A stretch of 64,000 bases of DNA from Candidatus Chlorohelix allophototropha. Its GTDB lineage: Bacteria; Chloroflexota; Chloroflexia; Chloroheliales; Chloroheliaceae. Below the pieces are notes generated by a model. That model was not told where the DNA came from and searched no databases. It was given only the letters and a program-made list of their open reading frames with translations. Where the stretch lies: the NCBI RefSeq assembly GCF_030389965.1, contig NZ_CP128399.1, forward strand, positions 124,001 through 188,000. Reading direction: 5' to 3'. Positions 1 to 64,000 of this stretch are shown here, piece after piece. Numbering within the stretch: position 1 is the first letter of the stretch; every line of letters begins with the position of its first letter. The translations under genes were made by a program, and so were the position numbers.

Positions 1-831
1 ACCTTTGCCAATGAGTTGGCAAAAGCGCGTGAATTAATGATGGTGCATCCCTATGATGATTGGGATGTGATTGCCGGGCAGGGTACAATCGGTCTGGAAG
101 TGCTTCAGGATTTACACGATGTCAATACTGTAGTAGCGCCTTTGGGTGGTGGCGGGTTGCTTTCTGGAATTGCGCTGGCGATTAAATTACAAAAACCCGA
201 AGTCCGGGTTATCGGGGTACAAACCGAGGCGGTTTCGCCCTACTACGGCTTTATCCAGAGTGGGAAGTATAGCGCAATTAACCCGGATGCCACTACTATA
301 GCCGATGGTATCCGGGTGAAGTTGCCGGGAGAGCGTCCTTCGTTGGTGTTGCGCCGCTATGTGGACGATGTGGTGACGGTGGATGACGGTAAAATTTCGG
401 AAGCGATTGTTTCAGTTTTAGAACGTACTCGAACGTTGGTAGAAGGGGCGGGGGCAATTGGGCTTGCTGCACTAATGGCTGGTAAAATCCCGCTTAAACA
501 GGACGAACGGGTGGCAGTAATTCTCAGCGGGGGCAATATTGATACGCCATTGGTCGGAAACATCATTGATTATGGTTTGTCCAGCAGTGGCAGGCTATTT
601 GCGGTTTCTATACTCTTAACCGATAAGCCCGGACAACTCCATAACTTGCTTAGATTGGTAGCCGAAATGGGTATGAATTTGCGACAGGTGCAGCATCGGC
701 GTGGCGAACTTAACGTTCCGGTGGGGCGCACCGAAGTAGTATTGCAAATCGAGTGTCGCGCGCGTGAGCAGCATAGCCAACTGGTGGAGCATCTCAGGAA
801 TAATGGGCTTGAGGCAAGAATCATTAACTGA
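1..831 (+). CDS. ilvA: threonine ammonia-lyase with ACT domain, 3' part
   Basis: This PLP enzyme deaminates threonine to 2-oxobutanoate, the first committed step towards isoleucine. The reading frame is open from base 1 to the stop at 829-831, so the 5' part with the PLP lysine lies outside the window. What is seen is the C-terminal half of the fold-type II catalytic domain, including the phosphate-binding glycine loop PLGGGGLLSG and the SGGN motif near ILSGGNID. It is followed by one ACT domain of about 75 residues (SILLTDKPGQLHNLLRLV onward), the usual amino-acid-binding regulatory module. A single ACT domain fits the shorter TdcB/IlvA type rather than the long E. coli IlvA. No terminator is obvious before the next promoter at 851. 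Confidence 0.9.
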   Translation, partial: TFANELAKARELMMVHPYDDWDVIAGQGTIGLEVLQDLHDVNTVVAPLGGGGLLSGIALAIKLQKPEVRVIGVQTEAVSPYYGFIQSGKYSAINPDATTIADGIRVKLPGERPSLVLRRYVDDVVTVDDGKISEAIVSVLERTRTLVEGAGAIGLAALMAGKIPLKQDERVAVILSGGNIDTPLVGNIIDYGLSSSGRLFAVSILLTDKPGQLHNLLRLVAEMGMNLRQVQHRRGELNVPVGRTEVVLQIECRAREQHSQLVEHLRNNGLEARIIN

Positions 832-850
832 TCGCCGGATTAAAAACAAT

Positions 851-879
851 TTGATTGTTGCTCACCTGCGCTATATAAT
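851..879 (+). promoter_or_regulatory. promoter of the Mn-riboswitch/UPF0016 unit
   Basis: TTGATT at 851-856 and TATAAT at 874-879 are separated by 17 bases, a near-consensus sigma-70 type promoter. The start of transcription would fall near 886, just upstream of the first stem of the riboswitch at 893. Confidence 0.7.
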
Positions 880-892
880 AGCGGCGAAACAA

Positions 893-1013
893 GATAAAAG
901 GGAGTAGTTTTCGGGCTTTAAGCCCGTTGCGGTGGTTTCGACATACTGGCTAAAAAAGCCTGGAACCGTCGGTCAGTATAGATTTATTGGCAAACGAGAC
1001 TTTTACCTTACAG
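893..1013 (+). promoter_or_regulatory. yybP-ykoY-type manganese riboswitch
   Basis: The leader of the UPF0016 gene carries the conserved parts of the yybP-ykoY aptamer: AAAGGGAGTAG at 897-907 on the 5' side, a CGACATACTGG segment at 939-949 and GCAAACGAGACTTTTACC on the 3' side near 990-1007. The basal stem pairs 893-900 with 1000-1007 with one mismatch. This class binds Mn2+ and often precedes Mn exporters of the UPF0016 or MntP families, which matches the downstream gene. The 3' strand of the aptamer is shared with the terminator at 993-1070, so Mn2+ binding should block termination (an ON switch). Recognition is from memory of the consensus, not from a covariance search. Confidence 0.82.
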
Positions 1014-1070
1014 CAACCCCCCCTATTTGGGTGTTGGGTTTTGCGGTAGGGTGAAAAGGCTCGTTTTTTT
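993..1070 (+). terminator. riboswitch expression platform: intrinsic terminator
   Basis: The strand 993-1010 (AACGAGACTTTTACCTTA) is complementary, with some G-U pairs, to 1046-1063, and seven T follow at 1064-1070. The inner part (GCAACCCC near 1013-1020 with GGGTTTTGC at 1036-1044) extends the hairpin. The 5' arm overlaps the 3' strand of the aptamer, so terminator and ligand-bound aptamer exclude each other. The ribosome binding site AAGGAGG at 1074-1080 lies directly after the T tract. Confidence 0.75.
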
Positions 1071-1085
1071 GTTAAGGAGGAGAAA

Positions 1086-1652
1086 GTGTCTGCTATTCTG
1101 GCAAGTTTTTTCTTTATCTTCGCAGCAGAGATGGGTGACAAGACACAACTGGTGGCGTTGGCGTTTGCCACTCGTTACCGCCCAAAGCTGGTACTGATTG
1201 GCATAACGATAGCAACCTTGTTGGTGCATTTGTTTTCGGTGACTATCGGCGAAGTGTTAGGGGCAAGCCTGCCCTCTTTCTGGATAAGCATCGCGGCAGG
1301 GTTGGCGTTTATCGGTTTTGGTATCTGGACTCTGCGCGGTGATGAACTGGATGATGAAGGCGAAGTTAAGGAACATGCGCTTGGACCGCTTTTCACAGTA
1401 GGTATTACCTTTTTTCTGGCAGAACTGGGCGACAAAACTATGCTCGCCACTGTTACCCTGAGCAGCGAATATCGCGACTTTGTGCCAGTCTGGATAGGTT
1501 CAACTTTAGGAATGGTGCTGGCAGACGGGCTAGCAGTAATTGTGGGGATTGTAGCGGGCAAACGCTTGCCGGAAAAAACTATACAAATCGTGGCGGCTCT
1601 AATATTTATCGGTACGGGGATTTTTACGCTGGTAGAGACGATTTTCTTATAA
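1086..1652 (+). CDS. UPF0016/GDT1 family cation (Mn2+/Ca2+) exporter
   Basis: A 188-residue membrane protein with two homologous halves, each opening with the family signature E-x-G-D-K-[ST]: AAEMGDKTQLVAL near residues 15-27 and LAELGDKTMLATV near residues 115-127. About six membrane segments are expected, with a charged loop (DELDDEGEVKEHA) between the halves. Members of this family (human TMEM165, yeast Gdt1, bacterial MneA/Mnx) move Mn2+ or Ca2+ across membranes. The start is GTG at 1086, set by AAGGAGG at 1074-1080. The gene stands alone behind a manganese-type riboswitch, so Mn2+ efflux induced by excess Mn2+ is the most likely role. Substrate is inferred, not shown. Confidence 0.9.
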   Translation: MSAILASFFFIFAAEMGDKTQLVALAFATRYRPKLVLIGITIATLLVHLFSVTIGEVLGASLPSFWISIAAGLAFIGFGIWTLRGDELDDEGEVKEHALGPLFTVGITFFLAELGDKTMLATVTLSSEYRDFVPVWIGSTLGMVLADGLAVIVGIVAGKRLPEKTIQIVAALIFIGTGIFTLVETIFL

Positions 1653-1660
1653 AAAAAATT

Positions 1661-1690
1661 AAACCCCAGTTGCTCACAAACCGGGGTTTT
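1661..1690 (+). terminator. intrinsic terminator after the UPF0016 gene
   Basis: AAACCCCA at 1661-1668 pairs with GGGGTTT at 1683-1689; an inner GTT/AAC pair leaves the loop GCTCACA. A short T run follows. It starts 8 bases after the stop codon. Confidence 0.65.
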
Positions 1691-1921
1691 GCTTGTACTG
1701 CCATTCTAATTGTGGGGTCGGCAGACTCGCGTTTGAAAAAGGTTTGCTCGTCCACTTGTCGGGAGGAGGGCGGCTTACCGTAATTTCCAAACTCAAGCGC
1801 ATTATAACCTACTTCATGAACCATGTCAAGGGGTGCGCGACTCATCCCCACCAGATTACTAATCCCACATGTAAAATTTAGTATTTAAAGATTGTGCAAA
1901 AAAGCGCCTTGCAAGCGTTTA
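1691..1921. other. intergenic region without a supported gene
   Basis: Two short reading frames (about 62 and 75 residues on opposite strands) overlap here but have no ribosome binding site or recognisable motif. At 1895-1918 a short dyad followed by six A on the + strand (six T on the - strand) could weakly end transcription of the hydrolase gene that stops at 1922. Confidence 0.4.
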
Positions 1922-2917
1922 TCACCCCTGCTTGATGAGTTCTTGAATAGATTGGGTTATCAGTTCAGGTTGTCTTAAAGGTATTGAATGATCGCTTTTT
2001 TCGGCAATAACCTGCTTTCCTTTGGGCGATAATTTCACTAGATCAGCTTGCAATTCCCTCCAGATATTCTCGAGTTCTGGAAAAGGGTCTCCTAGTGAGG
2101 TCGGCCAATATGATTCTGGTGGTTTGACCATACCTACCCACCCTCTGGTCAAAACGATCAAGGGCACAGGCGGAAACTTTGCTGCCGTTCGCGCCTGTTC
2201 AACGCTCTCCTTGAAATTCTCATAAGTCATTTTTTCAGGGTTACCGGTAAAATCATTAATTATCGCCGCTTGTTCTTTAGTCAGCGCTTTGTCAAAACGG
2301 GCAAATTGGTCAACATGCATGGATTCTACCAGCACCACACCCGCTATCTCATTTGGATACTGGCTGGCGTAAAGTTGCATATTTAGCCCACCAAGAGAAT
2401 GCCCTACTATCAGGTAAGGACCTTTGACTTGACTGTTTGTGAGTAGAGTTTTTAACTCTTTGACCATTTGTTGAGAGGTACGCGGGGTAGTTGCTTGTTC
2501 GCTCTTACCCAAATTGCCTCGGTCATAGCGACATACACGGGTAAATTGGGCAACTTGCGACTGAACTGCCGACCAAACCGATGAATCGTCTGCCGCACCT
2601 GTATCTAGAATCACCGTTGGACTACCTACGCCGGTACAGGAAATAAACAGTTTGAAACCTCCTACATCTACCAAGCCCGCTATATCCTGAGCAGTTGGAG
2701 TGGCTGTTGTAGCCGCAGTGGTTGAAACGGGTGCGGTGGGAGATGGTGTTATAACAGGCGCGGTTGTAACAGGCACAGTTGTCGCAGCCACTGTAGTAGG
2801 CGAATTGGTGGTAGTTGCACTACTTGTAGCGCTTGGTGATGGGTCACCACAAGCTGCAAGGAGCATACTAAAAAACAATCCTAATACGACCAGACGGATA
2901 CCTAAAATACGTTTCAT
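1922..2917 (-). CDS. alpha/beta-hydrolase lipoprotein
   Basis: A 331-residue exported hydrolase. The N terminus is a lipoprotein signal with lipobox LLAAC (cysteine near residue 22), followed by a Ser/Thr/Pro-rich linker of about 50 residues and an alpha/beta-hydrolase domain. The nucleophile elbow is GHSLGG; a histidine in EKSDHSIPL near the C terminus is the likely catalytic base. The substrate cannot be told from sequence. I chose ATG at 2917 because AGAGG lies just upstream and the residues from there form a proper signal peptide; a longer TTG start at 2944 would put charged residues in front of it. The gene is monocistronic and A+T-rich sequence lies upstream. Confidence 0.82.
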   Translation of the reverse strand: MKRILGIRLVVLGLFFSMLLAACGDPSPSATSSATTTNSPTTVAATTVPVTTAPVITPSPTAPVSTTAATTATPTAQDIAGLVDVGGFKLFISCTGVGSPTVILDTGAADDSSVWSAVQSQVAQFTRVCRYDRGNLGKSEQATTPRTSQQMVKELKTLLTNSQVKGPYLIVGHSLGGLNMQLYASQYPNEIAGVVLVESMHVDQFARFDKALTKEQAAIINDFTGNPEKMTYENFKESVEQARTAAKFPPVPLIVLTRGWVGMVKPPESYWPTSLGDPFPELENIWRELQADLVKLSPKGKQVIAEKSDHSIPLRQPELITQSIQELIKQG

Positions 2918-3306
2918 CTTTGCCTCTTTTCTTTTTTTGTTCAACAGAAAGCTAAAAGAGTATGCCGTTTATGATCTGGTAACCTCATTTTATCTGGTAT
3001 ATTGACAGATTTGATATTAATTTTGGAAAAACCAAATGAAACTATTTAATTGGGCATAGTTATATTAACATGAAAAATAGTATTATAATAGTATTAAAGT
3101 AACTATTCTAGGATTTATTTCAGGATCAAATTAAAACAAAACGAGGATTATGGTTTCCAAACCATTTGGTGCAAAGAGCCTTGAGTTATCATTTTTATTA
3201 AATATTGTATCTCTATGAGGTTTTGGCAAAGTGTGATAGTTTATTTTCCTAACATTTAACCACGCTATATTCCCAGATACGGACGAGATTACGAAGTAAG
3301 GTTGTT
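2918..3306. other. A+T-rich intergenic region with one palindrome
   Basis: No gene is supported in these 389 bases. The sequence is strongly A+T-rich compared with its neighbours. A perfect palindrome, ATGGTTT-CC-AAACCAT, lies at 3150-3165. I found no convincing promoter pair for the hydrolase gene, although one must lie here. No terminator with a T run was found for the kinase gene that ends at 3307. Confidence 0.4.
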
Positions 3307-6300
3307 TTAAACTTTCCAGATTCGCAGTGTCCCATCCTCCGATGCGCTTAAACCATAGTTCTCATCCAGCACGAAGGCAAAGCCACTGACGCTATCTTGA
3401 TGACCCTGTAGGTTAAGCGGAGTTTGATTCGGCAATTGCCAGATCATAATATTATTGCCCGGTAGTGAAGCCGCAAGTCGCTTTCCTGAAGAATCAAAAG
3501 TCAATTGCCGCACCCCGTAATCTTTTGTATCCAGCAAGAGCCTTTCCTTGCCGCTTGGTAGGTCGTACATGCGCACCTTGCCGCTGATAGCTACCGCAAG
3601 GAATTTTTTATCCGGTGAAATCGCCAGAGTAGCGATATTATCATCTTCTTGGGTCAGCAATTTTGGTTGTTCGTTGCCATTTATATTCCAAAGATAGGTA
3701 TTTTTATTGCCCCATACCAGCGCCAGAGTTTGGTTATCTGCAAATGCTAGGCTGGTAGCGCTGATTTCTTCCTGCGTGTTCGGCTTTAATTCTTTGCCAA
3801 TGCGGTAGTTGCTTGTATCATAAAGATAAACCTGTTTGTACGAACCAACCGCCAGCTTTTTACCATCAGGTGAAAACGCAATCCCTCCGATAGCATTATC
3901 GAATTGTTCAATCTCCGCCCGTTTGCCGGATTCTGTATCCCACAACATTAGCTCATTGTAAGAGGTTGAGACAAGCCGCTTGCCATCTAGCGAGAAAGCC
4001 AGATTATAGGGCGTATTTTTATGACCCTCTAACTGATAACGGATAGTACCTTTTGCAAGGTCGAATAGCACGATTTTTTTATTCTGGGTAAAAGCAACCT
4101 GCCGCCCGTCAGGAGAAAGCGTCAAAGTTCTCAACGCTGAGGATGCCGAGCCTATGCTTTTATCCAGCTTTAGTCCGTCCAATGTGCTGATGGCAACCGT
4201 GTTATCGTTTGAAGCAGTTACTACTTGTTTAGAGCCGGGCATAAACTTAAGGCGAGTAATGCCCCGCTCGTGGGGGTTGGTTGATGAGATTTGCTTGCCC
4301 GAATCCGCCTCCCATACTCCTAACCTTCCCTCGGTACTGCCACTAATAAGAAATTTCCCATCGGGGGTATAAAGTAACGCTGAGAGCGATTCCGAATCGG
4401 GTAGCGCTAGTTTTATTAAAGGGTTGAAGATCAGCATATTTTGCTTGGCAGTAATATTCCAGAAGCGTAGAGAACCATCGTCAATCGCAGTAACCAGTAT
4501 ATTGAGGGAAGGGTGGAACGCAACCGCCGTAATATTTTCGTTAGTTTGTAGGGTAATTCGTCCCGCTTCACTAAAGGTAGTAAGGTTAGTAACGGAAAGA
4601 TTTTGCGGCTTGTCAATCACTGCCACGAATTTGCCATCGGGCGAAAAAGCTACCAGATTCGATTCGAGCCTTTGCCCGGACTGTACGTTAGCGGGAGTAT
4701 TACCGGAGTTGTTAAGCTCCCACTGACGGCGTGAGTTATCTTCGGCGATTGAATACACTGTCCTGCCGTCATTTATAAAATCACAAGCCAGCGCATTTAC
4801 GGTTTGACCCTCTAAGGTACGCAGAATTTTACCATCGGGCATATTCCAAATAAGCAAGGAGTTATCTGAACCGCAGCCAAGTAATCGCTTTCCATCTTGT
4901 GAAAAACTTAACCCGTGTACTGTGCCGTTAAAACCCGACAGGCGGGTTAACTCTTTTCCGGTTTCAGTACGCCAAGTAATCAGCGTTGCATTGCTATAGC
5001 CAGCCGCAATCACACTTCCATCCGGTGAAACATCCATTGCCGTTACGCTGTTTTGAGCAACTCCCGCCAAGATTCTGGATTCGCCGATTTGCGTTGGCAA
5101 GGGATAAGAAGCTGTTACAGGACGAAATGCCCCGATAGTGCCATTGGAATTGCTGCTTGAATTGCTTGAAACTATCAGCACCAGAATTGTGGCAACGGTA
5201 GCCAGAATTAAGATTACACTGGCGATAATCACTAATAACGGCATTTTTTTCATTTTTTCCGATGCGGGTTCAATTGCAGGCGGGGGTGTTTGGCTCGACC
5301 CGTTAGGCAATTTCAGATCAGGGGGCGTATTTGCTCCGGAAATATGCGCCGGATTTGGGGTGATACCTGTCGGTGGGGTTTGAGGATTCTGATACATACC
5401 AAAGGTGCTGGGACCCGGCAAAGGGGCGACCCTACCAAGCGGGGTAGTCTTTTCACCCTGATTAGGGCTGCTGATATGAAGGGCATGCTGATAAGCCATG
5501 TAAAATTCGGTAGCGTTTTGAAAACGGTCTTCGGGGTTTTTGGCTAGGGCGCGTAGAATCACATTTTGCACTTCAACCGGAACGGTGGGGTTAAATTCTC
5601 TCAAAGCTGGCGGTGGCGTGGTGACATGTTGCACAATTATAGAAGTAGTAACCCCAATGAAAGGTGGTCGCCCTGCCAGCATCTCATAAACCATTGCGCC
5701 CAGCGAATAAATGTCGCTGCGTTTGTCGGCATTACCATGCGCCTGTTCAGGAGCCATATAAAAGGGTGTACCCATATATTGACCCGTTGCGGTCAAGCCA
5801 CTATCACCATCCGCCTCAAGGTTTTTGACCAGCCCGAAATCGGTAAGTTTGGCAATATTTCCGTTTTTCTCGTCAATCAGAACGTTGGCGGGTTTAATAT
5901 CTCGGTGAATCATCCCTTGTCGGTGGGCGGCTTCCAGTCCGGAGGCAATTTGTCGTAGGATTTCTGCGGTTTCAAAGAGGGACATCGGTTTACGCAGATT
6001 CATGAGGTCGCGTAGGCTTACACCTTCTACATATTCCATAACCATGTAAGGCATATTTTCATGCTGGCTAAGTTCGTAAACCCTCACAATATTGGGATGT
6101 CGTTCCAACCGCAGCGCGTTACGGGCTTCGCCTCGCACAAACCTATCTCGCAACTGGGTGTTTTCAGCAAGCTCACCCAATACAATCTTGATTGCACGCG
6201 ACTCATCAAGGAGGTTATGGTGTGCCAGCCAAACTTCGCCCATACCGCCTTTTCCCAATCTGCGTACTAGACGATAGGTTCCGCTGATTACGTCTCCAGC

Positions 6301-6309
6301 CTGCAACAT
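3307..6309 (-). CDS. transmembrane Ser/Thr protein kinase with WD40 repeats
   Basis: A 1000-residue eukaryote-like (Hanks-type) kinase. The kinase domain spans about 11-275: glycine loop GKGGMGEV (19-26), ATP-binding lysine K41, catalytic loop HRDIKPAN with H135 and D137, DFG at 157-159 and APE at 186-188, so it looks active. A Pro-rich linker (290-350) leads to one membrane helix (about 356-380). The outer part from about 400 holds many WD40-type blades, seen as recurring F-SPDGK segments, enough for two propellers ending in a classic GTLRIWKV blade. The kinase faces the cytoplasm and the propellers should face outward. Propellers usually bind proteins, so an external ligand or partner is likely, but none is identifiable. 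The gene stands alone. Confidence 0.92.
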   Translation of the reverse strand: MLQAGDVISGTYRLVRRLGKGGMGEVWLAHHNLLDESRAIKIVLGELAENTQLRDRFVRGEARNALRLERHPNIVRVYELSQHENMPYMVMEYVEGVSLRDLMNLRKPMSLFETAEILRQIASGLEAAHRQGMIHRDIKPANVLIDEKNGNIAKLTDFGLVKNLEADGDSGLTATGQYMGTPFYMAPEQAHGNADKRSDIYSLGAMVYEMLAGRPPFIGVTTSIIVQHVTTPPPALREFNPTVPVEVQNVILRALAKNPEDRFQNATEFYMAYQHALHISSPNQGEKTTPLGRVAPLPGPSTFGMYQNPQTPPTGITPNPAHISGANTPPDLKLPNGSSQTPPPAIEPASEKMKKMPLLVIIASVILILATVATILVLIVSSNSSSNSNGTIGAFRPVTASYPLPTQIGESRILAGVAQNSVTAMDVSPDGSVIAAGYSNATLITWRTETGKELTRLSGFNGTVHGLSFSQDGKRLLGCGSDNSLLIWNMPDGKILRTLEGQTVNALACDFINDGRTVYSIAEDNSRRQWELNNSGNTPANVQSGQRLESNLVAFSPDGKFVAVIDKPQNLSVTNLTTFSEAGRITLQTNENITAVAFHPSLNILVTAIDDGSLRFWNITAKQNMLIFNPLIKLALPDSESLSALLYTPDGKFLISGSTEGRLGVWEADSGKQISSTNPHERGITRLKFMPGSKQVVTASNDNTVAISTLDGLKLDKSIGSASSALRTLTLSPDGRQVAFTQNKKIVLFDLAKGTIRYQLEGHKNTPYNLAFSLDGKRLVSTSYNELMLWDTESGKRAEIEQFDNAIGGIAFSPDGKKLAVGSYKQVYLYDTSNYRIGKELKPNTQEEISATSLAFADNQTLALVWGNKNTYLWNINGNEQPKLLTQEDDNIATLAISPDKKFLAVAISGKVRMYDLPSGKERLLLDTKDYGVRQLTFDSSGKRLAASLPGNNIMIWQLPNQTPLNLQGHQDSVSGFAFVLDENYGLSASEDGTLRIWKV

Positions 6310-6378
6310 ATTTTCAATATTCCTTCCAGCTTATGAAACGGGGAAACTCCAATTCATTATAACCGATATTTTGAGCAT

Positions 6379-6406
6379 AAAAAATCCGCACCAAACGCGG
6401 TGCGGA
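6379..6406 (-). terminator. intrinsic terminator after the PLD-family gene
   Basis: On the - strand TCCGCACC-like arms (6399-6406 with 6385-6392) form a perfect 8-bp stem, followed by six T (A at 6379-6384 on the + strand). It lies 15 bases after the stop of the gene at 6422. Confidence 0.85.
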
Positions 6407-6421
6407 GTGAAAGTGACGCTG

Positions 6422-7684
6422 CTATTTCTTTTTGGCTTTAGCCACTTCCAATACTCGGTCATATTCTGTTTTGAAGGCTTTAGCCAGCCCTTCATCATCA
6501 ATAATTAGCAAGTTTTCATCATTGGATTTGTCGGCGTTGTCGCTGAAGTTGAAGGAGCCAAAGATTGTAATATGTTCATCTAGAATGATGACCTTGTGGT
6601 GCATAACCCAAGGATTACCATCGGTATAAACGTCTAGCTTTTGCTCCAGCATCTTTTTGTACTGCGAGTAAACGGTTTGTGAACCGGTGGTTTCGAAAAC
6701 GCCACCGACTTTCACCCCTGCTTTTGCTTTATCCATAATGGCTTTGCCGATTCCGTTGTGAGTAAAGGAGAAAGCCATAAAATAAATGCTGGATTTAGCA
6801 GTGCCGATTTTATCTACAATCTTTTGGGCAACCCCATCTTCGGCAGCAAAATAATTCTCAATTTTGGTATTCCCGATAAGCAGCGAGGGATAGGGTACGC
6901 CTTTATCCTTGTTTGGTCCAAAATCTTTCTTAATAAACATCTTCTCGAATTCGGTAGTATAGTTCTGTGCCAACTGCGGATTCTTGATAAAAATCACATT
7001 ATTATTCAGATGATAAGTATCGCCATCGGTGTAATTCCAGCTTCCGGTAGAGACTGCCTTATTGTCCACCACCGTGAACTTGTTATGCATAATCGGGCTG
7101 CGTTGGTCATCGACAATGGTTATACTAGCTTTTTTCAGTTTGTCGAAAGCCGCTTGAATATTTTTGTCTTTGTTGGTGATGGTATCGGTATCTGTAACCA
7201 TGCGCACCCTTACGCCCCGCTTTGTGGCAGCAACCATTGCGTCCGCCACGTTTGCCAAATCAAAGTCATAATCTGCCACGTCAACGGTGCGTTCGGCAGT
7301 ATTGATGAAATTGGTTAAGTATTGATCAAGGCTGCCTTTGTGGTTTTCAGGCTTATCCGGGTAAACAGGCGCAGTAAAGTACAACTCGTACCAATCGGTT
7401 TTATAGTGACCCCCTGAGCCAAGCGCGCCTTCAACCACAGTGCCTTCGATAGCCTTGGGGGTTGTATCCAAAACGCTGCTAACTTCCTGCTGTGGGTCTT
7501 CGGTAGCTTCCGCTGTTATTACGGCGACAGTGGTTTGGCTGCCACCCATCATCAGCAAGCCAACAATGGCGATAGCTGCTACCACAATTAGTGCGATACC
7601 TGAGATTAGTAACGTTCTGATAGTGCGTTCTCGTTGCGGCACATAGTTTTCAGGATCGTTTTTTTTATTTTGATTACCAGCCAT
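6422..7684 (-). CDS. membrane-anchored phospholipase D-superfamily protein
   Basis: A 420-residue protein with a basic N terminus, one membrane helix (about 22-47) and two PLD repeats. Both repeats carry a complete HxKx4D motif: H200-K202-D207 followed by GSWN, and H362-K364-D369 followed by GSFNF. Two intact HKD motifs form one active site in this superfamily, which includes phospholipases, cardiolipin synthases and nucleases such as Nuc. The catalytic part should lie outside the membrane. The substrate (lipid or DNA) cannot be decided; the GSWN/GSFN residues after each motif are common in nuclease-like members. AGGAG at about 7694-7698 supports the start. It lies 33 bases after murG on the same strand and may be cotranscribed with it. 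Confidence 0.85.
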   Translation of the reverse strand: MAGNQNKKNDPENYVPQRERTIRTLLISGIALIVVAAIAIVGLLMMGGSQTTVAVITAEATEDPQQEVSSVLDTTPKAIEGTVVEGALGSGGHYKTDWYELYFTAPVYPDKPENHKGSLDQYLTNFINTAERTVDVADYDFDLANVADAMVAATKRGVRVRMVTDTDTITNKDKNIQAAFDKLKKASITIVDDQRSPIMHNKFTVVDNKAVSTGSWNYTDGDTYHLNNNVIFIKNPQLAQNYTTEFEKMFIKKDFGPNKDKGVPYPSLLIGNTKIENYFAAEDGVAQKIVDKIGTAKSSIYFMAFSFTHNGIGKAIMDKAKAGVKVGGVFETTGSQTVYSQYKKMLEQKLDVYTDGNPWVMHHKVIILDEHITIFGSFNFSDNADKSNDENLLIIDDEGLAKAFKTEYDRVLEVAKAKKK

Positions 7685-7717
7685 CCGATGTGGACTCCTC
7701 TCTGTAAAAGGAATAGA

Positions 7718-8893
7718 TTATAAAACAGCCTGTAAAACAACCTGCGCCAAATCGTGCGCTGCGTTAGGGCGTGCCAGCGTGCGCGCGGCTTTGCCCATCG
7801 TTTCAAGTTGTTCGGTATTCTTTAGAAGCTTCTTGATTTCGTCCAGCAAACGCACCCCGTTTAATTCTGCTTGCGGGATAATAACCGCTGCGCCCGCTTC
7901 CACGCTACGCTTTGCATTGCGTGTTTGCTCATCGCCGCCGGTTGGTACAAGGGGAATGAAAATCGTAGGTTTACCCAATGCCGAAACCTCAGTAACCGTT
8001 CCTGCTCCGGCGCGACTGATTACGAGGTCGGTAAGAGCGAAAACATCTCCGATTTCATCGCCCACAAAACGGGTCAGCCAGTAACGGTGGCGCAACTGTT
8101 CTGGCAAACTACTTTCTACTTTTGCCAAACGGTCGTAATCCTGTTCATCTCCGGCGGGTTGCTGTCCACATTGGTGCATAATCCGGCAAAGTGGCAACAA
8201 CTCCCCTAAAACTGCTTCTATTGCCCGGTTGATGATACGCGCCCCTTGCGCCCCTCCGGTTACATACAGGGTTGGTAAGTGATTATCAATAGGGTCAAAG
8301 CCACTACGGGCTATTGCTTTTTCTCTGTCACCTTTAAAAATTATAGAACGTACCGGGTTGCCTGTTACTCTAGTTTTGCGCCGCAAGCGTGGCGATAGTT
8401 CCTGCGCTGCCCCTTCAAAGGTCAGGGCGATAGTGCGGGCAAAACGCGCCGTTATCCGGTTGGCAAGACCCATTTGGACGGTTTGTTCGTGGGTGATAAC
8501 CGGGACTCGCAATAACCAAGCCGCTATAACAGGCGGTACACTGACATAACCCCCGGTACTTAAGACCACATGCGGATGAAACTGCCATACTTTCCAGAGC
8601 GCTTGCACAATACCCACCGGGATTCGGAAAGCATCGGCGATATTCTCGCTGGTAAAGTAACCGCGTAAGTTAAAGGCGCGGCGCAACTTACCGCTTTCTA
8701 CGCCTTCAAACTCAATATCCGCTTCTACTGCCAGTTTACTTTCGATACCACGTTTATTGCCAAGATAGCGGAATACAGGCTTCCAATCTGTATTTTGCGC
8801 TTGCTCACGGATGGCACGGACTACCGCTATTGCCGGAGTTACATGTCCGCCAGTACCACCGCCCGTAACCAATATGCGGATTTCTCTGCTCAA
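7718..8893 (-). CDS. murG: UDP-GlcNAc:lipid I N-acetylglucosaminyltransferase MurG
   Basis: MurG adds GlcNAc to undecaprenyl-PP-MurNAc-pentapeptide at the inner face of the membrane to form lipid II, the last cytoplasmic step of peptidoglycan synthesis. The protein (391 residues) has the N-terminal glycine loop GGGTGGH at 11-17, the HEQ motif (THEQTVQMGLAN), the second glycine loop GGAQGARIIN and the UDP-GlcNAc-binding stretch SRAGAGTVTEV, as in the family. The length is slightly above the usual 355-365. It is not in a dcw cluster: rnhB lies 24 bases upstream and the PLD gene downstream. A murG gene outside the division cluster is unusual but seen in several phyla. Confidence 0.95.
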   Translation of the reverse strand: MSREIRILVTGGGTGGHVTPAIAVVRAIREQAQNTDWKPVFRYLGNKRGIESKLAVEADIEFEGVESGKLRRAFNLRGYFTSENIADAFRIPVGIVQALWKVWQFHPHVVLSTGGYVSVPPVIAAWLLRVPVITHEQTVQMGLANRITARFARTIALTFEGAAQELSPRLRRKTRVTGNPVRSIIFKGDREKAIARSGFDPIDNHLPTLYVTGGAQGARIINRAIEAVLGELLPLCRIMHQCGQQPAGDEQDYDRLAKVESSLPEQLRHRYWLTRFVGDEIGDVFALTDLVISRAGAGTVTEVSALGKPTIFIPLVPTGGDEQTRNAKRSVEAGAAVIIPQAELNGVRLLDEIKKLLKNTEQLETMGKAARTLARPNAAHDLAQVVLQAVL

Positions 8894-8917
8894 AATTCCC
8901 GTTCCTTTAATATTGGT

Positions 8918-9559
8918 TTATGCGCCATCGGCACACTGTAGTAATGCGCGAATCGGGGCAAAACTGCGGCGATGATGCGGCGTAATTCCAAGACGGTTTA
9001 GCCCTGCTATGTGTTCGGGCGTACCGTATCCAACATTATTTTCCCAGCCGTAGCCGGGATAACGCGCTGCCAGTTTGTACATCAGCCCATCGCGGCAAAC
9101 TTTAGCGATTACCGATGCACAGGCAATGGAGAGGCACAGCGCATCGCCCTTCACAATGGCAGTTTGCTGTTCCAAACCCAGTTCTTTTACCCGCAAGCCA
9201 TCTACCAGCAAATGATCGTATGTGCCGATTCTACGCAAGGCGCGTTTCATTGCCAGTGCGGTAGCCCCTCGGATATTGAAGCGTTCGATTTCGGCAGGGG
9301 AGGCTGCTCCTATACCGTAGGCAACCGCTGTTTGGCGAATGCTCGAAACAAGGCGCACACGCGCTTCACGCGATAGCATTTTGCTGTCACGTACACCGGC
9401 TAACCGGGACAGGGCTTTTTCATCATTGGGCAAGATTACCGCTGCTGCTACTACACTGGCAGTATATGCGCCACGCCCAACTTCATCCAAGCCTACCAGT
9501 CGGGTTTTTCCCTCTAGCCAAAGGGCTTGTTCAAATTCAAGATTTGGAAATATTGGCAT
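8918..9559 (-). CDS. rnhB: ribonuclease HII
   Basis: RNase HII cuts RNA in RNA-DNA hybrids and starts removal of single ribonucleotides from DNA. The 213-residue protein shows the signature GLDEVGRGAYTASVVAAAV with the catalytic Asp-Glu pair at about 22-23, the second acidic residue in the GVRDSKMLS block and the third in the ASVIAKVCRD block. Its length is typical. It begins at ATG 9559, and its promoter overlaps the oppositely oriented yraN promoter around a palindrome at 9591-9608. murG follows 24 bases downstream on the same strand. Confidence 0.94.
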   Translation of the reverse strand: MPIFPNLEFEQALWLEGKTRLVGLDEVGRGAYTASVVAAAVILPNDEKALSRLAGVRDSKMLSREARVRLVSSIRQTAVAYGIGAASPAEIERFNIRGATALAMKRALRRIGTYDHLLVDGLRVKELGLEQQTAIVKGDALCLSIACASVIAKVCRDGLMYKLAARYPGYGWENNVGYGTPEHIAGLNRLGITPHHRRSFAPIRALLQCADGA

Positions 9560-9575
9560 TAGTAAGAATTCTTTG

Positions 9576-9623
9576 TTGACATCAATCTAAGCAAAGTTTA
9601 CACTTTGCCTGTCCGTTTCGCAA
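9576..9623. promoter_or_regulatory. overlapping divergent promoters of yraN and rnhB with a palindrome
   Basis: On the + strand TTGACA (9576-9581) and TACACT (9599-9604) are 17 bases apart and point to yraN. On the - strand TTGCGA (9623-9618) and TAAACT (9600-9595) are also 17 bases apart and point to rnhB. The two -10 elements overlap. A palindrome GCAAAGT-TTAC-ACTTTGC at 9591-9608 covers both of them, so a bound protein would block both promoters. Promoters are read by eye; the regulator is unknown. Confidence 0.6.
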
Positions 9624-9641
9624 CCTAGAGAGCGTATAATT

Positions 9642-10046
9642 ATGGATATGCACCTACCAGACTCAAAAGCCCGCAAAAAATTAGGCGACTTGGGAGAGCG
9701 TTTGGCTTCCGAGAAATTAGCGGCGGTGGGTTACAAAATTATAGAGGCAAACTGGCGCTGCCGTTATGGTGAATTTGACCTAGTGGCGTGGCATGGAAAG
9801 TGCCTTGTTTTCGTGGAAGTGCGAACAAGGCGCGGTGATCAATCCGGTAGCCCTGAAGAGTCGTTGACACCCCGGAAGTTGCGAACCCTACACCTGTTGG
9901 GTGATTTATATCTACAAGCTCATCCTGAATTATATGATGAACATGGTGAGCCACCGGAATGTCGCTACGATTTGGTAGCGGTACAATTCAACCGGAGTGG
10001 CTTACTTGAACGGCTTGAAGTGGTTGAGAACATTCTGGAGGGTTGA
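9642..10046 (+). CDS. yraN: UPF0102 family endonuclease-like protein YraN
   Basis: A 134-residue protein of the UPF0102 family, a restriction-endonuclease-like fold of uncertain function, often linked to DNA repair or uptake. Visible family blocks are the N-terminal GDLGERLASEKLAAVGY, the acidic motif GEFDLVAWHGKCLVFVEVR with Asp and Glu of the putative active site, and SLTPRKLRTL. Its position next to rnhB is conserved in many bacteria, although here the two are divergent. Start ATG at 9642 (a second ATG at 9648 is possible). A TATAAT at 9634-9639 lies too close to the start to serve as a -10 element for a led transcript. Confidence 0.88.
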   Translation: MDMHLPDSKARKKLGDLGERLASEKLAAVGYKIIEANWRCRYGEFDLVAWHGKCLVFVEVRTRRGDQSGSPEESLTPRKLRTLHLLGDLYLQAHPELYDEHGEPPECRYDLVAVQFNRSGLLERLEVVENILEG

Positions 10047-10132
10047 TTTGGGTTTAGTGCTGTGCTAACCTGAATAATATATATGTTTTTAATACTGCCT
10101 TTTGCCTAATACCAATCAGGAATATAAATAAA

Positions 10133-11023
10133 ATGACTATAGATTTTGCTAATAATAGAATAATTAATTCTTTTGGTGAGCTTGAATCTGCGCTCGCCGA
10201 AAAAGCCGCACATTTGCAAAGTATCTTGCTTGCAATGGAGTCGGTACTGGTCGCTTATAGCGGTGGCGTTGACAGTGCGCTCTTGCTCAAAGTTGCCGAC
10301 CTGACGCTAGGTTCTGAGAATGCGGCAGGTTGCCTTGCAATTTCGCCAAGCATTCCACCTCGTGAGATTGAGCTTGCCCGCAAGCATGCCGAAGAAATGG
10401 GGGTGCGGCTGATTATCACGCAGACCAACGAAATGGAGCGCGCCGGATATGTAGAAAACAGCCCACAACGCTGTTATTTCTGCAAAAACACGCTTTTTTC
10501 GGAATTGGGTGAAATAGCGGCGAGTGGCAGATTTAAATTTATCGCCGATGGGTTTAACCTGGACGATATGGGCGATTATCGCCCCGGCATGCGGGCTGCC
10601 AAAGAGTTGCAAGTGCGTAGCCCCTTGCAAGAAGCGAGTTTGAGTAAAGCAGATATTCGCGTTCTATCCAAGGCGCTAGGTTTGCCCACTTGGAACAAAC
10701 CGGCAGCGGCATGCCTCAGTTCACGTATTCCCTACGGCACTGCTGTTACGGTTGAGGCTCTGGAGATGATAGGTAAAGCGGAAGAACTGCTACAGGATTT
10801 GGGCTTTAGCGGGGTGCGCGTGCGCCACTACGATAAAATGGCACGCCTCGAAGTTTCGCCCGCCGATTTGCCTCTTTTTGTGCAAGAACCCATCCGTACT
10901 CAGGTAACTGAGGGTTTGCACCGACTCGGTTATAGTTATGTAGCGCTTGACCTAGATGGCTATCGCACCGGAAGCCTGAACGAAGTAATTCAGATTAAGC
11001 GAAAGACGACGACACAGTCGTGA
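10133..11023 (+). CDS. larE: LarE family ATP-dependent sulfur transferase
   Basis: LarE adenylates the pyridinium-3,5-bisthiocarboxylate precursor and inserts sulfur, a step in making the nickel-pincer cofactor of lactate racemase-type enzymes. The 296-residue protein has the PP-loop SGGVDS at 43-48 for ATP. Three cysteines stand out: C114 and C117 in RCYFCK and C194 in AACLSSRIPYG. The last matches the sulfur-donating cysteine of L. plantarum LarE. The additional CxxC fits those LarE proteins reported to bind a [4Fe-4S] cluster and act catalytically instead of giving up their own sulfur. No larA, larB or larC lies in the window. The stop codon overlaps the start of the JAMM gene (GTGA). Confidence 0.88.
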   Translation: MTIDFANNRIINSFGELESALAEKAAHLQSILLAMESVLVAYSGGVDSALLLKVADLTLGSENAAGCLAISPSIPPREIELARKHAEEMGVRLIITQTNEMERAGYVENSPQRCYFCKNTLFSELGEIAASGRFKFIADGFNLDDMGDYRPGMRAAKELQVRSPLQEASLSKADIRVLSKALGLPTWNKPAAACLSSRIPYGTAVTVEALEMIGKAEELLQDLGFSGVRVRHYDKMARLEVSPADLPLFVQEPIRTQVTEGLHRLGYSYVALDLDGYRTGSLNEVIQIKRKTTTQS

Positions 11024-11439
11024 ATTTCTTTATCAAGCGCGCAGCACTGGCGAACATCGAGCAACTGGCGCGAGAAGGCTTTCCTTATGAGATTTGCGGT
11101 TTTCTGGGCGGTAGTGTGCTGGGTCAGGCAATTGAGCTAAAGCCCACCCGCAATATCTCAGGGCAACCGCAAGTAGAATACAATATAGCGCCAGAGCAAA
11201 CGCTGGAAACTTTACTGGCGTTTGAGGTGCGTGGCATGAAATTGACCGGGGTTTACCATTCGCACCCGCGCTATCCTGCCCGTCCTAGCCAAACCGATAT
11301 ACGGCTGGCAGATTTACCGGGTGTGATGTACCTGATTACCTCGGTTTATGAAAACAATAACGGCACTTTAGACTGTGAGACGCGCGCTTATCGAATTGAG
11401 AAGGGACGCGCTCACGAAACTAAACTTGAAGTGATTTAA
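11020..11439 (+). CDS. JAMM/MPN (M67-type) metallopeptidase
   Basis: A 139-residue single-domain JAMM peptidase. The zinc motif is complete: a glutamate in the N-terminal PYEICGFLGG block, then HSHPRYPARPSQTD with both His residues and the Asp. Bacterial single-domain JAMM proteins remove groups from the C terminus of ubiquitin-like sulfur carriers, as Mec does for the CysO-cysteine adduct. The start is GTG at 11020, overlapping the larE stop by four bases, so the two are translationally coupled. That pairing suggests a shared role in sulfur transfer (inference). A membrane protein starts two bases after its stop. Confidence 0.88.
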   Translation: MNFFIKRAALANIEQLAREGFPYEICGFLGGSVLGQAIELKPTRNISGQPQVEYNIAPEQTLETLLAFEVRGMKLTGVYHSHPRYPARPSQTDIRLADLPGVMYLITSVYENNNGTLDCETRAYRIEKGRAHETKLEVI

Positions 11440-11440
11440 A

Positions 11441-11908
11441 ATGGCGAAACAAACTGTAGAAAAACAAGCCGCTAAAAAGCCTCAGCGCAACGCTTTTAGC
11501 GACCGCAATTGGGAAGTCCTGTTTATTACCTTTGTATTCTTTCTATCGGTGGTGGCAACAGGGGTAATGGTATTAGTTTCGGTGCAGCAAGAAGTATTCC
11601 GCATCATCCCTGCCGCTGCACTACTGGCAATGGTTGAGTTGTGGCTCTTGTTCACAATTCCTTTATATAGCCGACTCTCATTTTGGGGGTCGCTAATATT
11701 TATTGCTACATTTCTTTTCTTTGCAGTTCCGGCGGCGGTTCTGAATCTTTTACCGGACATCTGGATCGTGATTACTTGGCTATTTGTTGTCGTTTCAGGG
11801 GTGTGTTTTGTACTAATGTTCCGGCAAAAAGCGCTTTTCTTGCCGCCTCCCCCGGTACGGAATCACTCGAAAAAGACTCCTGAACAGCCGCATAGTTCAA
11901 AACAATGA
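11441..11908 (+). CDS. small membrane protein of unknown function
   Basis: A 155-residue protein with a basic N terminus, about four hydrophobic helices (near residues 26-48, 52-76, 79-101 and 104-127) and a basic Pro-rich cytoplasmic tail with PPPP. I do not recognise a family. It starts two bases after the JAMM gene and ends at a strong terminator, so it is the last gene of the larE-JAMM operon. It might be a membrane anchor or transporter part for that pathway, but nothing in its sequence shows this. Confidence 0.75.
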   Translation: MAKQTVEKQAAKKPQRNAFSDRNWEVLFITFVFFLSVVATGVMVLVSVQQEVFRIIPAAALLAMVELWLLFTIPLYSRLSFWGSLIFIATFLFFAVPAAVLNLLPDIWIVITWLFVVVSGVCFVLMFRQKALFLPPPPVRNHSKKTPEQPHSSKQ

Positions 11909-12037
11909 TAAAAATGGATTAATAAATATTTAGACATGTAGTACGTTGTAGCTATTGAATATTAACATCTAATGTTTTACAATATAATTAGTAAAGAAAA
12001 AATAGAAATAATTTATATGAACTTAATCTCTCCTCCT

Positions 12038-12079
12038 CTCAAAGAGGCTCACCAATGGTAGCGGGTGAGCCTTTTTGAG
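12038..12079 (+). terminator. intrinsic terminator of the larE-JAMM operon
   Basis: AGGCTCACC (12045-12053) pairs perfectly with GGTGAGCCT (12064-12072) and T residues follow. The outer bases CTCAAAG and CTTTTTGAG extend the stem to about 16 bp. It is 130 bases after the stop at 11908; the sequence between is A+T-rich and shows no gene. Confidence 0.85.
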
Positions 12080-12162
12080 TTTTAAAGGCTTTTTAGTGTA
12101 ATATAAGCTTTGAAGTTTTACTCTAAGGGTCATACTTTTCAAAATGAGCAGGGAATCCATAT

Positions 12163-12657
12163 ATGTTTGACAGACGAGAGAGGGATTATTTGCGACCCAA
12201 AGGTCCTACTATGGGTTGCGCCGATGTTACCATTATCTCTATTGCCGCTATCACTGCTTTTGTAATTCTAATCATGGTGTTAAGCCGAGCAGATTTTTCT
12301 AATCTAGTAGAGAATTTTGGGCGCAATAGTTCCCCGATAGTAGTTACACCTGTAACCACGACAGTTAGCCGCACTACTATTGCGATAATAGCGCCCTCGC
12401 CCACTTCAGTACCAAAACCAGTATCTACCGCAACTCCTACTCCTGCTCTTAAAAAACTGGCGTTGTTAACGAATTGTAATCTGCGCCCTGAACCTTCCAC
12501 TACCAAAGGGACAAAGGGAGAATATCGTCCCGGCATTGTCTTTATAATTCTGGGGAATCTCACCCAAGCGGAAGGAATACGTTGGGTAAATGTAGAAGTG
12601 GATGATGGCTCTAAAAATCAGGGCTGGATGTGGGATATTTGCTTTAATTTGGGTTAA
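12163..12657 (+). CDS. membrane-anchored SH3b-like domain protein
   Basis: A 164-residue protein. One membrane helix lies near residues 22-41 (TIISIAAITAFVILIMVL), followed by a Thr/Pro/Val-rich linker (about 55-100) and a C-terminal domain of about 60 residues that looks like a bacterial SH3 (SH3b) domain: the CNLRPEPS opening, then RPGIVFIILGN and the closing WVNVEVDDG...GWMWDIC. Two cysteines bracket the domain and could form a disulfide outside the cell. SH3b domains often bind cell-wall peptides. AGGGA at about 12151-12155 supports the ATG at 12163. No operon partners. Confidence 0.72.
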   Translation: MFDRRERDYLRPKGPTMGCADVTIISIAAITAFVILIMVLSRADFSNLVENFGRNSSPIVVTPVTTTVSRTTIAIIAPSPTSVPKPVSTATPTPALKKLALLTNCNLRPEPSTTKGTKGEYRPGIVFIILGNLTQAEGIRWVNVEVDDGSKNQGWMWDICFNLG

Positions 12658-12667
12658 GCGGATGTAG

Positions 12668-12701
12668 TCACAAAATCACCTGATATTTCTACTATTTGTG
12701 A
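12668..12701 (+). other. inverted repeat in the leader of the PLP enzyme gene
   Basis: TCACAAA at 12668-12674 and TTTGTGA at 12695-12701 are perfect complements 20 bases apart. No T run follows, so it is not a clear terminator of the SH3b gene. It could be a weak RNA stem or an operator. No SAM riboswitch features are visible in this leader. Confidence 0.3.
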
Positions 12702-12782
12702 AATGATAGCGCAGTCATATGTCCAGAAGCCTACTGCACTATACCACCTAACTTTTTTTCAATTTGAAAGGAACTTTTATAA

Positions 12783-13967
12783 ATGGCAACCCAACCCTCG
12801 CAACACGGCATTCAAACCCGCCTTATCCATGCGCCTCGTATAGCCGATGATACCACTGCCGTTAGTCCTCCCATTTACCAAACCAGCACTTTTCGAGTCA
12901 ATAGCCCAGAAGAGGGTGCGGAATTATCAAATGTGATTGCGCCTGCCACGCTTTATGGGCGTTACGGTACGCCCAATACCAAACAAGTGGAAGCGGCGTT
13001 AGCTGATTTGGAGGGTTCGGAAGCGGCGCTGGCGGTTGGCTCAGGTATGGCGGCGGTCACCATCGCTTTGATGTCCAACCTGAAAGCGGGCGACCACCTG
13101 ATTGCCCAAAATACCCATTACACCGCTACGCTAACACTCTTTACCCACACCTTGCCTTCTTACGGAGTAGCAGTGACGCTGGTGGATCAGCGCGACCCTG
13201 AAGCCTTTGCCCGTGCTGTTCGTCCAAATACAAAAATTATCTATACCGAATCGCCTACCAATCCCACTATGGATTTGACCGATCTGCAAATTACCGCCGA
13301 AATAGCGCATGCGGCGGGTGCGCTGGCTATTACCGATAACACTTTCGCCTCGACATGGAATCAGCGTCCGCTAGAGCTTGGCTATGATGTGGTGATACAT
13401 AGCGCCACCAAGTATCTCAACGGGCATGCTGATGTGACGGCGGGGGTTATTCTGGGTAAGCAGGCTTTGATAGAGCGGGCGTGGGATTATGCGCGCGTGA
13501 TGGGTCCGGTTTTGCACCCTTTCGAGGCGTGGCTATTGCAGCGCGGTCTGCGAACCTACGGTTTGCGAATGGCAGCGCACAACCGCAATGCGCTGGAAGT
13601 GGCGCATTATCTGGAAAAGCATCCGGCGGTAGCGCAAGTCTTTTATCCGGGCTTGCCCTCGCACCCGCAGCACGAATTAGCAAAACGCCAGATGAAGGGC
13701 GGTTTCGGCGGGATGCTTGCTTTTGATATGAAAGGTGGCTTTGACGCAGCCTATCGCCTAATCGGGCGCACCAAAATTTGTGTGCTGGCGGTCAGTTTGG
13801 GTGGCGTGGAGACGCTTATTACGCATCCTGCCTCGATGGTACATTCGCGCCAGACTGAGGAAGAATTGCGCGCTGCCGGGATTCTGCCGGGACTTATTCG
13901 GCTCTCGGTGGGGGTAGAAGATGTAGCGGATATTATCGCCGACCTTGAGCAAGCGCTGGCAAACTGA
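12783..13967 (+). CDS. Cys/Met metabolism PLP enzyme (cystathionine gamma-synthase/lyase family)
   Basis: A 394-residue fold-type I PLP enzyme of the trans-sulfuration family. Family blocks: the Tyr-Arg pair in LYGRYGTPNTKQVEAALADLEG, the GSGMAAV phosphate loop, TESPTNPTMDLTD, the cofactor Asp in ITDNTFAST and the PLP lysine in SATKYLNGHADVTAG; SLGGVETLITHPAS closes the active site. It catalyses gamma- or beta-elimination or replacement on sulfur amino acids. Sequence alone does not separate cystathionine gamma-synthase, cystathionine gamma-lyase, O-acylhomoserine sulfhydrylase and methionine gamma-lyase. It stands alone, AAAGGAA upstream. A hairpin (13992-13999 with 14006-14013) follows without a T run and may end transcription inefficiently. 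Confidence 0.9.
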   Translation: MATQPSQHGIQTRLIHAPRIADDTTAVSPPIYQTSTFRVNSPEEGAELSNVIAPATLYGRYGTPNTKQVEAALADLEGSEAALAVGSGMAAVTIALMSNLKAGDHLIAQNTHYTATLTLFTHTLPSYGVAVTLVDQRDPEAFARAVRPNTKIIYTESPTNPTMDLTDLQITAEIAHAAGALAITDNTFASTWNQRPLELGYDVVIHSATKYLNGHADVTAGVILGKQALIERAWDYARVMGPVLHPFEAWLLQRGLRTYGLRMAAHNRNALEVAHYLEKHPAVAQVFYPGLPSHPQHELAKRQMKGGFGGMLAFDMKGGFDAAYRLIGRTKICVLAVSLGGVETLITHPASMVHSRQTEEELRAAGILPGLIRLSVGVEDVADIIADLEQALAN

Positions 13968-13991
13968 AAATCGGATGCGTAGGTAACTCAG

Positions 13992-14013
13992 ACAAGGGGC
14001 TTAAACCCCTTGT
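13992..14013. other. GC-rich hairpin between convergent genes
   Basis: ACAAGGGG and CCCCTTGT form a perfect 8-bp stem with a 6-base loop, between the stops of two convergent genes. It lacks a T run on either strand, so its role as a terminator is uncertain. Confidence 0.45.
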
Positions 14014-14038
14014 TACCAGATTTATGGAGGATGAGGGG

Positions 14039-15079
14039 TTATTTTGTTTTAACCAACTCCAGCAAGGTTTGTTCGAGATTATCCAGTCCAGTTATCGCCA
14101 CATTCCCCAACGTCTGTCTCAATTTCTGGCACTCTTCTATGCTTTTATCTGCCGCTACTACCAACAGAAATTTATTTTCAAGACCCAACGGTTTGACCCG
14201 TTTAACCCATTCCTCCAACTCTTCCTTGTCTGGCTTCAGCTTCGCCTCCACACAATAAACTTTCTTCCCCAATGCAAACAGCACATCCAGTTCGCGTTTA
14301 GCCCCATCCTTGCAGGTAATTTCCACGTTTGACCATATCTTGAACTGTTGCTTGCTATTTTCGCCATAAGGTTCCACAATGCGGACTATCTCATGTCTTA
14401 CAGAGCTTTCCAGCCACGCCCCATTTATAAACTTTTTCTCCGTGCCACTGGCTTTTATCTGCACCTTGAAATCAGGCGAACCATGATAGCTGTATTCCTC
14501 TAATAGTCCGGCAACTTTGAGCAGATGGCAAAACTGGCGGATTATTTTCTTATGCGCTGGTACAATTTCCTTGAGGCTGTAACTGAAAGCTTCTTGAGGC
14601 GCATTTAGATTGCGCTTGAGCAAATTGTAGAGTTCCTCGCAAGCCGCGTAATTATGTCCTAGATATACCGCTAATCGTTCCAATTTGGGATCAGTTTCTG
14701 TTTTTGATTTATCCAGCGTTATATTGTGTTTCTCCAGATACTGACGCAGCACAATCGGTTCGGCGAGTATCGGTGCGGGCTTAGCTGCTGGATTTTGCTG
14801 CGTGGTGGCAACCTTGGTCGCTGGAGAAATTGCTCCATTCTTTGGTGGGTTTGTGATATTTTGCTGAGTTGTAACAACTTTGGTCTCGGTCTTGACTGTA
14901 CCGTTTTGTAATGGTGCGGTAGGAGAAACCGGAGCGAGTTTTTCCAAGGAGGCAGCGATACGCTCCAAGGCGTTGGCTATGCGCTTGAGTTCAGGGGTAA
15001 GGGTAGGTGTTTCTGGTTCGTTTGCCAGGCTTTCCTCAAGGAAAGCTACCAGCAAGGGCAGGATTGATTTTTTTGTCAC
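14039..15079 (-). CDS. PD-(D/E)XK nuclease protein resembling the Card1/Can2 effector domain
   Basis: A 346-residue protein in three parts. Residues 1-50 contain an amphipathic coiled-coil-like helix (ELKRIANALERIAASLEKL). Residues 50-115 are a Thr/Pro/Gln linker with an internal repeat (TKVVTTQQN, TKVATTQQN). Residues about 120-346 resemble the DUF1887 region of Card1/Can2: a helical or winged-helix part, then GAWLESSVRHEIVRIV, then RELDVLFALGKKVYCVEAK with the nuclease triad D265, E278 and K280, and a C-terminal LLVVAAD strand. In Card1/Can2 a CARF domain senses cyclic oligoadenylate; here no CARF is seen and the N terminus is replaced. Start GTG at 15079 with AAAGG seven bases upstream. 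It is divergent from the RecD2 gene. A defence or DNA-repair role is inference. Confidence 0.62.
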   Translation of the reverse strand: MTKKSILPLLVAFLEESLANEPETPTLTPELKRIANALERIAASLEKLAPVSPTAPLQNGTVKTETKVVTTQQNITNPPKNGAISPATKVATTQQNPAAKPAPILAEPIVLRQYLEKHNITLDKSKTETDPKLERLAVYLGHNYAACEELYNLLKRNLNAPQEAFSYSLKEIVPAHKKIIRQFCHLLKVAGLLEEYSYHGSPDFKVQIKASGTEKKFINGAWLESSVRHEIVRIVEPYGENSKQQFKIWSNVEITCKDGAKRELDVLFALGKKVYCVEAKLKPDKEELEEWVKRVKPLGLENKFLLVVAADKSIEECQKLRQTLGNVAITGLDNLEQTLLELVKTK

Positions 15080-15246
15080 TCATACGCCTTTCATTCATTA
15101 CCCCTTGAAAAGGCAATTAGGCTGGAATTGTTGGTTGTTTAAACTGTTACTAAACTATCTCAATTATAACCAACAGGTTAGGCTGGCACAAGCTTGAACC
15201 TAAAAATCGGTTTTTGAGGAAATTGGCTGGAAAAGCCGCATGCCTA

Positions 15247-15365
15247 TTGACAACGAACAAATATTCGTATATGATTAGAACATAAAATCTGAAAGATACA
15301 TAAAAGCGTATCCTCTTCCCGACACAATCTTAGCCCACCTGCTCACAAGGTGGGCTTTCACTTTT
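15247..15365 (+). ncRNA. candidate small RNA of about 80 nt with own promoter and terminator
   Basis: A consensus promoter (TTGACA 15247-15252, 17 bases, TATGAT 15270-15275) predicts transcription from about 15282. A perfect terminator follows: AGCCCACCT (15332-15340) pairs with AGGTGGGCT (15348-15356), then a T7 run at 15362-15368 after TTCAC. The unit contains no reading frame with a ribosome binding site. A separate TATAAT at 15381-15386 can serve the RecD2 gene, so the unit may be an independent small RNA; alternatively it is an attenuated leader of that gene. The promoter and terminator are clear; the RNA itself is inferred. Confidence 0.55.
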
Positions 15366-15428
15366 TTTGCAGGAATATGATATAATAGACACGAATCTTG
15401 AACATTAATTCTCATGTTGAGGTTTCAT

Positions 15429-17798
15429 ATGACTGCTGCCCCTGCCCACCTAGATAATTCTACTCCCACCCCGCGCTTTAGCGTGCTGAGTGGCGTGGTT
15501 GAGCGCATCACTTTTCAGAACGAAGATAACGGCTGGACTGTCGCTAAAGTTCAACCTGACAAAGGGCGCAAAGACGAACTGGTGACGATTGTCGGCAATT
15601 TGCCTTCGCTAGCGCCGGGCGAGAGCCTCGAAATGGAAGGCTTCTGGATTTCCAACCCCACTTACGGCAAACAATTCAAAATCGAGCAATACCGGGTGCT
15701 TTTACCCGCCACTATAACGGGCATTCAGAAATATCTGGGTAGCGGGCTTATTAAGGGCGTAGGACCTAAAACCAGCGAGAAGATTGTCAACAAGTTTGGG
15801 ATGGAAACGCTGAACATTCTGGAAATTCAACCGGAGCGTTTGGCGGAAGTGCCGGGTTTGGGCATGAAAAAAGCCGAGATTATCAGGAAAGCATGGGATG
15901 AGCAGAAAGCCATTAAGGAAGTAATGGTTTTTTTGCAAGGACACGGTATCAGCGCCGCGCTGGCAGTAAAAATATACCGCGAGTACAAAGATGCCTCTAT
16001 CGTGGTGGTCAAGAATGAGCCTTACCGTTTGGCGCGTGACGTTTTCGGCATTGGCTTCAAAACCGCCGATAAAATCGCTTCGGGCATGGGTGTGGCGAAG
16101 GACGACCCCGAACGCTTGAAAGCGGGCTTGCTCTACACCCTCAGCGAAGCCAGCGACGATGGGCATGTGTTCCTGCCCCGCGAGGAATTGCTCAAGAACG
16201 GCACAGAACTGCTGGAAGCTGCCTCTGAACAGGTTGAGCAGGCGCTTGAAGCGTTGGTGGAGGAGCAGGGCGTTGCCAATGAGCGCATTTACAATCTCAA
16301 GGAAATCCCCACCCTCAAACCTGATTCGCCCGCTTTAGCCGATGTGGACGAGTGGGAGCGCAGTTTGCATGAAGAACGCGCCCCCTATGTTGTTGCAACG
16401 CCTGAGCCACAGAACGCGGAAATTCCCCTCGAAGCAATTTACTTGCCACCTTTTCGCAATGCCGAGATGGGTATCAGCGCAGGAGTTTTGCGATTGCGTG
16501 GCGCAACCCATGACCGCCTCACCTCTTTCAAATCCGCTGCTTTCGATGTGGTTTTTTCCTACCTGTCGGATAAAGATGGGCTGGTGTTGAATGAGAAGCA
16601 GAAAGAAGCGGTGCAACTGGCGTTAACCGAGAAGGTAAGCGTGTTGACAGGTGGACCCGGCACAGGCAAAACCACTTCGATGCGTGCACTTTTGCGAGTT
16701 TTGCAGGTGAAGCGCAAGAAGGTGGTTTTGGCTGCACCCACCGGACGCGCCGCTAAGCGTCTTTCCGAAACCACCGGGGCAAGCGCGACCACTATTCACC
16801 GCCTGCTGGAATTGCGTCCGGGTGGGAAAGCGGCTTTTGACCGCGAACGCCCGTTGGATGCGGATATGGTTATCGTGGATGAAGCCAGCATGCTGGATGT
16901 ACTGCTCATGAATAACCTGCTCAAGGCTGTGCCAAGTGGGGCGCATTTGCTGCTGGTGGGCGACACCGACCAATTGCCGAGCGTGGGCGCGGGTAATGTG
17001 CTGGGTGATATTGTAAATAGCGGGGTTGTGCCGGTGGTGCGCCTCGACCAGATTTTCAGGCAAGGCGCAGACAGTGCGATAGTCACCAACGCGCACCGCA
17101 TCAACAGTGGTCAGATGCCGCAAGTCGGACGCGATATAGCCGATTTCTTTTTCTTCGTGGAGGACGACACCGAGAAAGCCGCCGACCTGATTGTGGAACT
17201 GGTTTCAAAGCGCATTCCCGCGCGTTTCGGCGTAAATTCGGTACGCGATATTCAGGTACTTGCGCCAATGCATCGCTCTCGCGCCGGAGTGGGCGAGCTT
17301 AATAATTTGCTGCAAGAAACGCTCAATCCCGCTTCCGAACGCAAACGCGAGCGGCGTTGGGGTGGTCGCCTGTTCCGCGAGGGCGACAAGGTGATGCAAC
17401 TCAAGAATAATTACGAGAAGTTGGTGTTTAACGGTGACGGCGGCTATATCACCCTCATCAACCATGAAGACCAGTTTGTGAGAGTTGCGCTGGAAGACGG
17501 ACGCGAGGTGGAGTACGATTTCGCCGAACTGGACGAGCTTTCGCTGGCTTACTGCGTTTCGGTACATAAGAGTCAGGGTTCAGAATACCCGGTGGTGGTG
17601 ATGCCGCTGCTAACCAGCCATTACCCCATGCTACAGCGCAACCTTGTCTATACCGCCATAACCCGCGCCAAAAAGGTGGTGGTGTTGGTGGGTAGCAAAC
17701 GTGCCCTCGCTATGGCTATCAAGAACGACCGCACCGGGCGACGCTATACCGGACTCGCCCCTCGCCTCAAGGATTTCGCGCCAAATAAGCAATTATAA
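15429..17798 (+). CDS. recD2: RecD2-type ATP-dependent DNA helicase
   Basis: A 789-residue superfamily 1B (5'-3') helicase of the RecD2/TraA type, found in bacteria without RecBC and linked to recombinational repair and fork stability. An OB-like N-terminal domain is followed by helix-hairpin-helix elements (about 95-160: GLIKGVGPKTSEKIV, EVPGLGMKKAEII), then the motor: Walker A GGPGTGKTT (about 408-416), VDEASMLD, GDTDQLPSVGAGNVL, LDQIFRQ, motif V VSVHKSQGSEYPVVV and motif VI VYTAITRAKK. About 45 residues rich in acidic and Pro residues (near 295-340) are inserted before the motor, longer than I would expect. Start ATG 15429 is set by GAGG eight bases upstream; an ATG at 15414 lacks one. Confidence 0.93.
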   Translation: MTAAPAHLDNSTPTPRFSVLSGVVERITFQNEDNGWTVAKVQPDKGRKDELVTIVGNLPSLAPGESLEMEGFWISNPTYGKQFKIEQYRVLLPATITGIQKYLGSGLIKGVGPKTSEKIVNKFGMETLNILEIQPERLAEVPGLGMKKAEIIRKAWDEQKAIKEVMVFLQGHGISAALAVKIYREYKDASIVVVKNEPYRLARDVFGIGFKTADKIASGMGVAKDDPERLKAGLLYTLSEASDDGHVFLPREELLKNGTELLEAASEQVEQALEALVEEQGVANERIYNLKEIPTLKPDSPALADVDEWERSLHEERAPYVVATPEPQNAEIPLEAIYLPPFRNAEMGISAGVLRLRGATHDRLTSFKSAAFDVVFSYLSDKDGLVLNEKQKEAVQLALTEKVSVLTGGPGTGKTTSMRALLRVLQVKRKKVVLAAPTGRAAKRLSETTGASATTIHRLLELRPGGKAAFDRERPLDADMVIVDEASMLDVLLMNNLLKAVPSGAHLLLVGDTDQLPSVGAGNVLGDIVNSGVVPVVRLDQIFRQGADSAIVTNAHRINSGQMPQVGRDIADFFFFVEDDTEKAADLIVELVSKRIPARFGVNSVRDIQVLAPMHRSRAGVGELNNLLQETLNPASERKRERRWGGRLFREGDKVMQLKNNYEKLVFNGDGGYITLINHEDQFVRVALEDGREVEYDFAELDELSLAYCVSVHKSQGSEYPVVVMPLLTSHYPMLQRNLVYTAITRAKKVVVLVGSKRALAMAIKNDRTGRRYTGLAPRLKDFAPNKQL

Positions 17799-17816
17799 TA
17801 TTAGAGTAGTAATTTC

Positions 17817-18206
17817 ATGACAACCGTTGAAACTTGTCCAAATTGTAAGAAACCCTTTAATCAAGATTCTACTAGCTCCCATGCTCCTATTTTAGTATGC
17901 TCGAATTGTGGAGCTAGCTTATTTAAGCAAAGCATCACTGCAAATATTATTTCAAAACCTAAAATAGTTTTAAAAGCAAAAAATGGCGGTAAGGGTAAAC
18001 CCTTTATTGAAATCATAGTTGGTTATGATTGGTCTCAGGCACTAAAGCGCTTTGTTAATAAATATAGGCTTGTTGATCGTCACAGTAATAAATATAAAGA
18101 AGTCATTAGTGATGGTGAAACTGATAATGTAATTCACTTTTGCGAAGAACCCTTAAACGAGCATCAAGATCGGGGTACCGCTAAACTTAAAAAAAGTCCT
18201 GATTAA
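17817..18206 (+). CDS. zinc-ribbon protein of unknown function
   Basis: A 129-residue protein with an N-terminal zinc ribbon, CPNC (residues 7-10) and CSNC (about 28-31), and a mixed alpha/beta C-terminal part ending in a charged tail. I do not recognise the C-terminal domain. Codon use is clearly more A+T-rich than in the RecD2 gene 18 bases upstream, which hints at a different origin, although the two may be cotranscribed. Start ATG at 17817 has only a weak upstream AGAG. No paralogue in the window shares the C-terminal part. Confidence 0.68.
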   Translation: MTTVETCPNCKKPFNQDSTSSHAPILVCSNCGASLFKQSITANIISKPKIVLKAKNGGKGKPFIEIIVGYDWSQALKRFVNKYRLVDRHSNKYKEVISDGETDNVIHFCEEPLNEHQDRGTAKLKKSPD

Positions 18207-18235
18207 TATACTCTTTTTGAGTTGAAAACTGAATC

Positions 18236-18263
18236 AAAAAAGCAGGACTTTCTCAAGCCCTGC
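18236..18263 (-). terminator. intrinsic terminator of the lysine operon
   Basis: On the - strand GCAGG (18263-18259) pairs with CCTGC (18246-18242), with inner CTT/AAG pairing across one mismatch, followed by six T (A at 18236-18241 on the + strand). It lies 28 bases after the lysJ stop. Confidence 0.75.
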
Positions 18264-18291
18264 CGTTTCTACGTGTTCAGTTATGCTGAAA

Positions 18292-19476
18292 TTAGCCCAG
18301 AACCGCGATGAGTTGCTCAATCGCGAAATCGAGGTCGGCTTTCTCGATGACCAGCGGTGGAAGCAGACGCAATACGTTCGGTCCGGCGGGTAACGCCAGC
18401 ACGCTCCTTTCCAACAAGGCTTTCAGGTAAGGCACGACCTTCTGCTTTAACTCGATGCCGGTAATCAGCCCACGTCCGCGAATTTCACGCACCACATCGC
18501 CCTTTTCCGCAAGCGGCTCAAGGCGAGAGCGCAGATAATCGCCCATCTCGGTGGCGCGTTCCTCCAGTTTGTTATCCTGCATAAACTGGATGGCGGCGAT
18601 AGCGGCGGCGCAAGCCAATGGGTTACCGCCAAAGGTTGTGCCATGCGTACTTTTTTGCAGTTCGCCGAACTTCTCGTCAATTAGCACCGCGCCCATCGGC
18701 ATGCCGCCCCCGATGGCTTTCGCCAGCGCCATGATGTCGCCCCGCACGCCCTCATGGTCGCCACCCCAAAACTTGCCGGTTCGGCAGAAGCCGGTCTGAA
18801 TCTCATCCAAAATCAGCAGCACTCCCGTTTCGTCGCAAAGCTGGCGCAACTCGCGCAGGTATCCGGCGGGCGGTATATGCACCCCACCCTCACCTTGAAT
18901 CGGCTCAACCAGAATTGCGGCGGTATTTTCAGTAATGGCGTTGCGCAACGGCTCGATTTTGCCGTAAGGTACGTGGCTGAAGCCCGGCACTAACGGCATG
19001 AAAGGCTCGCGATACTTTTTCTCCCACGTTGCGCTCAGCGCACCCATCGAGCGACCGTGAAAGCTGCGTACAGTGGCGATGATATCGGTTTTGCTTGTAA
19101 TGAGGCGGGCAAACTTGATGGAAGCCTCTATCGCCTCTGTACCGCTGTTGCACAGGAACACTCGGCGTAATCCGGCGGGGGCAACCTCGACCAATTTTCG
19201 CAAAAGTTCGGCACGCTTATCGTTGTAGAAAATCTCAGGGCAAGTAATCAAACGTTTAGCCTGTTCCTCGATGGCTTTCACCACCAATGGGTTGCAGTGA
19301 CCTACGTTTGCCACGCCCTGACCACCCACGCAATCCACATAGCGATTGCCTTTATCGTCCCACAGTATAGCCCCTTCCCCTCGCACGATATTTACTTCGC
19401 GCTTGGGATATACGCCCACTTCAAGGCTATCTTCGGTGGCTCTGATTTGATCTACAACATCAAGCGTTTCGGACAT
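18292..19476 (-). CDS. lysJ: LysW-gamma-lysine/acetylornithine aminotransferase LysJ
   Basis: A 394-residue class III PLP aminotransferase. In the LysW pathway it transaminates LysW-gamma-aminoadipate semialdehyde to LysW-gamma-lysine; related enzymes act on acetylornithine. Signatures: the CNSGTEAIEASIKFAR block, the cofactor motif ILDEIQTGFCRTGKFW, the PLP lysine in ALAKAIGGGMPMG and the THGTTFGGNPLACAAA block. I chose ATG 19476 because GGAGGG lies directly upstream; a start 15 bases earlier lacks a binding site. It is the last gene of the lysW operon, 62 bases after lysZ. The assignment to lysine rather than arginine rests on the operon and its T-box. Confidence 0.92.
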   Translation of the reverse strand: MSETLDVVDQIRATEDSLEVGVYPKREVNIVRGEGAILWDDKGNRYVDCVGGQGVANVGHCNPLVVKAIEEQAKRLITCPEIFYNDKRAELLRKLVEVAPAGLRRVFLCNSGTEAIEASIKFARLITSKTDIIATVRSFHGRSMGALSATWEKKYREPFMPLVPGFSHVPYGKIEPLRNAITENTAAILVEPIQGEGGVHIPPAGYLRELRQLCDETGVLLILDEIQTGFCRTGKFWGGDHEGVRGDIMALAKAIGGGMPMGAVLIDEKFGELQKSTHGTTFGGNPLACAAAIAAIQFMQDNKLEERATEMGDYLRSRLEPLAEKGDVVREIRGRGLITGIELKQKVVPYLKALLERSVLALPAGPNVLRLLPPLVIEKADLDFAIEQLIAVLG

Positions 19477-19538
19477 TTTTCCCTCCATCAAACTCAGGGG
19501 ATAGTAACCCGTTTCAGAAAACAGGTCATCCAGAATGA

Positions 19539-20345
19539 TTAACTGATCACTGTGCCATTGTGCGCTATTGCGGCGGAAATGGGTTTATCTACCCGCGCAT
19601 CGGCGAAAATTACCTCTTTTACGCCTTCTTGCAACGCTTCCGATGCGCCCATTACCTTTTTCTTGAAGCGCCCTTCGGCAAAGCTCATGCTCTCTTCCAC
19701 AAAGGCTTTTTCAATATGGGTGATGAGCGAGCTTTCGTCCTTCACGTCACGCAACAAGCCCGGCACGTTGCTCAAAATGATAAGCTGGTCAACTCCCAGT
19801 GAAGAAGCAATAATAGCGGCGGCGCGATCTCCATCTACGTTGATTGCCTCGCCCGCGTAGCTAATAGCGGGAGGCGTTACTACCGGCAAATAGCCGTTAT
19901 CCAGCAGCAGGGTGAGCAACCCGGTATTGACCTTTTCCACTTTGCCGGTGAAATCGTCCCGCAAAATGCGCTTGCGCCCCTCGCTGTCGATGATTTTAAT
20001 GGCATCCTTGCGCGTGCCTTCCAGCAACCGCCCGTCAATCCCGCTCAAGCCTACCGCGTTTACGCCCTTTGCCTGTAGCATTTCCACGATGCGCTTGTTG
20101 ACCTTACCGCAATAAACCATCTCGAAGATTTCGAGGGTCTCGCGATCGGTATAGCGGCTTTCGTAGCCCGAAACGCTGGTTACAAACTTGGGCGGGTGTC
20201 CCAGTTTTTCGCTGAGGACGTTGGTTTCGTAAGAACCTCCATGTACCAGCACAATTTTCTGCCCGGCAGCATGCAATTCGGCTAAATCTGCGGTCACCGC
20301 CTCGTAATTAATTCCTTTTCCGCCCCCAACTTTTACGACTATCAT
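19539..20345 (-). CDS. lysZ: [LysW]-aminoadipate kinase LysZ
   Basis: A 268-residue amino-acid kinase of the ArgB/LysZ family. It phosphorylates the delta-carboxyl of LysW-bound aminoadipate with ATP. Visible motifs are the N-terminal VVKVGGGKGI, HGGSYETNVLSEKLG, the SGIDGR loop and the nucleotide-binding INVDGDRAAAIIASSL followed by LIILSNVPGLL. Its sequence layout is that of LysZ in Thermus-type operons rather than of arginine-regulated ArgB, which carries an N-terminal extension. It sits between orf131 and lysJ. Confidence 0.92.
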   Translation of the reverse strand: MIVVKVGGGKGINYEAVTADLAELHAAGQKIVLVHGGSYETNVLSEKLGHPPKFVTSVSGYESRYTDRETLEIFEMVYCGKVNKRIVEMLQAKGVNAVGLSGIDGRLLEGTRKDAIKIIDSEGRKRILRDDFTGKVEKVNTGLLTLLLDNGYLPVVTPPAISYAGEAINVDGDRAAAIIASSLGVDQLIILSNVPGLLRDVKDESSLITHIEKAFVEESMSFAEGRFKKKVMGASEALQEGVKEVIFADARVDKPISAAIAHNGTVIS

Positions 20346-20380
20346 TTGTCTTTTCTCTTAGGCTAAAAATTTATTCAACA

Positions 20381-20776
20381 TTACCAGCGCGGTGAGATAC
20401 CGCGCCGTTTGCTCAATTCCACCGAGAGTAGGTAGGTAGCTTTGCGTTCGCCAATATCCTCAGCCTTCTTGGTGTAATAGTAAATAGCCCCATCGGGCGT
20501 GTCCACTCTTCCTGCCAATGCCATATCAGTTTGTACCTGCCAAAGATATTCTTCGGCGGGTCGCATCGCGATACGATAGATAATCTGGCAAATGGTGCGT
20601 TTATCCAATTGTAAGAGCGAGTCTATCAAATCGTGTTTCTCGATATAATCGAAAGCCTGCTCGACATAGCTTACTGCCTCGTCTCTGGAGAACAACAAAT
20701 TTTCGGCAGCGTTTGCGAACTGCTTGATAATCCAGTTTTCGATATTTTGTCGCCCTAGGTATTCTATCCAGTCCAT
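20381..20776 (-). CDS. unknown protein inside the lysine operon (orf131)
   Basis: A 131-residue, mostly helical, probably soluble protein rich in aromatic and charged residues (WIEYLGRQNIENWIIKQF at the N terminus; KRRGISPRW at the C terminus). No membrane segment, no cysteine pair and no motif that I recognise. It lies between lysY (43 bases upstream) and lysZ (35 bases downstream) on the same strand, so it is transcribed with the lysine genes. It could be a small partner of the LysW-dependent enzymes or an unrelated passenger; position is the only evidence. Start ATG 20776 has a weak AGAAAG upstream. Confidence 0.72.
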   Translation of the reverse strand: MDWIEYLGRQNIENWIIKQFANAAENLLFSRDEAVSYVEQAFDYIEKHDLIDSLLQLDKRTICQIIYRIAMRPAEEYLWQVQTDMALAGRVDTPDGAIYYYTKKAEDIGERKATYLLSVELSKRRGISPRW

Positions 20777-20819
20777 ATGCCAGTCTTTCTGTTACAATCG
20801 CTCTTCAAAAAATCAGCTA

Positions 20820-21872
20820 TCAGGCAGGGTGTAGCCCGGTAAATTCAAGACTCAGCGTCTCGTCCCACCCAAACATGAGGTTCATCGCCTGTACGCAGTT
20901 ACCCGCCGCCCCTTTAACGAGGTTATCAATTGCTGAGATAACCACCAGCGCATTGCTGTTCTCGTCTTTTTCGAACCCTATGTCGCAGTAATTTGAGCCG
21001 CTCAGAATCTTGGGCTGTGGGTAGCGATAAATCCCCTCTTTGGTTTTGACGATGCGTATAAATGGTTCACTGCCGTATGCCTGACGATACACCTTCCAAA
21101 TGTCTTTCTCTTGCAAATTTTCTTTCAGGAAAACGTGACAGGTGGCAAGGATGCCGCGCACCGCCTCGACTGAGGTAACGGTGAGGTGGATATTGGGTTT
21201 TGCGCCGAAGCTAAGCTCCTGAATAATTTCGGCGCTGTGGCGGTGTCCGGTAGCTTGATAAATTCGGCTTACTCCGCTACGTTCCGGGTGATGTCCCGAA
21301 AGGCTTGGTTTGTTACCCGCCGCGCTAGAGCCGATTTTAGTTTCAGCCACTATAATATTGGTATCTACCAGCCCGTGTTTAAATAAGGGCATCAAGCCCA
21401 ACGCCACCGCGGTAGCGGAACAACCCGCCCCGGTAACGTAATTGCTCTCCCGGATTTGCTCACGATGCAATTCGGGGATACCGTACACGAATTTGGAGAG
21501 CCATTCCTTGTTGGGGTGTTCATGCTCATACCATTTCGGGTAATCGGTGGGGTCGCGTAGGCGAAAATCGGCGGAAAGGTCGATAATGCGCGGCGCAAGT
21601 TGGGCGAACTTGTCAATTTTGCCCATCGCCGAGCCATGTGGAAGCGCCAAAAACAACACATCACATTCCTCAAGCTGAGTCATGGAGATGAATTTGAGTT
21701 CGGTGCGTTTGCGTAGGTTAGGGTGAATGATGTGAACAAACTTGCCGCTGTTGGTTTCGCTGGTAATCTGCGTCACTTCCACATGGGGATGTCCAAGCAG
21801 AATTCGCAACAACTCGCCCCCAGTGTAACCGCTACCGCCAACTATGCCTACTCTAATCTTGCTGCCAGACAA
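20820..21872 (-). CDS. lysY: [LysW]-aminoadipyl phosphate reductase LysY
   Basis: A 350-residue NADPH-dependent reductase of the ArgC/LysY family, which converts the LysW-bound acyl phosphate to the semialdehyde. The N-terminal Rossmann motif is VGIVGGSGYTGGELLRILL; the catalytic cysteine is in YVTGAGCSATAVALGL; GHHPERSGVSR is the block with the catalytic histidine. Start is TTG 21872, with GGAG nine bases upstream. It follows lysX after about 70 bases that contain a stem (AACGGGA with TCCCGTT on the - strand, near 21899-21929), which may be an RNA-processing or attenuating hairpin within the operon. Confidence 0.92.
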   Translation of the reverse strand: MSGSKIRVGIVGGSGYTGGELLRILLGHPHVEVTQITSETNSGKFVHIIHPNLRKRTELKFISMTQLEECDVLFLALPHGSAMGKIDKFAQLAPRIIDLSADFRLRDPTDYPKWYEHEHPNKEWLSKFVYGIPELHREQIRESNYVTGAGCSATAVALGLMPLFKHGLVDTNIIVAETKIGSSAAGNKPSLSGHHPERSGVSRIYQATGHRHSAEIIQELSFGAKPNIHLTVTSVEAVRGILATCHVFLKENLQEKDIWKVYRQAYGSEPFIRIVKTKEGIYRYPQPKILSGSNYCDIGFEKDENSNALVVISAIDNLVKGAAGNCVQAMNLMFGWDETLSLEFTGLHPA

Positions 21873-21942
21873 TTTTTCTATCTCCTGATTTCAAGAATAA
21901 CGGGAATCAGGCTAACTTCATCCCGTTTCCCTCATTCTATAT

Positions 21943-22794
21943 TTATGAATGCTTACCTGCTCCTACTTCCAACACATAATCCACCACTCTGGCAGGGATA
22001 TTGACCCCGGTGGTGTCGATGCTGTTGCGGAATTCCATTGTGTAATTGACTTCGATTACTAGGAAGCCTCGGTTTTTGTCTTCTACCACGTCGATTGCTA
22101 CTACGCCACCACCTACTGCTTTGGCAGCACGCACGCAAATATCGTTAAGCTCCGGCGTTATGGGGCAATTAGTAGCTTCCCCGCCCCGCGCCGTATTGGT
22201 AATCCAGTGAGGGCTGCGGCGATAAATAGCGCAGATGGTTTCACCGCCTACCACGAAGGCGCGAATATCGCGTTCGGGTTTGGCAATATACTCTTGCACA
22301 TAGAAAATGCTATGTTCGTAATGACCCAGCGTTTCCTTGTGTTCCAGAACAGCTTCGGCGGCTTCGCGATCGTTGAGTTTTGCTAACAAGCGTCCCCATG
22401 AACCCACCGGTGGTTTGATTACTACCGGATAGCCCAGTTCTTCAATCGCTTGCAAAGCCGACTCGGGGGTAAAAGCCAGTTTGGTGACAGGGCTTGCCAC
22501 ACCAGCGTGAATCAATGCTTGGGTGGTAAGAAATTTATTGCCGCAAACGTTCGCCACGTGATAGGTGTTGACGGTGGGAATACCCCAGTCGTTCAATATT
22601 TTGAGAGCGTAGAGGGCGCGGCTGTGGTTAATACAGCGTTCCACTACCACATCATATTCAAAAGGTTTTTTCTCAAGGTCAAAAACCAGTTCCGGATCGT
22701 AGAGACGATCAAACCCAATGCCGCGCTTTTCAAACTCGGCAAAAAGTAATTTTTCTTCCACTCTGACCCGCGAAAGCAGCATGCCGATCTTCAT
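21943..22794 (-). CDS. lysX: aminoadipate-LysW ligase LysX
   Basis: A 283-residue ATP-grasp ligase of the RimK/LysX family. It joins the amino group of alpha-aminoadipate to the C-terminal glutamate of LysW, protecting and carrying the substrate. ATP-grasp elements: [29 protein letters not shown], the hinge [18 protein letters not shown], and the metal-binding [13 protein letters not shown]. The [10 protein letters not shown] stretch is typical of LysX-type proteins. It begins three bases after lysW, its protein substrate. Confidence 0.94.
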
Positions 22795-22797
22795 GGT

Positions 22798-22965
22798 TTA
22801 TTCGCCCCAATCCTCTTCTTCTTCGGGCGCTACCGCCAGTTCTATCGGGTTGACACTGACTACTTCCAGTTCTGCGCCACAATCGGGGCATTGTACGATT
22901 TCCCCTTTTTCTACATTCGCAGCGAGAGTCAAGGTTGCGCCGCATTCAGGACATTCAGCTGGCAT
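22798..22965 (-). CDS. lysW: amino-group carrier protein LysW
   Basis: A 55-residue carrier protein. The N-terminal zinc finger has CPEC and CPDC (cysteines near 5, 8, 26 and 29). The C-terminal tail is strongly acidic and ends EEEEDWGE, the hallmark EDWGE of LysW, whose final glutamate binds the amino group of aminoadipate. ATG 22965 is set by AAAGGAG nine bases upstream; the longer reading frame runs back through the T-box terminator and is not coding. It is the first gene of the lysine operon, directly downstream of the T-box leader. Confidence 0.96.
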
Positions 22966-23020
22966 TTTCACATCTCCTTTTACAATGAATTTAGAGCTAT
23001 TTTGACCATGATAATATAAC

Positions 23021-23348
23021 AAAAAAACGACACTTTCGCCCATTTTTATAAGGACGAATGTGTCGCACAAAGCAATCACCTAATTCGTGTTACCACCTTA
23101 CTTCGCTGCGCACCTTACGGTAAGCAGCCTCGCCCGGTTTATACCAACCGGCGCTCTATAACGGGAGCATCCCGAACGGTTCTACTTTCTGGCGGCATTA
23201 CTCCGCAAAATTTCTTCCGTTAGCTCGGCGGTCTTTCTCGAAGCGACATGCTGACCACCCTTACAGCGCTTGGGGTGGCTCTCTGGTAGCTATGCCACAG
23301 CTTCTAACTATCCGCGTCTTGGCTTTGTTAGCCTGTGAAAATTCGATT
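23021..23348 (-). promoter_or_regulatory. lysine T-box leader of the lysW operon
   Basis: Read on the - strand, the leader has all main T-box parts. Stem I carries AGAGAG followed by the distal loop block GCGCTGTAAG (near 23269-23258). A specifier loop follows with GAGA-AAG-A; AAG at 23235-23233 (or AAA one base earlier) is a lysine codon in either reading. Stem II/III sequences include AGTAGAACC. The T-box bulge AAGGTGGTAACACGAA lies at 23099-23084. A terminator follows: CGACAC (23065-23060) pairs with GTGTCG (23033-23028), with inner TTCG/CGAA, then seven T (23027-23021). Uncharged tRNA-Lys should stabilise the antiterminator and switch the operon on. Confidence 0.88.
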
Positions 23349-23354
23349 TTTGAG

Positions 23355-23383
23355 ATTTTACATCACTGCCGCAGGTGAGTCAA
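23355..23383 (-). promoter_or_regulatory. promoter of the lysW operon
   Basis: On the - strand TTGACT (23383-23378) and TAAAAT (23360-23355) are 17 bases apart. Transcription should start near 23348, just before stem I of the T-box. Confidence 0.75.
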
Positions 23384-23420
23384 ACCTAAAAAAGTTTTTA
23401 CAAATCCGAATTTTATGCTA

Positions 23421-23640
23421 TTTACTTTTCCACAAGCCTGTTCTAAAATGTAAATATAGCTGTGTGGGGAGCAGCTCACGTTTGTAGTATGAGTCTCAGC
23501 AAAGCCCCGTATTGTTTTAGTTCTCCTTAGCAATGCCGGTCAACCATATACTTAAAACTTTGAGCCCCCCTGCTCTCACAGTCTTTTCAATCTGACAGAC
23601 AGATTGAACGCGCTCCACTCCTTTGTGGGGCTTTTGGTCA
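23421..23640 (+). ncRNA. candidate structured RNA of about 185 nt (6S-like hairpin)
   Basis: A promoter-like pair, TTTACT (23421-23426) and TAAAAT (23444-23449) with 17 bases between, predicts a start near 23456. The transcript would fold into one long imperfect hairpin: CTGTG...GGAGCAG (23460-23474) with CTGCTCTCACAG (23570-23581), CTCA (23476-23479) with TGAG (23561-23564), AGTAT with ATACT, and CCG.ATTG near the tip with CAATGCCGG. A perfect hairpin TTCAATCTG-ACAGA-CAGATTGAA (23586-23608) and a terminator (GCTCCAC/GTGGGGC, 23612-23631, then TTTT) follow. Size and rod-like shape recall 6S RNA, but I cannot confirm it. It may instead be a leader of the gene at 23681. AAAGCCCC at 23501-23508 could also pair with GGGGCTTT of the terminator. 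Confidence 0.45.
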
Positions 23641-23680
23641 TATAATCGACCAAACCTTATCCTAACGGGATGGTGAAGCC

Positions 23681-24199
23681 ATGAAGAAGTATGAAAAAGA
23701 GATACGCGAAATTCTGGAGAAGATGGATACTTTTATTCCTGAAACTCCTTCTCAAGAAAAAGAGCGTGAGCGTGAGCCTAAAAAGAAACCAACCAATATT
23801 GGCGTTTTACAGCCTATGCCACCGCGCCCGATACGCGCAAAGCAATCTTTCGGGGCGGGCTTTAGCAAATGGCTGCGTGATAATAAAATTACCGGTAGTT
23901 TAGCCTATCTTATTTCTGGATTCTTCTTTATTATTCTCGGTTTGATGGTGCGCGAGAATTTCAGTAGTATCCAAATCGTGGCGCAATTGTTGGTGCTAAC
24001 CGGCTTTGTGTTTTACATCGCACCTATTTTCATTCGATTTTTCGGTGGAAACCCTGATAAAGACTCTTCAACTCAATACTGGCGCGGTGATTTGGTTGAG
24101 CATGATTCGGTCTTTACTTGGCAAAAGCTAAAGAGTTTGATCAGCGGGGGACGTAAACGGGGGGGAAATGATCCCTGGAATCGTCGCAACCGCTGGTAA
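23681..24199 (+). CDS. small membrane protein of unknown function
   Basis: A 172-residue protein: a charged, Lys/Glu/Pro-rich cytoplasmic N terminus of about 70 residues, two membrane helices (near 77-95 and 101-121) and a basic C-terminal tail rich in Gly, Arg and Asn. I do not recognise a family. A TATAAT at 23641-23646 just after the preceding terminator may provide a promoter. GGGATGGTGAAGCC precedes the ATG, a weak binding site. A strong terminator follows, so the gene is monocistronic. Confidence 0.75.
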   Translation: MKKYEKEIREILEKMDTFIPETPSQEKEREREPKKKPTNIGVLQPMPPRPIRAKQSFGAGFSKWLRDNKITGSLAYLISGFFFIILGLMVRENFSSIQIVAQLLVLTGFVFYIAPIFIRFFGGNPDKDSSTQYWRGDLVEHDSVFTWQKLKSLISGGRKRGGNDPWNRRNRW

Positions 24200-24219
24200 A
24201 GGACTTTCCGGATTTTTAT

Positions 24220-24251
24220 CCCCTTCCTGTGAAAACCGGAAGGGTTTTTTT
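24220..24251 (+). terminator. intrinsic terminator after the membrane protein gene
   Basis: CCCTTCC (24221-24227) pairs with GGAAGGG (24238-24244) and seven T follow. It ends against the stop of the convergent gene at 24250. Confidence 0.85.
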
Positions 24252-24957
24252 ATCCCCTTGACCAATGTAGCAAGTTGGCACGTACCAAATCTTCGGCTAT
24301 CAAATCTTCGTTGAGTTGCAACAGATGAGGCATGGTGATGTAAATATGGCTTTTGTAGCGTGGTAGTTCATGCTCTGCTCTGCCTTCCGCTACTTGTCGG
24401 TCATGTTCAAGTTTGGCGTAGCGACTGAAGCCGTAGCGATTGTTGATTTCAGCGTGAAAAGCAGTCGGTTTTAGCGGATTCATGCCGGATTTAATCAGCA
24501 GGTAACAGGCACGGCTGACAGTTTCAAAAACCCGATCACTCTGCGGCATAGGCAGATACATCAACTGTGGGTCTAGTTGGAAAGCTACCATCCCATAACT
24601 GGAAGAACCGCCCGAAACATACCCCATCAAGCTGAGCGTGCGTCCGCTCACCACCTGTTCAATCTGGTCAACCACATAATTCTCATCCAGTTGTCCCAGT
24701 ATTTCGCGGGCGTGGTGTTCGAGCGCACCGTGTTGCTCAAGGGTAGTGCCGGGCAATATACCTGCCACTGTGTTGTAGGTGAACTTGCCAAGCATCAGGT
24801 TATTGTTTTGATCGCGTGTATCCCAAAGATTGCCGGTAGGGCTATGCAGTGAGCCGAAGTATTCAATCGCCCTCTGCAAAGCCGCCCGTACAATTTCAGA
24901 ATTCAAGCCTGAACCCGCTTCAAGATTCAGTTCAAGGCTATCCAACGTTATTTGCAT
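24250..24957 (-). CDS. protein of unknown function
   Basis: A 235-residue soluble protein without signal peptide or membrane helix. Visible features are a LEHHAREIL segment with adjacent histidines, a GGSSSYG turn and a conserved-looking C-terminal half with HAEINNRYGFSRYAKLEHDR. I cannot assign a family. It lies 38 bases downstream of the cyclophilin gene on the same strand and may be cotranscribed with it. Confidence 0.72.
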   Translation of the reverse strand: MQITLDSLELNLEAGSGLNSEIVRAALQRAIEYFGSLHSPTGNLWDTRDQNNNLMLGKFTYNTVAGILPGTTLEQHGALEHHAREILGQLDENYVVDQIEQVVSGRTLSLMGYVSGGSSSYGMVAFQLDPQLMYLPMPQSDRVFETVSRACYLLIKSGMNPLKPTAFHAEINNRYGFSRYAKLEHDRQVAEGRAEHELPRYKSHIYITMPHLLQLNEDLIAEDLVRANLLHWSRG

Positions 24958-24995
24958 CAGAGAATCAAGCGCAATCTGAAAGTGTGTTAACCACG

Positions 24996-25433
24996 CTAAA
25001 CAGTTTCAACCGTGACGCTTGTCATTTTGTCGCCGCGCCGGATTTTTTGCACTTCATCCATTCCTTCGGTTACTTGACCAAACACGGTGTATTGTCGGTC
25101 GAGGAAAGGTGCGGGAGCAAGGCAGATGTAGAACTGGCTACCGGCGCTATTGGGGTCGCTGGCGCGTGCCATTGCCAGAGTTCCGGTAACATGTTTGCGC
25201 TCGTTGAATTCTGCCTTGATTTTGTAGCCGGGACCGCCAGTGCCATCTCCGTTCGGGTCGCCACCCTGCACCACAAAGCCCGGTTCTACCCGGTGGAAAT
25301 TCAAGCCGTTGTAAAAGCCGGAATTTGAGAGTTTCTCGAAGTTAGCTACTGTGGCTGGGGCGCTATCGGGATAAAGCTCAATTTTAATCGTACTACCGTT
25401 TGCTAGCTGGATAGTAGCAATTTTTGTCGCCAT
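24996..25433 (-). CDS. ppiB: cyclophilin-type peptidyl-prolyl isomerase, cytoplasmic
   Basis: A 145-residue single-domain cyclophilin that speeds cis-trans isomerisation of prolyl bonds. Core motifs are [25 protein letters not shown] with the catalytic Arg, [17 protein letters not shown] and [12 protein letters not shown]. No signal peptide, so it is cytoplasmic. It lies about 95 bases downstream of a second, exported cyclophilin on the same strand; their core domains are very similar, which suggests a local duplication. Confidence 0.94.
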
Positions 25434-25528
25434 CGTGTTTTATCTCCTATTCTTAAAAAAATAAGCAACTGGGACAACTCCTTACGCAGGAATTGTAACA
25501 GCCGCTTAAGAGAGGGTCAATGGTTAAT

Positions 25529-26641
25529 TTATTTAACCTCTATTTTGATACTCTTGATTTTGTCACCCTTCTGGATTTTGACTACCAGATCCATACCCTG
25601 CGTGACTTTGCCAAAAACGGTATATTTACCGTTCAAGCTTGCTACGCTGGCATCGGTTTCCTGCCCGGTCACGATATAGAACTGGCTACCGGCGCTGTTC
25701 AGGTCAGTAGAACGTGCCATTGCCAAAGAACCATAAACGTGTTTTGCCTTATCTTTAAGGGTTGCCGGTAAGGTGTAAACGCCGGTATTGGTTTCAAACT
25801 CGCCCGGTATAGTGTAGCCGGGACCGCCTGTGCCATCACCTTTCGGATCACCGCCCTGTACCACGAAACCCGGCTCTACCCGGTGAAAGGTCAGACCATT
25901 GTAAAAACCACCACTGGAAAGCTTTTCAAAGTTCTCCACTGAAATAGGCGCAAGATCGGGATAAAGCTCTCCGGTAATAGTGCCGCCTTTATCCAGTTCG
26001 ATAGTGAAGATTTTCTTCTGCCCCGCGCCGATGGTAGCAATAGGCGTACCGGGAATAACCAACGGGGTAGGGGGCGGGTCAGTGGGGACACCAGTTGCCA
26101 CAAGAATCAGGCTATCGTTCTGTTTTAGCTGGCTTTTCATTTCCTGTGGGAAACTGTCGAGGCTGCTAAGCTGGCTAATATTAATTACCAGTTTGGTTCC
26201 GGCTTTCTGGTACACCAAGATAGTGCTTACATCATCTCCTTGGCGGTTGAAAGCACCCCAATTAGAGCTAATCATAAGCTTGCGATAGTATTCCTCAATC
26301 TTGTCCTTGGAGTCAGTTGAAGAATAAATGGTAATTTTGTCACCGTTGAATTTGCCCACCAGCGAGGCAGCGGAACCAAGATTAGTGATAACTTGCTTGG
26401 AAATGGTATCGCTGACCTTTATTTCTTTACTATTGCTGCTGTAAACCAAATTAGGAATGGTATCGGCAGTTGCAGAAGCCACCGGAGTCGCTACAGGGGT
26501 TATCGGTGCATTAAATGGGTTTATAGTGGCGGCGGGCACGGAAGTAGCGGTGGTGGTGCCGCAAGCCGCTAGAAGCGCCCCAATCATAGTGCTAACCGCT
26601 AATAGCGCCAGCAATCTGGAAAACTTGAATTTGCGTCCCAA
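25529..26641 (-). CDS. exported cyclophilin-type peptidyl-prolyl isomerase lipoprotein
   Basis: A 370-residue lipoprotein: signal peptide with lipobox GALLAAC, a Thr/Ala/Pro-rich linker, a middle domain of about 110 residues (DTIPNLVYSSNSKEIKVSD onward) and a C-terminal cyclophilin domain ([48 protein letters not shown]). The middle domain, with KDKIEEYYRKLMISSNWGAF, looks like a small sensor or binding module but I cannot name it. It should help folding of exported proteins at the outer face of the membrane. Start is TTG 26641 with GGAG six bases upstream. Confidence 0.88.
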   Translation of the reverse strand: MGRKFKFSRLLALLAVSTMIGALLAACGTTTATSVPAATINPFNAPITPVATPVASATADTIPNLVYSSNSKEIKVSDTISKQVITNLGSAASLVGKFNGDKITIYSSTDSKDKIEEYYRKLMISSNWGAFNRQGDDVSTILVYQKAGTKLVINISQLSSLDSFPQEMKSQLKQNDSLILVATGVPTDPPPTPLVIPGTPIATIGAGQKKIFTIELDKGGTITGELYPDLAPISVENFEKLSSGGFYNGLTFHRVEPGFVVQGGDPKGDGTGGPGYTIPGEFETNTGVYTLPATLKDKAKHVYGSLAMARSTDLNSAGSQFYIVTGQETDASVASLNGKYTVFGKVTQGMDLVVKIQKGDKIKSIKIEVK

Positions 26642-26761
26642 AAGTTTCTCCTCAAAAAAGAATTATATCCTAGTCTATTAAAACGTTAAAAATTTTAACC
26701 CCAAAGTTCGATAACGTCAAACTCTGAGGCTGGAAGCCAATAATAATTGCTGTGCATAGTG

Positions 26762-28879
26762 TTACCCAAGCTCATAAACGCTGTACTGCCCTTTTTCCTC
26801 ATATAGCAAGGTCAGATAACGGGTTTTCAAGCCCCCCAGCAATTTAACCGCCGCTTGCGCCCGTTCAGGTTTTGCATAGTCGGGATTATCCTGAATAAAT
26901 TTCAAGCCTGCTTCCCAGATTAGTAGATGAGTTACGCCCCTCCGTTTCAAATCAGCCAACATTTTTTCAGGCGTAGGTTGATTATCTACAAAATAAAAGA
27001 TTTCGCCACCGTTCAAATCCGGTGCTACCTTCCGATCAAAATAATAACTGCGTGGCTCGAATAGGAAAAAGGTGTAGCTATCTTGTGGCAGAGTATTTAC
27101 AAAGTGTGCCGCTCTTATTTGCGAACCCAGAATATCGTTCAAAAAAGCCTCTTTGGTTTGTAACCCTGCCAGATAAGGCGCAGTATCGGCAGCAGCAAAC
27201 CACAATCCTAGATTTAATAGATTTCCAAGCAAGAAGATTCCGAGTAAAAAGGCTGCAAAGGTTTTTAACATCGCGGCTTTAAGTGAGGGTAAAATCGCCA
27301 GCCCATAGCCCGTAGCCAATGCCAACAACGGGAAGGTGGGTAGCAGAATGCGGCTATGATCAAGTTGTGCAGTTGAAACGATTATGGCAATCCAGCAGAA
27401 ATATTGTACTCCGACATTGAGTAGCAACGCTGCTACTACTTTTTCGCGCCAAGCCGCCCACACTGTCAGCGGTAAAAAAGCCAAGTATAAAGGCGAAATG
27501 GTGGCATCCATTGCACCTCCGGCGGAGCCAAAAATAGCCGCTTTGAATGGTCGTCCCAAAACCATTTCCAGACTCAAAGATTGTCCCAGACCTTTACCAA
27601 CTATTGGGGCAATTTCGTCAGGCTGCCAGCCATTTACACCCCAGAAAATAGGAGCAACCGGGTTGCCGGTAAAGAACCAGTTACGGAGAAGCCAAGGCAA
27701 CACTACAGCAAATGCTATTCCTCCGTAAAGGAAACCCCATCCAACATAACGGCTCAGCTTAAATCGACCTGTGACTAGGGCAAAATAAAGCCCGGTGGCT
27801 ACTATCGCGATTGCTACAGTAACGGCGGTGTACTTGCCGCTAAACGCTAAACCCGCAAATACTGCGGCTATAGCTACATATCCCCAAGAAGGTTTATCAT
27901 CACTATTAATAGCAACAAGCAGGGCGTGAACCCCAATCAAGGAGTAGAATGCAATCAGCAAGTCGGTATAAGACCAACTTGCCAGCAACTGTACGTGCGG
28001 CACTGAAAAATATAGGGTAACTGCGAGAAGCGCTGCTCTTTGTCGGTTATGCTCATCTAGCCCGGTAAAAAAGCGTTTGGCAAAAGCCCAAATTGCGGCT
28101 CCTCCTAGCGGCATAAATAACCAGTGAATGGTTTGTGCCAACTCATCCCCTTGCAGGGTCAGCGCCCACGTGTACAACATTTCTATTCCAAAAGGATAAC
28201 TGGCGGGGGGCATTTCAAAAATGTTATAAATCCTACCCGCTTGTACATATAATTTTGGCGCAGCCAGATGATACATAATTGCGTCCCAGCTAAAAACCGG
28301 AGCAAGTCCAATCGTCAGGGGAATAGCCAGTGCAATACCAAGATAAAGGGCAAGGGCGCGTTCCCACCACTTTGCGCCCAGAAACCAACCCCAAATTTTA
28401 AGAATCAGCTTTTGATAGCCTTTTATTACTTGCAAGCTCTGGCGCGGGTTGAGCAGAATTAAAGCCAGCAGTAACAGATACATAACAGGCTTGTTCAAGC
28501 CTCCCAATAGCCCTAAACCCAATATCGTGAAGATTTCAACGCCAAGCCCAAGCCCAAAGGCATACAACGCCAATTCTAGCCCGGTTGCGCCTTCTTTAAT
28601 TTTCAGCCACGCTAGCAGCCTAAAACCGCTTGCTCCTGCTCCCGTTGCTATAGCTGCTAGCAGCAACAAGTCGGACAGAGTTCGTCCTACCCCTGCCGCA
28701 ATATCGGTGGTAGCGGAAATTCCGAGCGCATCTACAGAAAAGGGACGATGTACCGCAAACCACGCCGCTACTATTATCGCTGCCCAGAATGTGATAAGCG
28801 TTCCGGCTAAGCGCCGACCCTTAAATGCCCGTTTCTTTTTTTCAAGGGATGGTGGTTTATTTTGAGGTTCAATTTGCAT
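26762..28879 (-). CDS. GT-C type membrane glycosyltransferase (ArnT/PMT-like)
   Basis: A 705-residue integral membrane protein with at least twelve hydrophobic helices. The loop after the first helices carries SWDAIMYHLAAPKLYVQAG, with the acidic residue expected of polyprenyl-phosphate-sugar-dependent GT-C enzymes (ArnT, PMT and related families); a soluble C-terminal part of about 130 residues follows. Such proteins transfer sugars from lipid-linked donors to lipids or proteins outside the cell. The acceptor is unknown. It overlaps by 11 bases the preceding gene, another GT-C type protein, so the two are coupled and may act on the same glycan. Confidence 0.75.
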   Translation of the reverse strand: MQIEPQNKPPSLEKKKRAFKGRRLAGTLITFWAAIIVAAWFAVHRPFSVDALGISATTDIAAGVGRTLSDLLLLAAIATGAGASGFRLLAWLKIKEGATGLELALYAFGLGLGVEIFTILGLGLLGGLNKPVMYLLLLALILLNPRQSLQVIKGYQKLILKIWGWFLGAKWWERALALYLGIALAIPLTIGLAPVFSWDAIMYHLAAPKLYVQAGRIYNIFEMPPASYPFGIEMLYTWALTLQGDELAQTIHWLFMPLGGAAIWAFAKRFFTGLDEHNRQRAALLAVTLYFSVPHVQLLASWSYTDLLIAFYSLIGVHALLVAINSDDKPSWGYVAIAAVFAGLAFSGKYTAVTVAIAIVATGLYFALVTGRFKLSRYVGWGFLYGGIAFAVVLPWLLRNWFFTGNPVAPIFWGVNGWQPDEIAPIVGKGLGQSLSLEMVLGRPFKAAIFGSAGGAMDATISPLYLAFLPLTVWAAWREKVVAALLLNVGVQYFCWIAIIVSTAQLDHSRILLPTFPLLALATGYGLAILPSLKAAMLKTFAAFLLGIFLLGNLLNLGLWFAAADTAPYLAGLQTKEAFLNDILGSQIRAAHFVNTLPQDSYTFFLFEPRSYYFDRKVAPDLNGGEIFYFVDNQPTPEKMLADLKRRGVTHLLIWEAGLKFIQDNPDYAKPERAQAAVKLLGGLKTRYLTLLYEEKGQYSVYELG

Positions 28880-30119
28880 TTGCGTTAAGCTCAGACAACG
28901 CTTTTCTGAAGTTGAAAAACAAAAGTATTGCTACTACTACAGGCGGAATGATTATTACTGCCCCATATGCCACGTTGTAAAATAGAAAGTAGATTAACCA
29001 TGAAATAACAATAATTCCGAGCGCAAGACTCCAGAATCCACGCCCGCTTGCTCGGCTCATCAGCAGCCCAATAGGTATTACTAGTAATACGGGATTGCTG
29101 ATATTGGTTTGGGGCGGTAGCAGCAGTGTAAGAATGAGGGCACTTGAAAAAGCCAAGTCATAAGCCAAACCCGGTTTTACCCCATCAGACTCTACTTGTG
29201 TAAAACGCCACCACAGCCATAATCCGGCGCATGCCAGCAGCAACCAGCAAAGCCATCCTAGAATTGTACCTACTGCCCCGTCTAGCCACACAAATGCAAA
29301 AGCCGGAGCGGTGAGAGAAGGCTTGTAACTAGGATAGCGCGTTGCAACCGCTATAAATTCGCTTAGCCAAGCGGGAAACAATATAAATGAAATTCCTGCC
29401 AGCGAACCCATTGTAATGAAAAAGGCGATAATGAAACGCCATTCACGTCTCCACAACGCTCTTATCAGCAATAAAGGAATTAGCACCAGCGTTAGTTGAG
29501 GTTTGACCGTAGCCAACGCCAGTAAAACGCCCGCAGTTCCGGTTGCGCCTTTTTTGAGAAAGTAATAAACCCCACCGATAAACGCCGTTACCAGCAAAGC
29601 CGCTTGTCCCAACATCAGAGAGGAAAAAGCAGGGAAGGCAAATATAAAAGCTATATAGTAGAAAGCGTTTTTGGCAGGGGACTTTGGCTTCCAATTCAGC
29701 CCACGCTGTAGTAAATATAAAGCCCCACAATATAGTGTCAGCAGAAAACCCAACCAAGCGGCTGAAGCCAAATCATAAGATAAAAAAGCGATGGGCGCGT
29801 TAAAAAGGATTCTCCAGTACGGGTAAACAAAAGCCAGTTGATCTTCTCCGGGATCAACCAACCTGCCTTTACTGCCCAACTGAATCAAACGTGTCGTTTC
29901 ATTGCTGTAAGGGTTTCCGCCCTCCAGCGCAACCTGTGTTCCCTTCCACTCGATATAAAAATCGGCAACTGCATTTCGTTGGGAGGTATAAGAAAAATAA
30001 AAAGAAATAGAAGCAACTATAAATAAACAGAGCAGTGCAAAACTAAAGGTTGGTGAAACAATACTAGAATTCAAATTCAAGTTCGGGTGGTTTCCCAAAG
30101 GGGCTGAATTATTTTTCAT
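28869..30119 (-). CDS. GT87/DUF2029-type membrane glycosyltransferase
   Basis: A 416-residue membrane protein with about ten helices. The first outer loop has the layout of the GT87 (DUF2029) family: FYIEWKGTQVALEGGNPYS, then FVYPYWRILFNAPIAFLSYD. Family members are mannosyltransferases and related enzymes using polyprenyl-phosphate sugars. It is the first gene of a two-gene unit with the ArnT-like protein downstream (11-base overlap). No ribosome binding site is visible before ATG 30119. A palindrome at 30151-30171 lies just upstream. Confidence 0.78.
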   Translation of the reverse strand: MKNNSAPLGNHPNLNLNSSIVSPTFSFALLCLFIVASISFYFSYTSQRNAVADFYIEWKGTQVALEGGNPYSNETTRLIQLGSKGRLVDPGEDQLAFVYPYWRILFNAPIAFLSYDLASAAWLGFLLTLYCGALYLLQRGLNWKPKSPAKNAFYYIAFIFAFPAFSSLMLGQAALLVTAFIGGVYYFLKKGATGTAGVLLALATVKPQLTLVLIPLLLIRALWRREWRFIIAFFITMGSLAGISFILFPAWLSEFIAVATRYPSYKPSLTAPAFAFVWLDGAVGTILGWLCWLLLACAGLWLWWRFTQVESDGVKPGLAYDLAFSSALILTLLLPPQTNISNPVLLVIPIGLLMSRASGRGFWSLALGIIVISWLIYFLFYNVAYGAVIIIPPVVVAILLFFNFRKALSELNANAN

Positions 30120-30150
30120 AGTAATAAAGTGTACGCAATTTGATAGCCGT

Positions 30151-30171
30151 ATAGTACTAGCAGAGTACTAT
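30151..30171. promoter_or_regulatory. palindrome upstream of the glycosyltransferase pair
   Basis: ATAGTACT and AGTACTAT are perfect arms separated by five bases. The left arm contains TACTAT on the - strand, a possible -10 element, with a weak TTAATT 17 bases upstream. It could be an operator for the gene starting at 30119. Confidence 0.35.
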
Positions 30172-30315
30172 TTAATTAAACCGGAACAAACTGATAACAT
30201 GCTATCATAAAAGGTAATACAAAAATAGTGTATTCCTTTATCCTACATGAGGATTTATGAATGTAGGAGAAAAATTAACATAAGGGGACAAGTGTAATTC
30301 CACAACAAATATTGC

Positions 30316-30344
30316 TTGTCAAAATTTGATGGTAGTGGGATAAT
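30316..30344 (+). promoter_or_regulatory. promoter of the sensor kinase gene at 30361
   Basis: TTGTCA (30316-30321) and GATAAT (30339-30344) are 17 bases apart. The start of transcription near 30350 would leave a leader of only about 10 bases before ATG 30361, with AAGGA directly in front of it. Confidence 0.55.
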
Positions 30345-30360
30345 TTCATCGTAAAAGGAA

Positions 30361-32259
30361 ATGATTCGACGTCCTAACAACGTCTACACAATTATGCAAA
30401 CTACAACATCCGCACCTTCACTAGTACAGGATACGAGGGCAGTAGACCTGATTAACCAATCTCGCAAACTTATGTCCCAACGCACGCTTGATATAGATAA
30501 CTTATTCGGTATCAGGCTTTCTTATGCGCGCTGGTTGCTAATCTTAGCTCTGGGAATATATTATTTTCTAGGACAATCGCTAAACGGTGGCATACTCACC
30601 TTTACTAATCCTGCCTTGTTGCTTACTGGTGGCTATATTGTGTTTAATATGGTAGTTTGGTTGCTGACTTTATCGTTCAGCAAACAAGCTAGTTTGTTAA
30701 TCAAGGTATCCCTCGTTTTTGATCTTATCTTTGTTTGTATGATTTCGCATTTCCTTCAAGCTTCTATATATTCTTTTGCAGTTATTCCTGTTTTCCTCAC
30801 CTTGCTACTAGTGGGCTTATCCCCTGCAATATTTTCCATTATCGTGGTAGTGGTTGTGAATTTTACAGACCTGTATCTTACCAACTTCGGGGTTGCTAAC
30901 ACGAAAGATATAATGCTGCTTGAGTTTTATTCTATATCTGGGGCACTATTGCTTTTGTTGGTTTGTTACTACATCATCACGCAAACACCAGAGGCGCTTA
31001 TCCGCATTTCGAATACTATGGTGGAAGATGCGTTGGCACGTGCCGGTGAAAGCCATCTGTTGGATATGCAAAACCGTACCCGCGCCGTTTATCATGTAGC
31101 TAACACGCTGAGTGGTACTTTGGATTATCAAGAAGTCATCAAAGCGATTTTGCACGAAATGGAATCGGTCTTTGATATGCACTGTGGCGCAGTGCTACTT
31201 TTTGATAGTAGCTTGAATAATGTAAAAGTGGTCGATTCGCTCAGATTTTCCCCTGAAGAATCACACCGCAGCATTTTACTGCAAAAAGGTCTTTTCAAAG
31301 ATGCCCTAAATGGTGGGCAACCTCGTTTGCTGGTAGTTCCTACCGAACTCGAAGAAATCCGAGCATTCTTTCCTTCCCTTCGCAACTGCCAGACTACTAT
31401 GCTGATTCCATTACGCGCAGGTATGGAAGTTTTTGGTTTGCTGTTGATCGCTAGTAAGAATGAAAATGCCTATAATACCAGCGATACCGAACTGATGATC
31501 AGTATGGGTGCGCATACTGTGTTGGCGATGCAAAATGCTACTCTCTATCATAACTTGCTGGAAGATCGCAACAAGCTGTTGACTCAGGAAGAAGAAGTTA
31601 GGCACGAACTAGCTCGTAACCTTCACGATGGTCCTGCACAGGCTGTAGCCGCTATCTCGATGCAAACCGAATTTATCCGAAAACTTTTCAGAACCGAGCC
31701 AGACCGCGCTCTGGAAGAACTGGCAAATTTGGGTAAGCAGGCGCTACAAACTTCCCGCGAGATTCGCACCTTGCTTTATGAACTGCGCCCGTTGGTACTT
31801 GAGACTCAAGGGTTGATTCCGGCTTTGGGACAATACGCCAAACGGTTTCCGCATAACCCTAGCGACCCAACTGCCCATTTCTCTACTGCTAATTTTGATC
31901 TTAGGCTTGCACCACAAGTCGAAACAATGGTCTTTACTATTATTCAGGAAGCCGTCAATAATGCTCGTAAGCATGCGCGCGCCCGTAATATCTGGATACA
32001 TCTTGAAACCCGTGATGGCTTTATTATTGCGATGGCTCAAGACGATGGACGCGGTTTTGACGTATCTCAGGTTGAGCGAAACTATGAGCAGCGCGGTAGC
32101 CTTGGTTTGACCAATATGCGCGAGCGCGCCGGGTTCGTGGGTGGGCAAGTAGATATTCATTCGGTAATAGGACAAGGCACTGCTGTAATCATGCGTATTC
32201 CAATCAACGAAAATACGGTGCTTCAACCTGGTAGTACCGTTAGTCAAGAAACCTTTTAA
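30361..32259 (+). CDS. membrane sensor histidine kinase with GAF domain (NarL family)
   Basis: A 632-residue kinase. About six membrane helices span residues 56-206; a GAF domain spans about 240-392; the HisKA_3 dimerisation domain carries the phosphorylated histidine H422 in ARNLHDGPAQAVAA; the ATPase domain has IIQEAVNNARKHA (N box), DDGRGF (G1) and GLTNMRERAGFVGG (G2). The membrane part has almost no outer loops, so it probably senses something in or near the membrane. With the next two genes it forms a kinase-kinase-regulator group. Start ATG 30361 is very close to AAGGA; ATG 30394 is the alternative but has no binding site. Confidence 0.9.
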   Translation: MIRRPNNVYTIMQTTTSAPSLVQDTRAVDLINQSRKLMSQRTLDIDNLFGIRLSYARWLLILALGIYYFLGQSLNGGILTFTNPALLLTGGYIVFNMVVWLLTLSFSKQASLLIKVSLVFDLIFVCMISHFLQASIYSFAVIPVFLTLLLVGLSPAIFSIIVVVVVNFTDLYLTNFGVANTKDIMLLEFYSISGALLLLLVCYYIITQTPEALIRISNTMVEDALARAGESHLLDMQNRTRAVYHVANTLSGTLDYQEVIKAILHEMESVFDMHCGAVLLFDSSLNNVKVVDSLRFSPEESHRSILLQKGLFKDALNGGQPRLLVVPTELEEIRAFFPSLRNCQTTMLIPLRAGMEVFGLLLIASKNENAYNTSDTELMISMGAHTVLAMQNATLYHNLLEDRNKLLTQEEEVRHELARNLHDGPAQAVAAISMQTEFIRKLFRTEPDRALEELANLGKQALQTSREIRTLLYELRPLVLETQGLIPALGQYAKRFPHNPSDPTAHFSTANFDLRLAPQVETMVFTIIQEAVNNARKHARARNIWIHLETRDGFIIAMAQDDGRGFDVSQVERNYEQRGSLGLTNMRERAGFVGGQVDIHSVIGQGTAVIMRIPINENTVLQPGSTVSQETF

Positions 32260-32341
32260 TTTATATAAATCCTCTTAAAAAGTTCTCGAAACTATAGATT
32301 ATTTATAAAAATAATTATATTCTTTTGCGCTAGCATTACTA

Positions 32342-32370
32342 TTGCGTTATGTCAATGCTGATGTTATACT
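32342..32370 (+). promoter_or_regulatory. promoter of the DegS-like kinase gene
   Basis: TTGCGT (32342-32347) and TATACT (32365-32370) are 17 bases apart, in the 223-base A+T-rich gap between the two kinase genes. The leader would be about 105 bases. A separate promoter means the second kinase and the regulator can be expressed without the first kinase. Confidence 0.5.
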
Positions 32371-32482
32371 TTTCTTTAATAGCCATAAAGTACTTAAAGT
32401 AGTGTTATTTGATGATCTACTTATAACTTGCTATTAAGAACTGGTAATTGCAAAGGCTATTAAGACAAGGTCGTTTGGCTAA

Positions 32483-33760
32483 ATGCAATCAGGTGATCCG
32501 GGCTTGAAAATGCCTGAAGGTGCCAATAATACCCCAAACGCTTCTGGCAAGGCTACCAATAATGCAGTAGATGCGCTTGTAGAAAATTCGTCCGTAGCTA
32601 GAAGCTTCCAAAGCGAGGTTGGAGATACTCTTCTGAGCCGGGCATCAGACCTCGTTTCAATCCAGCTAAAGCAACTACGAGAATTGAGCGGTGCCGCCCG
32701 GCAACTGGTTGAAGATACTGCAAAAGAACGTCAAAATCTTTACCAGATACGTGAAGAAATTAATTACCGGATTCGGTATCTCGATACTACTGACCAGTTA
32801 GAAAAAAAGAAACCGCGTACACATTCGCGCAAGGCAGAAAAACCACCGATAGGTAATCTATCCGCGGCAGAAAAAGAGAGCCGCCGCCGAGTACTTAATG
32901 AAAAACAGGCAAAATTGGAAGTTCGTGAGTCGGAACTCTCAATGGCGCAAAATGATCTCGAAGATGCTTCTAGGCGCATTGAATTATTGGTAAGGCAACT
33001 GGAAATTGCCGGAAGCCACTTGATAAGAACCAGCAATTCTTCGGTTACTGCAATAGTAGATCCAAATTCTGACCCTTTGGAAATCGCCTTGCGTGCCCAA
33101 ATGGTGCAGGGTCAGGAAGATGAACGTGGCAGACTGGCACGTGAGATGCATGATGGTCCTGCGCAGGTGCTTTCAAATGCGGTGATGCGCTTGGAACATA
33201 GCACTAACCTCTTGCGCAATAACCGCTCTGAAGTTCAAAAAGAGTTGGAAAACCTGACCGGAGTGATGCGCGAGTCGCTTTATGAGATGCGGCGTTTTAT
33301 GTTTAACCTTCAACCCCGCACCTTGTTGCAACACGGTTTATCTCGCACTTTGCAGGAATATTGCACCGATTTTGCCAATATATATGCGCTAGAAATTGAT
33401 TTGGATTTGCCCGATTTCAGTGGCTTGTTAGATGTTAATCAAGAAATGGCAGTGTTCCGTATTGTGCAAGAAACCTTGCAAAATATCCGAAAGCATGCCG
33501 AAGCACGCAAGGTACATATCTACGGAACGCGAGATGGTGACGGCTTGATTTCGGTAATCATCCGTGATGATGGCAAAGGTTTTCAGTACCAGTTAGTACA
33601 GCCTAGTTTGAGTAAAGGCGCAGGCATTCCCGGTATGCGGGAACGCGCAGAGTTTGCGGGAGGTTTTTTGAAAATCATAAGCGCTGCCGGAGCTGGCACT
33701 CAGGTTGTTTTAAGAGTAAAGCCTACTGGTAGTGGCAAAAAACCCGCCGGAACTCATTAA
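32483..33760 (+). CDS. cytoplasmic DegS-like sensor histidine kinase
   Basis: A 425-residue kinase without membrane helices. Residues about 40-180 form a long, charged coiled-coil sensor region as in DegS. The HisKA_3 domain has H223 in REMHDGPAQVLSNAV, nearly the same motif as the upstream membrane kinase (HDGPAQ). The ATPase domain shows IVQETLQNIRKHA, DDGKGF and GIPGMRERAEFAGG. With the downstream DegU-like regulator it makes a DegS/DegU-type pair. Start ATG 32483 lacks a good binding site; ATG 32510 is another possibility and would remove nine residues. Confidence 0.9.
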   Translation: MQSGDPGLKMPEGANNTPNASGKATNNAVDALVENSSVARSFQSEVGDTLLSRASDLVSIQLKQLRELSGAARQLVEDTAKERQNLYQIREEINYRIRYLDTTDQLEKKKPRTHSRKAEKPPIGNLSAAEKESRRRVLNEKQAKLEVRESELSMAQNDLEDASRRIELLVRQLEIAGSHLIRTSNSSVTAIVDPNSDPLEIALRAQMVQGQEDERGRLAREMHDGPAQVLSNAVMRLEHSTNLLRNNRSEVQKELENLTGVMRESLYEMRRFMFNLQPRTLLQHGLSRTLQEYCTDFANIYALEIDLDLPDFSGLLDVNQEMAVFRIVQETLQNIRKHAEARKVHIYGTRDGDGLISVIIRDDGKGFQYQLVQPSLSKGAGIPGMRERAEFAGGFLKIISAAGAGTQVVLRVKPTGSGKKPAGTH

Positions 33761-33805
33761 ATTATTGAATTAAAATCTTCCGCCAAAATTAGTTCCTAAT
33801 CCGGC

Positions 33806-34588
33806 ATGATTGACCGATTCATTAAAGAAAAGAAAGAGGGTAGCGTTACGGGTAACGATTGGAGACAAGACAGACGTAGCCAAAAAGAAAAGCCTCGTTT
33901 GCTAATAGTAGATGATCACCCGCTTTTTTTGCGTGGTGTAAAAACAACCCTTGAAGATTCTGGTGAGTTTCAGGTAGTTGGTGAAGCTCCTGATGGGCAA
34001 CGCGCCATAATGTTGGCTGAGCAACTTTTGCCGGATGTAATTCTAATAGATATTAATCTGCCCGGAATGAATGGTCTTGAAGTTAGTAGGGTAATTAAAC
34101 GCCGCCAACCACAATCAAATATCATAATTCTAAGCGTTTACGAAGACGATGAACAGTTGTTTAATGCCATTAAAGCGGGTGCCGCGGCTTATTCCCCTAA
34201 AGATATAAGCCCTGAACGGTTGGTAGATATTGTGCGTCAGGTAGCGCGTGGTAACTATATTATTAATGATAATGTGCTTAGTAAACCCACCGTTGCCAGT
34301 CGTGTACTCAATCAATTCCGGGAACTAAGTACTACCGAAAATGAAAACGAGCCGATTTTTGCGCCGCTTACTCCACGCGAAGTTGAAATTCTTGACTGTA
34401 TCGCGCGTGGTAATTCCAATAAAGAAATAGCACGTAGTCTAAGCATTAGCGATCAAACAGTAAAGAATCATATCACCAGCATACTCAAGAAATTGAACGC
34501 TAATGACCGTACTCAGGCGGTGATAACTGCGCTGCGGCACGGCTGGATTAAAATGTCTAGTGATATTAGCGGCTCAGGGCATTCTTAG
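33806..34588 (+). CDS. NarL/DegU-type response regulator
   Basis: A 260-residue regulator. A basic, charged N-terminal extension of about 30 residues precedes the receiver domain, whose phosphorylated aspartate is D82 (ILIDINLPGMNG) with acidic pair D36-D37. A LuxR-type helix-turn-helix (about 190-255: LTPREVEILDCIARGNSNKEIA) binds DNA. The receiver's conserved lysine is in AAAYSPKDISPE, where Ser-Pro replaces the usual Leu-Leu. It starts 45 bases after the DegS-like kinase and is its likely partner; the first kinase may phosphorylate it too. Confidence 0.92.
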   Translation: MIDRFIKEKKEGSVTGNDWRQDRRSQKEKPRLLIVDDHPLFLRGVKTTLEDSGEFQVVGEAPDGQRAIMLAEQLLPDVILIDINLPGMNGLEVSRVIKRRQPQSNIIILSVYEDDEQLFNAIKAGAAAYSPKDISPERLVDIVRQVARGNYIINDNVLSKPTVASRVLNQFRELSTTENENEPIFAPLTPREVEILDCIARGNSNKEIARSLSISDQTVKNHITSILKKLNANDRTQAVITALRHGWIKMSSDISGSGHS

Positions 34589-34614
34589 AATTGCTGATTT
34601 AAACTTCGGTGAAA

Positions 34615-34638
34615 GGCGCGATACAATCGCGCCTTTTT
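34615..34638 (+). terminator. intrinsic terminator of the kinase-regulator operon
   Basis: GGCGCGAT (34615-34622) and ATCGCGCC (34626-34633) form a perfect 8-bp stem followed by five T. It lies 27 bases after the regulator gene and three bases from the stop of the convergent RlmD gene. Confidence 0.88.
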
Positions 34639-34640
34639 GT

Positions 34641-36143
34641 TTAGATTCGTTGAAACAGTGACACACTTTCCATGTGGTAGGTTTGCGGGAATAAATCAAC
34701 TGCCCGCGAACTAAGCAGTCGATAGCCTGTTGCCAATATTTTGGCATCCCGTGCTAGAGTACTGGGATCGCAAGAAACATAAACTAGCGTTTGTGGACGA
34801 GTTTTGAGCAGGCTATCCAACAAAGCCGGGTCACAACCACGCCGGGGCGGGTCAACCAATACCCCATCAAATGGTTCGTCAAGGCTAAGAATATATTCTT
34901 CCGCTTTAGCGGCTACGAATCGGGCATTACCCTCTAGCCCGTTCAAACTGGCGTTATCACGGGCATACTCAATTGCCCCTTCATATTCTTCCACGCCCAG
35001 CACTTGCGCACCTTTACGCGCCATTTGCAGCGCAAAAGTACCGACTCCACAATATAAGTCCAACAACTTTGCCTCTTTCCAATGCAAGCCCACCGAATCA
35101 AAGGCAGCAAGCGCCTCATTTATCAGCATCTGCGCCATTACCGGATTGCTCTGGAAAAAGCCTAACGGCGGAATTCGGTATGTTATGCCTTCAAGCGTTT
35201 CTTCAAGGTAGGGTTGCCCGCAAATCAAATCCATCCGCCGCTTTTTACCCTCTCCTAGCACGGTAATTGGCACGAACCGATCTAGCGCTGCTTCTAGTTC
35301 CTGCGCGAAGGGGCGCACATCCTCAACCGTCCATTGTCCTAGCATACGCAAAACGAACATGAGGGTGGTTTGAGGAATATTTAGCGCCCCAGCGAGTGGT
35401 TCACGAGCGGCAAACTTTTCAAGCGCCGCCAATTGTTCCGCTTTGTCCTGTCCCAAACTTGAGAGCGCAAAAATTTCGTTGGCTTCTACCGGAGCGGCAT
35501 TTGCAACCGGTCCTACTCTTATCGTAACCTGATGCACTTTACCGGGCAAATGCTTTTTTAGAGCGAGTCCTAATGGCTCTAATGCCAGCGTAATGAAGGG
35601 ATGCGCAATTTGGCAAGAAGCTATTGGCACTAGGCGAATGCTATTTTGGCGATGGTAGCAGGGTCTATTTTCTTCATTCACCTGAAATTCGACATTGTTG
35701 CGGTAGCCCCACTGGCTTAATGCCCCGCTTGGCGCTTGCAACGGAGGTTCGGCAATTCCCCCCAACCGCACAAACTGGTCGCGCAGAATATGTTCTTTGG
35801 CTCCAAGCTGGCGTGCATAGTTGATATGTTGCCACTGGCAGCCGCCACAATTGGGGAATTTCTCTATGCCGAAATAAGGGCAAGGGGATTCGCGCCTATC
35901 TTTTGAAGGTTCGATAACCCGAATCACGTTGCCGCGCAGATAGCTTTTCTTACGTCGGTACAGTTCTACATCTACTACTTCACCCGGTACGCCACCCGCG
36001 ACAAAAACTACCGCTTCTGTGCCCGAATCATCCTCGGCGCTACCAGTTAGTCGCGCCACCGTTTCGCCGCCATACGCTATATCCTGAAGTTGCAATCCGC
36101 TGGCGATTTCCGGTTCTCGTGCTTCTCTGACCTTCTTGTTCAT
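34641..36143 (-). CDS. rlmD: 23S rRNA (uracil-5-)-methyltransferase, RlmD/RlmCD-like
   Basis: A 500-residue SAM-dependent RNA methyltransferase of the TrmA/RumA family. An N-terminal TRAM domain is followed by the Fe-S cluster cysteines (CPYFG, CGGCQW and the later CQIAHP) and by the methyltransferase core: LLDLYCGVGTFALQMA for SAM, VLVDPPRRGCDPALL and VYVSCDPSTLARD with the catalytic cysteine. Which uracils (U1939, U747 or tRNA U54) are methylated cannot be read from the sequence. About 30 extra residues (SAEDDSGTEAVVF region) lie in the TRAM part. AAGAGAA precedes the ATG. Confidence 0.88.
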   Translation of the reverse strand: MNKKVREAREPEIASGLQLQDIAYGGETVARLTGSAEDDSGTEAVVFVAGGVPGEVVDVELYRRKKSYLRGNVIRVIEPSKDRRESPCPYFGIEKFPNCGGCQWQHINYARQLGAKEHILRDQFVRLGGIAEPPLQAPSGALSQWGYRNNVEFQVNEENRPCYHRQNSIRLVPIASCQIAHPFITLALEPLGLALKKHLPGKVHQVTIRVGPVANAAPVEANEIFALSSLGQDKAEQLAALEKFAAREPLAGALNIPQTTLMFVLRMLGQWTVEDVRPFAQELEAALDRFVPITVLGEGKKRRMDLICGQPYLEETLEGITYRIPPLGFFQSNPVMAQMLINEALAAFDSVGLHWKEAKLLDLYCGVGTFALQMARKGAQVLGVEEYEGAIEYARDNASLNGLEGNARFVAAKAEEYILSLDEPFDGVLVDPPRRGCDPALLDSLLKTRPQTLVYVSCDPSTLARDAKILATGYRLLSSRAVDLFPQTYHMESVSLFQRI

Positions 36144-36253
36144 TTTCTCTTCTGCTTTTGCTTGGTTAGATATCAGGGTTTGAATTATACCATAAGCTCA
36201 TTTTATAAAGCCGTGCTATAATTTGCCCGGATTTTCAGAGAGGAGAAAATAAA

Positions 36254-37099
36254 TTGAGTGAATCCAATTCGGTATTGGAAGGCAAAAAGCTGGCTTTTGT
36301 CGGTAGTGGTGTCATGGCAGAGTCGATGATCAGCGGTGTGTTGGAGAAAAAGTTGATACTGCCTCAGCATATATTTGCCAGCCACCCACGTACCAAACGC
36401 GCCGAGGAATTGCAAGCGCAATTAGGCGTGTGTGCCTCTACTTCTAACCGCGAAGCCGCCCAAGCCGCCGATATCGTTGTTATCTGTGTGAAGCCCCAAC
36501 GTTTGCGCGCAGTTTTTCATGAACTGGCGGGAGTGGTGACGAGTTCCCAATTGGTAATTTCTATCGTAGCGGGCGCAAATTCCAGTTCAATTGCGCAGCA
36601 ACTCCGACATGCAGCGGTGGTACGGGTCATGCCCAATACTCCGGCGCAGATCGGTCATGGCATTTCCGTTTGGACTTGTACCCCGGAAGTAAATGAAGAG
36701 CAAAGGGTACAGGTTCGCGCTATCTTGAGCGCGTTAGGCAAAGAACTATTCTTTGAAGAAGAAAAATTCGTAGATATGGCGACCGCTATCAGCGGTAGCG
36801 GTCCAGCCTATGTATTTCTGGTGATGGAAGCTTTGATTGATGCGGCGGTTCATTTGGGTTTTTCCCGCCAAGATGCGCGTGAGTTGGTTACTGAAACCTT
36901 GCTTGGTTCGGTACTGTTCGCGCAAGAATCGCATCGCCATCCCGCTGAACTGCGCAATATGGTAACATCGCCTGCCGGAACCAGCGCCGAGGCGTTATAC
37001 CAACTTGAAAAAGGTGGCTTGCGAACTATTCTTTCTAAAGCGGTTCATGCCGCCTATCAAAAGACGGCGACGCTGAGCGATATTATCAACAAGGGCTGA
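36254..37099 (+). CDS. proC: pyrroline-5-carboxylate reductase
   Basis: ProC reduces pyrroline-5-carboxylate to proline with NAD(P)H, the last step of proline synthesis. The 281-residue protein has the Rossmann motif FVGSGVMAESMISGVL, the VRVMPNTPAQIGHG block and the signature ATAISGSGPAYVFLVMEALIDAAVHLG, followed by MVTSPAGTSAEALYQLEKGGLR, all characteristic. The start is TTG 36254, set by GAGAGGAG ending eight bases upstream. A TATAAT near 36219-36224 is the likely -10 element, with no good -35. The gene stands alone. Confidence 0.95.
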   Translation: MSESNSVLEGKKLAFVGSGVMAESMISGVLEKKLILPQHIFASHPRTKRAEELQAQLGVCASTSNREAAQAADIVVICVKPQRLRAVFHELAGVVTSSQLVISIVAGANSSSIAQQLRHAAVVRVMPNTPAQIGHGISVWTCTPEVNEEQRVQVRAILSALGKELFFEEEKFVDMATAISGSGPAYVFLVMEALIDAAVHLGFSRQDARELVTETLLGSVLFAQESHRHPAELRNMVTSPAGTSAEALYQLEKGGLRTILSKAVHAAYQKTATLSDIINKG

Positions 37100-37130
37100 C
37101 AAGTACGAGAGCAAGAGATGGCTTTGGGAC

Positions 37131-37451
37131 TTATTCATCTCGCTCGATAGTGCAGGTTAGCCCGAAACTGAGCAAACGCGCTTGGTACAACTCGGCTGGC
37201 TCTTTTGGGCATACTGTGACCACTGCCGTGCCTTTCTCGTGCGCCGTCATCATAATTTTGACTGCGGCTTGTTTTTTTAATTGTGGCACCGATTTGACCA
37301 AGGCTTTGACCACATAATCCATGCTGTGGTGGTCATCATTGTGCAAAATTACTTTGTAGGGCGGTAGAAGCTTCCGCAACAAAGCTTCATCTATTTCGGG
37401 GACAGTTTTTGAACCCATTTGTGCTACTTGTTTCATCTCCGAATAACTCAC
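37131..37451 (-). CDS. clpS: ATP-dependent Clp protease adaptor ClpS
   Basis: ClpS hands N-degron substrates to ClpA/ClpC-ClpP. The core YKVILHNDDHHSMDYVVKAL, followed by AVKIMMTAHEKGTAVV, is the ClpS signature: the NDD and the MDYVV helix make the N-terminal-residue pocket and HEKG the ClpA-binding side. Length is 106 residues with the GTG start at 37451; an ATG at 37436 or at 37418 could be the true start, since none has a clear binding site. No clpA or clpC gene lies in the window. Confidence 0.9.
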   Translation of the reverse strand: MSYSEMKQVAQMGSKTVPEIDEALLRKLLPPYKVILHNDDHHSMDYVVKALVKSVPQLKKQAAVKIMMTAHEKGTAVVTVCPKEPAELYQARLLSFGLTCTIERDE

Positions 37452-37590
37452 TCTACTTGCTTACAATTTTACTGTTTATTTTCCGTTATTTATGGGCTAA
37501 ATTATAACAAAACTTATTCTGGGTTGCACCGCTTGAACGAATATGATATACCAACCCCGGCATATTCTAATCAATTTCTGAGGAAAACCA

Positions 37591-38088
37591 ATGGCTGAAA
37601 GTGAAAAAAAATCCTTCCGTCTGACCTGCCCGATTTGCCAGACTCGCTTGAAAGTAGCGGAAGGAATAAATCTGTTTGCCTGCTTGAATTGTGGCAACGA
37701 GCTTGAAGTAGTAATGGTGGATGGGGAAGCACGCCTTGAACCAAGTGCTGCTACCCAAGCGGAACTTTCCCCCGCTGAACTTGAATTAGTTGAAGTAAAT
37801 CGGAAACTTAAAGAAAAAGACGATATTTATGGCTCAGGTTGTGCGATTGCTACTCTGGGAATTACTCTGATTGCCTGCATCTCGATTCTGGTGGCTAATC
37901 TAGTATCGAGTAGCTTGCTTTTCTGGGTTGCTCTGATAATCCCTTTGCTATTGCTTTTGCTGGTTATGGCTGTTTTTATCAATAGTAGCAACCGTACCAC
38001 TGCCCCTTTGATTCGTCAGCGCGACAAATTGCAAGACGAAATTGAGCAGGTTAAAGATGCTGCCGATGGAGATGTGGAGGAGAGCTAA
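37591..38088 (+). CDS. zinc-ribbon membrane protein of unknown function
   Basis: A 165-residue protein: an N-terminal zinc ribbon (CPICQ near residue 14 and CLNCG near 31), an acidic spacer, two membrane helices (about 84-106 and 109-130) and a charged C-terminal coiled coil (RQRDKLQDEIEQVKDA). Its zinc ribbon resembles the opening of LysW but the rest does not. GAGG nine bases before the ATG supports the start. Its stop overlaps the start of the next gene (TAATG), so the two small zinc-binding proteins are coupled. Confidence 0.75.
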   Translation: MAESEKKSFRLTCPICQTRLKVAEGINLFACLNCGNELEVVMVDGEARLEPSAATQAELSPAELELVEVNRKLKEKDDIYGSGCAIATLGITLIACISILVANLVSSSLLFWVALIIPLLLLLLVMAVFINSSNRTTAPLIRQRDKLQDEIEQVKDAADGDVEES

Positions 38089-38297
38089 TGGAACATACGG
38101 CGACTAATGGCAAATGCGAGGTTTGTGGCGGTACTACCCCTCCCGGTCACCGTTTTTGCGATAGCTGCTGGCCTGATTCGGCGATAGCGGCGGGGTTAGC
38201 GGCGCTTTGTGCAGTTTGCGGTGCGCCTAAAGTGCTGGAAAAATTGCGAAAGGATGCGAAGGGTCGCATGCTCTGTGCCACTCATTCTGAATTATAA
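38088..38297 (+). CDS. small double zinc-finger protein
   Basis: A 69-residue protein with two or three Cys pairs: CEVCGG (residues 10-13), CDSC (about 25-28), CAVCG (about 41-44) and a final C-x-x-H (CATH). This fits one or two zinc-binding ribbons. I do not recognise a family. The ATG overlaps the stop of the preceding gene by one base, so the two are translationally coupled. No terminator with a T run is seen before the promoter at 38407. Confidence 0.7.
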   Translation: MEHTATNGKCEVCGGTTPPGHRFCDSCWPDSAIAAGLAALCAVCGAPKVLEKLRKDAKGRMLCATHSEL

Positions 38298-38375
38298 TTC
38301 TAAAGACTTATTTCTTTTATCCGTTCCTAATCAGCTTGCCAAAACAAAGCTATACTCACTACTGGTCACTAATAA

Positions 38376-38466
38376 TACCCTCAAATAGGGTAGCTAAAAT
38401 AACATGTTGACATGGTATAGCCTGCACCTTAAACTTAAGGGGTAGCCATCCTATATTTTTAGCTTA
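38376..38466 (+). promoter_or_regulatory. promoter of the LytS/LytR operon with nested inverted repeats
   Basis: TTGACA (38407-38412) and TAAACT (38430-38435) are 17 bases apart. A palindrome CCTTAA-AC-TTAAGG at 38427-38440 covers the -10 element. A larger inverted repeat, TAGCTAAAATA (38391-38401) and TATTTTTAGCT (about 38454-38464), flanks the whole promoter with one mismatch or bulge. TACCC/GGGTA arms lie at 38376-38392. The layout suggests operator sites, possibly for the operon's own regulator. Confidence 0.55.
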
Positions 38467-38490
38467 CAATCGCACTAGGGATAAAACGCG

Positions 38491-39717
38491 ATGGAGCAAA
38501 TTCCACTTTGGGCGATGTTATTAGCCCAAGTAGTTATAACCGCATTGGTGGGTTTTATAGTTGCGCTACTGGTGATAAGACGCAACAAAACTTTCGGGCA
38601 GGGGCGCGAGGAAGCCACTTTCCAGACACTTCATCTTGCCCACCGCACGTTACCTTTCTTGCGGCAAGGTTTGAATAAAACTACTGCCGAGAAAACGGCT
38701 GAAATTATCTACCGCTATATGCAAGCGGAAGCCATCTCTATTAGCAACGGAGACGAAATTCTCAGTTACATTGGGGTGGGGCATAACCATCACTCGCAAA
38801 GTACCGCCCATAACTTGCAAGTGAATCGGGAAGTGCTAAAAACCGGACGCACCCGGGTAGCTCATGGTAAAAGTGACATCGGTTGTAAATTCCCGCTGTG
38901 GGATTGCCAACTAATCTCATCGGTCAGCGCGCCGCTTAAAATCCAGAAGAACACCGTAGGCGTTTTAACGCTTTTATACAGCGATAACCCTAGCCTGACT
39001 GCCGGGAAAATTAAAATTGCCACCGGTTTGGCACAACTTATGAGTACCCAGATGGAATTGAGTGAGCTTGATCGTAAAACCGAACGGCTCGCCAAAGCCG
39101 AATTGCAGGCTTTGCAAAGTCAGATTTCCCCTCACTTTGTATACAATACGCTTAATACCATCGCCTCTTTCATTCGCACGCGCCCTGAAACCGCCCGCGA
39201 GTTAATCGTGCAGTTTGCCGAATTCACCCGCCGCACCTTCAAAAAACATGGTGAGTACAGCACTTTTGCCGAAGAGCTTGAATATGTGCACCAATATCTC
39301 AGCTTTGAGAAAGCGCGCTTTGGTGATAGGCTTACGGTGGTTTACCGGGTTGACCCAGAGGTGTTGCCTACGGTTGTTCCGGTGCTAATCCTACAACCGT
39401 TGGTAGAAAATGCGGTGCGGCATGGTATTGGCAAGAAAGTCGGTCCCGGCAAGGTAATTGTCTCTGCCGAAGATCATGGCGCAGAATGTATTATCAGTGT
39501 AATCGATGATGGTATAGGAATGACCCAGGAAGAGTTGAGAGAGGCTATCAAGCGGCGTACTGGTATTAATTACGGTGTAGGGTTGAGCAATGTTAACGAG
39601 CGCGTGAAAAGTATTTACGGCTTGGAGAATGCGCTGCAAATTGAGACGAAACCGGGCGAAGGAACGAAAATAACTTTCCGTGTACCCAAATATAAATCAG
39701 GAATTGTGGTTTCATGA
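38491..39717 (+). CDS. LytS-type sensor histidine kinase
   Basis: A 408-residue kinase with one N-terminal membrane helix (about 8-29), a GAF-type domain (about 45-190) that contains the His/Cys-rich GVGHNHHSQ and GCKFPLWDC segments common in LytS proteins, and the His_kinase (PF06580-type) domain with H215 in SQISPHFVYNTLNTIASF. The ATPase part shows LVENAVRHGIG, DDGIGM and GVGLSNVNERV. The usual five-helix LytS membrane sensor is absent; a single helix replaces it. It overlaps the LytTR regulator by four bases (ATGA). Confidence 0.9.
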   Translation: MEQIPLWAMLLAQVVITALVGFIVALLVIRRNKTFGQGREEATFQTLHLAHRTLPFLRQGLNKTTAEKTAEIIYRYMQAEAISISNGDEILSYIGVGHNHHSQSTAHNLQVNREVLKTGRTRVAHGKSDIGCKFPLWDCQLISSVSAPLKIQKNTVGVLTLLYSDNPSLTAGKIKIATGLAQLMSTQMELSELDRKTERLAKAELQALQSQISPHFVYNTLNTIASFIRTRPETARELIVQFAEFTRRTFKKHGEYSTFAEELEYVHQYLSFEKARFGDRLTVVYRVDPEVLPTVVPVLILQPLVENAVRHGIGKKVGPGKVIVSAEDHGAECIISVIDDGIGMTQEELREAIKRRTGINYGVGLSNVNERVKSIYGLENALQIETKPGEGTKITFRVPKYKSGIVVS

Positions 39718-40523
39718 CGCAGATTACACAGAATATACCTTCCACCAAGCCGGGTTTTCGCGCACTGGTGGTAGATGATGAGCGTCCTGCTCTGGAAGAA
39801 TTGAGCTATATGCTGGATCAGAGCGGTTACTGCTCTAGGATAGATACTACCAGTGAAGTGCTAGAGGCTTTAAAATTTCTCAAAGAGAAGAAATACGACC
39901 TGATTTTTGTTGATGTGCAAATGCCGGGCTTAACCGGACTGGAATTGGTACATGTGTTGCGCCAGTTTGCTTCACCGCCCAAAGTGGTTTTCGTTACCGC
40001 CTTTGACGATTATGCCGTACAAGCTTTTGAACTGGATGCGGTTGATTACTTGCTCAAACCCTTTTCCAAAGAACGGTTAGAACAGGCTTTGCAACGTGCT
40101 GCACGACGACCCGGCGATTCCGCTACGATCGAAAGTGAGGACGAGACTTACTCACGCAGGAAAGTTGATGCTCAACCCGGCGAGAAATTGTTGGATAAAC
40201 TTCCTGTTGACAAAGAAGGCAAAACCATTCTGATTGACCTTGCCGATATTCGCTTTGCGGTGGCACGGGGCGATTATGTTTATATCAAAACGCTTGAGCA
40301 GGAGTATCTGACCCGTTATTCAATCTCGGAATTGGAAAGACGCTTGCCTTCACCTCCATTTTTGCGCACACATCGGGCTTTTCTGGTAAATTTAAAGAAC
40401 GTCATCGAAATTTACCCCTTTTTTAACGGCGCTTATGTGCTTAAGGTGAACGACCGCGAGAACAGTGAAGTTCAGGTAAGCAGAGGCAATGCCAAGAACC
40501 TGCGCGCTTTATTAGGAATGTAG
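39714..40523 (+). CDS. LytTR-type response regulator
   Basis: A 269-residue LytR/AlgR-family regulator. Receiver domain with acidic pair D21-D22 and phosphorylated D67 (IFVDVQMPGLTG), conserved FVTAFDDYAVQAFELDAVDYLLKPF switch region, then a LytTR DNA-binding domain (about 165-265: FLRTHRAFLVNLKNVIEI). These regulators bind pairs of short direct repeats. It is the partner of the LytS kinase whose gene it overlaps, and may act on the repeat-rich promoter at 38376-38466 (inference). The next gene starts four bases later. Confidence 0.93.
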   Translation: MTQITQNIPSTKPGFRALVVDDERPALEELSYMLDQSGYCSRIDTTSEVLEALKFLKEKKYDLIFVDVQMPGLTGLELVHVLRQFASPPKVVFVTAFDDYAVQAFELDAVDYLLKPFSKERLEQALQRAARRPGDSATIESEDETYSRRKVDAQPGEKLLDKLPVDKEGKTILIDLADIRFAVARGDYVYIKTLEQEYLTRYSISELERRLPSPPFLRTHRAFLVNLKNVIEIYPFFNGAYVLKVNDRENSEVQVSRGNAKNLRALLGM

Positions 40524-40527
40524 CTTA

Positions 40528-41280
40528 ATGGAAGAAGTATTAAAAATAGCCGTACAAAGAAAAGTTTTGGCTGTTGCTCGTTCAAGGGTGAAATATTTCT
40601 ACGGGGGCGTAGCTTGCCATGCTGTAAAATTACTGCGTACTGGCTACACTGAACAGCACCGTCTTGCTCTGCGAGAACTGGCTATGTCGCATCGTGGCGA
40701 ATTAATTTTTACTGAAGCGGGCTGGCAGAGTGTCTGGGTAGGGGCAGGTGAGGAGAAATCGGTTTATCTGGTGATTGACCCGCACTCGCAAGCTTTTGCG
40801 CTTGAACTGGTAGGGCGTGATGGTTATAAAGATGGCAGACTTGTGGACGGACATTATTTCGATGAGCTTTATATACCACGTCTCAGCGGTCACCAATGGC
40901 ATCCTGATTCGATTTTTGGGCATACTTTCAGTGGTCAATGCTACGTGCGTGAGTTTATCTACGGCGAGACTCTTGCCGGGGATCTCTCACGCTTCTATAC
41001 CGAAGAATATCGCGCTATGCTACGTCGCAACATTCTTGGACGTACTGTAACTTTTATATCTAGGCGCCTTGCCCATTTTATTGTGGACAATGCCTATCAG
41101 CGCATCAAACAAAATTACCGAGATACCCACGAAGCCAATGTGATGATTGAACGTCTGCCTCTGCACAACCCTGAAAACAAGAGTCACTTCCCTTTACCCT
41201 TGCTATGGCTGGAAGAAGACGGACAATTAGTCTGGTGCTATGTACGCCTGACCGCCATAGATGTTCGGGTTAATCCATGA
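40528..41280 (+). CDS. unknown protein coupled to LytS/LytR, possibly kinase-like
   Basis: A 250-residue soluble protein starting four bases after the LytTR regulator. I do not recognise a family. Residues 199-204 read D-T-H-E-A-N followed by VMI, which has the spacing of the catalytic loop of aminoglycoside-phosphotransferase-type kinases (D-x-H-x-x-N), and CYVREFIYGETLAGDL (138-152) resembles the hinge region that precedes it. No clear ATP-binding lysine or DFG-like motif is visible, so it may be a degenerate kinase fold or a chance likeness. Its place in the operon suggests a role in the same signalling pathway. Confidence 0.65.
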   Translation: MEEVLKIAVQRKVLAVARSRVKYFYGGVACHAVKLLRTGYTEQHRLALRELAMSHRGELIFTEAGWQSVWVGAGEEKSVYLVIDPHSQAFALELVGRDGYKDGRLVDGHYFDELYIPRLSGHQWHPDSIFGHTFSGQCYVREFIYGETLAGDLSRFYTEEYRAMLRRNILGRTVTFISRRLAHFIVDNAYQRIKQNYRDTHEANVMIERLPLHNPENKSHFPLPLLWLEEDGQLVWCYVRLTAIDVRVNP

Positions 41281-41416
41281 GTTTGTAAAATTTACCCTTT
41301 TCCTACCCCTACTCTCCCGTTTCTTCTCACCCGTTTTTATTGAATAGTCACCCATAGTATGTTAAGCTTATTTGCCTTAACACGCTAATTAAACTTTATG
41401 GAGATATTTAAAACAA

Positions 41417-41911
41417 ATGTCCTTTACCTCAATAGATTTCCGCCGCACTATGGGTCACTTTGCCACTGGTATAAATGTTGTGACCACTGTTCTAGACGGC
41501 ACATATTATGGTATTACCGTTAACGCTTTTTGTTCGGTTTCGCTGGAACCACCACAAGCGTTGATTTGTATAGATAAAACCACTTATACTCACGAAGTTC
41601 TTAAAAAAAGTAAGGTTTTTGCGGTAAGTATGCTTTCTGGTGAGCAGCAATACCTGTCAGAACGTTTTGCACAGCACGATTCCACAGGCGGCAAAACCTT
41701 TGATGATCTAAATTTGCGAGCGTTGGAAACCGGTTCTCCGGTTTTCGAAAAGGCATTGGCTTATTTGGATTGCAAGATTGTAGCTGAGTACGAGGGGGGC
41801 GACCACACTATTTTTCTGGGCGAAGTGCTAGCATTGGGTTATAGTGAGGCGCAAAATCCCGCTCCTCTTTTATACTACTGCTCTGAATACCGCATCTTGG
41901 ACGAGAAATAA
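41417..41911 (+). CDS. flavin reductase-like FMN-binding protein
   Basis: A 164-residue split-barrel flavoprotein of the flavin reductase family (HpaC/ActVB type). The N-terminal block DFRRTMGHFATGINVVTT with TVNAFCSVSLEPPQALICI is the family's FMN-binding core, and GDHTIFLGEVLALGY is the C-terminal signature. Such proteins reduce FMN or FAD with NAD(P)H for a partner monooxygenase, or are oxidoreductases themselves. No monooxygenase gene is adjacent. GGAG at 41400-41403 lies a little far from ATG 41417. An inverted repeat GTTAAG/CTTAAC (about 41361-41381) is in the leader. Confidence 0.9.
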   Translation: MSFTSIDFRRTMGHFATGINVVTTVLDGTYYGITVNAFCSVSLEPPQALICIDKTTYTHEVLKKSKVFAVSMLSGEQQYLSERFAQHDSTGGKTFDDLNLRALETGSPVFEKALAYLDCKIVAEYEGGDHTIFLGEVLALGYSEAQNPAPLLYYCSEYRILDEK

Positions 41912-41958
41912 GAAAGAGCATTGAAGCGACAGGTATGATAAACGTATCTGCCGCTTTA

Positions 41959-42372
41959 TTATTCCCCGCGATACACCGCCACATTGTTTTCAGTTTCCCA
42001 GAGCTTGACCTCATGTAAAATACCACCTTTGAGACGTTGTTCTAGTAATTTCCAGAATACCACCACCATGTTTTCGGCGGTTGGATTAATCTCACGGAAA
42101 ATCGGTACATCCAGATTCAAGTGCTTGTGGTCAACCTCATCGATCACCGCTTCTTCCATCGCTTTCTTGAGTTCAGTCAGATTTAGTACCATCCCGGTAA
42201 CAGGGTTTATTTCACCTCGCACTGTAACTTCCAGCGTATAGTTATGCCCATGTCCGTTGGGGTTATTACATTTACCGAAGATAATGCGGTTTTCTTCTGC
42301 GCTCAGTTCCGGGCTATGGAGGCGATGGGCGCTACTGAAATTGGCGCGTCGCGTCAGATATACAACTGCCAT
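41959..42372 (-). CDS. 6-pyruvoyl-tetrahydropterin synthase (PTPS)/QueD family
   Basis: A 137-residue member of the PTPS/QueD superfamily, which works on 7,8-dihydroneopterin triphosphate. The zinc histidines are in SSAHRLH and NGHGHNY, and the catalytic cysteine is in GKCNNPNGHGHNYTLEVTV. The stretch from there through GEINPVTGMVLNLTELKK, DVDHKHLN-type DHKHLNLDVP and ETENNVAVYRGE follows eukaryotic-type PTPS very closely, more so than the shorter QueD pattern. So tetrahydrobiopterin-type pterin synthesis is more likely than queuosine synthesis. It starts 12 bases after an SDR gene on the same strand, which would fit sepiapterin-reductase chemistry. Confidence 0.85.
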   Translation of the reverse strand: MAVVYLTRRANFSSAHRLHSPELSAEENRIIFGKCNNPNGHGHNYTLEVTVRGEINPVTGMVLNLTELKKAMEEAVIDEVDHKHLNLDVPIFREINPTAENMVVVFWKLLEQRLKGGILHEVKLWETENNVAVYRGE

Positions 42373-42384
42373 CTATATCTCCTG

Positions 42385-43116
42385 TTACTCGTTACTGAAT
42401 ATCTCAATTAATGCTCCGGTCATGTGGCGCGTTTGACTCTCATCGGCGAGAAATAGAATGGTTCGCGCTACATCTTCTGGGGTGGTGCTAGTTTTCAAGA
42501 AGGGTGCGGCTTTTCTCAACATGGCTGTTTCCACTGCGCCGGGCGCAACACAATTCACCCGTATTCCCAGCGGTTTACCTTCCACTGCAAGACTCTCGGT
42601 TAAGCCCGTTACAGCATATTTGCTGACCACATAGCTGCTCATGCCGGGGAATTTCTCAGGTCCTCGCACTCCCGATAACGAACTGAGGTTCACGATACAG
42701 CCGCCCCGACCCGCCTTTTCTATTTGCCGGAAAGCCTCACGGCTACACAGAAACGATCCGCGTATGTTTACCGCCATTATGCTATCCCATGTTTCAGCGT
42801 CAAAATCTATAAAATCGCGCTTCTCGATTACTGCGGCGTTATTTACCAATATATCTAGTGTTCCAAAGGTAGCGAGGCATTCTCCAAAGAGTTGTTGCAC
42901 CTCTTCTTCTCGACTTACGTCTGCCACTACCGCTAACGCTTTGCCCTTTCCGCTCTCGTCCTCTATCTGTGCGATAATTCCCTGCAATTCGTGCTGGGTG
43001 CGGCTGGCAATTACCACTTGCGCCCCTTCTCTGGCAAAAAGACGGGCGGTTGCTGCACCTATCCCGCGCCCACCTCCGGTAATTATGGCAACCTTACCTT
43101 TTAATGATTCCCCCAA
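42385..43116 (-). CDS. short-chain dehydrogenase/reductase
   Basis: A 243-residue classical SDR. Cofactor motif TGGGRGIGAATA (about 14-25), an arginine after the second strand (ASRT) that favours NADPH, NNAAV, and the catalytic Ser-Tyr-Lys in NLSSLSG and SSYVVSKYAVTG. It ends 12 bases before PTPS on the same strand, and the pair shares a 150-base upstream gap. Generic SDRs are hard to assign. From the neighbour I infer a pterin ketoreductase (sepiapterin-reductase-like) role, but a FabG-type or other function cannot be excluded. Confidence 0.86.
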   Translation of the reverse strand: MGESLKGKVAIITGGGRGIGAATARLFAREGAQVVIASRTQHELQGIIAQIEDESGKGKALAVVADVSREEEVQQLFGECLATFGTLDILVNNAAVIEKRDFIDFDAETWDSIMAVNIRGSFLCSREAFRQIEKAGRGGCIVNLSSLSGVRGPEKFPGMSSYVVSKYAVTGLTESLAVEGKPLGIRVNCVAPGAVETAMLRKAAPFLKTSTTPEDVARTILFLADESQTRHMTGALIEIFSNE

Positions 43117-43266
43117 GTGTAATTTTGCTCCTTGCTATTTACCAATTCTTTACTCATTCAAGTTTAACCTAACAAGCGGGTTAATACTATATAGTTTGTC
43201 AGAGAACTCGGTTAACAAGCTCAAAAAACTGCCCACCCATGCTATAATCCCCGCGAGGTTCAAAGA

Positions 43267-44403
43267 ATGAGTAATAGAAAAAAGCTAAACATCGCGTTGC
43301 TCGCTCCGTTGGTTTCCCCCATTGCTCAACCCTTTATTGGGGGAGCGCAAGCCATGCTGCATGATATGGCGCTGGAGTTAGCGCGGCGTGGTCATAAGGT
43401 TACGCTTTTTGCTGCTCCCGGTTCTAAAATAGAAGCAACCAACCCTGTAGATGCTGCTTTAGCTCGGCAAGTTACATTGGCAGAAGTGCCGGTTAAACCG
43501 GGTGAACTCATCCCTGCCGATTTCAGTAAAGCGGACGGCTACCGTGAAAGTGACGAAGCTTTCTTTCGGCAGAGTGAGCTTTTCCTGCAAACCTACTTGC
43601 GGATAAATCGGGCTGTCCCTACTTTTGATATAGCTCACGCGATGGCTTACGATTTGCCCGCCTTTGCTTTCGCCCCTCTTTCCGGCGTGCCTACCGTTCA
43701 TACCTTACATATCGGTGCGCTAGATGCGCGTATAAACTCTATCTTGCGCACCACCTATCTTGAAACGGGAAAAAGTCGCGCTACCACCGTTTCAAAAGCT
43801 TGCGCCGCTACTTACGCCCCTTATTTTGAAATAGACCGGGTGATTTATAACGCGATTGACACCGCTGCCATTCCTTTTGGGGAGAAGGGCGAGGGCTTTT
43901 TGCTTTTTGCCGGGCGTATCACCCCTGAAAAAGGTCCCGACCTTGCTATTGAAATCGCGCGTATGGCAGGAAAAAAGCTGGTGTTGGCAGGTGGCATTTA
44001 CGATTCTGGCTTTTATGAAAGCAAGATTCGTCCTCAACTTGAGGCAGACTCGAACCTGCAATATGTGGGGCAGTTGCATCGTGCTGACCTTTTTGCTTTG
44101 ATGAGTCGCGCCGATGGGCTGTTGTTCACCAGCCGTTGGGAAGAACCTTTTGGGCTGGTAATGGCGGAAAGCATGGCGGCGGGTACTCCGGTTATCACTT
44201 GGCGGCGTGGGGCGGCTCCTGAAATAATAACGCATGTCAAAACCGGATTTTTGTTACCCTACGAAGATATGGTAGCAGCGGCAGCGGTAGTGCCTAATTT
44301 AGAGGAAATTGACCGGGCAACCTGCCGCCGTCACATCGAGGATAACTTTAGCTGGGCGCGTATTATCGAGGAGTATGAAGATTATTATTATTCGATGCTC
44401 TAA
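43267..44403 (+). CDS. glycosyltransferase family 4 protein
   Basis: A 378-residue GT-B glycosyltransferase. The N-terminal domain opens with IALLAPLVSPIAQPFIGGAQAMLHDMALELARRGHKVTLFAAPGS. The C-terminal donor-binding domain has LLFAGRITPEKGPDLAIEIA and the EX7E-type block RWEEPFGLVMAESMAAGTPVITWRRGAAPEII, typical of GT4 enzymes that use nucleotide sugars. The acceptor is unknown. GAGG eight bases before ATG 43267 and TATAAT at 43243-43248 support the start. Its 3' end overlaps by four bases the end of the convergent SDR gene. Confidence 0.92.
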   Translation: MSNRKKLNIALLAPLVSPIAQPFIGGAQAMLHDMALELARRGHKVTLFAAPGSKIEATNPVDAALARQVTLAEVPVKPGELIPADFSKADGYRESDEAFFRQSELFLQTYLRINRAVPTFDIAHAMAYDLPAFAFAPLSGVPTVHTLHIGALDARINSILRTTYLETGKSRATTVSKACAATYAPYFEIDRVIYNAIDTAAIPFGEKGEGFLLFAGRITPEKGPDLAIEIARMAGKKLVLAGGIYDSGFYESKIRPQLEADSNLQYVGQLHRADLFALMSRADGLLFTSRWEEPFGLVMAESMAAGTPVITWRRGAAPEIITHVKTGFLLPYEDMVAAAAVVPNLEEIDRATCRRHIEDNFSWARIIEEYEDYYYSML

Positions 44404-45095
44404 GCCTTGCCATAAACCGGGATTGCTGCGCCGTTGATAAGCTCGGCATCTGGCGAGGTTAGAAACATCACTACTCGCGCAATTTGCTCCGGCTTCGGCC
44501 ATTTGGTAGTATCTGCCTCCGGCATTGCGCTCCGGTTGGCGGGTGTATCAATGATGCTAGGCATAATGGCGTTGATAGTCAGGCTTTTGCCTTTGAGTTC
44601 AGCGGCGGTTGCTTCCACCAATCGCAAAACTCCTTGCTTGCTCATGCTGTAGGCGAAAGAGTTTTTCCCTCTATCCACAGCGGCGCGGCTGGAAGCATGC
44701 ACAATACTGCCGCCCTTTTGCTCCATTGTTTGTACGGCATATTTGGTAATCAGGAAAGCCGATTTCAGATTGAGGTCAAATTGCTCTTGCAAATCCGCCA
44801 GCGTCAGTTTTGAAACCGGGTCACCTGCTTTGTAACCGCCCACCACATTTACCAACGCATCGGGCACACCGTATTTTTGCGTTACCTCATCAAAAAAGTG
44901 GCGCACGCTTTCCTCATTCAGCACATCTAGCTTGAAATACGTGACGTTTTCGATACTGCCAGAGTTGTTCGGTATTGAGCGATTAGCTACCAACACCTGC
45001 GCCCCCGCTTCGGCATATGCCTGCACCACTGCCCCTCCCAATGCTCCGCTTCCACCTGTTACAACTACTACCTTGCCTTTATAATCATAGCCCAT
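44400..45095 (-). CDS. short-chain dehydrogenase/reductase
   Basis: A 231-residue SDR with the cofactor motif TGGSGALGGAVV, NVVGGYKAGD in place of the usual NNAG, the catalytic serine in VHASSRAAVDRG and Tyr-Lys in SYSMSKQGVLRLVEATA. Its closing GAAIPVYG is also typical of the family. The altered NNAG block (NVVGG) occurs in some subfamilies. The substrate is unknown. GGGGAT precedes ATG 45095. It may form an operon with the HD hydrolase and BadF-type genes upstream on the same strand (18-base gap). Confidence 0.88.
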   Translation of the reverse strand: MGYDYKGKVVVVTGGSGALGGAVVQAYAEAGAQVLVANRSIPNNSGSIENVTYFKLDVLNEESVRHFFDEVTQKYGVPDALVNVVGGYKAGDPVSKLTLADLQEQFDLNLKSAFLITKYAVQTMEQKGGSIVHASSRAAVDRGKNSFAYSMSKQGVLRLVEATAAELKGKSLTINAIMPSIIDTPANRSAMPEADTTKWPKPEQIARVVMFLTSPDAELINGAAIPVYGKA

Positions 45096-45113
45096 AATAC
45101 ATATCCCCTATAA

Positions 45114-45734
45114 TTATAACTTACCGCTTAAAGACTGGATTTCTTTTCGGAGGTTAGTCCGCGCTTGCACTTCATATCGTTCATACATAGGGTGTGTATA
45201 GTACAGGCGCGCTCTTTGCAGAAATTTTTCCAGCACTTGTATGCGTCCTGTTTGGTATTGTTCTTCGGTAACCCATGCGTATTCCAGCCTGATTTTATGA
45301 CGGTAGGTTTCGTATTCTTCGGCAGGGCTACCCAGAATAGATAGGTCGGCATCTAGAAGAATCTGGCAGTCGGTGTCGGTGTCGTTGGCTTGATGCGTTT
45401 TGGTGGCTAAAATTAATCGCTCGGTTTGTTCTATTATTGCTAAGGCTACACCTGCCGCGCCTAATACTTTGCGCATATAGGCGGCGCTTTGCTCCTCGTT
45501 GTCCTTCGCTTTCGCGTCGTAGATGACATCGTGGAACCATGCAGCCAACTTCAACGCCACAGGGTTTTGCGCCTTGTCTTGCAAACTCTCAATTACGCTA
45601 AGCGTAGCGACAATATGCTCTAGCGTATGATAATATCTGTCTGCTTCCGAATAACGATTCCCCACCTCACCTGCTATTTGAGCGGCTTTTTCGACTACAA
45701 CGCCGCTTTGTACCAATAGCTCAGCAAGATTCAT
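45114..45734 (-). CDS. HD-domain metal-dependent phosphohydrolase
   Basis: A 206-residue predicted metal-dependent phosphohydrolase of the HD superfamily. Metal ligands: the histidine in YYHTLEHI, the HD pair in AAWFHDVIYD followed by KDNEEQSA, and an Asp in LLDADLSILG. The C-terminal EYETYRHKIRLEYAWV is characteristic of a family of small HD proteins found beside diverse genes, with unknown substrate. Start ATG 45734 overlaps the stop of the upstream gene by one base (TAATG), so the two are coupled. Confidence 0.85.
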   Translation of the reverse strand: MNLAELLVQSGVVVEKAAQIAGEVGNRYSEADRYYHTLEHIVATLSVIESLQDKAQNPVALKLAAWFHDVIYDAKAKDNEEQSAAYMRKVLGAAGVALAIIEQTERLILATKTHQANDTDTDCQILLDADLSILGSPAEEYETYRHKIRLEYAWVTEEQYQTGRIQVLEKFLQRARLYYTHPMYERYEVQARTNLRKEIQSLSGKL

Positions 45735-46786
45735 TACGACTCCATTGCTAGGCGTACTGCCCCTTCTGCGGGTTCGGAAACCAGCACCGGTTCGGCGCAA
45801 AGAGGTTCTAGACGTTCGGTAAGGCGACGACGTAACTCGCCCGGATTGCTCAATAACAAAGAGCCTGTGTACACTAATGGGGCTTTTTCGCTTACAGTAG
45901 TTACCTGTAGCACCTGCTTGGCAAGTTGGAGAGCATTTGTTTCAGCACCCATCCCAACCCGAGTTAGGGCAGCGCGTGCCGCAGATTCGAGATGGTCGGC
46001 TGCACGCTCTAGTATCGAAATAGCTACCGCATCGCCTTTGACGGCAGCGCGTTCCACTAAGGGGCTGAGCGAACCCACCTGCCGCCGGAAGTTATCCAGC
46101 GTATCTTCCATTTGCGCCTTGTTGCCTCCGGTGCCTAGCGCGGCGGCGTGGCGATAGAATTGCTGCGATAACGAGTCGGGGCGTTTAGCTGAGATTTTCC
46201 ATTCCAGCGCGACCGTTTCGGTTAAAGCTGTTTCAGGTGCGCGCCCGTCTGCCGCTGCCAGCACCGCTTTTACCGCTTCGACTCCAACCCAGTAGGCGCT
46301 GCCTTCTTCTCCTAACAAAAAGCCCCAACCGCCTGCCCTTGCTCTGCTGCCGTTCTCGCCCATTGCAAATGCCAAACCGCTCTCACCCGCTAGTACGGCA
46401 ACGCCATAGCCGCTTTCCGAGCCTGCCAATAACGCTATGTGCGCATCTGAGGTTACTTTAATATTATCGGTGAAATTGTATTCTTGCAGAATACGGCGTA
46501 TTGTCGATTCCTCTTTGGGCTTCTCTATGCCGGGCATGCCTATCGCGATTGCTTCCACTTCGGGGAGGGGCAAACCGCTGGTCAATAGGTCGCGAGCATT
46601 AATTCCGGCTACACCAAAAGCGGCGAACAGCGCACTCCAGATAGTCTGGCTGCAACGATCTTGCCCTACAATCGAGTAAGTAGACATGGTAGCCGCTCCA
46701 CGTCCCACGATGTTTCCTTCATTATCTGCTAACAGGGCGATAGTGCGGCTGCCCGCTTCTATCCCGATGTAATAACTTGTTCCCAT
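45734..46786 (-). CDS. BadF/BadG/BcrA-type ATPase, N-acetylglucosamine kinase-like
   Basis: A 350-residue ASKHA-fold protein. The phosphate-1 motif is YYIGIEAGSRTIALLADNEG, phosphate-2 is VAVLAGESGLAFAMG and an adenosine-type block is VYTGSLLLSNPGELR. The GGWGFLLGEEGSAYWVG segment is typical of N-acetylglucosamine kinases and the BadF/BcrAD family. Substrate is probably an amino sugar, perhaps in cell-wall recycling (inference). I place the start at ATG 46786 because the fold begins there; GTG 46810 is possible but neither has a clear binding site. Confidence 0.82.
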   Translation of the reverse strand: MGTSYYIGIEAGSRTIALLADNEGNIVGRGAATMSTYSIVGQDRCSQTIWSALFAAFGVAGINARDLLTSGLPLPEVEAIAIGMPGIEKPKEESTIRRILQEYNFTDNIKVTSDAHIALLAGSESGYGVAVLAGESGLAFAMGENGSRARAGGWGFLLGEEGSAYWVGVEAVKAVLAAADGRAPETALTETVALEWKISAKRPDSLSQQFYRHAAALGTGGNKAQMEDTLDNFRRQVGSLSPLVERAAVKGDAVAISILERAADHLESAARAALTRVGMGAETNALQLAKQVLQVTTVSEKAPLVYTGSLLLSNPGELRRRLTERLEPLCAEPVLVSEPAEGAVRLAMES

Positions 46787-46883
46787 TGTTTTATGTTGTT
46801 GCTTTCCCACCCATTTGTAAGGTTTGATTCAGTGTTACATCACACCGAACCCTCTAGATTTTGCTGTCAAAATGGTGCTATAT

Positions 46884-46898
46884 GAAGGCAAAGCCTTC
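46884..46898. other. small hairpin between same-strand genes
   Basis: GAAGGC-AAA-GCCTTC forms a perfect 6-bp stem just downstream of the gene that ends at 46910. On the - strand no T run follows, so its role as a terminator is weak. Confidence 0.35.
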
Positions 46899-46909
46899 CA
46901 AAAATTCTT

Positions 46910-47218
46910 TCATACTAAAACCAATGCCAGCCCGGTTGCTACGAGCGTCTTGATTTCAAGAACCGCCAGATTTAGCGCGGCGCGAACATTTTCGGCTGCT
47001 GCCTTCAAATTGAGCTTGCCGGATTTTACGGGTACAATCTTCTCGCGCCTCTCGTAAATAACTTCAGGAGTGGCTTCTTTTAATGACTCAGGAATTGGCT
47101 CTGGCTGTGATTCAGGCATTTGAACTTTGTTTCTTTTTGCCTTGATAATTCTGAAAGCAGCATAGCCTCCGGTAAGTGCAGCAGCAGCGATGCCCAAACC
47201 CACTTTCTCGTTGAACAT
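46910..47218 (-). CDS. small protein with N- and C-terminal hydrophobic segments
   Basis: A 102-residue protein with a glycine/alanine-rich hydrophobic segment at residues 5-23 (VGLGIAAAALTGGYAAF), a basic stretch KAKRNK, a Pro/Glu-rich middle and an alanine-rich C-terminal helix ending in TLVATGLALVLV. It is probably attached to the membrane at one or both ends. I do not recognise a family. Its promoter region shares a 12-bp inverted repeat with the divergent tldD gene. Confidence 0.65.
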   Translation of the reverse strand: MFNEKVGLGIAAAALTGGYAAFRIIKAKRNKVQMPESQPEPIPESLKEATPEVIYERREKIVPVKSGKLNLKAAAENVRAALNLAVLEIKTLVATGLALVLV

Positions 47219-47305
47219 TGAAAGGTACTCCTGTCGATCACATTCAAGGTACTAAGCTCTCTGCCGGAACGGCGAGTTGTTCGGTCTGACAATTTTATGT
47301 GTTAA

Positions 47306-47347
47306 AGTATATTCTAACTATGCTCTTAAGTCCATATAGTTAGAATA
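47306..47347. promoter_or_regulatory. 12-bp perfect inverted repeat over a divergent promoter
   Basis: TATTCTAACTAT (47310-47321) and ATAGTTAGAATA (47336-47347) are perfect 12-bp arms with a 14-base spacer. On the - strand TGGACT (47334-47329) and TATACT (47311-47306), 17 bases apart, form a promoter for the gene at 47218: the -35 lies between the arms and one arm covers the spacer up to the -10. This looks like a repressor or activator site in the region shared with tldD. Confidence 0.55.
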
Positions 47348-47431
47348 ACCTTTTCTAGCTGGATAATAGTATGGTAACATGCCTATGTAAAGCAATTATA
47401 AATTACCGTATTGTTTATTGAAGGAGTGCTT

Positions 47432-48880
47432 ATGCGCGACCTTGCAAATATAGCTTTAGATGCCGCTCTCTTGAGAGGGGCTACTTATGCGGATATTCGC
47501 TTTGTAACCGATAAAACCCAAAATGTTCAGGTAAAAAATGGCGTGGTGGAATCGCTATCTCTCAACGAAAGCGCCGGGTTTGGGGTGAGGGTTGTGGCAG
47601 ATGGTGCATGGGGCTTTAGCAGCAGCAGTTTGGTTACAAGGTCTGAAATAGAGCGTGTTACCGCCGAAGCAGTGGCAATTGCTAAAGCCTCTGCCAGCGT
47701 TCACCGCCGCCCGGTACAATTAGGCAATCCGGTTTCAGTGGTGGCTAAATACAGCACCCCGGTTGAGATTCCGGTTTTCAGTGTGCCGATAGAACAGCAG
47801 ATTGAGCTTTTGCTACAAGCGGATGCGACTATGCGTAGCGTCAAGGGTATCCACGTGGCGAAAGGTTTTATCAGCGTATTGAATACCAGCAAGATTTTCG
47901 CCAGCAGCGAAGGCAGTTATATTGAGCAGGAATTGAGTGAAGCAGGCGCAGGTATCGAGTGTTATGCGGTAGGCGAAGGCAGTTTCCAAAGGCGCAGTTA
48001 CCCGAACTCGGAAGGGGGGCAATGGGAAACCGGGGGCTATGAAGTTATACCACGGTTGGTTCTGCCTGAGCATGCGAACCGCATAGCGGAACAGGCAATA
48101 CAATTGCTCACCGCGCCTATCTGTCCTAATAAAGTTACCACGTTGGTTTTGGATGCTAGCCAAGTAGCCTTGCAAGTGCATGAAAGCTGTGGGCATCCCA
48201 CCGAATTGGATCGGGTTTTTGGTATGGAAGCCAGTTTTGCCGGAACCAGTTTTTTGACTACCGAGAAGCTCGGAAAATTAAAATACGGTTCGGATATTGT
48301 AAATATCACTGCCGATGCCACTGCCCCGCGTGGGCTTGGCACTTTTGGTTACGATGACGAAGGTATCAAAGCCACTCGCACCCCCCTTGTACAGAATGGG
48401 CTTTTCGTGAATTATCTTACCGACCGGGAAACTGCCGCTGTGCTTGGTCAGCAGTCGAACGGCACTGCCCGCGCCGATAGTTGGAATCGTATCCCGCTCA
48501 TTCGCATGACCAATATCAACCTCGAACCGGGCAACGGGGGTTCGCTGGATGATTTAATCGGTGGTGTGGATGACGGCATCTATATGGAAACCAATAAAAG
48601 CTGGAGTATTGATGACAAACGCCTCAATTTTCAGTTTGGTCTGGAAGCCGCTTGGGAAATAAAGAACGGTAAATTGGGTCAGCTGTACCGTAACCCTGCC
48701 TACACCGGCATGACTCCCCAGTTCTGGGGTAGCGCCCAGGCAATCGGCAGTCGCGATAGCTGGAATATTTGGGCAATACCGAACTGTGGCAAGGGCGAGC
48801 CAATGCAGGGAATGCACGTTGGGCATGGCGCAGCCCCGGTGCGTTTTCATAATATTAAGGTATTCGGGGCAGAAGGTTAA
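47432..48880 (+). CDS. tldD: TldD metalloprotease subunit
   Basis: TldD is the catalytic subunit of the TldD/TldE protease, which degrades or trims unstructured peptides and matures ribosomal peptides such as microcin B17. The 482-residue protein has the N-terminal AALLRGATYADIRFV block, the zinc motif HESCGH (H250-E251-H255) followed by PTELDRVFGMEASFAGTSF, and the C-terminal zinc cysteine region ending in HVGHGAAPVRFHNIKVFGAEG. Start ATG 47432 is set by AAGGAG; an earlier TTG has no site. Its stop overlaps the next start (TAATG). It heads a run of six closely packed genes that includes tldE. Confidence 0.95.
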   Translation: MRDLANIALDAALLRGATYADIRFVTDKTQNVQVKNGVVESLSLNESAGFGVRVVADGAWGFSSSSLVTRSEIERVTAEAVAIAKASASVHRRPVQLGNPVSVVAKYSTPVEIPVFSVPIEQQIELLLQADATMRSVKGIHVAKGFISVLNTSKIFASSEGSYIEQELSEAGAGIECYAVGEGSFQRRSYPNSEGGQWETGGYEVIPRLVLPEHANRIAEQAIQLLTAPICPNKVTTLVLDASQVALQVHESCGHPTELDRVFGMEASFAGTSFLTTEKLGKLKYGSDIVNITADATAPRGLGTFGYDDEGIKATRTPLVQNGLFVNYLTDRETAAVLGQQSNGTARADSWNRIPLIRMTNINLEPGNGGSLDDLIGGVDDGIYMETNKSWSIDDKRLNFQFGLEAAWEIKNGKLGQLYRNPAYTGMTPQFWGSAQAIGSRDSWNIWAIPNCGKGEPMQGMHVGHGAAPVRFHNIKVFGAEG

Positions 48881-49476
48881 TGAACTATCTTCAAAACATA
48901 CCAACACCCGATATATCCACGCCTCAGATGTACCCACCTCCTCCACCGGGTTATGCGCCGATAACCCGGCTTTACCCATCGGCACAAGCTTACCAGTATT
49001 ATCCGGGCGTTTATCCCTATGCGCAACCTCGTAAAAGTGGGTTGCCCGGTTGGGTATGGCTATTTCTAGCCGGGTGGATTGGAATTATTATACTAGGCAT
49101 AATAGTGGTAGTGTTTAGCCTCGCTACGGTGTCAACGTGGCGACAAGATGCACTCAATGTAAGCGACCAGTTTTTAAAAGCAGCCCGCGCCGGTAATGCC
49201 GATAAAATGTATGAACTGGTTTTGCCTTCTGCCAAAACTCGTTTGACCCGTGCCAGTTTTCAAACTTTGGTGAATCAGCGTCGCAGTTATCTATCCCGCT
49301 ATAGCAATTTGACCAATATCACTTCCAAAATTTCCACAAACAACGGAAATACTGTTATAAACTTGAGTGGCAAGATAAATTATAGCGATGGGCGTACCGG
49401 AAGTTTCACTGCTGCGCTACAACAGCTTAATGATTCCTGGTATATAACGGATTACTCTGTAGGAACGCCCCAATAG
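48880..49476 (+). CDS. membrane protein between tldD and tldE
   Basis: A 198-residue protein. Residues 1-50 are rich in Pro, Tyr and Gln (PPPPPGYAP, QYYPGVYPYAQP), a low-complexity cytoplasmic segment; one membrane helix spans about 57-85; the outer domain of about 110 residues (DALNVSDQFLKAARAGN to WYITDYSV) looks like a small cystatin/NTF2-like domain in which a helix leads into a beta sheet, but I cannot name a family with confidence. It overlaps tldD by one base and ends 11 bases before tldE, an unusual insertion between the two protease subunits. Confidence 0.72.
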   Translation: MNYLQNIPTPDISTPQMYPPPPPGYAPITRLYPSAQAYQYYPGVYPYAQPRKSGLPGWVWLFLAGWIGIIILGIIVVVFSLATVSTWRQDALNVSDQFLKAARAGNADKMYELVLPSAKTRLTRASFQTLVNQRRSYLSRYSNLTNITSKISTNNGNTVINLSGKINYSDGRTGSFTAALQQLNDSWYITDYSVGTPQ

Positions 49477-49487
49477 GAGATATTGTT

Positions 49488-50837
49488 ATGCCGGAGGTTC
49501 TTGGTAAAGAGCAACTTATTCGATTTTTGCAGGATACTTTAAGTTTTGCTCATGCCGACCAGACAGAAATTAGTTTCAACGGTGGTACAACCGCGCTCAC
49601 CCGTTTCGCCAACAATTATATTCACCAGAACGTGCAAGAGTATAACACCGTTATAAAGGTGAGGAGTATTTTCGGTCAAAAAGTTGGGATTGCCAGCGGT
49701 AACAGCCTGAAACCGGAAGCTTTGAAAGCGTTGGTACAGAACGCTGAAAGGTTGGCTCAATTACAGGTAGTCGATCCTAATTTTAAATCATTGCCCGGAC
49801 CGGAACTGGTTACAGCCGTAGATGTGCCTGAACCGGATGCAGCAACCTACGATACCGACCCACAAGTGCGCGCCCACGCTGCCGGTATAATCTGCCGCAA
49901 AGCGGAAGAACGGGGCGTTGTTGCCAGTGGCGCATTTAGAACACAGGGTTTTGAAATGGCAGTGGTAAATTCGCTAGGGCTTTCAAATTATTATCGAGGG
50001 GCAAGCAGCGATATTGTGACGGTGGTAATGGGTGAGAATAGCAGCGGTTATGCCGAACGTCTTAGCCCCCGTGTTTCTGAAATAGATGGCGAAACAATAG
50101 CGGATGAAGCTATTAACAAGACCTTGCGAAGCGCGAATCCTGAATCACTAGAACCGGGCGAGTATGAAGTAATTCTGGAAGAATATGCTGTACGCGAAAT
50201 GCTCTCGTATATGAGCTTTCTTGGAATGGGCGCACAATCCGTTCAGGAAGGGCGCAGCTTTATGCAACTGGAACGGCAGTTGATGAATCCGCTCGTAACT
50301 ATTTATGATGACGGGAGTGACCCGCGCAACATAATAATGCCTTTCGATGCGGAAGGGGTTACTAGGCGGCGGGTTGATATGATTGCCGCAGGAATTGCAA
50401 AAGCGGTAGTTTACGACACTTATACTGCTAATCGCGAACCCGGCAAAATTACTACCGGGCATAGCATCGGTACACAGAATGAATCAGGTGCTATCCCACT
50501 TCACCTTTTTATGGAAGCTGGTGACAGCAGTAAAGAAGAAATGCTTAAGGGTATCAAACGTGGTGTTTGGGTTACACGCTTTCACTATGTTAACCCCCTT
50601 GTGCCTGATAAAGCGATATTAACAGGTATGACCCGCGATGGCACATTCTTGATCGAAAACGGCGAGATTGTACGTCCCGTAAAGAACCTGCGTTTCACCC
50701 AAAGCGCGGTTGAAGCCTTGCGGGATTTAACCGCTATTACACGAAACCGAATTTTGTTACCGAATTTCCATTTCGGTTCACTGGTTCCGGCAATCAGGGT
50801 TGGCAAATTCAGGTTTAATAGCGCAACGGAGTTCTAA
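49488..50837 (+). CDS. tldE: TldE/PmbA protease subunit
   Basis: TldE (PmbA) is the non-catalytic partner of TldD in the heterodimeric protease. The 449-residue protein shows the family layout: RFANNYIHQNVQEYNTVIKVRSIFGQKVGIASGN near the N terminus, VILEEYAVREMLSYMSFLGMG in the middle and GIKRGVWVTRFHYVNPLVPDKAILTGMTRDGTF towards the C terminus. No HExxxH motif is present, as expected. AGGAG six bases before ATG 49488 sets the start. Its stop overlaps the start of the peptide-binding lipoprotein gene by one base. Confidence 0.93.
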   Translation: MPEVLGKEQLIRFLQDTLSFAHADQTEISFNGGTTALTRFANNYIHQNVQEYNTVIKVRSIFGQKVGIASGNSLKPEALKALVQNAERLAQLQVVDPNFKSLPGPELVTAVDVPEPDAATYDTDPQVRAHAAGIICRKAEERGVVASGAFRTQGFEMAVVNSLGLSNYYRGASSDIVTVVMGENSSGYAERLSPRVSEIDGETIADEAINKTLRSANPESLEPGEYEVILEEYAVREMLSYMSFLGMGAQSVQEGRSFMQLERQLMNPLVTIYDDGSDPRNIIMPFDAEGVTRRRVDMIAAGIAKAVVYDTYTANREPGKITTGHSIGTQNESGAIPLHLFMEAGDSSKEEMLKGIKRGVWVTRFHYVNPLVPDKAILTGMTRDGTFLIENGEIVRPVKNLRFTQSAVEALRDLTAITRNRILLPNFHFGSLVPAIRVGKFRFNSATEF

Positions 50838-52606
50838 TGCGATTGTTCAGGTTTCTGCTTGCAATACTGGTTTTGAATCTTATTCTTGGTGCTTGTACCG
50901 AGGAAACCGTCAATGTTACTACTCCCGTACAGCCTACCCCACAGTACACGCAAGCAGCAGTAAACGGTACACCTTCTGCTGCTATTGAGGCAACTACTCC
51001 GGCTAATTTTAAGCCCGACCGGGAATTTATTTTCGGGCTGAGTCAAGAACCGGTTGCTTTTATGCGTACTAGCCCCCTCGACCCTACTACCGGCATAGGG
51101 CTTGACCCTGCTAATTTGGTAGATCAACCTTCCTTGATCATCGTTCGCCAGATTTTTGACACTCTTTTCGAGTTTAAACCCGGTAGTATGCAATACCAGT
51201 ATGCCCCTTTCATTAAACCCGATGGCGTTTATATGTCGGAAGATGGTTTAACCTATACGATTCGTATTGGGGGTGGGCTAATTTTTTCCGATGGTACTCC
51301 GTTGGATGCGGAATCTTTGCGCTGGAATTTTATTCGCTGGTCAAACCCTAATAGCATTTATCATAAGGGCGATTTCACCACTTACCGCAATTTTTTTGTG
51401 GATTTACCCGGTTATCCCGGTTATCCCGGTATTCTTGATCTAGATCGTTTAGAAGTGCCTGACTCCCGCACCTTGGTGGTGCATCTTAAAGCGCCTATGC
51501 CTACTTTCTTTCAGGTTTTGTCGATGCCGCAGTTTGCGATAGTATCTCAAAGTTCTTTCGATAAGGAAGGGAATTTTATCAAGCCGATTGGTAGCGGATC
51601 GTATATGGTGGATAAAACTTACGACCGCCGCGCCAAACTAGAGCAGCGCTATATGACTTTGAAGAAAAATCCCAATTATGCGGTGGAGAAAGACCCTGCT
51701 CGGTTGCCTGCTCGCACCATTGAAACCATCGTTTTGAAGGTGTTGGCGGGAAATCAGGACGGCTTGCGCGCTCTACGCAGCGGTGAAATCAGCGCAACCG
51801 ACAAAATTAAGCCAGAGGATGTAGCCGCTAACCTTAATGACCCGCTTTTCGAAATCCAACGCCGTCCCGCCTTAAATCTAGCTTTTATCGGCATTAATCA
51901 GTCTCGTGCGCCGTTTGATCGGGTAGAGGTACGGCAAGCGCTTGCTTACGGGATTAATACTGCTGCCTTGGTGGATAAATATTATCAGGGCTTGGGGACA
52001 ACTGCCGCCGGGTTTTTGCCCCCTTCCGCGCTTGGCTTCCGCACCGATCTAAAATCTTATCCTTATGATCCTCAAAAAGCGCGTGATTTGTTGGCGCAGG
52101 CTGGTTATATCAACGGTATCCCAACTCCAATAGAGTTATGGGTCATGCCTATTCCGCGCCTATACTATCCTGACCCCGGCAAAATAGCACAGGCTATTGT
52201 CGATGACCTTGCGAAAATTAATATCAAGCTAGTGTTACGCGAAGAAAGCTCTTGGGTTACTTTTAACCCCCATCGGGATGATGGACTTTATACTCTTTAT
52301 ATGGGTGGTTGGCAAGGTGAAAATGGTGACCCTGAAGAGTTTCTTTTCCGCTTTTTTGGGGAGGAACGCAAGGATTTAGGCTATAACAATCTGGTGGTGC
52401 GGGATTGGCTACAGTCTGCCCGTAATGATAGTAACCTTGGTAACCGACGACCTATCTATCGTCAGGTTACCGATCAATTGTTAAATGACCTTCCGTTAAT
52501 ACCATTGGCTTATATGGATTGGCCTGTAGCAGTATTACGTAATATTAGCGGCTATGAACCTAGCCCCAATGGCATCGAAAATTGGGCATATTTGAGCTTC
52601 AAGTAG
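50837..52606 (+). CDS. family 5 (peptide-type) substrate-binding lipoprotein
   Basis: A 589-residue extracytoplasmic solute-binding protein of the DppA/OppA family. The signal peptide ends in lipobox ILGAC (cysteine near residue 20), then a short Thr/Pro linker. Family blocks: LTYTIRIGGGLIFSDGTPLDAESLRWNFIRW, VRQALAYGINTAALVDKYYQGLGTTAAGFLPP and KARDLLAQAGY. It should bind peptides or similar ligands outside the cell. No permease or ATPase gene of an import system is adjacent; instead a histidine kinase follows 11 bases later, so it may act as a sensor partner. It overlaps tldE by one base. Confidence 0.9.
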   Translation: MRLFRFLLAILVLNLILGACTEETVNVTTPVQPTPQYTQAAVNGTPSAAIEATTPANFKPDREFIFGLSQEPVAFMRTSPLDPTTGIGLDPANLVDQPSLIIVRQIFDTLFEFKPGSMQYQYAPFIKPDGVYMSEDGLTYTIRIGGGLIFSDGTPLDAESLRWNFIRWSNPNSIYHKGDFTTYRNFFVDLPGYPGYPGILDLDRLEVPDSRTLVVHLKAPMPTFFQVLSMPQFAIVSQSSFDKEGNFIKPIGSGSYMVDKTYDRRAKLEQRYMTLKKNPNYAVEKDPARLPARTIETIVLKVLAGNQDGLRALRSGEISATDKIKPEDVAANLNDPLFEIQRRPALNLAFIGINQSRAPFDRVEVRQALAYGINTAALVDKYYQGLGTTAAGFLPPSALGFRTDLKSYPYDPQKARDLLAQAGYINGIPTPIELWVMPIPRLYYPDPGKIAQAIVDDLAKINIKLVLREESSWVTFNPHRDDGLYTLYMGGWQGENGDPEEFLFRFFGEERKDLGYNNLVVRDWLQSARNDSNLGNRRPIYRQVTDQLLNDLPLIPLAYMDWPVAVLRNISGYEPSPNGIENWAYLSFK

Positions 52607-52617
52607 GCGAACGGTAT

Positions 52618-53802
52618 ATGAATCGTAAATCTTTCAGGCAAATGTTTAAAAATTGGCGAGAGATATATCTGATAGCTTTTATAGTAATTATTACCTATAT
52701 GACCATATTTTTAAATCCTCGCCGTTCTTTTTCTTTGCTTGAAATTATAGTGCTAGTTGTACTGGGGTTTGTATTTTTGATTATAGGTGTAGCTCTGGCG
52801 GAATATGAGAAACGCAAGCCCACACTTTTTATAAAGATTACTTATTTCGTTATAATGATTCCTCTAGCCTCATCTATAACTGTTCTAAGCGATTTATCCG
52901 GCGCTTTCTGGTTGATTATGATGCCCCTTGTTTCTATGACGATAATCATGTTATCGCGCTTGTGGCAGGTTGTGGTCAACATTCTTATCATCATGGCTTT
53001 AATATTGCCAATAGCTTTGCTTACCAGTTCGTGGGATCTTTTTGCTACCAACCTGCTTTCTTTTGCGGCGGCAGTGCTATTCGTTGCGATTTTTACCGAG
53101 TATGCTATGCGTGAAGGTAAAGCCCGGCTAGAGGTTGAACGACTTTTGGGTGAGTTGGGTGAGGCGAATCTCAAATTGCGCGAATATGCTATGCAGGTTG
53201 AAGAACTGGCAATAACCAAAGAGCGCAATCGGCTTGCTCGTGAAATTCATGATAGTTTGGGGCACTATTTAACCACGATAAATATGCAAATTGAAGCTGC
53301 GAAAGCCCTTATAGATCGGGACAAACCGCACGCCCTCGAAGCCTTGGACACGGCGCAACGTCTTACTCGTGATGGTTTATCGGAGGTAAGACGTTCGGTT
53401 GCCTCATTACGCGCCCTGCCCTTTGAAAACCGTTCTTTACCAGAAGCGATTTCGGAATTGGTGCAAGAAAATAATTCTAGCGGTATCCTGACCGAATTTG
53501 ACGTAAACGGAGAGGTGCGCCAATTAGGTCCGCAATATGACCTTGCCCTATATCGCACCGTTCAAGAAGGGCTTACCAATATACGTAAACATTCTCTGGC
53601 TACTACTGGCGCATTAACGCTTATATACCAGCCCGAAAAGGTTAGCCTTACCGTACAGGATAATGGGGTTGGTACAGTAGAAAATGGTCATGGCTTCGGT
53701 TTGATGGGTTTGAAAGAAAGAATACATCTGTTGGGAGGAGAAGTAAAAGTGGAAACTGCCCCCGGTAATGGGTTTAAATTATGTGTGGAGTTGCCTGTAT
53801 GA
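52618..53802 (+). CDS. membrane sensor histidine kinase (NarL/DesK family)
   Basis: A 394-residue kinase. About six membrane helices lie within residues 15-160 with only short outer loops; a coiled-coil linker follows; the HisKA_3 motif has H211 in LAREIHDSLGHYLTTINMQ; the ATPase domain has YRTVQEGLTNIRKHS, DNGVGT and GFGLMGLKERIHLLGG. With no outer sensing domain it probably needs a partner; the peptide-binding lipoprotein encoded just upstream is the obvious candidate (inference). I chose ATG 52618, 11 bases after the preceding stop. Its stop overlaps the regulator's start (ATGA). Confidence 0.9.
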   Translation: MNRKSFRQMFKNWREIYLIAFIVIITYMTIFLNPRRSFSLLEIIVLVVLGFVFLIIGVALAEYEKRKPTLFIKITYFVIMIPLASSITVLSDLSGAFWLIMMPLVSMTIIMLSRLWQVVVNILIIMALILPIALLTSSWDLFATNLLSFAAAVLFVAIFTEYAMREGKARLEVERLLGELGEANLKLREYAMQVEELAITKERNRLAREIHDSLGHYLTTINMQIEAAKALIDRDKPHALEALDTAQRLTRDGLSEVRRSVASLRALPFENRSLPEAISELVQENNSSGILTEFDVNGEVRQLGPQYDLALYRTVQEGLTNIRKHSLATTGALTLIYQPEKVSLTVQDNGVGTVENGHGFGLMGLKERIHLLGGEVKVETAPGNGFKLCVELPV

Positions 53803-54455
53803 CTCAAACTATCCGCCTTTTATTGGTAGATGATCAGAATCTTTTCCGCGAAGGTTTACATATTTTGCTCTCGACCCAACCTGATTTTGAAGTAGTGGGC
53901 GAGGCTTGTAATGGTGAGGAAGGGCTTAAACTGGCAGCTACACTGAACCCAACAGTGGTATTGATGGATTTGCGTATGCCTGTGCTGGGCGGCGTTGCTG
54001 CTACCCGTCGTTTGCATAGCGCACAGCCTGAAATACGAGTAATCGTGTTGACCACCTTTGATGATGATGAAGATGTATTCGAGGCATTAAAGGCAGGAGC
54101 AGCGGGTTATTTATTGAAAGATACCCCCTCGGCGCGCCTGTTCGAGGCAATCAGAACAACAGCGCGGGGCGAGTCTTTCTTGCAACCCTCCGTGACGGCA
54201 AAACTGGTAGCTGAGTTTAATCGCTTATCGGCTGCGCCTGTTCCTCCAAAACAAAGCTTAACCGAGGCACTTTCCGAACGTGAGCTTGAAATCTTAAAAT
54301 TGGTGGCAGAAGGTTTTAGCAATCGAGAACTCGCCACCGCTCTGTTTATAACTGAAGGTACGGTTAAAAATCACCTCACCAATATTCTGAGCAAGCTCAA
54401 TGCTCGTGATCGTACTCAGGCAGCGTTCAAAGCGCGCGAATTGGGGCTAATCTAA
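53799..54455 (+). CDS. NarL-type response regulator
   Basis: A 218-residue regulator: receiver domain with acidic pair D11-D12, phosphorylated D57 (VVLMDLRMPVLGG) and the conserved lysine in GYLLKDTPS, then a LuxR-type DNA-binding domain (LSERELEILKLVAEGFSNRELATALFI). It is the cognate partner of the kinase whose gene it overlaps by four bases. A 174-base gap separates it from the ABC exporter genes, which are plausible targets, as in many kinase-regulator-exporter modules such as LiaRS/BceRS-like or DesKR-type arrangements. Confidence 0.93.
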   Translation: MTQTIRLLLVDDQNLFREGLHILLSTQPDFEVVGEACNGEEGLKLAATLNPTVVLMDLRMPVLGGVAATRRLHSAQPEIRVIVLTTFDDDEDVFEALKAGAAGYLLKDTPSARLFEAIRTTARGESFLQPSVTAKLVAEFNRLSAAPVPPKQSLTEALSERELEILKLVAEGFSNRELATALFITEGTVKNHLTNILSKLNARDRTQAAFKARELGLI

Positions 54456-54629
54456 CCCCTAAGAAATTACCGCTATAGTAATATAGACCCACTATGACCT
54501 CCGTCTAAAGTCCTATTCCCAAATATGACCACGCCTATGACTTTCGGGACATCCCCTTTTGCTCTTAACGGGCTAATATATGGTTGTGAGCAAGTATATC
54601 TAATCCAGAAAACAAAGCGAGGTTAACAG

Positions 54630-55613
54630 ATGTTGGCAGAATTAAGTCAAATCCCTGCTGTGAATGAAACCAATCAAACCGCTACCGCCCTTGAAGTTCG
54701 GAACTTGAACAAGACTTATGGCGGCAAAAAAGCGGTAGATGATGTAAGTCTTGCAGTATTGAAGGGTGAAATCTTCGGGATACTTGGACCTAACGGTGCA
54801 GGAAAAACTACCATGCTAGAAATTATCGAAGGCTTGCGCTCTCCTGATTCAAATCCCTCCACCAGTATTAGGGTAGATAATCTGAATGTCTTAAATAGTA
54901 AAGATCGGGCAGAATTGCGCCATCGCATTGGGTTGCAGCTACAAGCCAGCGCCTTGTTTGATGAACTGACGGTACGTGAAAATCTTGAAATGCTCGCAAT
55001 GCTTTATCGCACTAGCATTCCCATAAAACAATTGCTGAAGGAATATGACCTAGAAGAAAAAGCTAAATCTCGACTCGATACACTTTCGGGAGGGCAAAAG
55101 CAACGGGTAGTGCTGGCGGCTTCCCTTATAAACAATCCAAGCGTGCTGTTTTTGGATGAGCCTACCACAGCCCTTGACCCCCAAGCGCGTCGCAATATCT
55201 GGGAAATTGTGCTTAAGGAACGGCAGAGTGGCAAAACCATTATTCTCACTACTCACTACATGGAAGAAGCCGAGAAGCTTTGTGACCGGGTAGCGATTAT
55301 GGATAACGCCCGTATAGTAGCGCTTGGAACTCCTGCTACTTTAATCCAACGCTACGCCAGCGCGCAACGGATTACCTGCCGTTTTGAAAATGGTGGTTTG
55401 AAAGAAGAAGTGGTAAAAGCATTACCGGCTGTCGAGAAGCTATTTCCAATATCGGGTGGCTACAATATCTATACCGGAGAACTGACTGCTACCTTACCCG
55501 CTCTGTTACATGCTTCCCAAAGCCATAACGCGCCCCTGCTTGAGATTGTAACCCAGTCTCCCAGCCTTGAAGATGTATTCCTTAACCTGACCGGTAAGGC
55601 ATTGCGGGATTAA
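54630..55613 (+). CDS. ABC-2 exporter ATP-binding protein
   Basis: A 327-residue ABC ATPase of the drug/lipid/peptide exporter (DrrA/CcmA-like) type. Walker A GPNGAGKTT, signature LSGGQKQRVVL, Walker B LFLDEPTTALD and the switch histidine TTHYMEEAEKL are all intact. A C-terminal extension of about 90 residues (ITCRFENGGLKEEVV onward) is typical of this class. GAGG upstream supports ATG 54630. It forms an operon with the permease 28 bases downstream. The exported substrate is unknown. Confidence 0.93.
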   Translation: MLAELSQIPAVNETNQTATALEVRNLNKTYGGKKAVDDVSLAVLKGEIFGILGPNGAGKTTMLEIIEGLRSPDSNPSTSIRVDNLNVLNSKDRAELRHRIGLQLQASALFDELTVRENLEMLAMLYRTSIPIKQLLKEYDLEEKAKSRLDTLSGGQKQRVVLAASLINNPSVLFLDEPTTALDPQARRNIWEIVLKERQSGKTIILTTHYMEEAEKLCDRVAIMDNARIVALGTPATLIQRYASAQRITCRFENGGLKEEVVKALPAVEKLFPISGGYNIYTGELTATLPALLHASQSHNAPLLEIVTQSPSLEDVFLNLTGKALRD

Positions 55614-55641
55614 GCACACCAAATAAATTGAGGAGAAAACA

Positions 55642-56724
55642 ATGAAAGTCCTGTTTAAGATGACCGTATTGCAGTTCAAAATGCTGCTTCGAGATAAAGC
55701 TCTAATAATCGGTAGTTTGGGTCTTGCGGTAGTTTCCATGTTAATTTTCGGCGCTTTGTTCGGTAGCAATACGCCGCAACCACTGTCAGTTGGTGTTGTC
55801 GATTTGGATAAAACTGCTACGAGCGCAAAAGTGATTGCCGCTCTAAAACAAAATGATGCAATCAATTTGGTTGATGGCGACCAGACCGCCCAAGTGGATG
55901 AACTTAAAAAAGGAAACCGCGCGGCAGTTGTTATTCTAGAACCGGGTTTTGAAACAGGCTTAGCCAATGCTGATGCCAAAGTGCAGATTTATATAGATGA
56001 CTCAAATTTGATCAACTCGGCTCGCACACGTGGCTTGCTTTACGGGATATTTGATGGCTTTAACAAACAGGCAACCGCTTTCAAGCCCATAATCTCGGTG
56101 CAGGAACAGGCAGTAACGGCTCGTCAATTACGTAGTATAGATTTTCTAACACCCGGTATGCTTGGTATGACCATAATGTTTGCCAATATGTTTGTGGGCG
56201 TAGCTCTCATAAACTGGCGTGAACGCGGTACGCTGAAACGGTTAAGTGCTACTCCGCTCAAAGCATGGCAATTGATGGGCGCGCAAATTATAAGCCAGTT
56301 CGTGCTTAGTCTTGCCCAAGCCGCTTTGATACTTGGTATTGGGGCTGCCGTCTTCAATGTGCAGGTCAAAATGGAATGGTTGCCGCTTATCTTCCTGTTC
56401 GTGATTGTAGGCACTTTTAGCTTGATGTCTTTGGGTTATGTGATTGCGAATTTTGTGCAGAAGCGCGAAGCGGCTCAAAACATTGTGATGTTGGTAAGTT
56501 TGCCGATGATGTTTCTGGCTGGAAGCTACTTCCCGGTCAACCCTGATGGTTTCCTGAAGGTACTGGTGGATGTACTACCGCTTACACACCTTAACCGGGC
56601 GCTTCGAGAGATAATGCTGAACGAATCATCGTTTAGCTCGCTGGCGGTAAACTTGGGAGTGCTGGTAGCCTTTGGAGTAGTGCTAATGGCTTTCTCGGTG
56701 CGAACCTTCCGTTGGGTCAAGTAA
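55642..56724 (+). CDS. ABC-2 type exporter permease
   Basis: A 360-residue permease. One N-terminal helix (LIIGSLGLAVVSMLIFGALFG) is followed by a large outer domain (about 50-175) and five to six C-terminal helices, the standard ABC-2 layout; GMLGMTIMFANMFVGVALINWRERGTLKRLSATPL is the family core. Together with the ATPase just upstream it forms an exporter for drugs, lipids or peptides. GAGGAG precedes the ATG. A strong bidirectional terminator follows. Confidence 0.92.
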   Translation: MKVLFKMTVLQFKMLLRDKALIIGSLGLAVVSMLIFGALFGSNTPQPLSVGVVDLDKTATSAKVIAALKQNDAINLVDGDQTAQVDELKKGNRAAVVILEPGFETGLANADAKVQIYIDDSNLINSARTRGLLYGIFDGFNKQATAFKPIISVQEQAVTARQLRSIDFLTPGMLGMTIMFANMFVGVALINWRERGTLKRLSATPLKAWQLMGAQIISQFVLSLAQAALILGIGAAVFNVQVKMEWLPLIFLFVIVGTFSLMSLGYVIANFVQKREAAQNIVMLVSLPMMFLAGSYFPVNPDGFLKVLVDVLPLTHLNRALREIMLNESSFSSLAVNLGVLVAFGVVLMAFSVRTFRWVK

Positions 56725-56740
56725 TCCGGATAAAAAATTA

Positions 56741-56776
56741 CCCCCTTACCTGAGTTTTCAGGAAGGGGGTTTCTTT
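56741..56776. terminator. bidirectional terminator between the ABC exporter and hflX
   Basis: CCCCCTT-A-CCTGA (56741-56753) pairs with TCAGG-AAGGGGG (56758-56769), with one bulged base. A T-rich tail follows on the + strand, and an A run at 56732-56737 gives T residues for the - strand, so it can end both convergent units. Confidence 0.8.
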
Positions 56777-56779
56777 TAT

Positions 56780-58252
56780 TTAAGAAGCCCGTTTGAAAGC
56801 GTAAGGTCTGAACATTGGCTCAAGGTGGGCGGGTATCCGTCCCTCGATATGGGTGCCTTCGTCCAGAAATTGCTCTTTGTCAATATGACCCTTTTGGTGG
56901 AACAGCGCCACTAATTTGTTCTGGCTATAGGGGATGTTCAGCTTTACCTTGACCAAACCGCCATCCAGCATATTCTGAATTCGCATTAATAGTTGGTCAA
57001 GCCCGATGCCCGTCTGTGCAGATACAGGCACATAATCATCCGGCAGTTCAAATTCCTTCGATAACTGCTGGCTGATAGTGGCAGGATTTCCGCTTTCAGG
57101 CTCTTCCAAATCAACCATCAGGTCGATTTTATTTAGCGCCATAATGCGGGGCTTATCGTTCGCCCCCAACTCTATTAGCACTTCCTCAACTGTTTCGGCT
57201 TGCTCTTGCGCATTTTGGTGCGTGAAATCCAGCACGTGAATCAGCAAGTCGGCTTCGTTGACCTCTTCTAAGGTACTGCGGAAAGCATTTACCAACCCAT
57301 GCGGTAAGCGTTGAACGAACCCTACCGTATCGGTCAACAATATGTCGCGACCATTGGGCAGTTTTACGCGGCGCGTGGTGGGGTCGAGCGTGGCGAAAAG
57401 TTTGTCTTCTGCCAGCACATTGGCGTTAGAAAGCTTGTTCAATAGGGTGCTTTTTCCCGCGTTGGTGTAGCCTACCAGCGAAACCACCGGAATACCTTCG
57501 GTGCGGCGACGTTCGCGGTAAAGTTCGCGGTGATTATGCACATGCTCCAACTGCTCTTTCAAATAGCTGATGCGGGTACGGCTGGCGCGACGGTCAATTT
57601 CCAACTGCGTTTCACCGGGACCCCGCAACCCCACGCCACCACCCGTCTGGCGCGAAAGGTGCGTCCACAACCGAGTCAGGCGTGGTAAGCGGTATTCCAG
57701 TTGTGCCAGTTCAACTTGCAAGCGTCCTTCTTTGGTGCGGGCGCGTTTGGCAAAAATATCTAGAATCAGCGCGGTGCGGTCGATAACCTTAACCCCTAGA
57801 TATTCTTCCACTTCGCGCTGGTGAGTAGGAGAAAGTTCTACATCGAATATCACCACATCCGCTTCCATGCTCTCGCGCATGGCTTTAAGCTCGTGCAATT
57901 TGCCTTTGCCTATGAAATATGAGCGATTCGGTGTGCTAATTTTCTGGTAAGTTTTGCCGATTACCGCTACCCCATCAGTTTCGCATAATTGCTCTAATTC
58001 CAGCAGCGAATCTTCGACATCAAACAGGTCGCCCTGTTGTCCCACGCCAACCAGTAAGGCTTTCTCTTGCGGTTCACCCGTTGGATAAACCGGAACTTTG
58101 GAACGTTTGGGCTTAACAATACGGGGTTCTTCAAAAAGATGCTCGTATGCGCTCGGTGCAATTTCAGGCGCAGTATCTCCATTATCGGAAAATTTATCGG
58201 GGTTGAGTAAGTCGTGATTTTTATCGTTTTCGGAAAAGGTCTGCGTAGGCAT
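56780..58252 (-). CDS. hflX: ribosome-associated GTPase HflX
   Basis: HflX is a GTPase that binds the 50S subunit and rescues or splits stalled ribosomes, often under stress. The 490-residue protein has the N-terminal HflX domain with LEQLCETDGVAVIGKTYQK, the glycine-rich linker RLWTHLSRQTGGGVGLRGPGETQLEIDRR region and the G domain: G1 GYTNAGKST, G3 DTVGF, G4 NKID and the SAQTG block. The first 60 residues are extra compared with E. coli HflX. GGAGG abuts ATG 58252 with no spacer, which is odd; either initiation relies on another site or the true start differs. Confidence 0.93.
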   Translation of the reverse strand: MPTQTFSENDKNHDLLNPDKFSDNGDTAPEIAPSAYEHLFEEPRIVKPKRSKVPVYPTGEPQEKALLVGVGQQGDLFDVEDSLLELEQLCETDGVAVIGKTYQKISTPNRSYFIGKGKLHELKAMRESMEADVVIFDVELSPTHQREVEEYLGVKVIDRTALILDIFAKRARTKEGRLQVELAQLEYRLPRLTRLWTHLSRQTGGGVGLRGPGETQLEIDRRASRTRISYLKEQLEHVHNHRELYRERRRTEGIPVVSLVGYTNAGKSTLLNKLSNANVLAEDKLFATLDPTTRRVKLPNGRDILLTDTVGFVQRLPHGLVNAFRSTLEEVNEADLLIHVLDFTHQNAQEQAETVEEVLIELGANDKPRIMALNKIDLMVDLEEPESGNPATISQQLSKEFELPDDYVPVSAQTGIGLDQLLMRIQNMLDGGLVKVKLNIPYSQNKLVALFHQKGHIDKEQFLDEGTHIEGRIPAHLEPMFRPYAFKRAS

Positions 58253-58264
58253 CCTCCGTGTACG

Positions 58265-58395
58265 CTTTCGCGAGCTACCTCGCTCGTGAAAGGCTAATTT
58301 TTATTACTTAAATTTACTAACACAACAAATTGTGTTGTCGGGGGGTAAATAACACTATTTATCCCCAATTATATCAACATATCCACAATGGTCAA
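58265..58395 (-). promoter_or_regulatory. hflX promoter and hairpin-rich leader
   Basis: On the - strand TTGACC (58395-58390) and TATAAT (58373-58368), 16 bases apart, predict a start near 58361 and a leader of about 110 bases. The leader holds a hairpin AACACAA/TTGTGTT (58319-58336) and an 11-bp stem CTTTCGCGAGC/GCTCGTGAAAG (58265-58292) ending 12 bases before the start codon. A further 10-bp dyad with one bulge (58342-58366) covers the transcription start. The stem next to the start could control translation. Confidence 0.5.
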
Positions 58396-58443
58396 CAGGC
58401 AAAGTTTCTGACTTGCTTTTGCAATAGCAAATGCTTACCTGTA

Positions 58444-58465
58444 TATAGTATACATCTATACTATA
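58444..58465. repeat. A+T-rich 9-bp inverted repeat at the miaA 3' end
   Basis: TATAGTATA and TATACTATA are perfect 9-bp arms with a 4-base loop, overlapping the miaA stop codon at 58461. No T run follows on the - strand. It may fold in the miaA transcript or be a weak terminator. Confidence 0.4.
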
Positions 58466-59423
58466 ATACGTTAGAGCCGCTTAAAAAGTTCCATTCTCTT
58501 AAAAAATTCTCAATAGCTGCCTCAGCCTGTGAAGCATAATTACTTTCTGTAGCGTCTAACCATATAATTGCCGGGTCGCGTCTGAACCAAGTATGTTGCT
58601 GGCGTATATAGCGATGGGTGGCAAAGCGCATGCGGTTTTTTGCCTCATCAAGACTCATTTCGCCGCGCAGATAAGCCCCTACCTGCCCGTAACCAAGCCC
58701 GGTCATAGCGGGTGATGAGGGGGCGTAACCTGTTTCCAGCAAGCGTCTGGTTTCTTCGACCAACCCGCGTCTGAACATCTCTTCGATGCGTTCATCGGCG
58801 CGTTGGTATAAGGCTTCTCGTTCCAGTGTCAAGCCAAGTTTCAAAATCCGGTAGGACGCACCACGCTTACCGTGTACCTCAGAAAATTTGCGTCCGGTAC
58901 TGCGGTAAACTTCCAGCGCGCGAATGATACGCCTGGCGTTATTGGGAATGATATGAGCGCAAGCTTCAGGGTCTAGCTGTTGCAACTCGAGGAAAAGAGC
59001 CTCAGCACCATGTTCGGCAACTTCTTCTTCCAGTTTGCGTCGGTACTCGAGGTCGGGCGCTACGTGAGGTACTTCCCAGCCCTCACACATTGCATTGATA
59101 TAGAGCATCGTACCGCCTACTAGAAAGGGCAAATTACCGCGCTGCTGTATATCCTCAATGGCGCTGCTTGCCAAACGTTGGAAATCTGGAAGGGTGAACT
59201 CACTATCCGGGGGCACAATATCTATCAGATGGTGGGGGACACGGCGCAAATCTTCAGGGCTTGGCTTGGCGGTGGCAATATCCATCCCGGTATATACTTG
59301 GCGGCTATCCGCGCTGACAATTTCACCACAAAACTTTTCAGCCAGTATAACTGCAAGCGTACTTTTGCCGACAGCGGTAGCGCCGGTCAGCACTATCAAT
59401 GGTTTTAAGGGCGTTTGTTCCAC
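58461..59423 (-). CDS. miaA: tRNA dimethylallyltransferase MiaA
   Basis: MiaA transfers a dimethylallyl group to N6 of A37 in tRNAs that read codons starting with U. The 320-residue protein has the P-loop GATAVGKST, the substrate block VSADSRQVYTGMDIATAKPS, PHHLIDIVPPDSEF, PFLVGGTMLYINAMCEGW, NNARRIIRALEVYRSTG and the C-terminal RFATHRYIRQQHTWFRRD, all family signatures. Its start overlaps the stop of the parvulin-like lipoprotein gene by one base. In many genomes miaA neighbours hflX and hfq; here hflX is the next gene but no hfq is present. Confidence 0.95.
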   Translation of the reverse strand: MEQTPLKPLIVLTGATAVGKSTLAVILAEKFCGEIVSADSRQVYTGMDIATAKPSPEDLRRVPHHLIDIVPPDSEFTLPDFQRLASSAIEDIQQRGNLPFLVGGTMLYINAMCEGWEVPHVAPDLEYRRKLEEEVAEHGAEALFLELQQLDPEACAHIIPNNARRIIRALEVYRSTGRKFSEVHGKRGASYRILKLGLTLEREALYQRADERIEEMFRRGLVEETRRLLETGYAPSSPAMTGLGYGQVGAYLRGEMSLDEAKNRMRFATHRYIRQQHTWFRRDPAIIWLDATESNYASQAEAAIENFLREWNFLSGSNVL

Positions 59424-60751
59424 TATAAGAAGAATTTTACATTAGCCGCCTGTATTTTGGCGCGCATCCAATTATCAAAAGCCACGCTGCGTCCGTATGA
59501 TAAACCAGCCAGATATTCCCATTGGCTGGCATCTAGCGGGCGGTTCGGTTCGTAGCCTGTCAACGTAACCAATATCCAGCTTCCCCCATTTTGTATGGGC
59601 GCTGCAAATTGTCCTATTTTAAGACCTTTTAGCAAATTAAATAAATCGGTTTCCACCATCTGCTCGACTACCCAACCTGCATCACCTTTACGGTAGGCAG
59701 TCAGCATATCCTGAGATTTATCCTGAGCAGCTTTAGCAAAGGCTTCCGGCAAATTTGCAATTGGTATAGCCTGCAAATCTTTCATGGTAGCCTGCGCCGT
59801 AGCCTCATCTTTAAAAACAATCTGGCTGAAGCGCCATTGTGGAACTGGGTCGCCTATTTTTGGCAATTGCGCTCTTAGCTTCTGGTCAAGCTTTCGAGAA
59901 ACTACCGAAGGTTCTGCCTCAAATCTTCGATAATCATCGCGAGTAAGTCCCGTAATCTGCTTGAGCGCATCAAAGAAAGTTTGCTGACGTGCCACGGCGG
60001 TAGCAGCGGGTGACAGAATGGGATTAGGCGTTGGCAGAATAGTTGGGGTGGGCAAGGCAGTCACCCCCGGAGGCAGTGTTACAACCGCAATTGTAGCCAA
60101 TTCAATCGCCGCTGCCGCCGTGTATACCGGACGGGCAGTAGCGGTCGCTTCTAGGTCGGATTGACTAAAGGTTTGTACCGGGCCAATCTGGTTTCCAATC
60201 TCAATATCTATTTCGTCGGCAGTAGCAGTAATTCCAAACTCCTTTTTAGCTTCATTTATCAGAATTATATCTTGGAGATATTGTTGTAGTTTGCGTTTAT
60301 CCACCGGTTGGTAAGGCAACTCATCTAGTTGCTTTTGCAGTAACCGCAGTTGTTCAATATCCAATGCAGTCGGCTGTGGGCTTACCACAAAGGTCTGGTA
60401 AAAAAATAGGTCGCGGAAGGCGTAAAAGCGACGATAACGTAAATAATCAGCAAAGGTAATTGTTTGCCCATTCAATTCTGCTAGTAGCTGATTTGAAGGT
60501 AACGGTGTATTGGTTGGTCCCGCAGGTTGAGGGGTGTTGGTGGGAATAGCAGGTGTATCGGTTGGTAATGGAATCGGCGTAGCGTTTGGTGTGCGTGTCA
60601 CAGGAAGGGGAGTACCGGGTTTAGCATTGGTAGGGATGCCTTCCGGTAGGGTGGGAGTCGCATTAAGGACTTCTCCACAGCCTTGCAATAGCACAGTTAC
60701 CAACCACAGGCAACCAATCCATCTAATTACACGCAATTGATTTTTGTTCAT
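59423..60751 (-). CDS. SurA/PrsA-like (parvulin-type) foldase lipoprotein
   Basis: A 442-residue exported protein. The signal peptide ends in lipobox LLQGC (cysteine near residue 25); a Pro/Thr-rich linker of about 60 residues with repeated TPxPxPT units follows. A SurA_N-like helical region starts LLAELNGQTITFADYLRYRRF, with a Pro/Thr-rich insertion near 200-245. The C-terminal part (VPQWRFSQIVFKDEATAQ to GSWILVTLTGYE) has the spacing of a parvulin domain, though the usual HILV motif is replaced by SQIVF, so isomerase activity is doubtful. It likely assists folding of exported proteins. Promoter at 60879-60907. Confidence 0.8.
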   Translation of the reverse strand: MNKNQLRVIRWIGCLWLVTVLLQGCGEVLNATPTLPEGIPTNAKPGTPLPVTRTPNATPIPLPTDTPAIPTNTPQPAGPTNTPLPSNQLLAELNGQTITFADYLRYRRFYAFRDLFFYQTFVVSPQPTALDIEQLRLLQKQLDELPYQPVDKRKLQQYLQDIILINEAKKEFGITATADEIDIEIGNQIGPVQTFSQSDLEATATARPVYTAAAAIELATIAVVTLPPGVTALPTPTILPTPNPILSPAATAVARQQTFFDALKQITGLTRDDYRRFEAEPSVVSRKLDQKLRAQLPKIGDPVPQWRFSQIVFKDEATAQATMKDLQAIPIANLPEAFAKAAQDKSQDMLTAYRKGDAGWVVEQMVETDLFNLLKGLKIGQFAAPIQNGGSWILVTLTGYEPNRPLDASQWEYLAGLSYGRSVAFDNWMRAKIQAANVKFFL

Positions 60752-61123
60752 TATATATCCAGAGGTTCAATTTAACGCCCATTAGCTTGTTTAGAACCTC
60801 AAATTGGTTATCAAACCCACTATCCTTAGTCAACGCCGTTATCTACCATCCAACTCTGTAATTCATTTGGATAGTCCGAGTATAACCTATAGAGGAAATC
60901 AGAGCAATTGGGGCAACCCTAATGAGTAAAATCAAGAATTTTAATAATAATTTTATTCTATAGGTGGTAATTTTAACCCAACTTTTATAGTAAACCTATA
61001 TGATAAGGTCAAGGAAAAGTAGTTTATATAATTATGTGTTCATTAAAACATTGTTTTATGGGTATCGCTGTCTGGCAAATCACGTAGAAAACCTAATCAA
61101 CGTCACACCAGAAGGCGGTATTA
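60752..61123. other. A+T-rich divergent intergenic region
   Basis: No gene is supported in these 372 bases. It holds the promoter of the foldase gene (60879-60907, - strand). For the receiver gene a TATAAT at 61027-61032 is the only visible promoter element. Short repeats of ATAGGT/ACCTAT occur near 60885, 60960 and 60994. Confidence 0.45.
60879..60907 (-). promoter_or_regulatory. promoter of the foldase lipoprotein-miaA unit
   Basis: On the - strand TTGCTC (60907-60902) and TATACT (60884-60879) are 17 bases apart. The leader would be about 120 bases. miaA, overlapping downstream, is probably read from the same promoter. Confidence 0.5.
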
Positions 61124-61579
61124 ATGAACCTACAAATGCTACCACTCAAGGATACTTACAAGCTAAAAGCACTTTCTTCAACACCTAAAAAGATTTTGAT
61201 AATAGATGATAATTTCGTGCAGGCTTCCAAAACTAAGTTTATTCTTGAAGGCAAAGGTTATGAAATCGCCTTAGTGAGAGATGGAATTGAAGGTATTAAA
61301 AAAGCTGACGAAATTCGCCCTGATCTAATCGTTCTAGATCTATATCTTCCAAAGGTTAATGGATTTGAGGTATGTAAAACTCTTAAATCCACCAATAAAC
61401 TGCGTAATATACCGATTATCGTTTTTAGTAGCGAAAACAAGTTGAAAAATATGGTAACTGCTTACGAAATGGGCGCAGATTATTACGTGGTTAAAGGGGA
61501 AGAAGGGGAACATGTGTTGGTGTTGCTACTAGAGACGGTTTTTAGTCGTATGGATCGCTCTAGCCTACGCCCTTTCTAG
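61124..61579 (+). CDS. single-domain response regulator (receiver only)
   Basis: A 151-residue protein with one receiver domain after an N-terminal extension of about 20 residues. Acidic pair D28-D29 (ILIIDDN), phosphorylated D72 (LIVLDLYLPKVNG) and the conserved Ser and Lys in IIVFSSEN and YYVVKGEEGE are present. No output domain, so it acts by protein contact like CheY, PilH or Spo0F-type regulators. No kinase gene is adjacent. AGAAGG precedes the ATG. A terminator follows 50 bases after the stop. Confidence 0.9.
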   Translation: MNLQMLPLKDTYKLKALSSTPKKILIIDDNFVQASKTKFILEGKGYEIALVRDGIEGIKKADEIRPDLIVLDLYLPKVNGFEVCKTLKSTNKLRNIPIIVFSSENKLKNMVTAYEMGADYYVVKGEEGEHVLVLLLETVFSRMDRSSLRPF

Positions 61580-61630
61580 TTTTTTTTGGACAAATAACCT
61601 GCTTAAACGGCATAAGCAATCAACCACAAT

Positions 61631-61658
61631 CGCCCGGTCACTCCGGGCGTTTTATTTT
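61631..61658 (+). terminator. intrinsic terminator after the receiver gene
   Basis: CGCCCGG (61631-61637) pairs with CCGGGCG (61643-61649), followed by TTTTATTTT. Confidence 0.88.
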
Positions 61659-61663
61659 GTGCA

Positions 61664-61700
61664 ACAAAAAAGGCTTTGTATTAAAAAAACCACAAAGCCT
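61664..61700 (-). terminator. intrinsic terminator of the gene at 61720
   Basis: On the - strand AGGCTTTG (61700-61693) pairs with CAAAGCCT (61678-61671), followed by a T run (A at 61665-61670 on the + strand). It lies 20 bases after the stop codon. Confidence 0.8.
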
Positions 61701-61719
61701 TTAGAAAACCCAGAATTGT

Positions 61720-62058
61720 TTACATCGCGTTCGCTGGAAGCGGCGGCATTCCTTTACCGGTTGGTACATACACTACTCGGCTAAAGCTGGTGTGATAAGT
61801 GTATTCACGCCCAGAGTACTCTAGTTTGATTAAAAAGCCGGGATTAATCCCCTGTTGTTTCTTTAATCCCGCTTGCAGGTATCCCAATTGCGAGTCAGGC
61901 CATGTTACCGGAGTAACCGATACCAACTTGATTTTACCAACAAGCTCAGGCATATCTTCAATTCCGAGTACTTCCGCTAGGTCTTCCTTTGCCCGCTGCA
62001 CCATTTTATCTTGGCTATTACGGGTCGCGCCTTTTACCCAAACTGCTCCTCCAGCCAT
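61720..62058 (-). CDS. small protein of unknown function
   Basis: A 112-residue soluble protein. The core WPDSQLGYLQAGLKKQQGINPGFLIKLEYSGREYTYHTSF recalls a widespread small domain (W-x-D-x-x-LG ... PGY-x-I-x-L ... Y-x-YHT) seen in cyanobacteria and Chloroflexi, whose function I do not know; the recognition is from memory. An N-terminal helix (KEDLAEVLGIEDM) resembles the segment that precedes this domain elsewhere. It stands alone, 135 bases downstream of dnaX on the same strand. A short terminator follows. Confidence 0.72.
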   Translation of the reverse strand: MAGGAVWVKGATRNSQDKMVQRAKEDLAEVLGIEDMPELVGKIKLVSVTPVTWPDSQLGYLQAGLKKQQGINPGFLIKLEYSGREYTYHTSFSRVVYVPTGKGMPPLPANAM

Positions 62059-62193
62059 ATTATTTCTTCCTTTCCCAAAGTACGCAGAAAATGCCCGCGT
62101 TTAATTGCTTTTTTTACGCTAGACTCTACTTAAATTATAGCCTAAAGGCTTTGAAATAACAGAGAAAGGTATGTTAATAATTCGGGAATGAAA

Positions 62194-63999
62194 CTAATCA
62201 AAATCCTGTACAGTAGCGTTAAAGATTCGCGCTGCTGCACGTGAACGTTCGTCCAGCGGTGAGCTACCTTTCCCGGAATTTTTAGAATCTGTACGCGCAG
62301 AACCACCCGCACTATTCGGGTTGGTACTTTCATCAGATACGCACTGGATATAAATTGTCTGACCCAATAGCTGACTATACTGCTCTTCTACAAAAATTCT
62401 GGTCTTTTCCTGAGAAATTTTCTCACGATGGAACTGGTATTTGAAAGCTAGCATAATTTGCTTGCCTTGTACTCCTATTGGTTGCGCTTCGGTAAGTAAC
62501 GCTTTTACGGTGACTTGTGCGCTACCGATTTTATCCAGCAATTGTCCCCATACTTGTGTTACTTCAGCAAGAGTCAGGTTTGCGCCATCTGTTGCTGCTG
62601 GCGTAGAGGGCGTTTCTTGCTGGTTTACAGGCGCTAAGGGGCGTAGTGGGTTTATTACAGGCGGCTGTTTTTTCACCTGCGCTACTTCTGCTGGGTTTGC
62701 TGCTTTGGCAATTGGTGGCTCATCCTCATCAATAGGGGACACTATGGCTGGTTCTTTTTGCACCGCGGCAATGGCAGGACGGTGCTGATTAATGACAGGC
62801 GGTTCTCTATGCGCTACCGTCGGGGTAGGGGCAGCACGGTTAGGGACTTGGCGGGTTGTCGCTTGAGGTTGCACAACCGTTTCAGCCAACACTGCTTCCA
62901 TAAGCGCAATTTCAAGCGGCAATTGGGTATAAGGTGATACCTTCAGGTTATAATCAACTCCGCTGAAAATTTTGAGTAAGGTAATTAATTCAGATAAATT
63001 TATCCGCTTTGCCTGTTCTTGCATCCGATCCAGTAGCTCGTGCGGTAAATCGAGTAATTCGCGCGCCGATGGGTTTGCCTTGAGTAGCATCATGCCGCGC
63101 AGGTGTTCTACCAATTCACGATTGAAACGCTTCAAATCAACACCACTTTGCACCAGATTGCTGATTTGCTCAAGCCCTGATGCAAGCCCACGTTCAAGCA
63201 ATGCCTCTACGAAATCGGGGACAGCCTCACTATTCATTACACCAAGCATTTGCTTGACAGTTTCGAGGGTGATATTCCCATCGCTGAAAACAATTAGCTG
63301 ATCAAGCAGGCTAAGAGCATCGCGCAGACTTCCGGTTGCCTGCCGCGCTACCAATTCGAGAGAAGCTTTTTCAGCCTGCACTTTTTCTTCGCTGCATACA
63401 AACCGAAGCCGTGCCACTATTTGTTCAAGGCTGATACGCTGGAAATCAAAGCGTTGACAGCGCGATAATACTGTTGTCGGGATATCTTGCGGGTCGGTAG
63501 TAGCAAGCACAAAGATGGCGTGCGGAGGCGGTTCTTCCAGAGTTTTGAGCAGCGCATTAAAAGCAGGTTCGGTCAACATATGTACTTCGTCAATTATATA
63601 GAATTTCTTGCGTAATGCGCTGGGTTGGAAATTTATTTTATCGCGTAAGTCGCGGATATCTTCAATACCCCGGTTACTGGCAGCATCAATCTCGATTAAA
63701 TCCATCGCTCGCCCCTCGCTGATGCTGCGGCAAGCTTCACATTTGTTACAAGGGCGTGCGTTGATTTCAGTTTCGAGGCAATTTATTGCTTTGGCTAATA
63801 GGCGTGCGGTGGAAGTTTTTCCGGTGCCTCTGGGACCACAGAAAAGATAGGCATGCCCGACTCTTCCGGTGGTAATGGCATTTTTCAGGGTGCGCGTAAC
63901 TGCATCTTGACCGACCAGTTCGCCAAAGGTTTGTGAGCGCCACTTGCGGTAGAGTGATTGGGAGCGACTTAGCTTGTCGGGAGTATCGTCACTCTCCAT
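62194..63999 (-). CDS. dnaX: DNA polymerase III subunit gamma/tau
   Basis: DnaX is the clamp-loader ATPase of the replicative polymerase. The 601-residue protein has the N-terminal SLYRKWRSQTFGELVGQDAV, Walker A GPRGTGKTSTARLLA, the zinc module (CLETE, CNKCEAC), Walker B IIDEVHMLT, the sensor ATTDPQDIPTTVLSRCQRF and a lid, then domain III. From about 380 on a Pro/Ala-rich linker leads to a tau-like C-terminal domain (VTQVWGQLLDKIGSAQVTVKALL). The ATG at 63999 gives a short 14-residue extension before the conserved start and is one base from the window edge, so a longer protein cannot be excluded. Confidence 0.94.
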   Translation of the reverse strand: MESDDTPDKLSRSQSLYRKWRSQTFGELVGQDAVTRTLKNAITTGRVGHAYLFCGPRGTGKTSTARLLAKAINCLETEINARPCNKCEACRSISEGRAMDLIEIDAASNRGIEDIRDLRDKINFQPSALRKKFYIIDEVHMLTEPAFNALLKTLEEPPPHAIFVLATTDPQDIPTTVLSRCQRFDFQRISLEQIVARLRFVCSEEKVQAEKASLELVARQATGSLRDALSLLDQLIVFSDGNITLETVKQMLGVMNSEAVPDFVEALLERGLASGLEQISNLVQSGVDLKRFNRELVEHLRGMMLLKANPSARELLDLPHELLDRMQEQAKRINLSELITLLKIFSGVDYNLKVSPYTQLPLEIALMEAVLAETVVQPQATTRQVPNRAAPTPTVAHREPPVINQHRPAIAAVQKEPAIVSPIDEDEPPIAKAANPAEVAQVKKQPPVINPLRPLAPVNQQETPSTPAATDGANLTLAEVTQVWGQLLDKIGSAQVTVKALLTEAQPIGVQGKQIMLAFKYQFHREKISQEKTRIFVEEQYSQLLGQTIYIQCVSDESTNPNSAGGSARTDSKNSGKGSSPLDERSRAAARIFNATVQDFD

Positions 64000-64000
64000 T

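Follow-up and report, generated by a model that had tools for sequence, protein, structure and literature searches.

The window, a 64,000-nucleotide stretch of the Candidatus Chlorohelix allophototropha genome, contains a T-box leader that directly precedes the genes lysW-lysX-lysY-(orf)-lysZ-lysJ, all on one strand with no more than about 70 bases between neighbours. The strain, L227-S17, is described as having two chromosomes and five replicons (PMC10972752). In the direction of transcription, the features of the locus are as follows.

23378..23383, - strand: -35 hexamer TTGACT, which with the -10 hexamer forms the best promoter-like match (10/12) in 18000-23600
23355..23360, - strand: -10 hexamer TAAAAT, after a 17-nt spacer
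23047..23329, - strand: T-box leader, full-length match to RF00230 (68.2 bits, E 1.3e-14)
23279..23285, - strand: Stem I AG bulge CAGAGAG, followed by the distal hairpin GCCACCC...GGGTGGT (model alignment and sequence)
23232..23239, - strand: specifier loop GAGAAAGA (GAG-A-AAG-A; model alignment and sequence)
23233..23235, - strand: specifier codon AAG (Lys), in the register of sibling T-boxes and related leaders
23159..23165, - strand: F-box CCCGTTA, stem IIA/B region (model alignment and sequence)
23083..23100, - strand: antiterminator 5′ arm (sequence and folding)
23086..23097, - strand: T-box core GGTGGTAACACG, whose UGGU bulge complements a tRNA 3′ end with A73
23049..23059, - strand: antiterminator 3′ arm ATTCGTCCTTA (sequence and folding)
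23021..23066, - strand: intrinsic terminator with seven T (-20.8 kcal/mol alone)
22974..22980, - strand: ribosome binding site AAAGGAG (from sequence)
22798..22965, - strand: lysW, carrier protein (TIGR01206, 83.7 bits against a cut-off of 53.2; PF21344; C-terminus EEEEDWGE)
21943..22794, - strand: lysX, LysW-aminoadipate ligase (TIGR02144, 351.8 bits against a cut-off of 275.6; 10-residue motif and EFRNS)
20820..21872, - strand: lysY, argC-like reductase (TIGR01850, 400.9 bits)
20381..20776, - strand: 131-aa protein of unknown family, between lysY and lysZ
19539..20345, - strand: lysZ, LysW-aminoadipate kinase (NF010659, 428.6 bits against a cut-off of 223)
18292..19491, - strand: lysJ, aminotransferase (best match NF042418 LysJ, 465 bits, below the cut-off of 700; argD subfamily above its cut-off)
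18241..18264, - strand: likely operon terminator 3′ of lysJ (10-pair stem, T tail)

The carrier protein retains the C-terminal EDWGE, and kinase, reductase and aminotransferase are all encoded in the operon, LysJ scoring below its equivalog cut-off. No lysK lies within the operon. The 131-aa reading frame has no NCBIfam or Pfam match, and tblastn of the fetched loci returned no credible homologue. Among named sequences, the nearest relatives of LysX belong to Chloroflexi metagenome-assembled genomes including 54-19, a label under which GTDB formerly listed the order of Ca. Chlorohelix allophototropha (PMC10972752).

The initial annotation placed a T-box leader at 23021-23383 on the - strand, with a TTGACT-N17-TAAAAT promoter, a T-box core, a stem I distal loop and a seven-T terminator. 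The coordinates proved exact and each element was located where claimed. Covariance searching over 701 bases gave a full-length RF00230 match (1-219) at 23329-23047, and the same match was recovered in a 6.1-Mb genome-wide search (E 2.7e-14). Stem I with its AG bulge and apical loop is present in the model alignment, the sequence motifs AGTAGA and CCCGTTA, which would belong to a stem II S-turn and a stem IIA/B pseudoknot, both occur, and the conserved T-box with its UGGN bulge lies inside the antiterminator. Terminator and antiterminator are mutually exclusive, the first 8 bases of the antiterminator 3′ arm (23052-23059) being shared with the terminator 5′ arm, and the terminator hairpin (23066-23028) is followed by exactly seven T (23027-23021). 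The predicted fold carries the terminator at -27.4 kcal/mol, compared with -16.9 kcal/mol when the antiterminator is enforced, both without tRNA; this calculated advantage of about 10 kcal/mol is as expected for a switch that is off by default. At the Rfam gathering score of 93 bits, which is a curation convention and not a biological feature, no Rfam family is reported within the window. This reflects the cut-off and not the absence of a T-box: among the ten clear T-boxes found in the genome, five score below 93 bits, those of thrS, ileS and leuS included.

The leader might nevertheless be a relic that has kept its RNA shape but not its function, with the operon expressed constitutively or under some other control. 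It scores lower than most sibling T-boxes in the genome-wide search, and the closest relative, G002 (LysX 83% identical), has lost the T-box. The G002 lysW leader (L118:1106-1313) still has the promoter, with unchanged spacing, and both arms of the terminator, but some 230 bases of T-box are missing and Rfam finds no T-box there, an apparent internal loss of the sensor as judged from sequence. In the window leader, by contrast, every functional element is intact, the T run and the two competing arms among them, and its predicted fold is more stable than those of 99 out of 100 shuffled sequences (z -3.15). We therefore consider a relic quite unlikely.

The identity of the amino acid sensed depends on the register in which the specifier loop is read. 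The sibling T-boxes with known targets (the glyS leader was left out) follow a common rule, namely the codon, one base, about five bases and then GAG or GAA. In this register all show cognate codons: UGG for trpE, UUC for pheS and a DAHP synthase, ACC for thrS and asd-thrC, GUA for valS, CUC for leuS and AUC for ileS. The same register yields AAG in the window leader, cognate to the genes it precedes. More than 40 related leaders provide a second line of support. The base after the codon varies among them, so a reading displaced by +1 alternates between arginine and serine, and a -1 reading is mixed; register 0 alone always gives lysine, as AAG or in a few cases AAA (the second leader at L280 is ambiguous between the two). 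Because siblings and related leaders fix the register, the specifier of the window leader reads as AAG, lysine; the proposed lysine specifier thus holds, and no non-lysine codon occupies the position. Codons such as ATC, CTG and CCG, returned as 'specifiers' by a simple script, were rejected as false, since the distance from the AG bulge gives AAG or AAA. Genes for tRNA-Lys(CUU) and tRNA-Lys(UUU) are both present in the genome and both have A73, which fits the UGGU bulge. A73 is likewise found in two AGR-reading tRNA-Arg genes, and the bulge thus cannot tell lysine from arginine tRNAs.

Evidence on the product of the operon comes from LysX and from the rest of the genome. The window LysX has a 10-residue motif as in Thermus LysX, with EFRNS where Thermus has EFKNS, while Sulfolobus ArgX aligns at these positions as NEWRANVALGG and EFKGF. 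Sulfolobus LysX becomes glutamate-specific when Asn-Thr of its signature motif is replaced by Gly-Phe (PMC10433800), and the N or G of EF[KR]N and EF[KR]G is taken to be that site. The argJ gene and a second argC, argB and argD are encoded elsewhere in the genome, dapB has no match in it, and its sole DHDPS-family gene scores below the dapA cut-off. From ArgJ, the missing dapB and the Thermus-like motif we infer the substrate of LysX and, as the most likely product of the operon, lysine and not arginine, as the initial annotation had argued. A strong LysA match (499 bits) is found at L188 (G000:C1:859583-860821) despite the lack of a dapB match, so part of the DAP gene set persists.

These observations also bear on two readings in which arginine is involved. 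In the first, the specifier is shifted by one base to AGA, which would make the leader an arginine T-box and arginine or ornithine the product built on LysW. Some archaea do make arginine by LysW pathways (PMC10433800), and true arginine T-boxes precede LysW clusters in relatives. Those T-boxes, however, read CGC in the same register that is fixed for the window leader by its siblings and related T-boxes, and ArgJ with the second ArgC, ArgB and ArgD, together with the motif of LysX, also speaks against this reading; an arginine T-box is extremely improbable. In the second, the lysine T-box is real and the operon is bifunctional, also supplying ornithine for arginine, given that in hyperthermophilic archaea the LysW enzymes acting after LysX take both substrates (PMC10433800). 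This is very unlikely here, since the genome encodes a complete and separate acetyl-cycle set including ArgJ, and genomes that seemingly use the carrier for arginine have an extra EFxG ligase and no ArgJ.

The preferred reading is thus that the leader is very probably a canonical transcription-attenuating tRNA-Lys T-box controlling a LysW-carrier lysine operon. From its architecture we infer tRNA binding and read-through that depends on charging. Transcription would start from the promoter at 23383-23355 to make the leader, in which Stem I would present AAG to the anticodon of tRNA-Lys (CUU, or UUU by wobble). When this tRNA is charged, the terminator (23066-23021) would form and transcription would stop. 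The free NCCA end of an uncharged tRNA would instead pair with the UGGU bulge and hold the antiterminator (23100-23083 with 23059-23049); the terminator would then not form, and lysW, lysX, lysY, the small orf, lysZ and lysJ would be made.

Control of the aminoadipate/LysW pathway by the T-box, as originally proposed, stands for the LysW operon but does not extend to homocitrate synthase. The homocitrate-synthase-like gene (C2:1685907-1686695; best family TIGR02146, 367.5 bits, below the cut-off of 413.6) lies on the other chromosome, and neither the genome-wide search nor reading of the locus found a recognisable T-box there; in this genome, the reach of the switch would accordingly be limited to the LysW half. 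Within L094:8704-10777 on that second chromosome, the homocitrate-synthase-like gene adjoins a divergent LysX paralogue (44%) without the WITNTARGG motif.

The joining of a T-box to the LysW pathway, put forward at first for this locus, is real but is not a one-off. LysX was searched for in 41 near genomes and 400 genomes of the phylum, and in about 90 of them the surrounding genes were examined. Lysine T-boxes (AAG, rarely AAA) precede LysW, LysX or homocitrate-synthase genes in nine Chloroflexota families. They were found in one of five genomes of family f1 (the window genome only), in all nine loci read in f7, in 6/6 in f25 and in 15/15 in f27, with further cases in f9 (G022), f13 (L222), f34 (L248), f43 (L251) and f24 (L240, where the contig end cuts the locus); the named Chloroflexi CF_57 (L081), listed with f25, also has one. 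Other members of the window genome's family, G001, G003 and G004, have no T-box at the lysW locus, and with G002 also lacking one the switch is not shared among close kin. Outside the window locus, Rfam confirms 19 leaders, with four tandem pairs among them, and 17 loci in which the script found no T-box were also negative by Rfam. An alignment of 19 related lysine T-boxes contains compensatory changes in 35 of 43 predicted pairs. On the sequence evidence, therefore, the pairing is widespread in Chloroflexota and not peculiar to the window locus. Mapped onto the LysX/ArgX tree, the T-box label must change 8 times, and well-supported branches require at least 4 of these changes, which indicates several gains or losses. 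In f7, the ligase with the T-box is encoded away from the main LysW cluster, and that cluster has a ligase of its own, of the EFKGL type.

Two T-boxes lie in tandem before lysW in 14 of the 15 f27 loci (L255, L256, L265, L266, L268, L272, L274-L277, L280, L281, L285 and L286), nearly every copy with its own T run; the fifteenth locus begins at a contig end. How tandem T-boxes act is stated to be unknown in PMC7583486.

Arginine T-boxes occupy a corresponding position in genomes without ArgJ (L294-L297, L176:4073-4325 and L300, the last a weak match with E 0.026). CGC T-boxes in f3 head argG-argH-lysW-lysX-lysK-argX-lysY-lysZ-lysJ, and those in f9 precede LysW clusters. Both specificities meet in G022, where an arginine T-box precedes argF, lysW, lysK and an EFHGL ligase and a lysine T-box after these precedes an EFRNS ligase and lysY, so that each T-box stands ahead of a ligase of the corresponding type. 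The T-box at L295, considered as a lysine T-box upstream of LysX, was dropped, being an arginine T-box before argG. Over 37 genomes, ArgX-type ligases hardly ever occur together with ArgJ: where an EFxG ligase is encoded (f3, f7, f9, f25), ArgJ is missing, save for a 120-aa fragment in G213, and ArgJ is present in all tested genomes in which the EFRN ligase was the sole type seen (f1, f6, f8, f10, f13, f27, f34, f43). G064 (f24) has no ArgJ, its second ligase lying outside the comparison. This profile supports the motif-based split of the ligases and, through it, lysine as the product of the window operon.

Whether a LysW operon serves lysine or arginine is known to be hard to decide from sequence. 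In relatives, arginine T-boxes occur where the pathway appears to serve arginine as well; the switch would accordingly indicate the amino acid produced, and a tRNA-specific switch offers an independent, testable label with which the ArgJ profile agrees. We consider it probable that T-boxes were recruited onto the LysW pathway in Chloroflexota and sort this pathway by amino acid, with lysine T-boxes before LysX-type ligases and arginine T-boxes before arginine-use clusters. Two tRNAs would then separately control two branches that share LysW in G022, and the specifier codon would read out the substrate of LysX/ArgX ligases that are ambiguous by themselves. The tandem lysine T-boxes and the arginine/lysine double cluster provide natural material on two tRNA sensors sharing one carrier.

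With the transcriptional T-box family (RF00230) the window leader shares the Stem I AG bulge and distal loop, specifier loop, F-box, UGGN bulge and competing terminator; it differs in its LysW-pathway target and in AAG, a minor lysine specifier found in 13% of lysine T-boxes in TBDB (PMC7778990). The initial annotation had counted the DAP lysine genes among the usual T-box targets. This is not borne out, as lysine is among the rarest specificity classes in TBDB (PMC7778990), T-boxes of LysRS genes were found in only four species (PMC2916919) and, in the literature searched, lysine T-boxes are described for synthetases and transporters only (PMC2916919, PMC2494555). The family-wide lysine set with its unusual AAG is consequently useful for studies of T-box codon choice. 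The Bacillus cereus lysK (LysRS1) T-box also responds to uncharged tRNA-Lys but controls a Firmicutes synthetase (PMC2916919), and the T-boxes of Dehalococcoides (ileS, trpE, trpB-like), likewise in Chloroflexota, are for isoleucine and tryptophan only (PMC2494555). The lysine and arginine pathways of Thermus and Sulfolobus use the same LysW, LysX, LysY, LysZ and LysJ, with EDWGE and the ligase motifs, and no T-box control is described for them in PMC3356886 and PMC10433800. The lysine riboswitch (L-box) is another RNA control of lysine genes but senses free lysine and not tRNA (PMC5584792); the 'lysW' of that work is an unrelated NhaC-type transporter. The RNA mechanism is canonical, while the LysW pathway appears to be undescribed as a T-box target: no account of a T-box paired with LysW or LysX was found in the literature searched, T-box reviews and TBDB tables lying outside that search.

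Other T-boxes were noticed in the course of this work. The asd and thrC genes are under a threonine (ACC) T-box (L003 / L096:5118-7458), and the DAHP synthase is under a phenylalanine (UUC) T-box (L002). Upstream of leuS, a tRNA-Ala(GGC) gene (1678-1753) is nested inside the leucine (CUC) T-box leader (L006:1501-1823), on the same strand and between the F-box region and the antiterminator, such that its excision would part Stem I from the antiterminator. This arrangement is kept in 5/5 genomes of the family (L006, L152, L155, L160 and L167).
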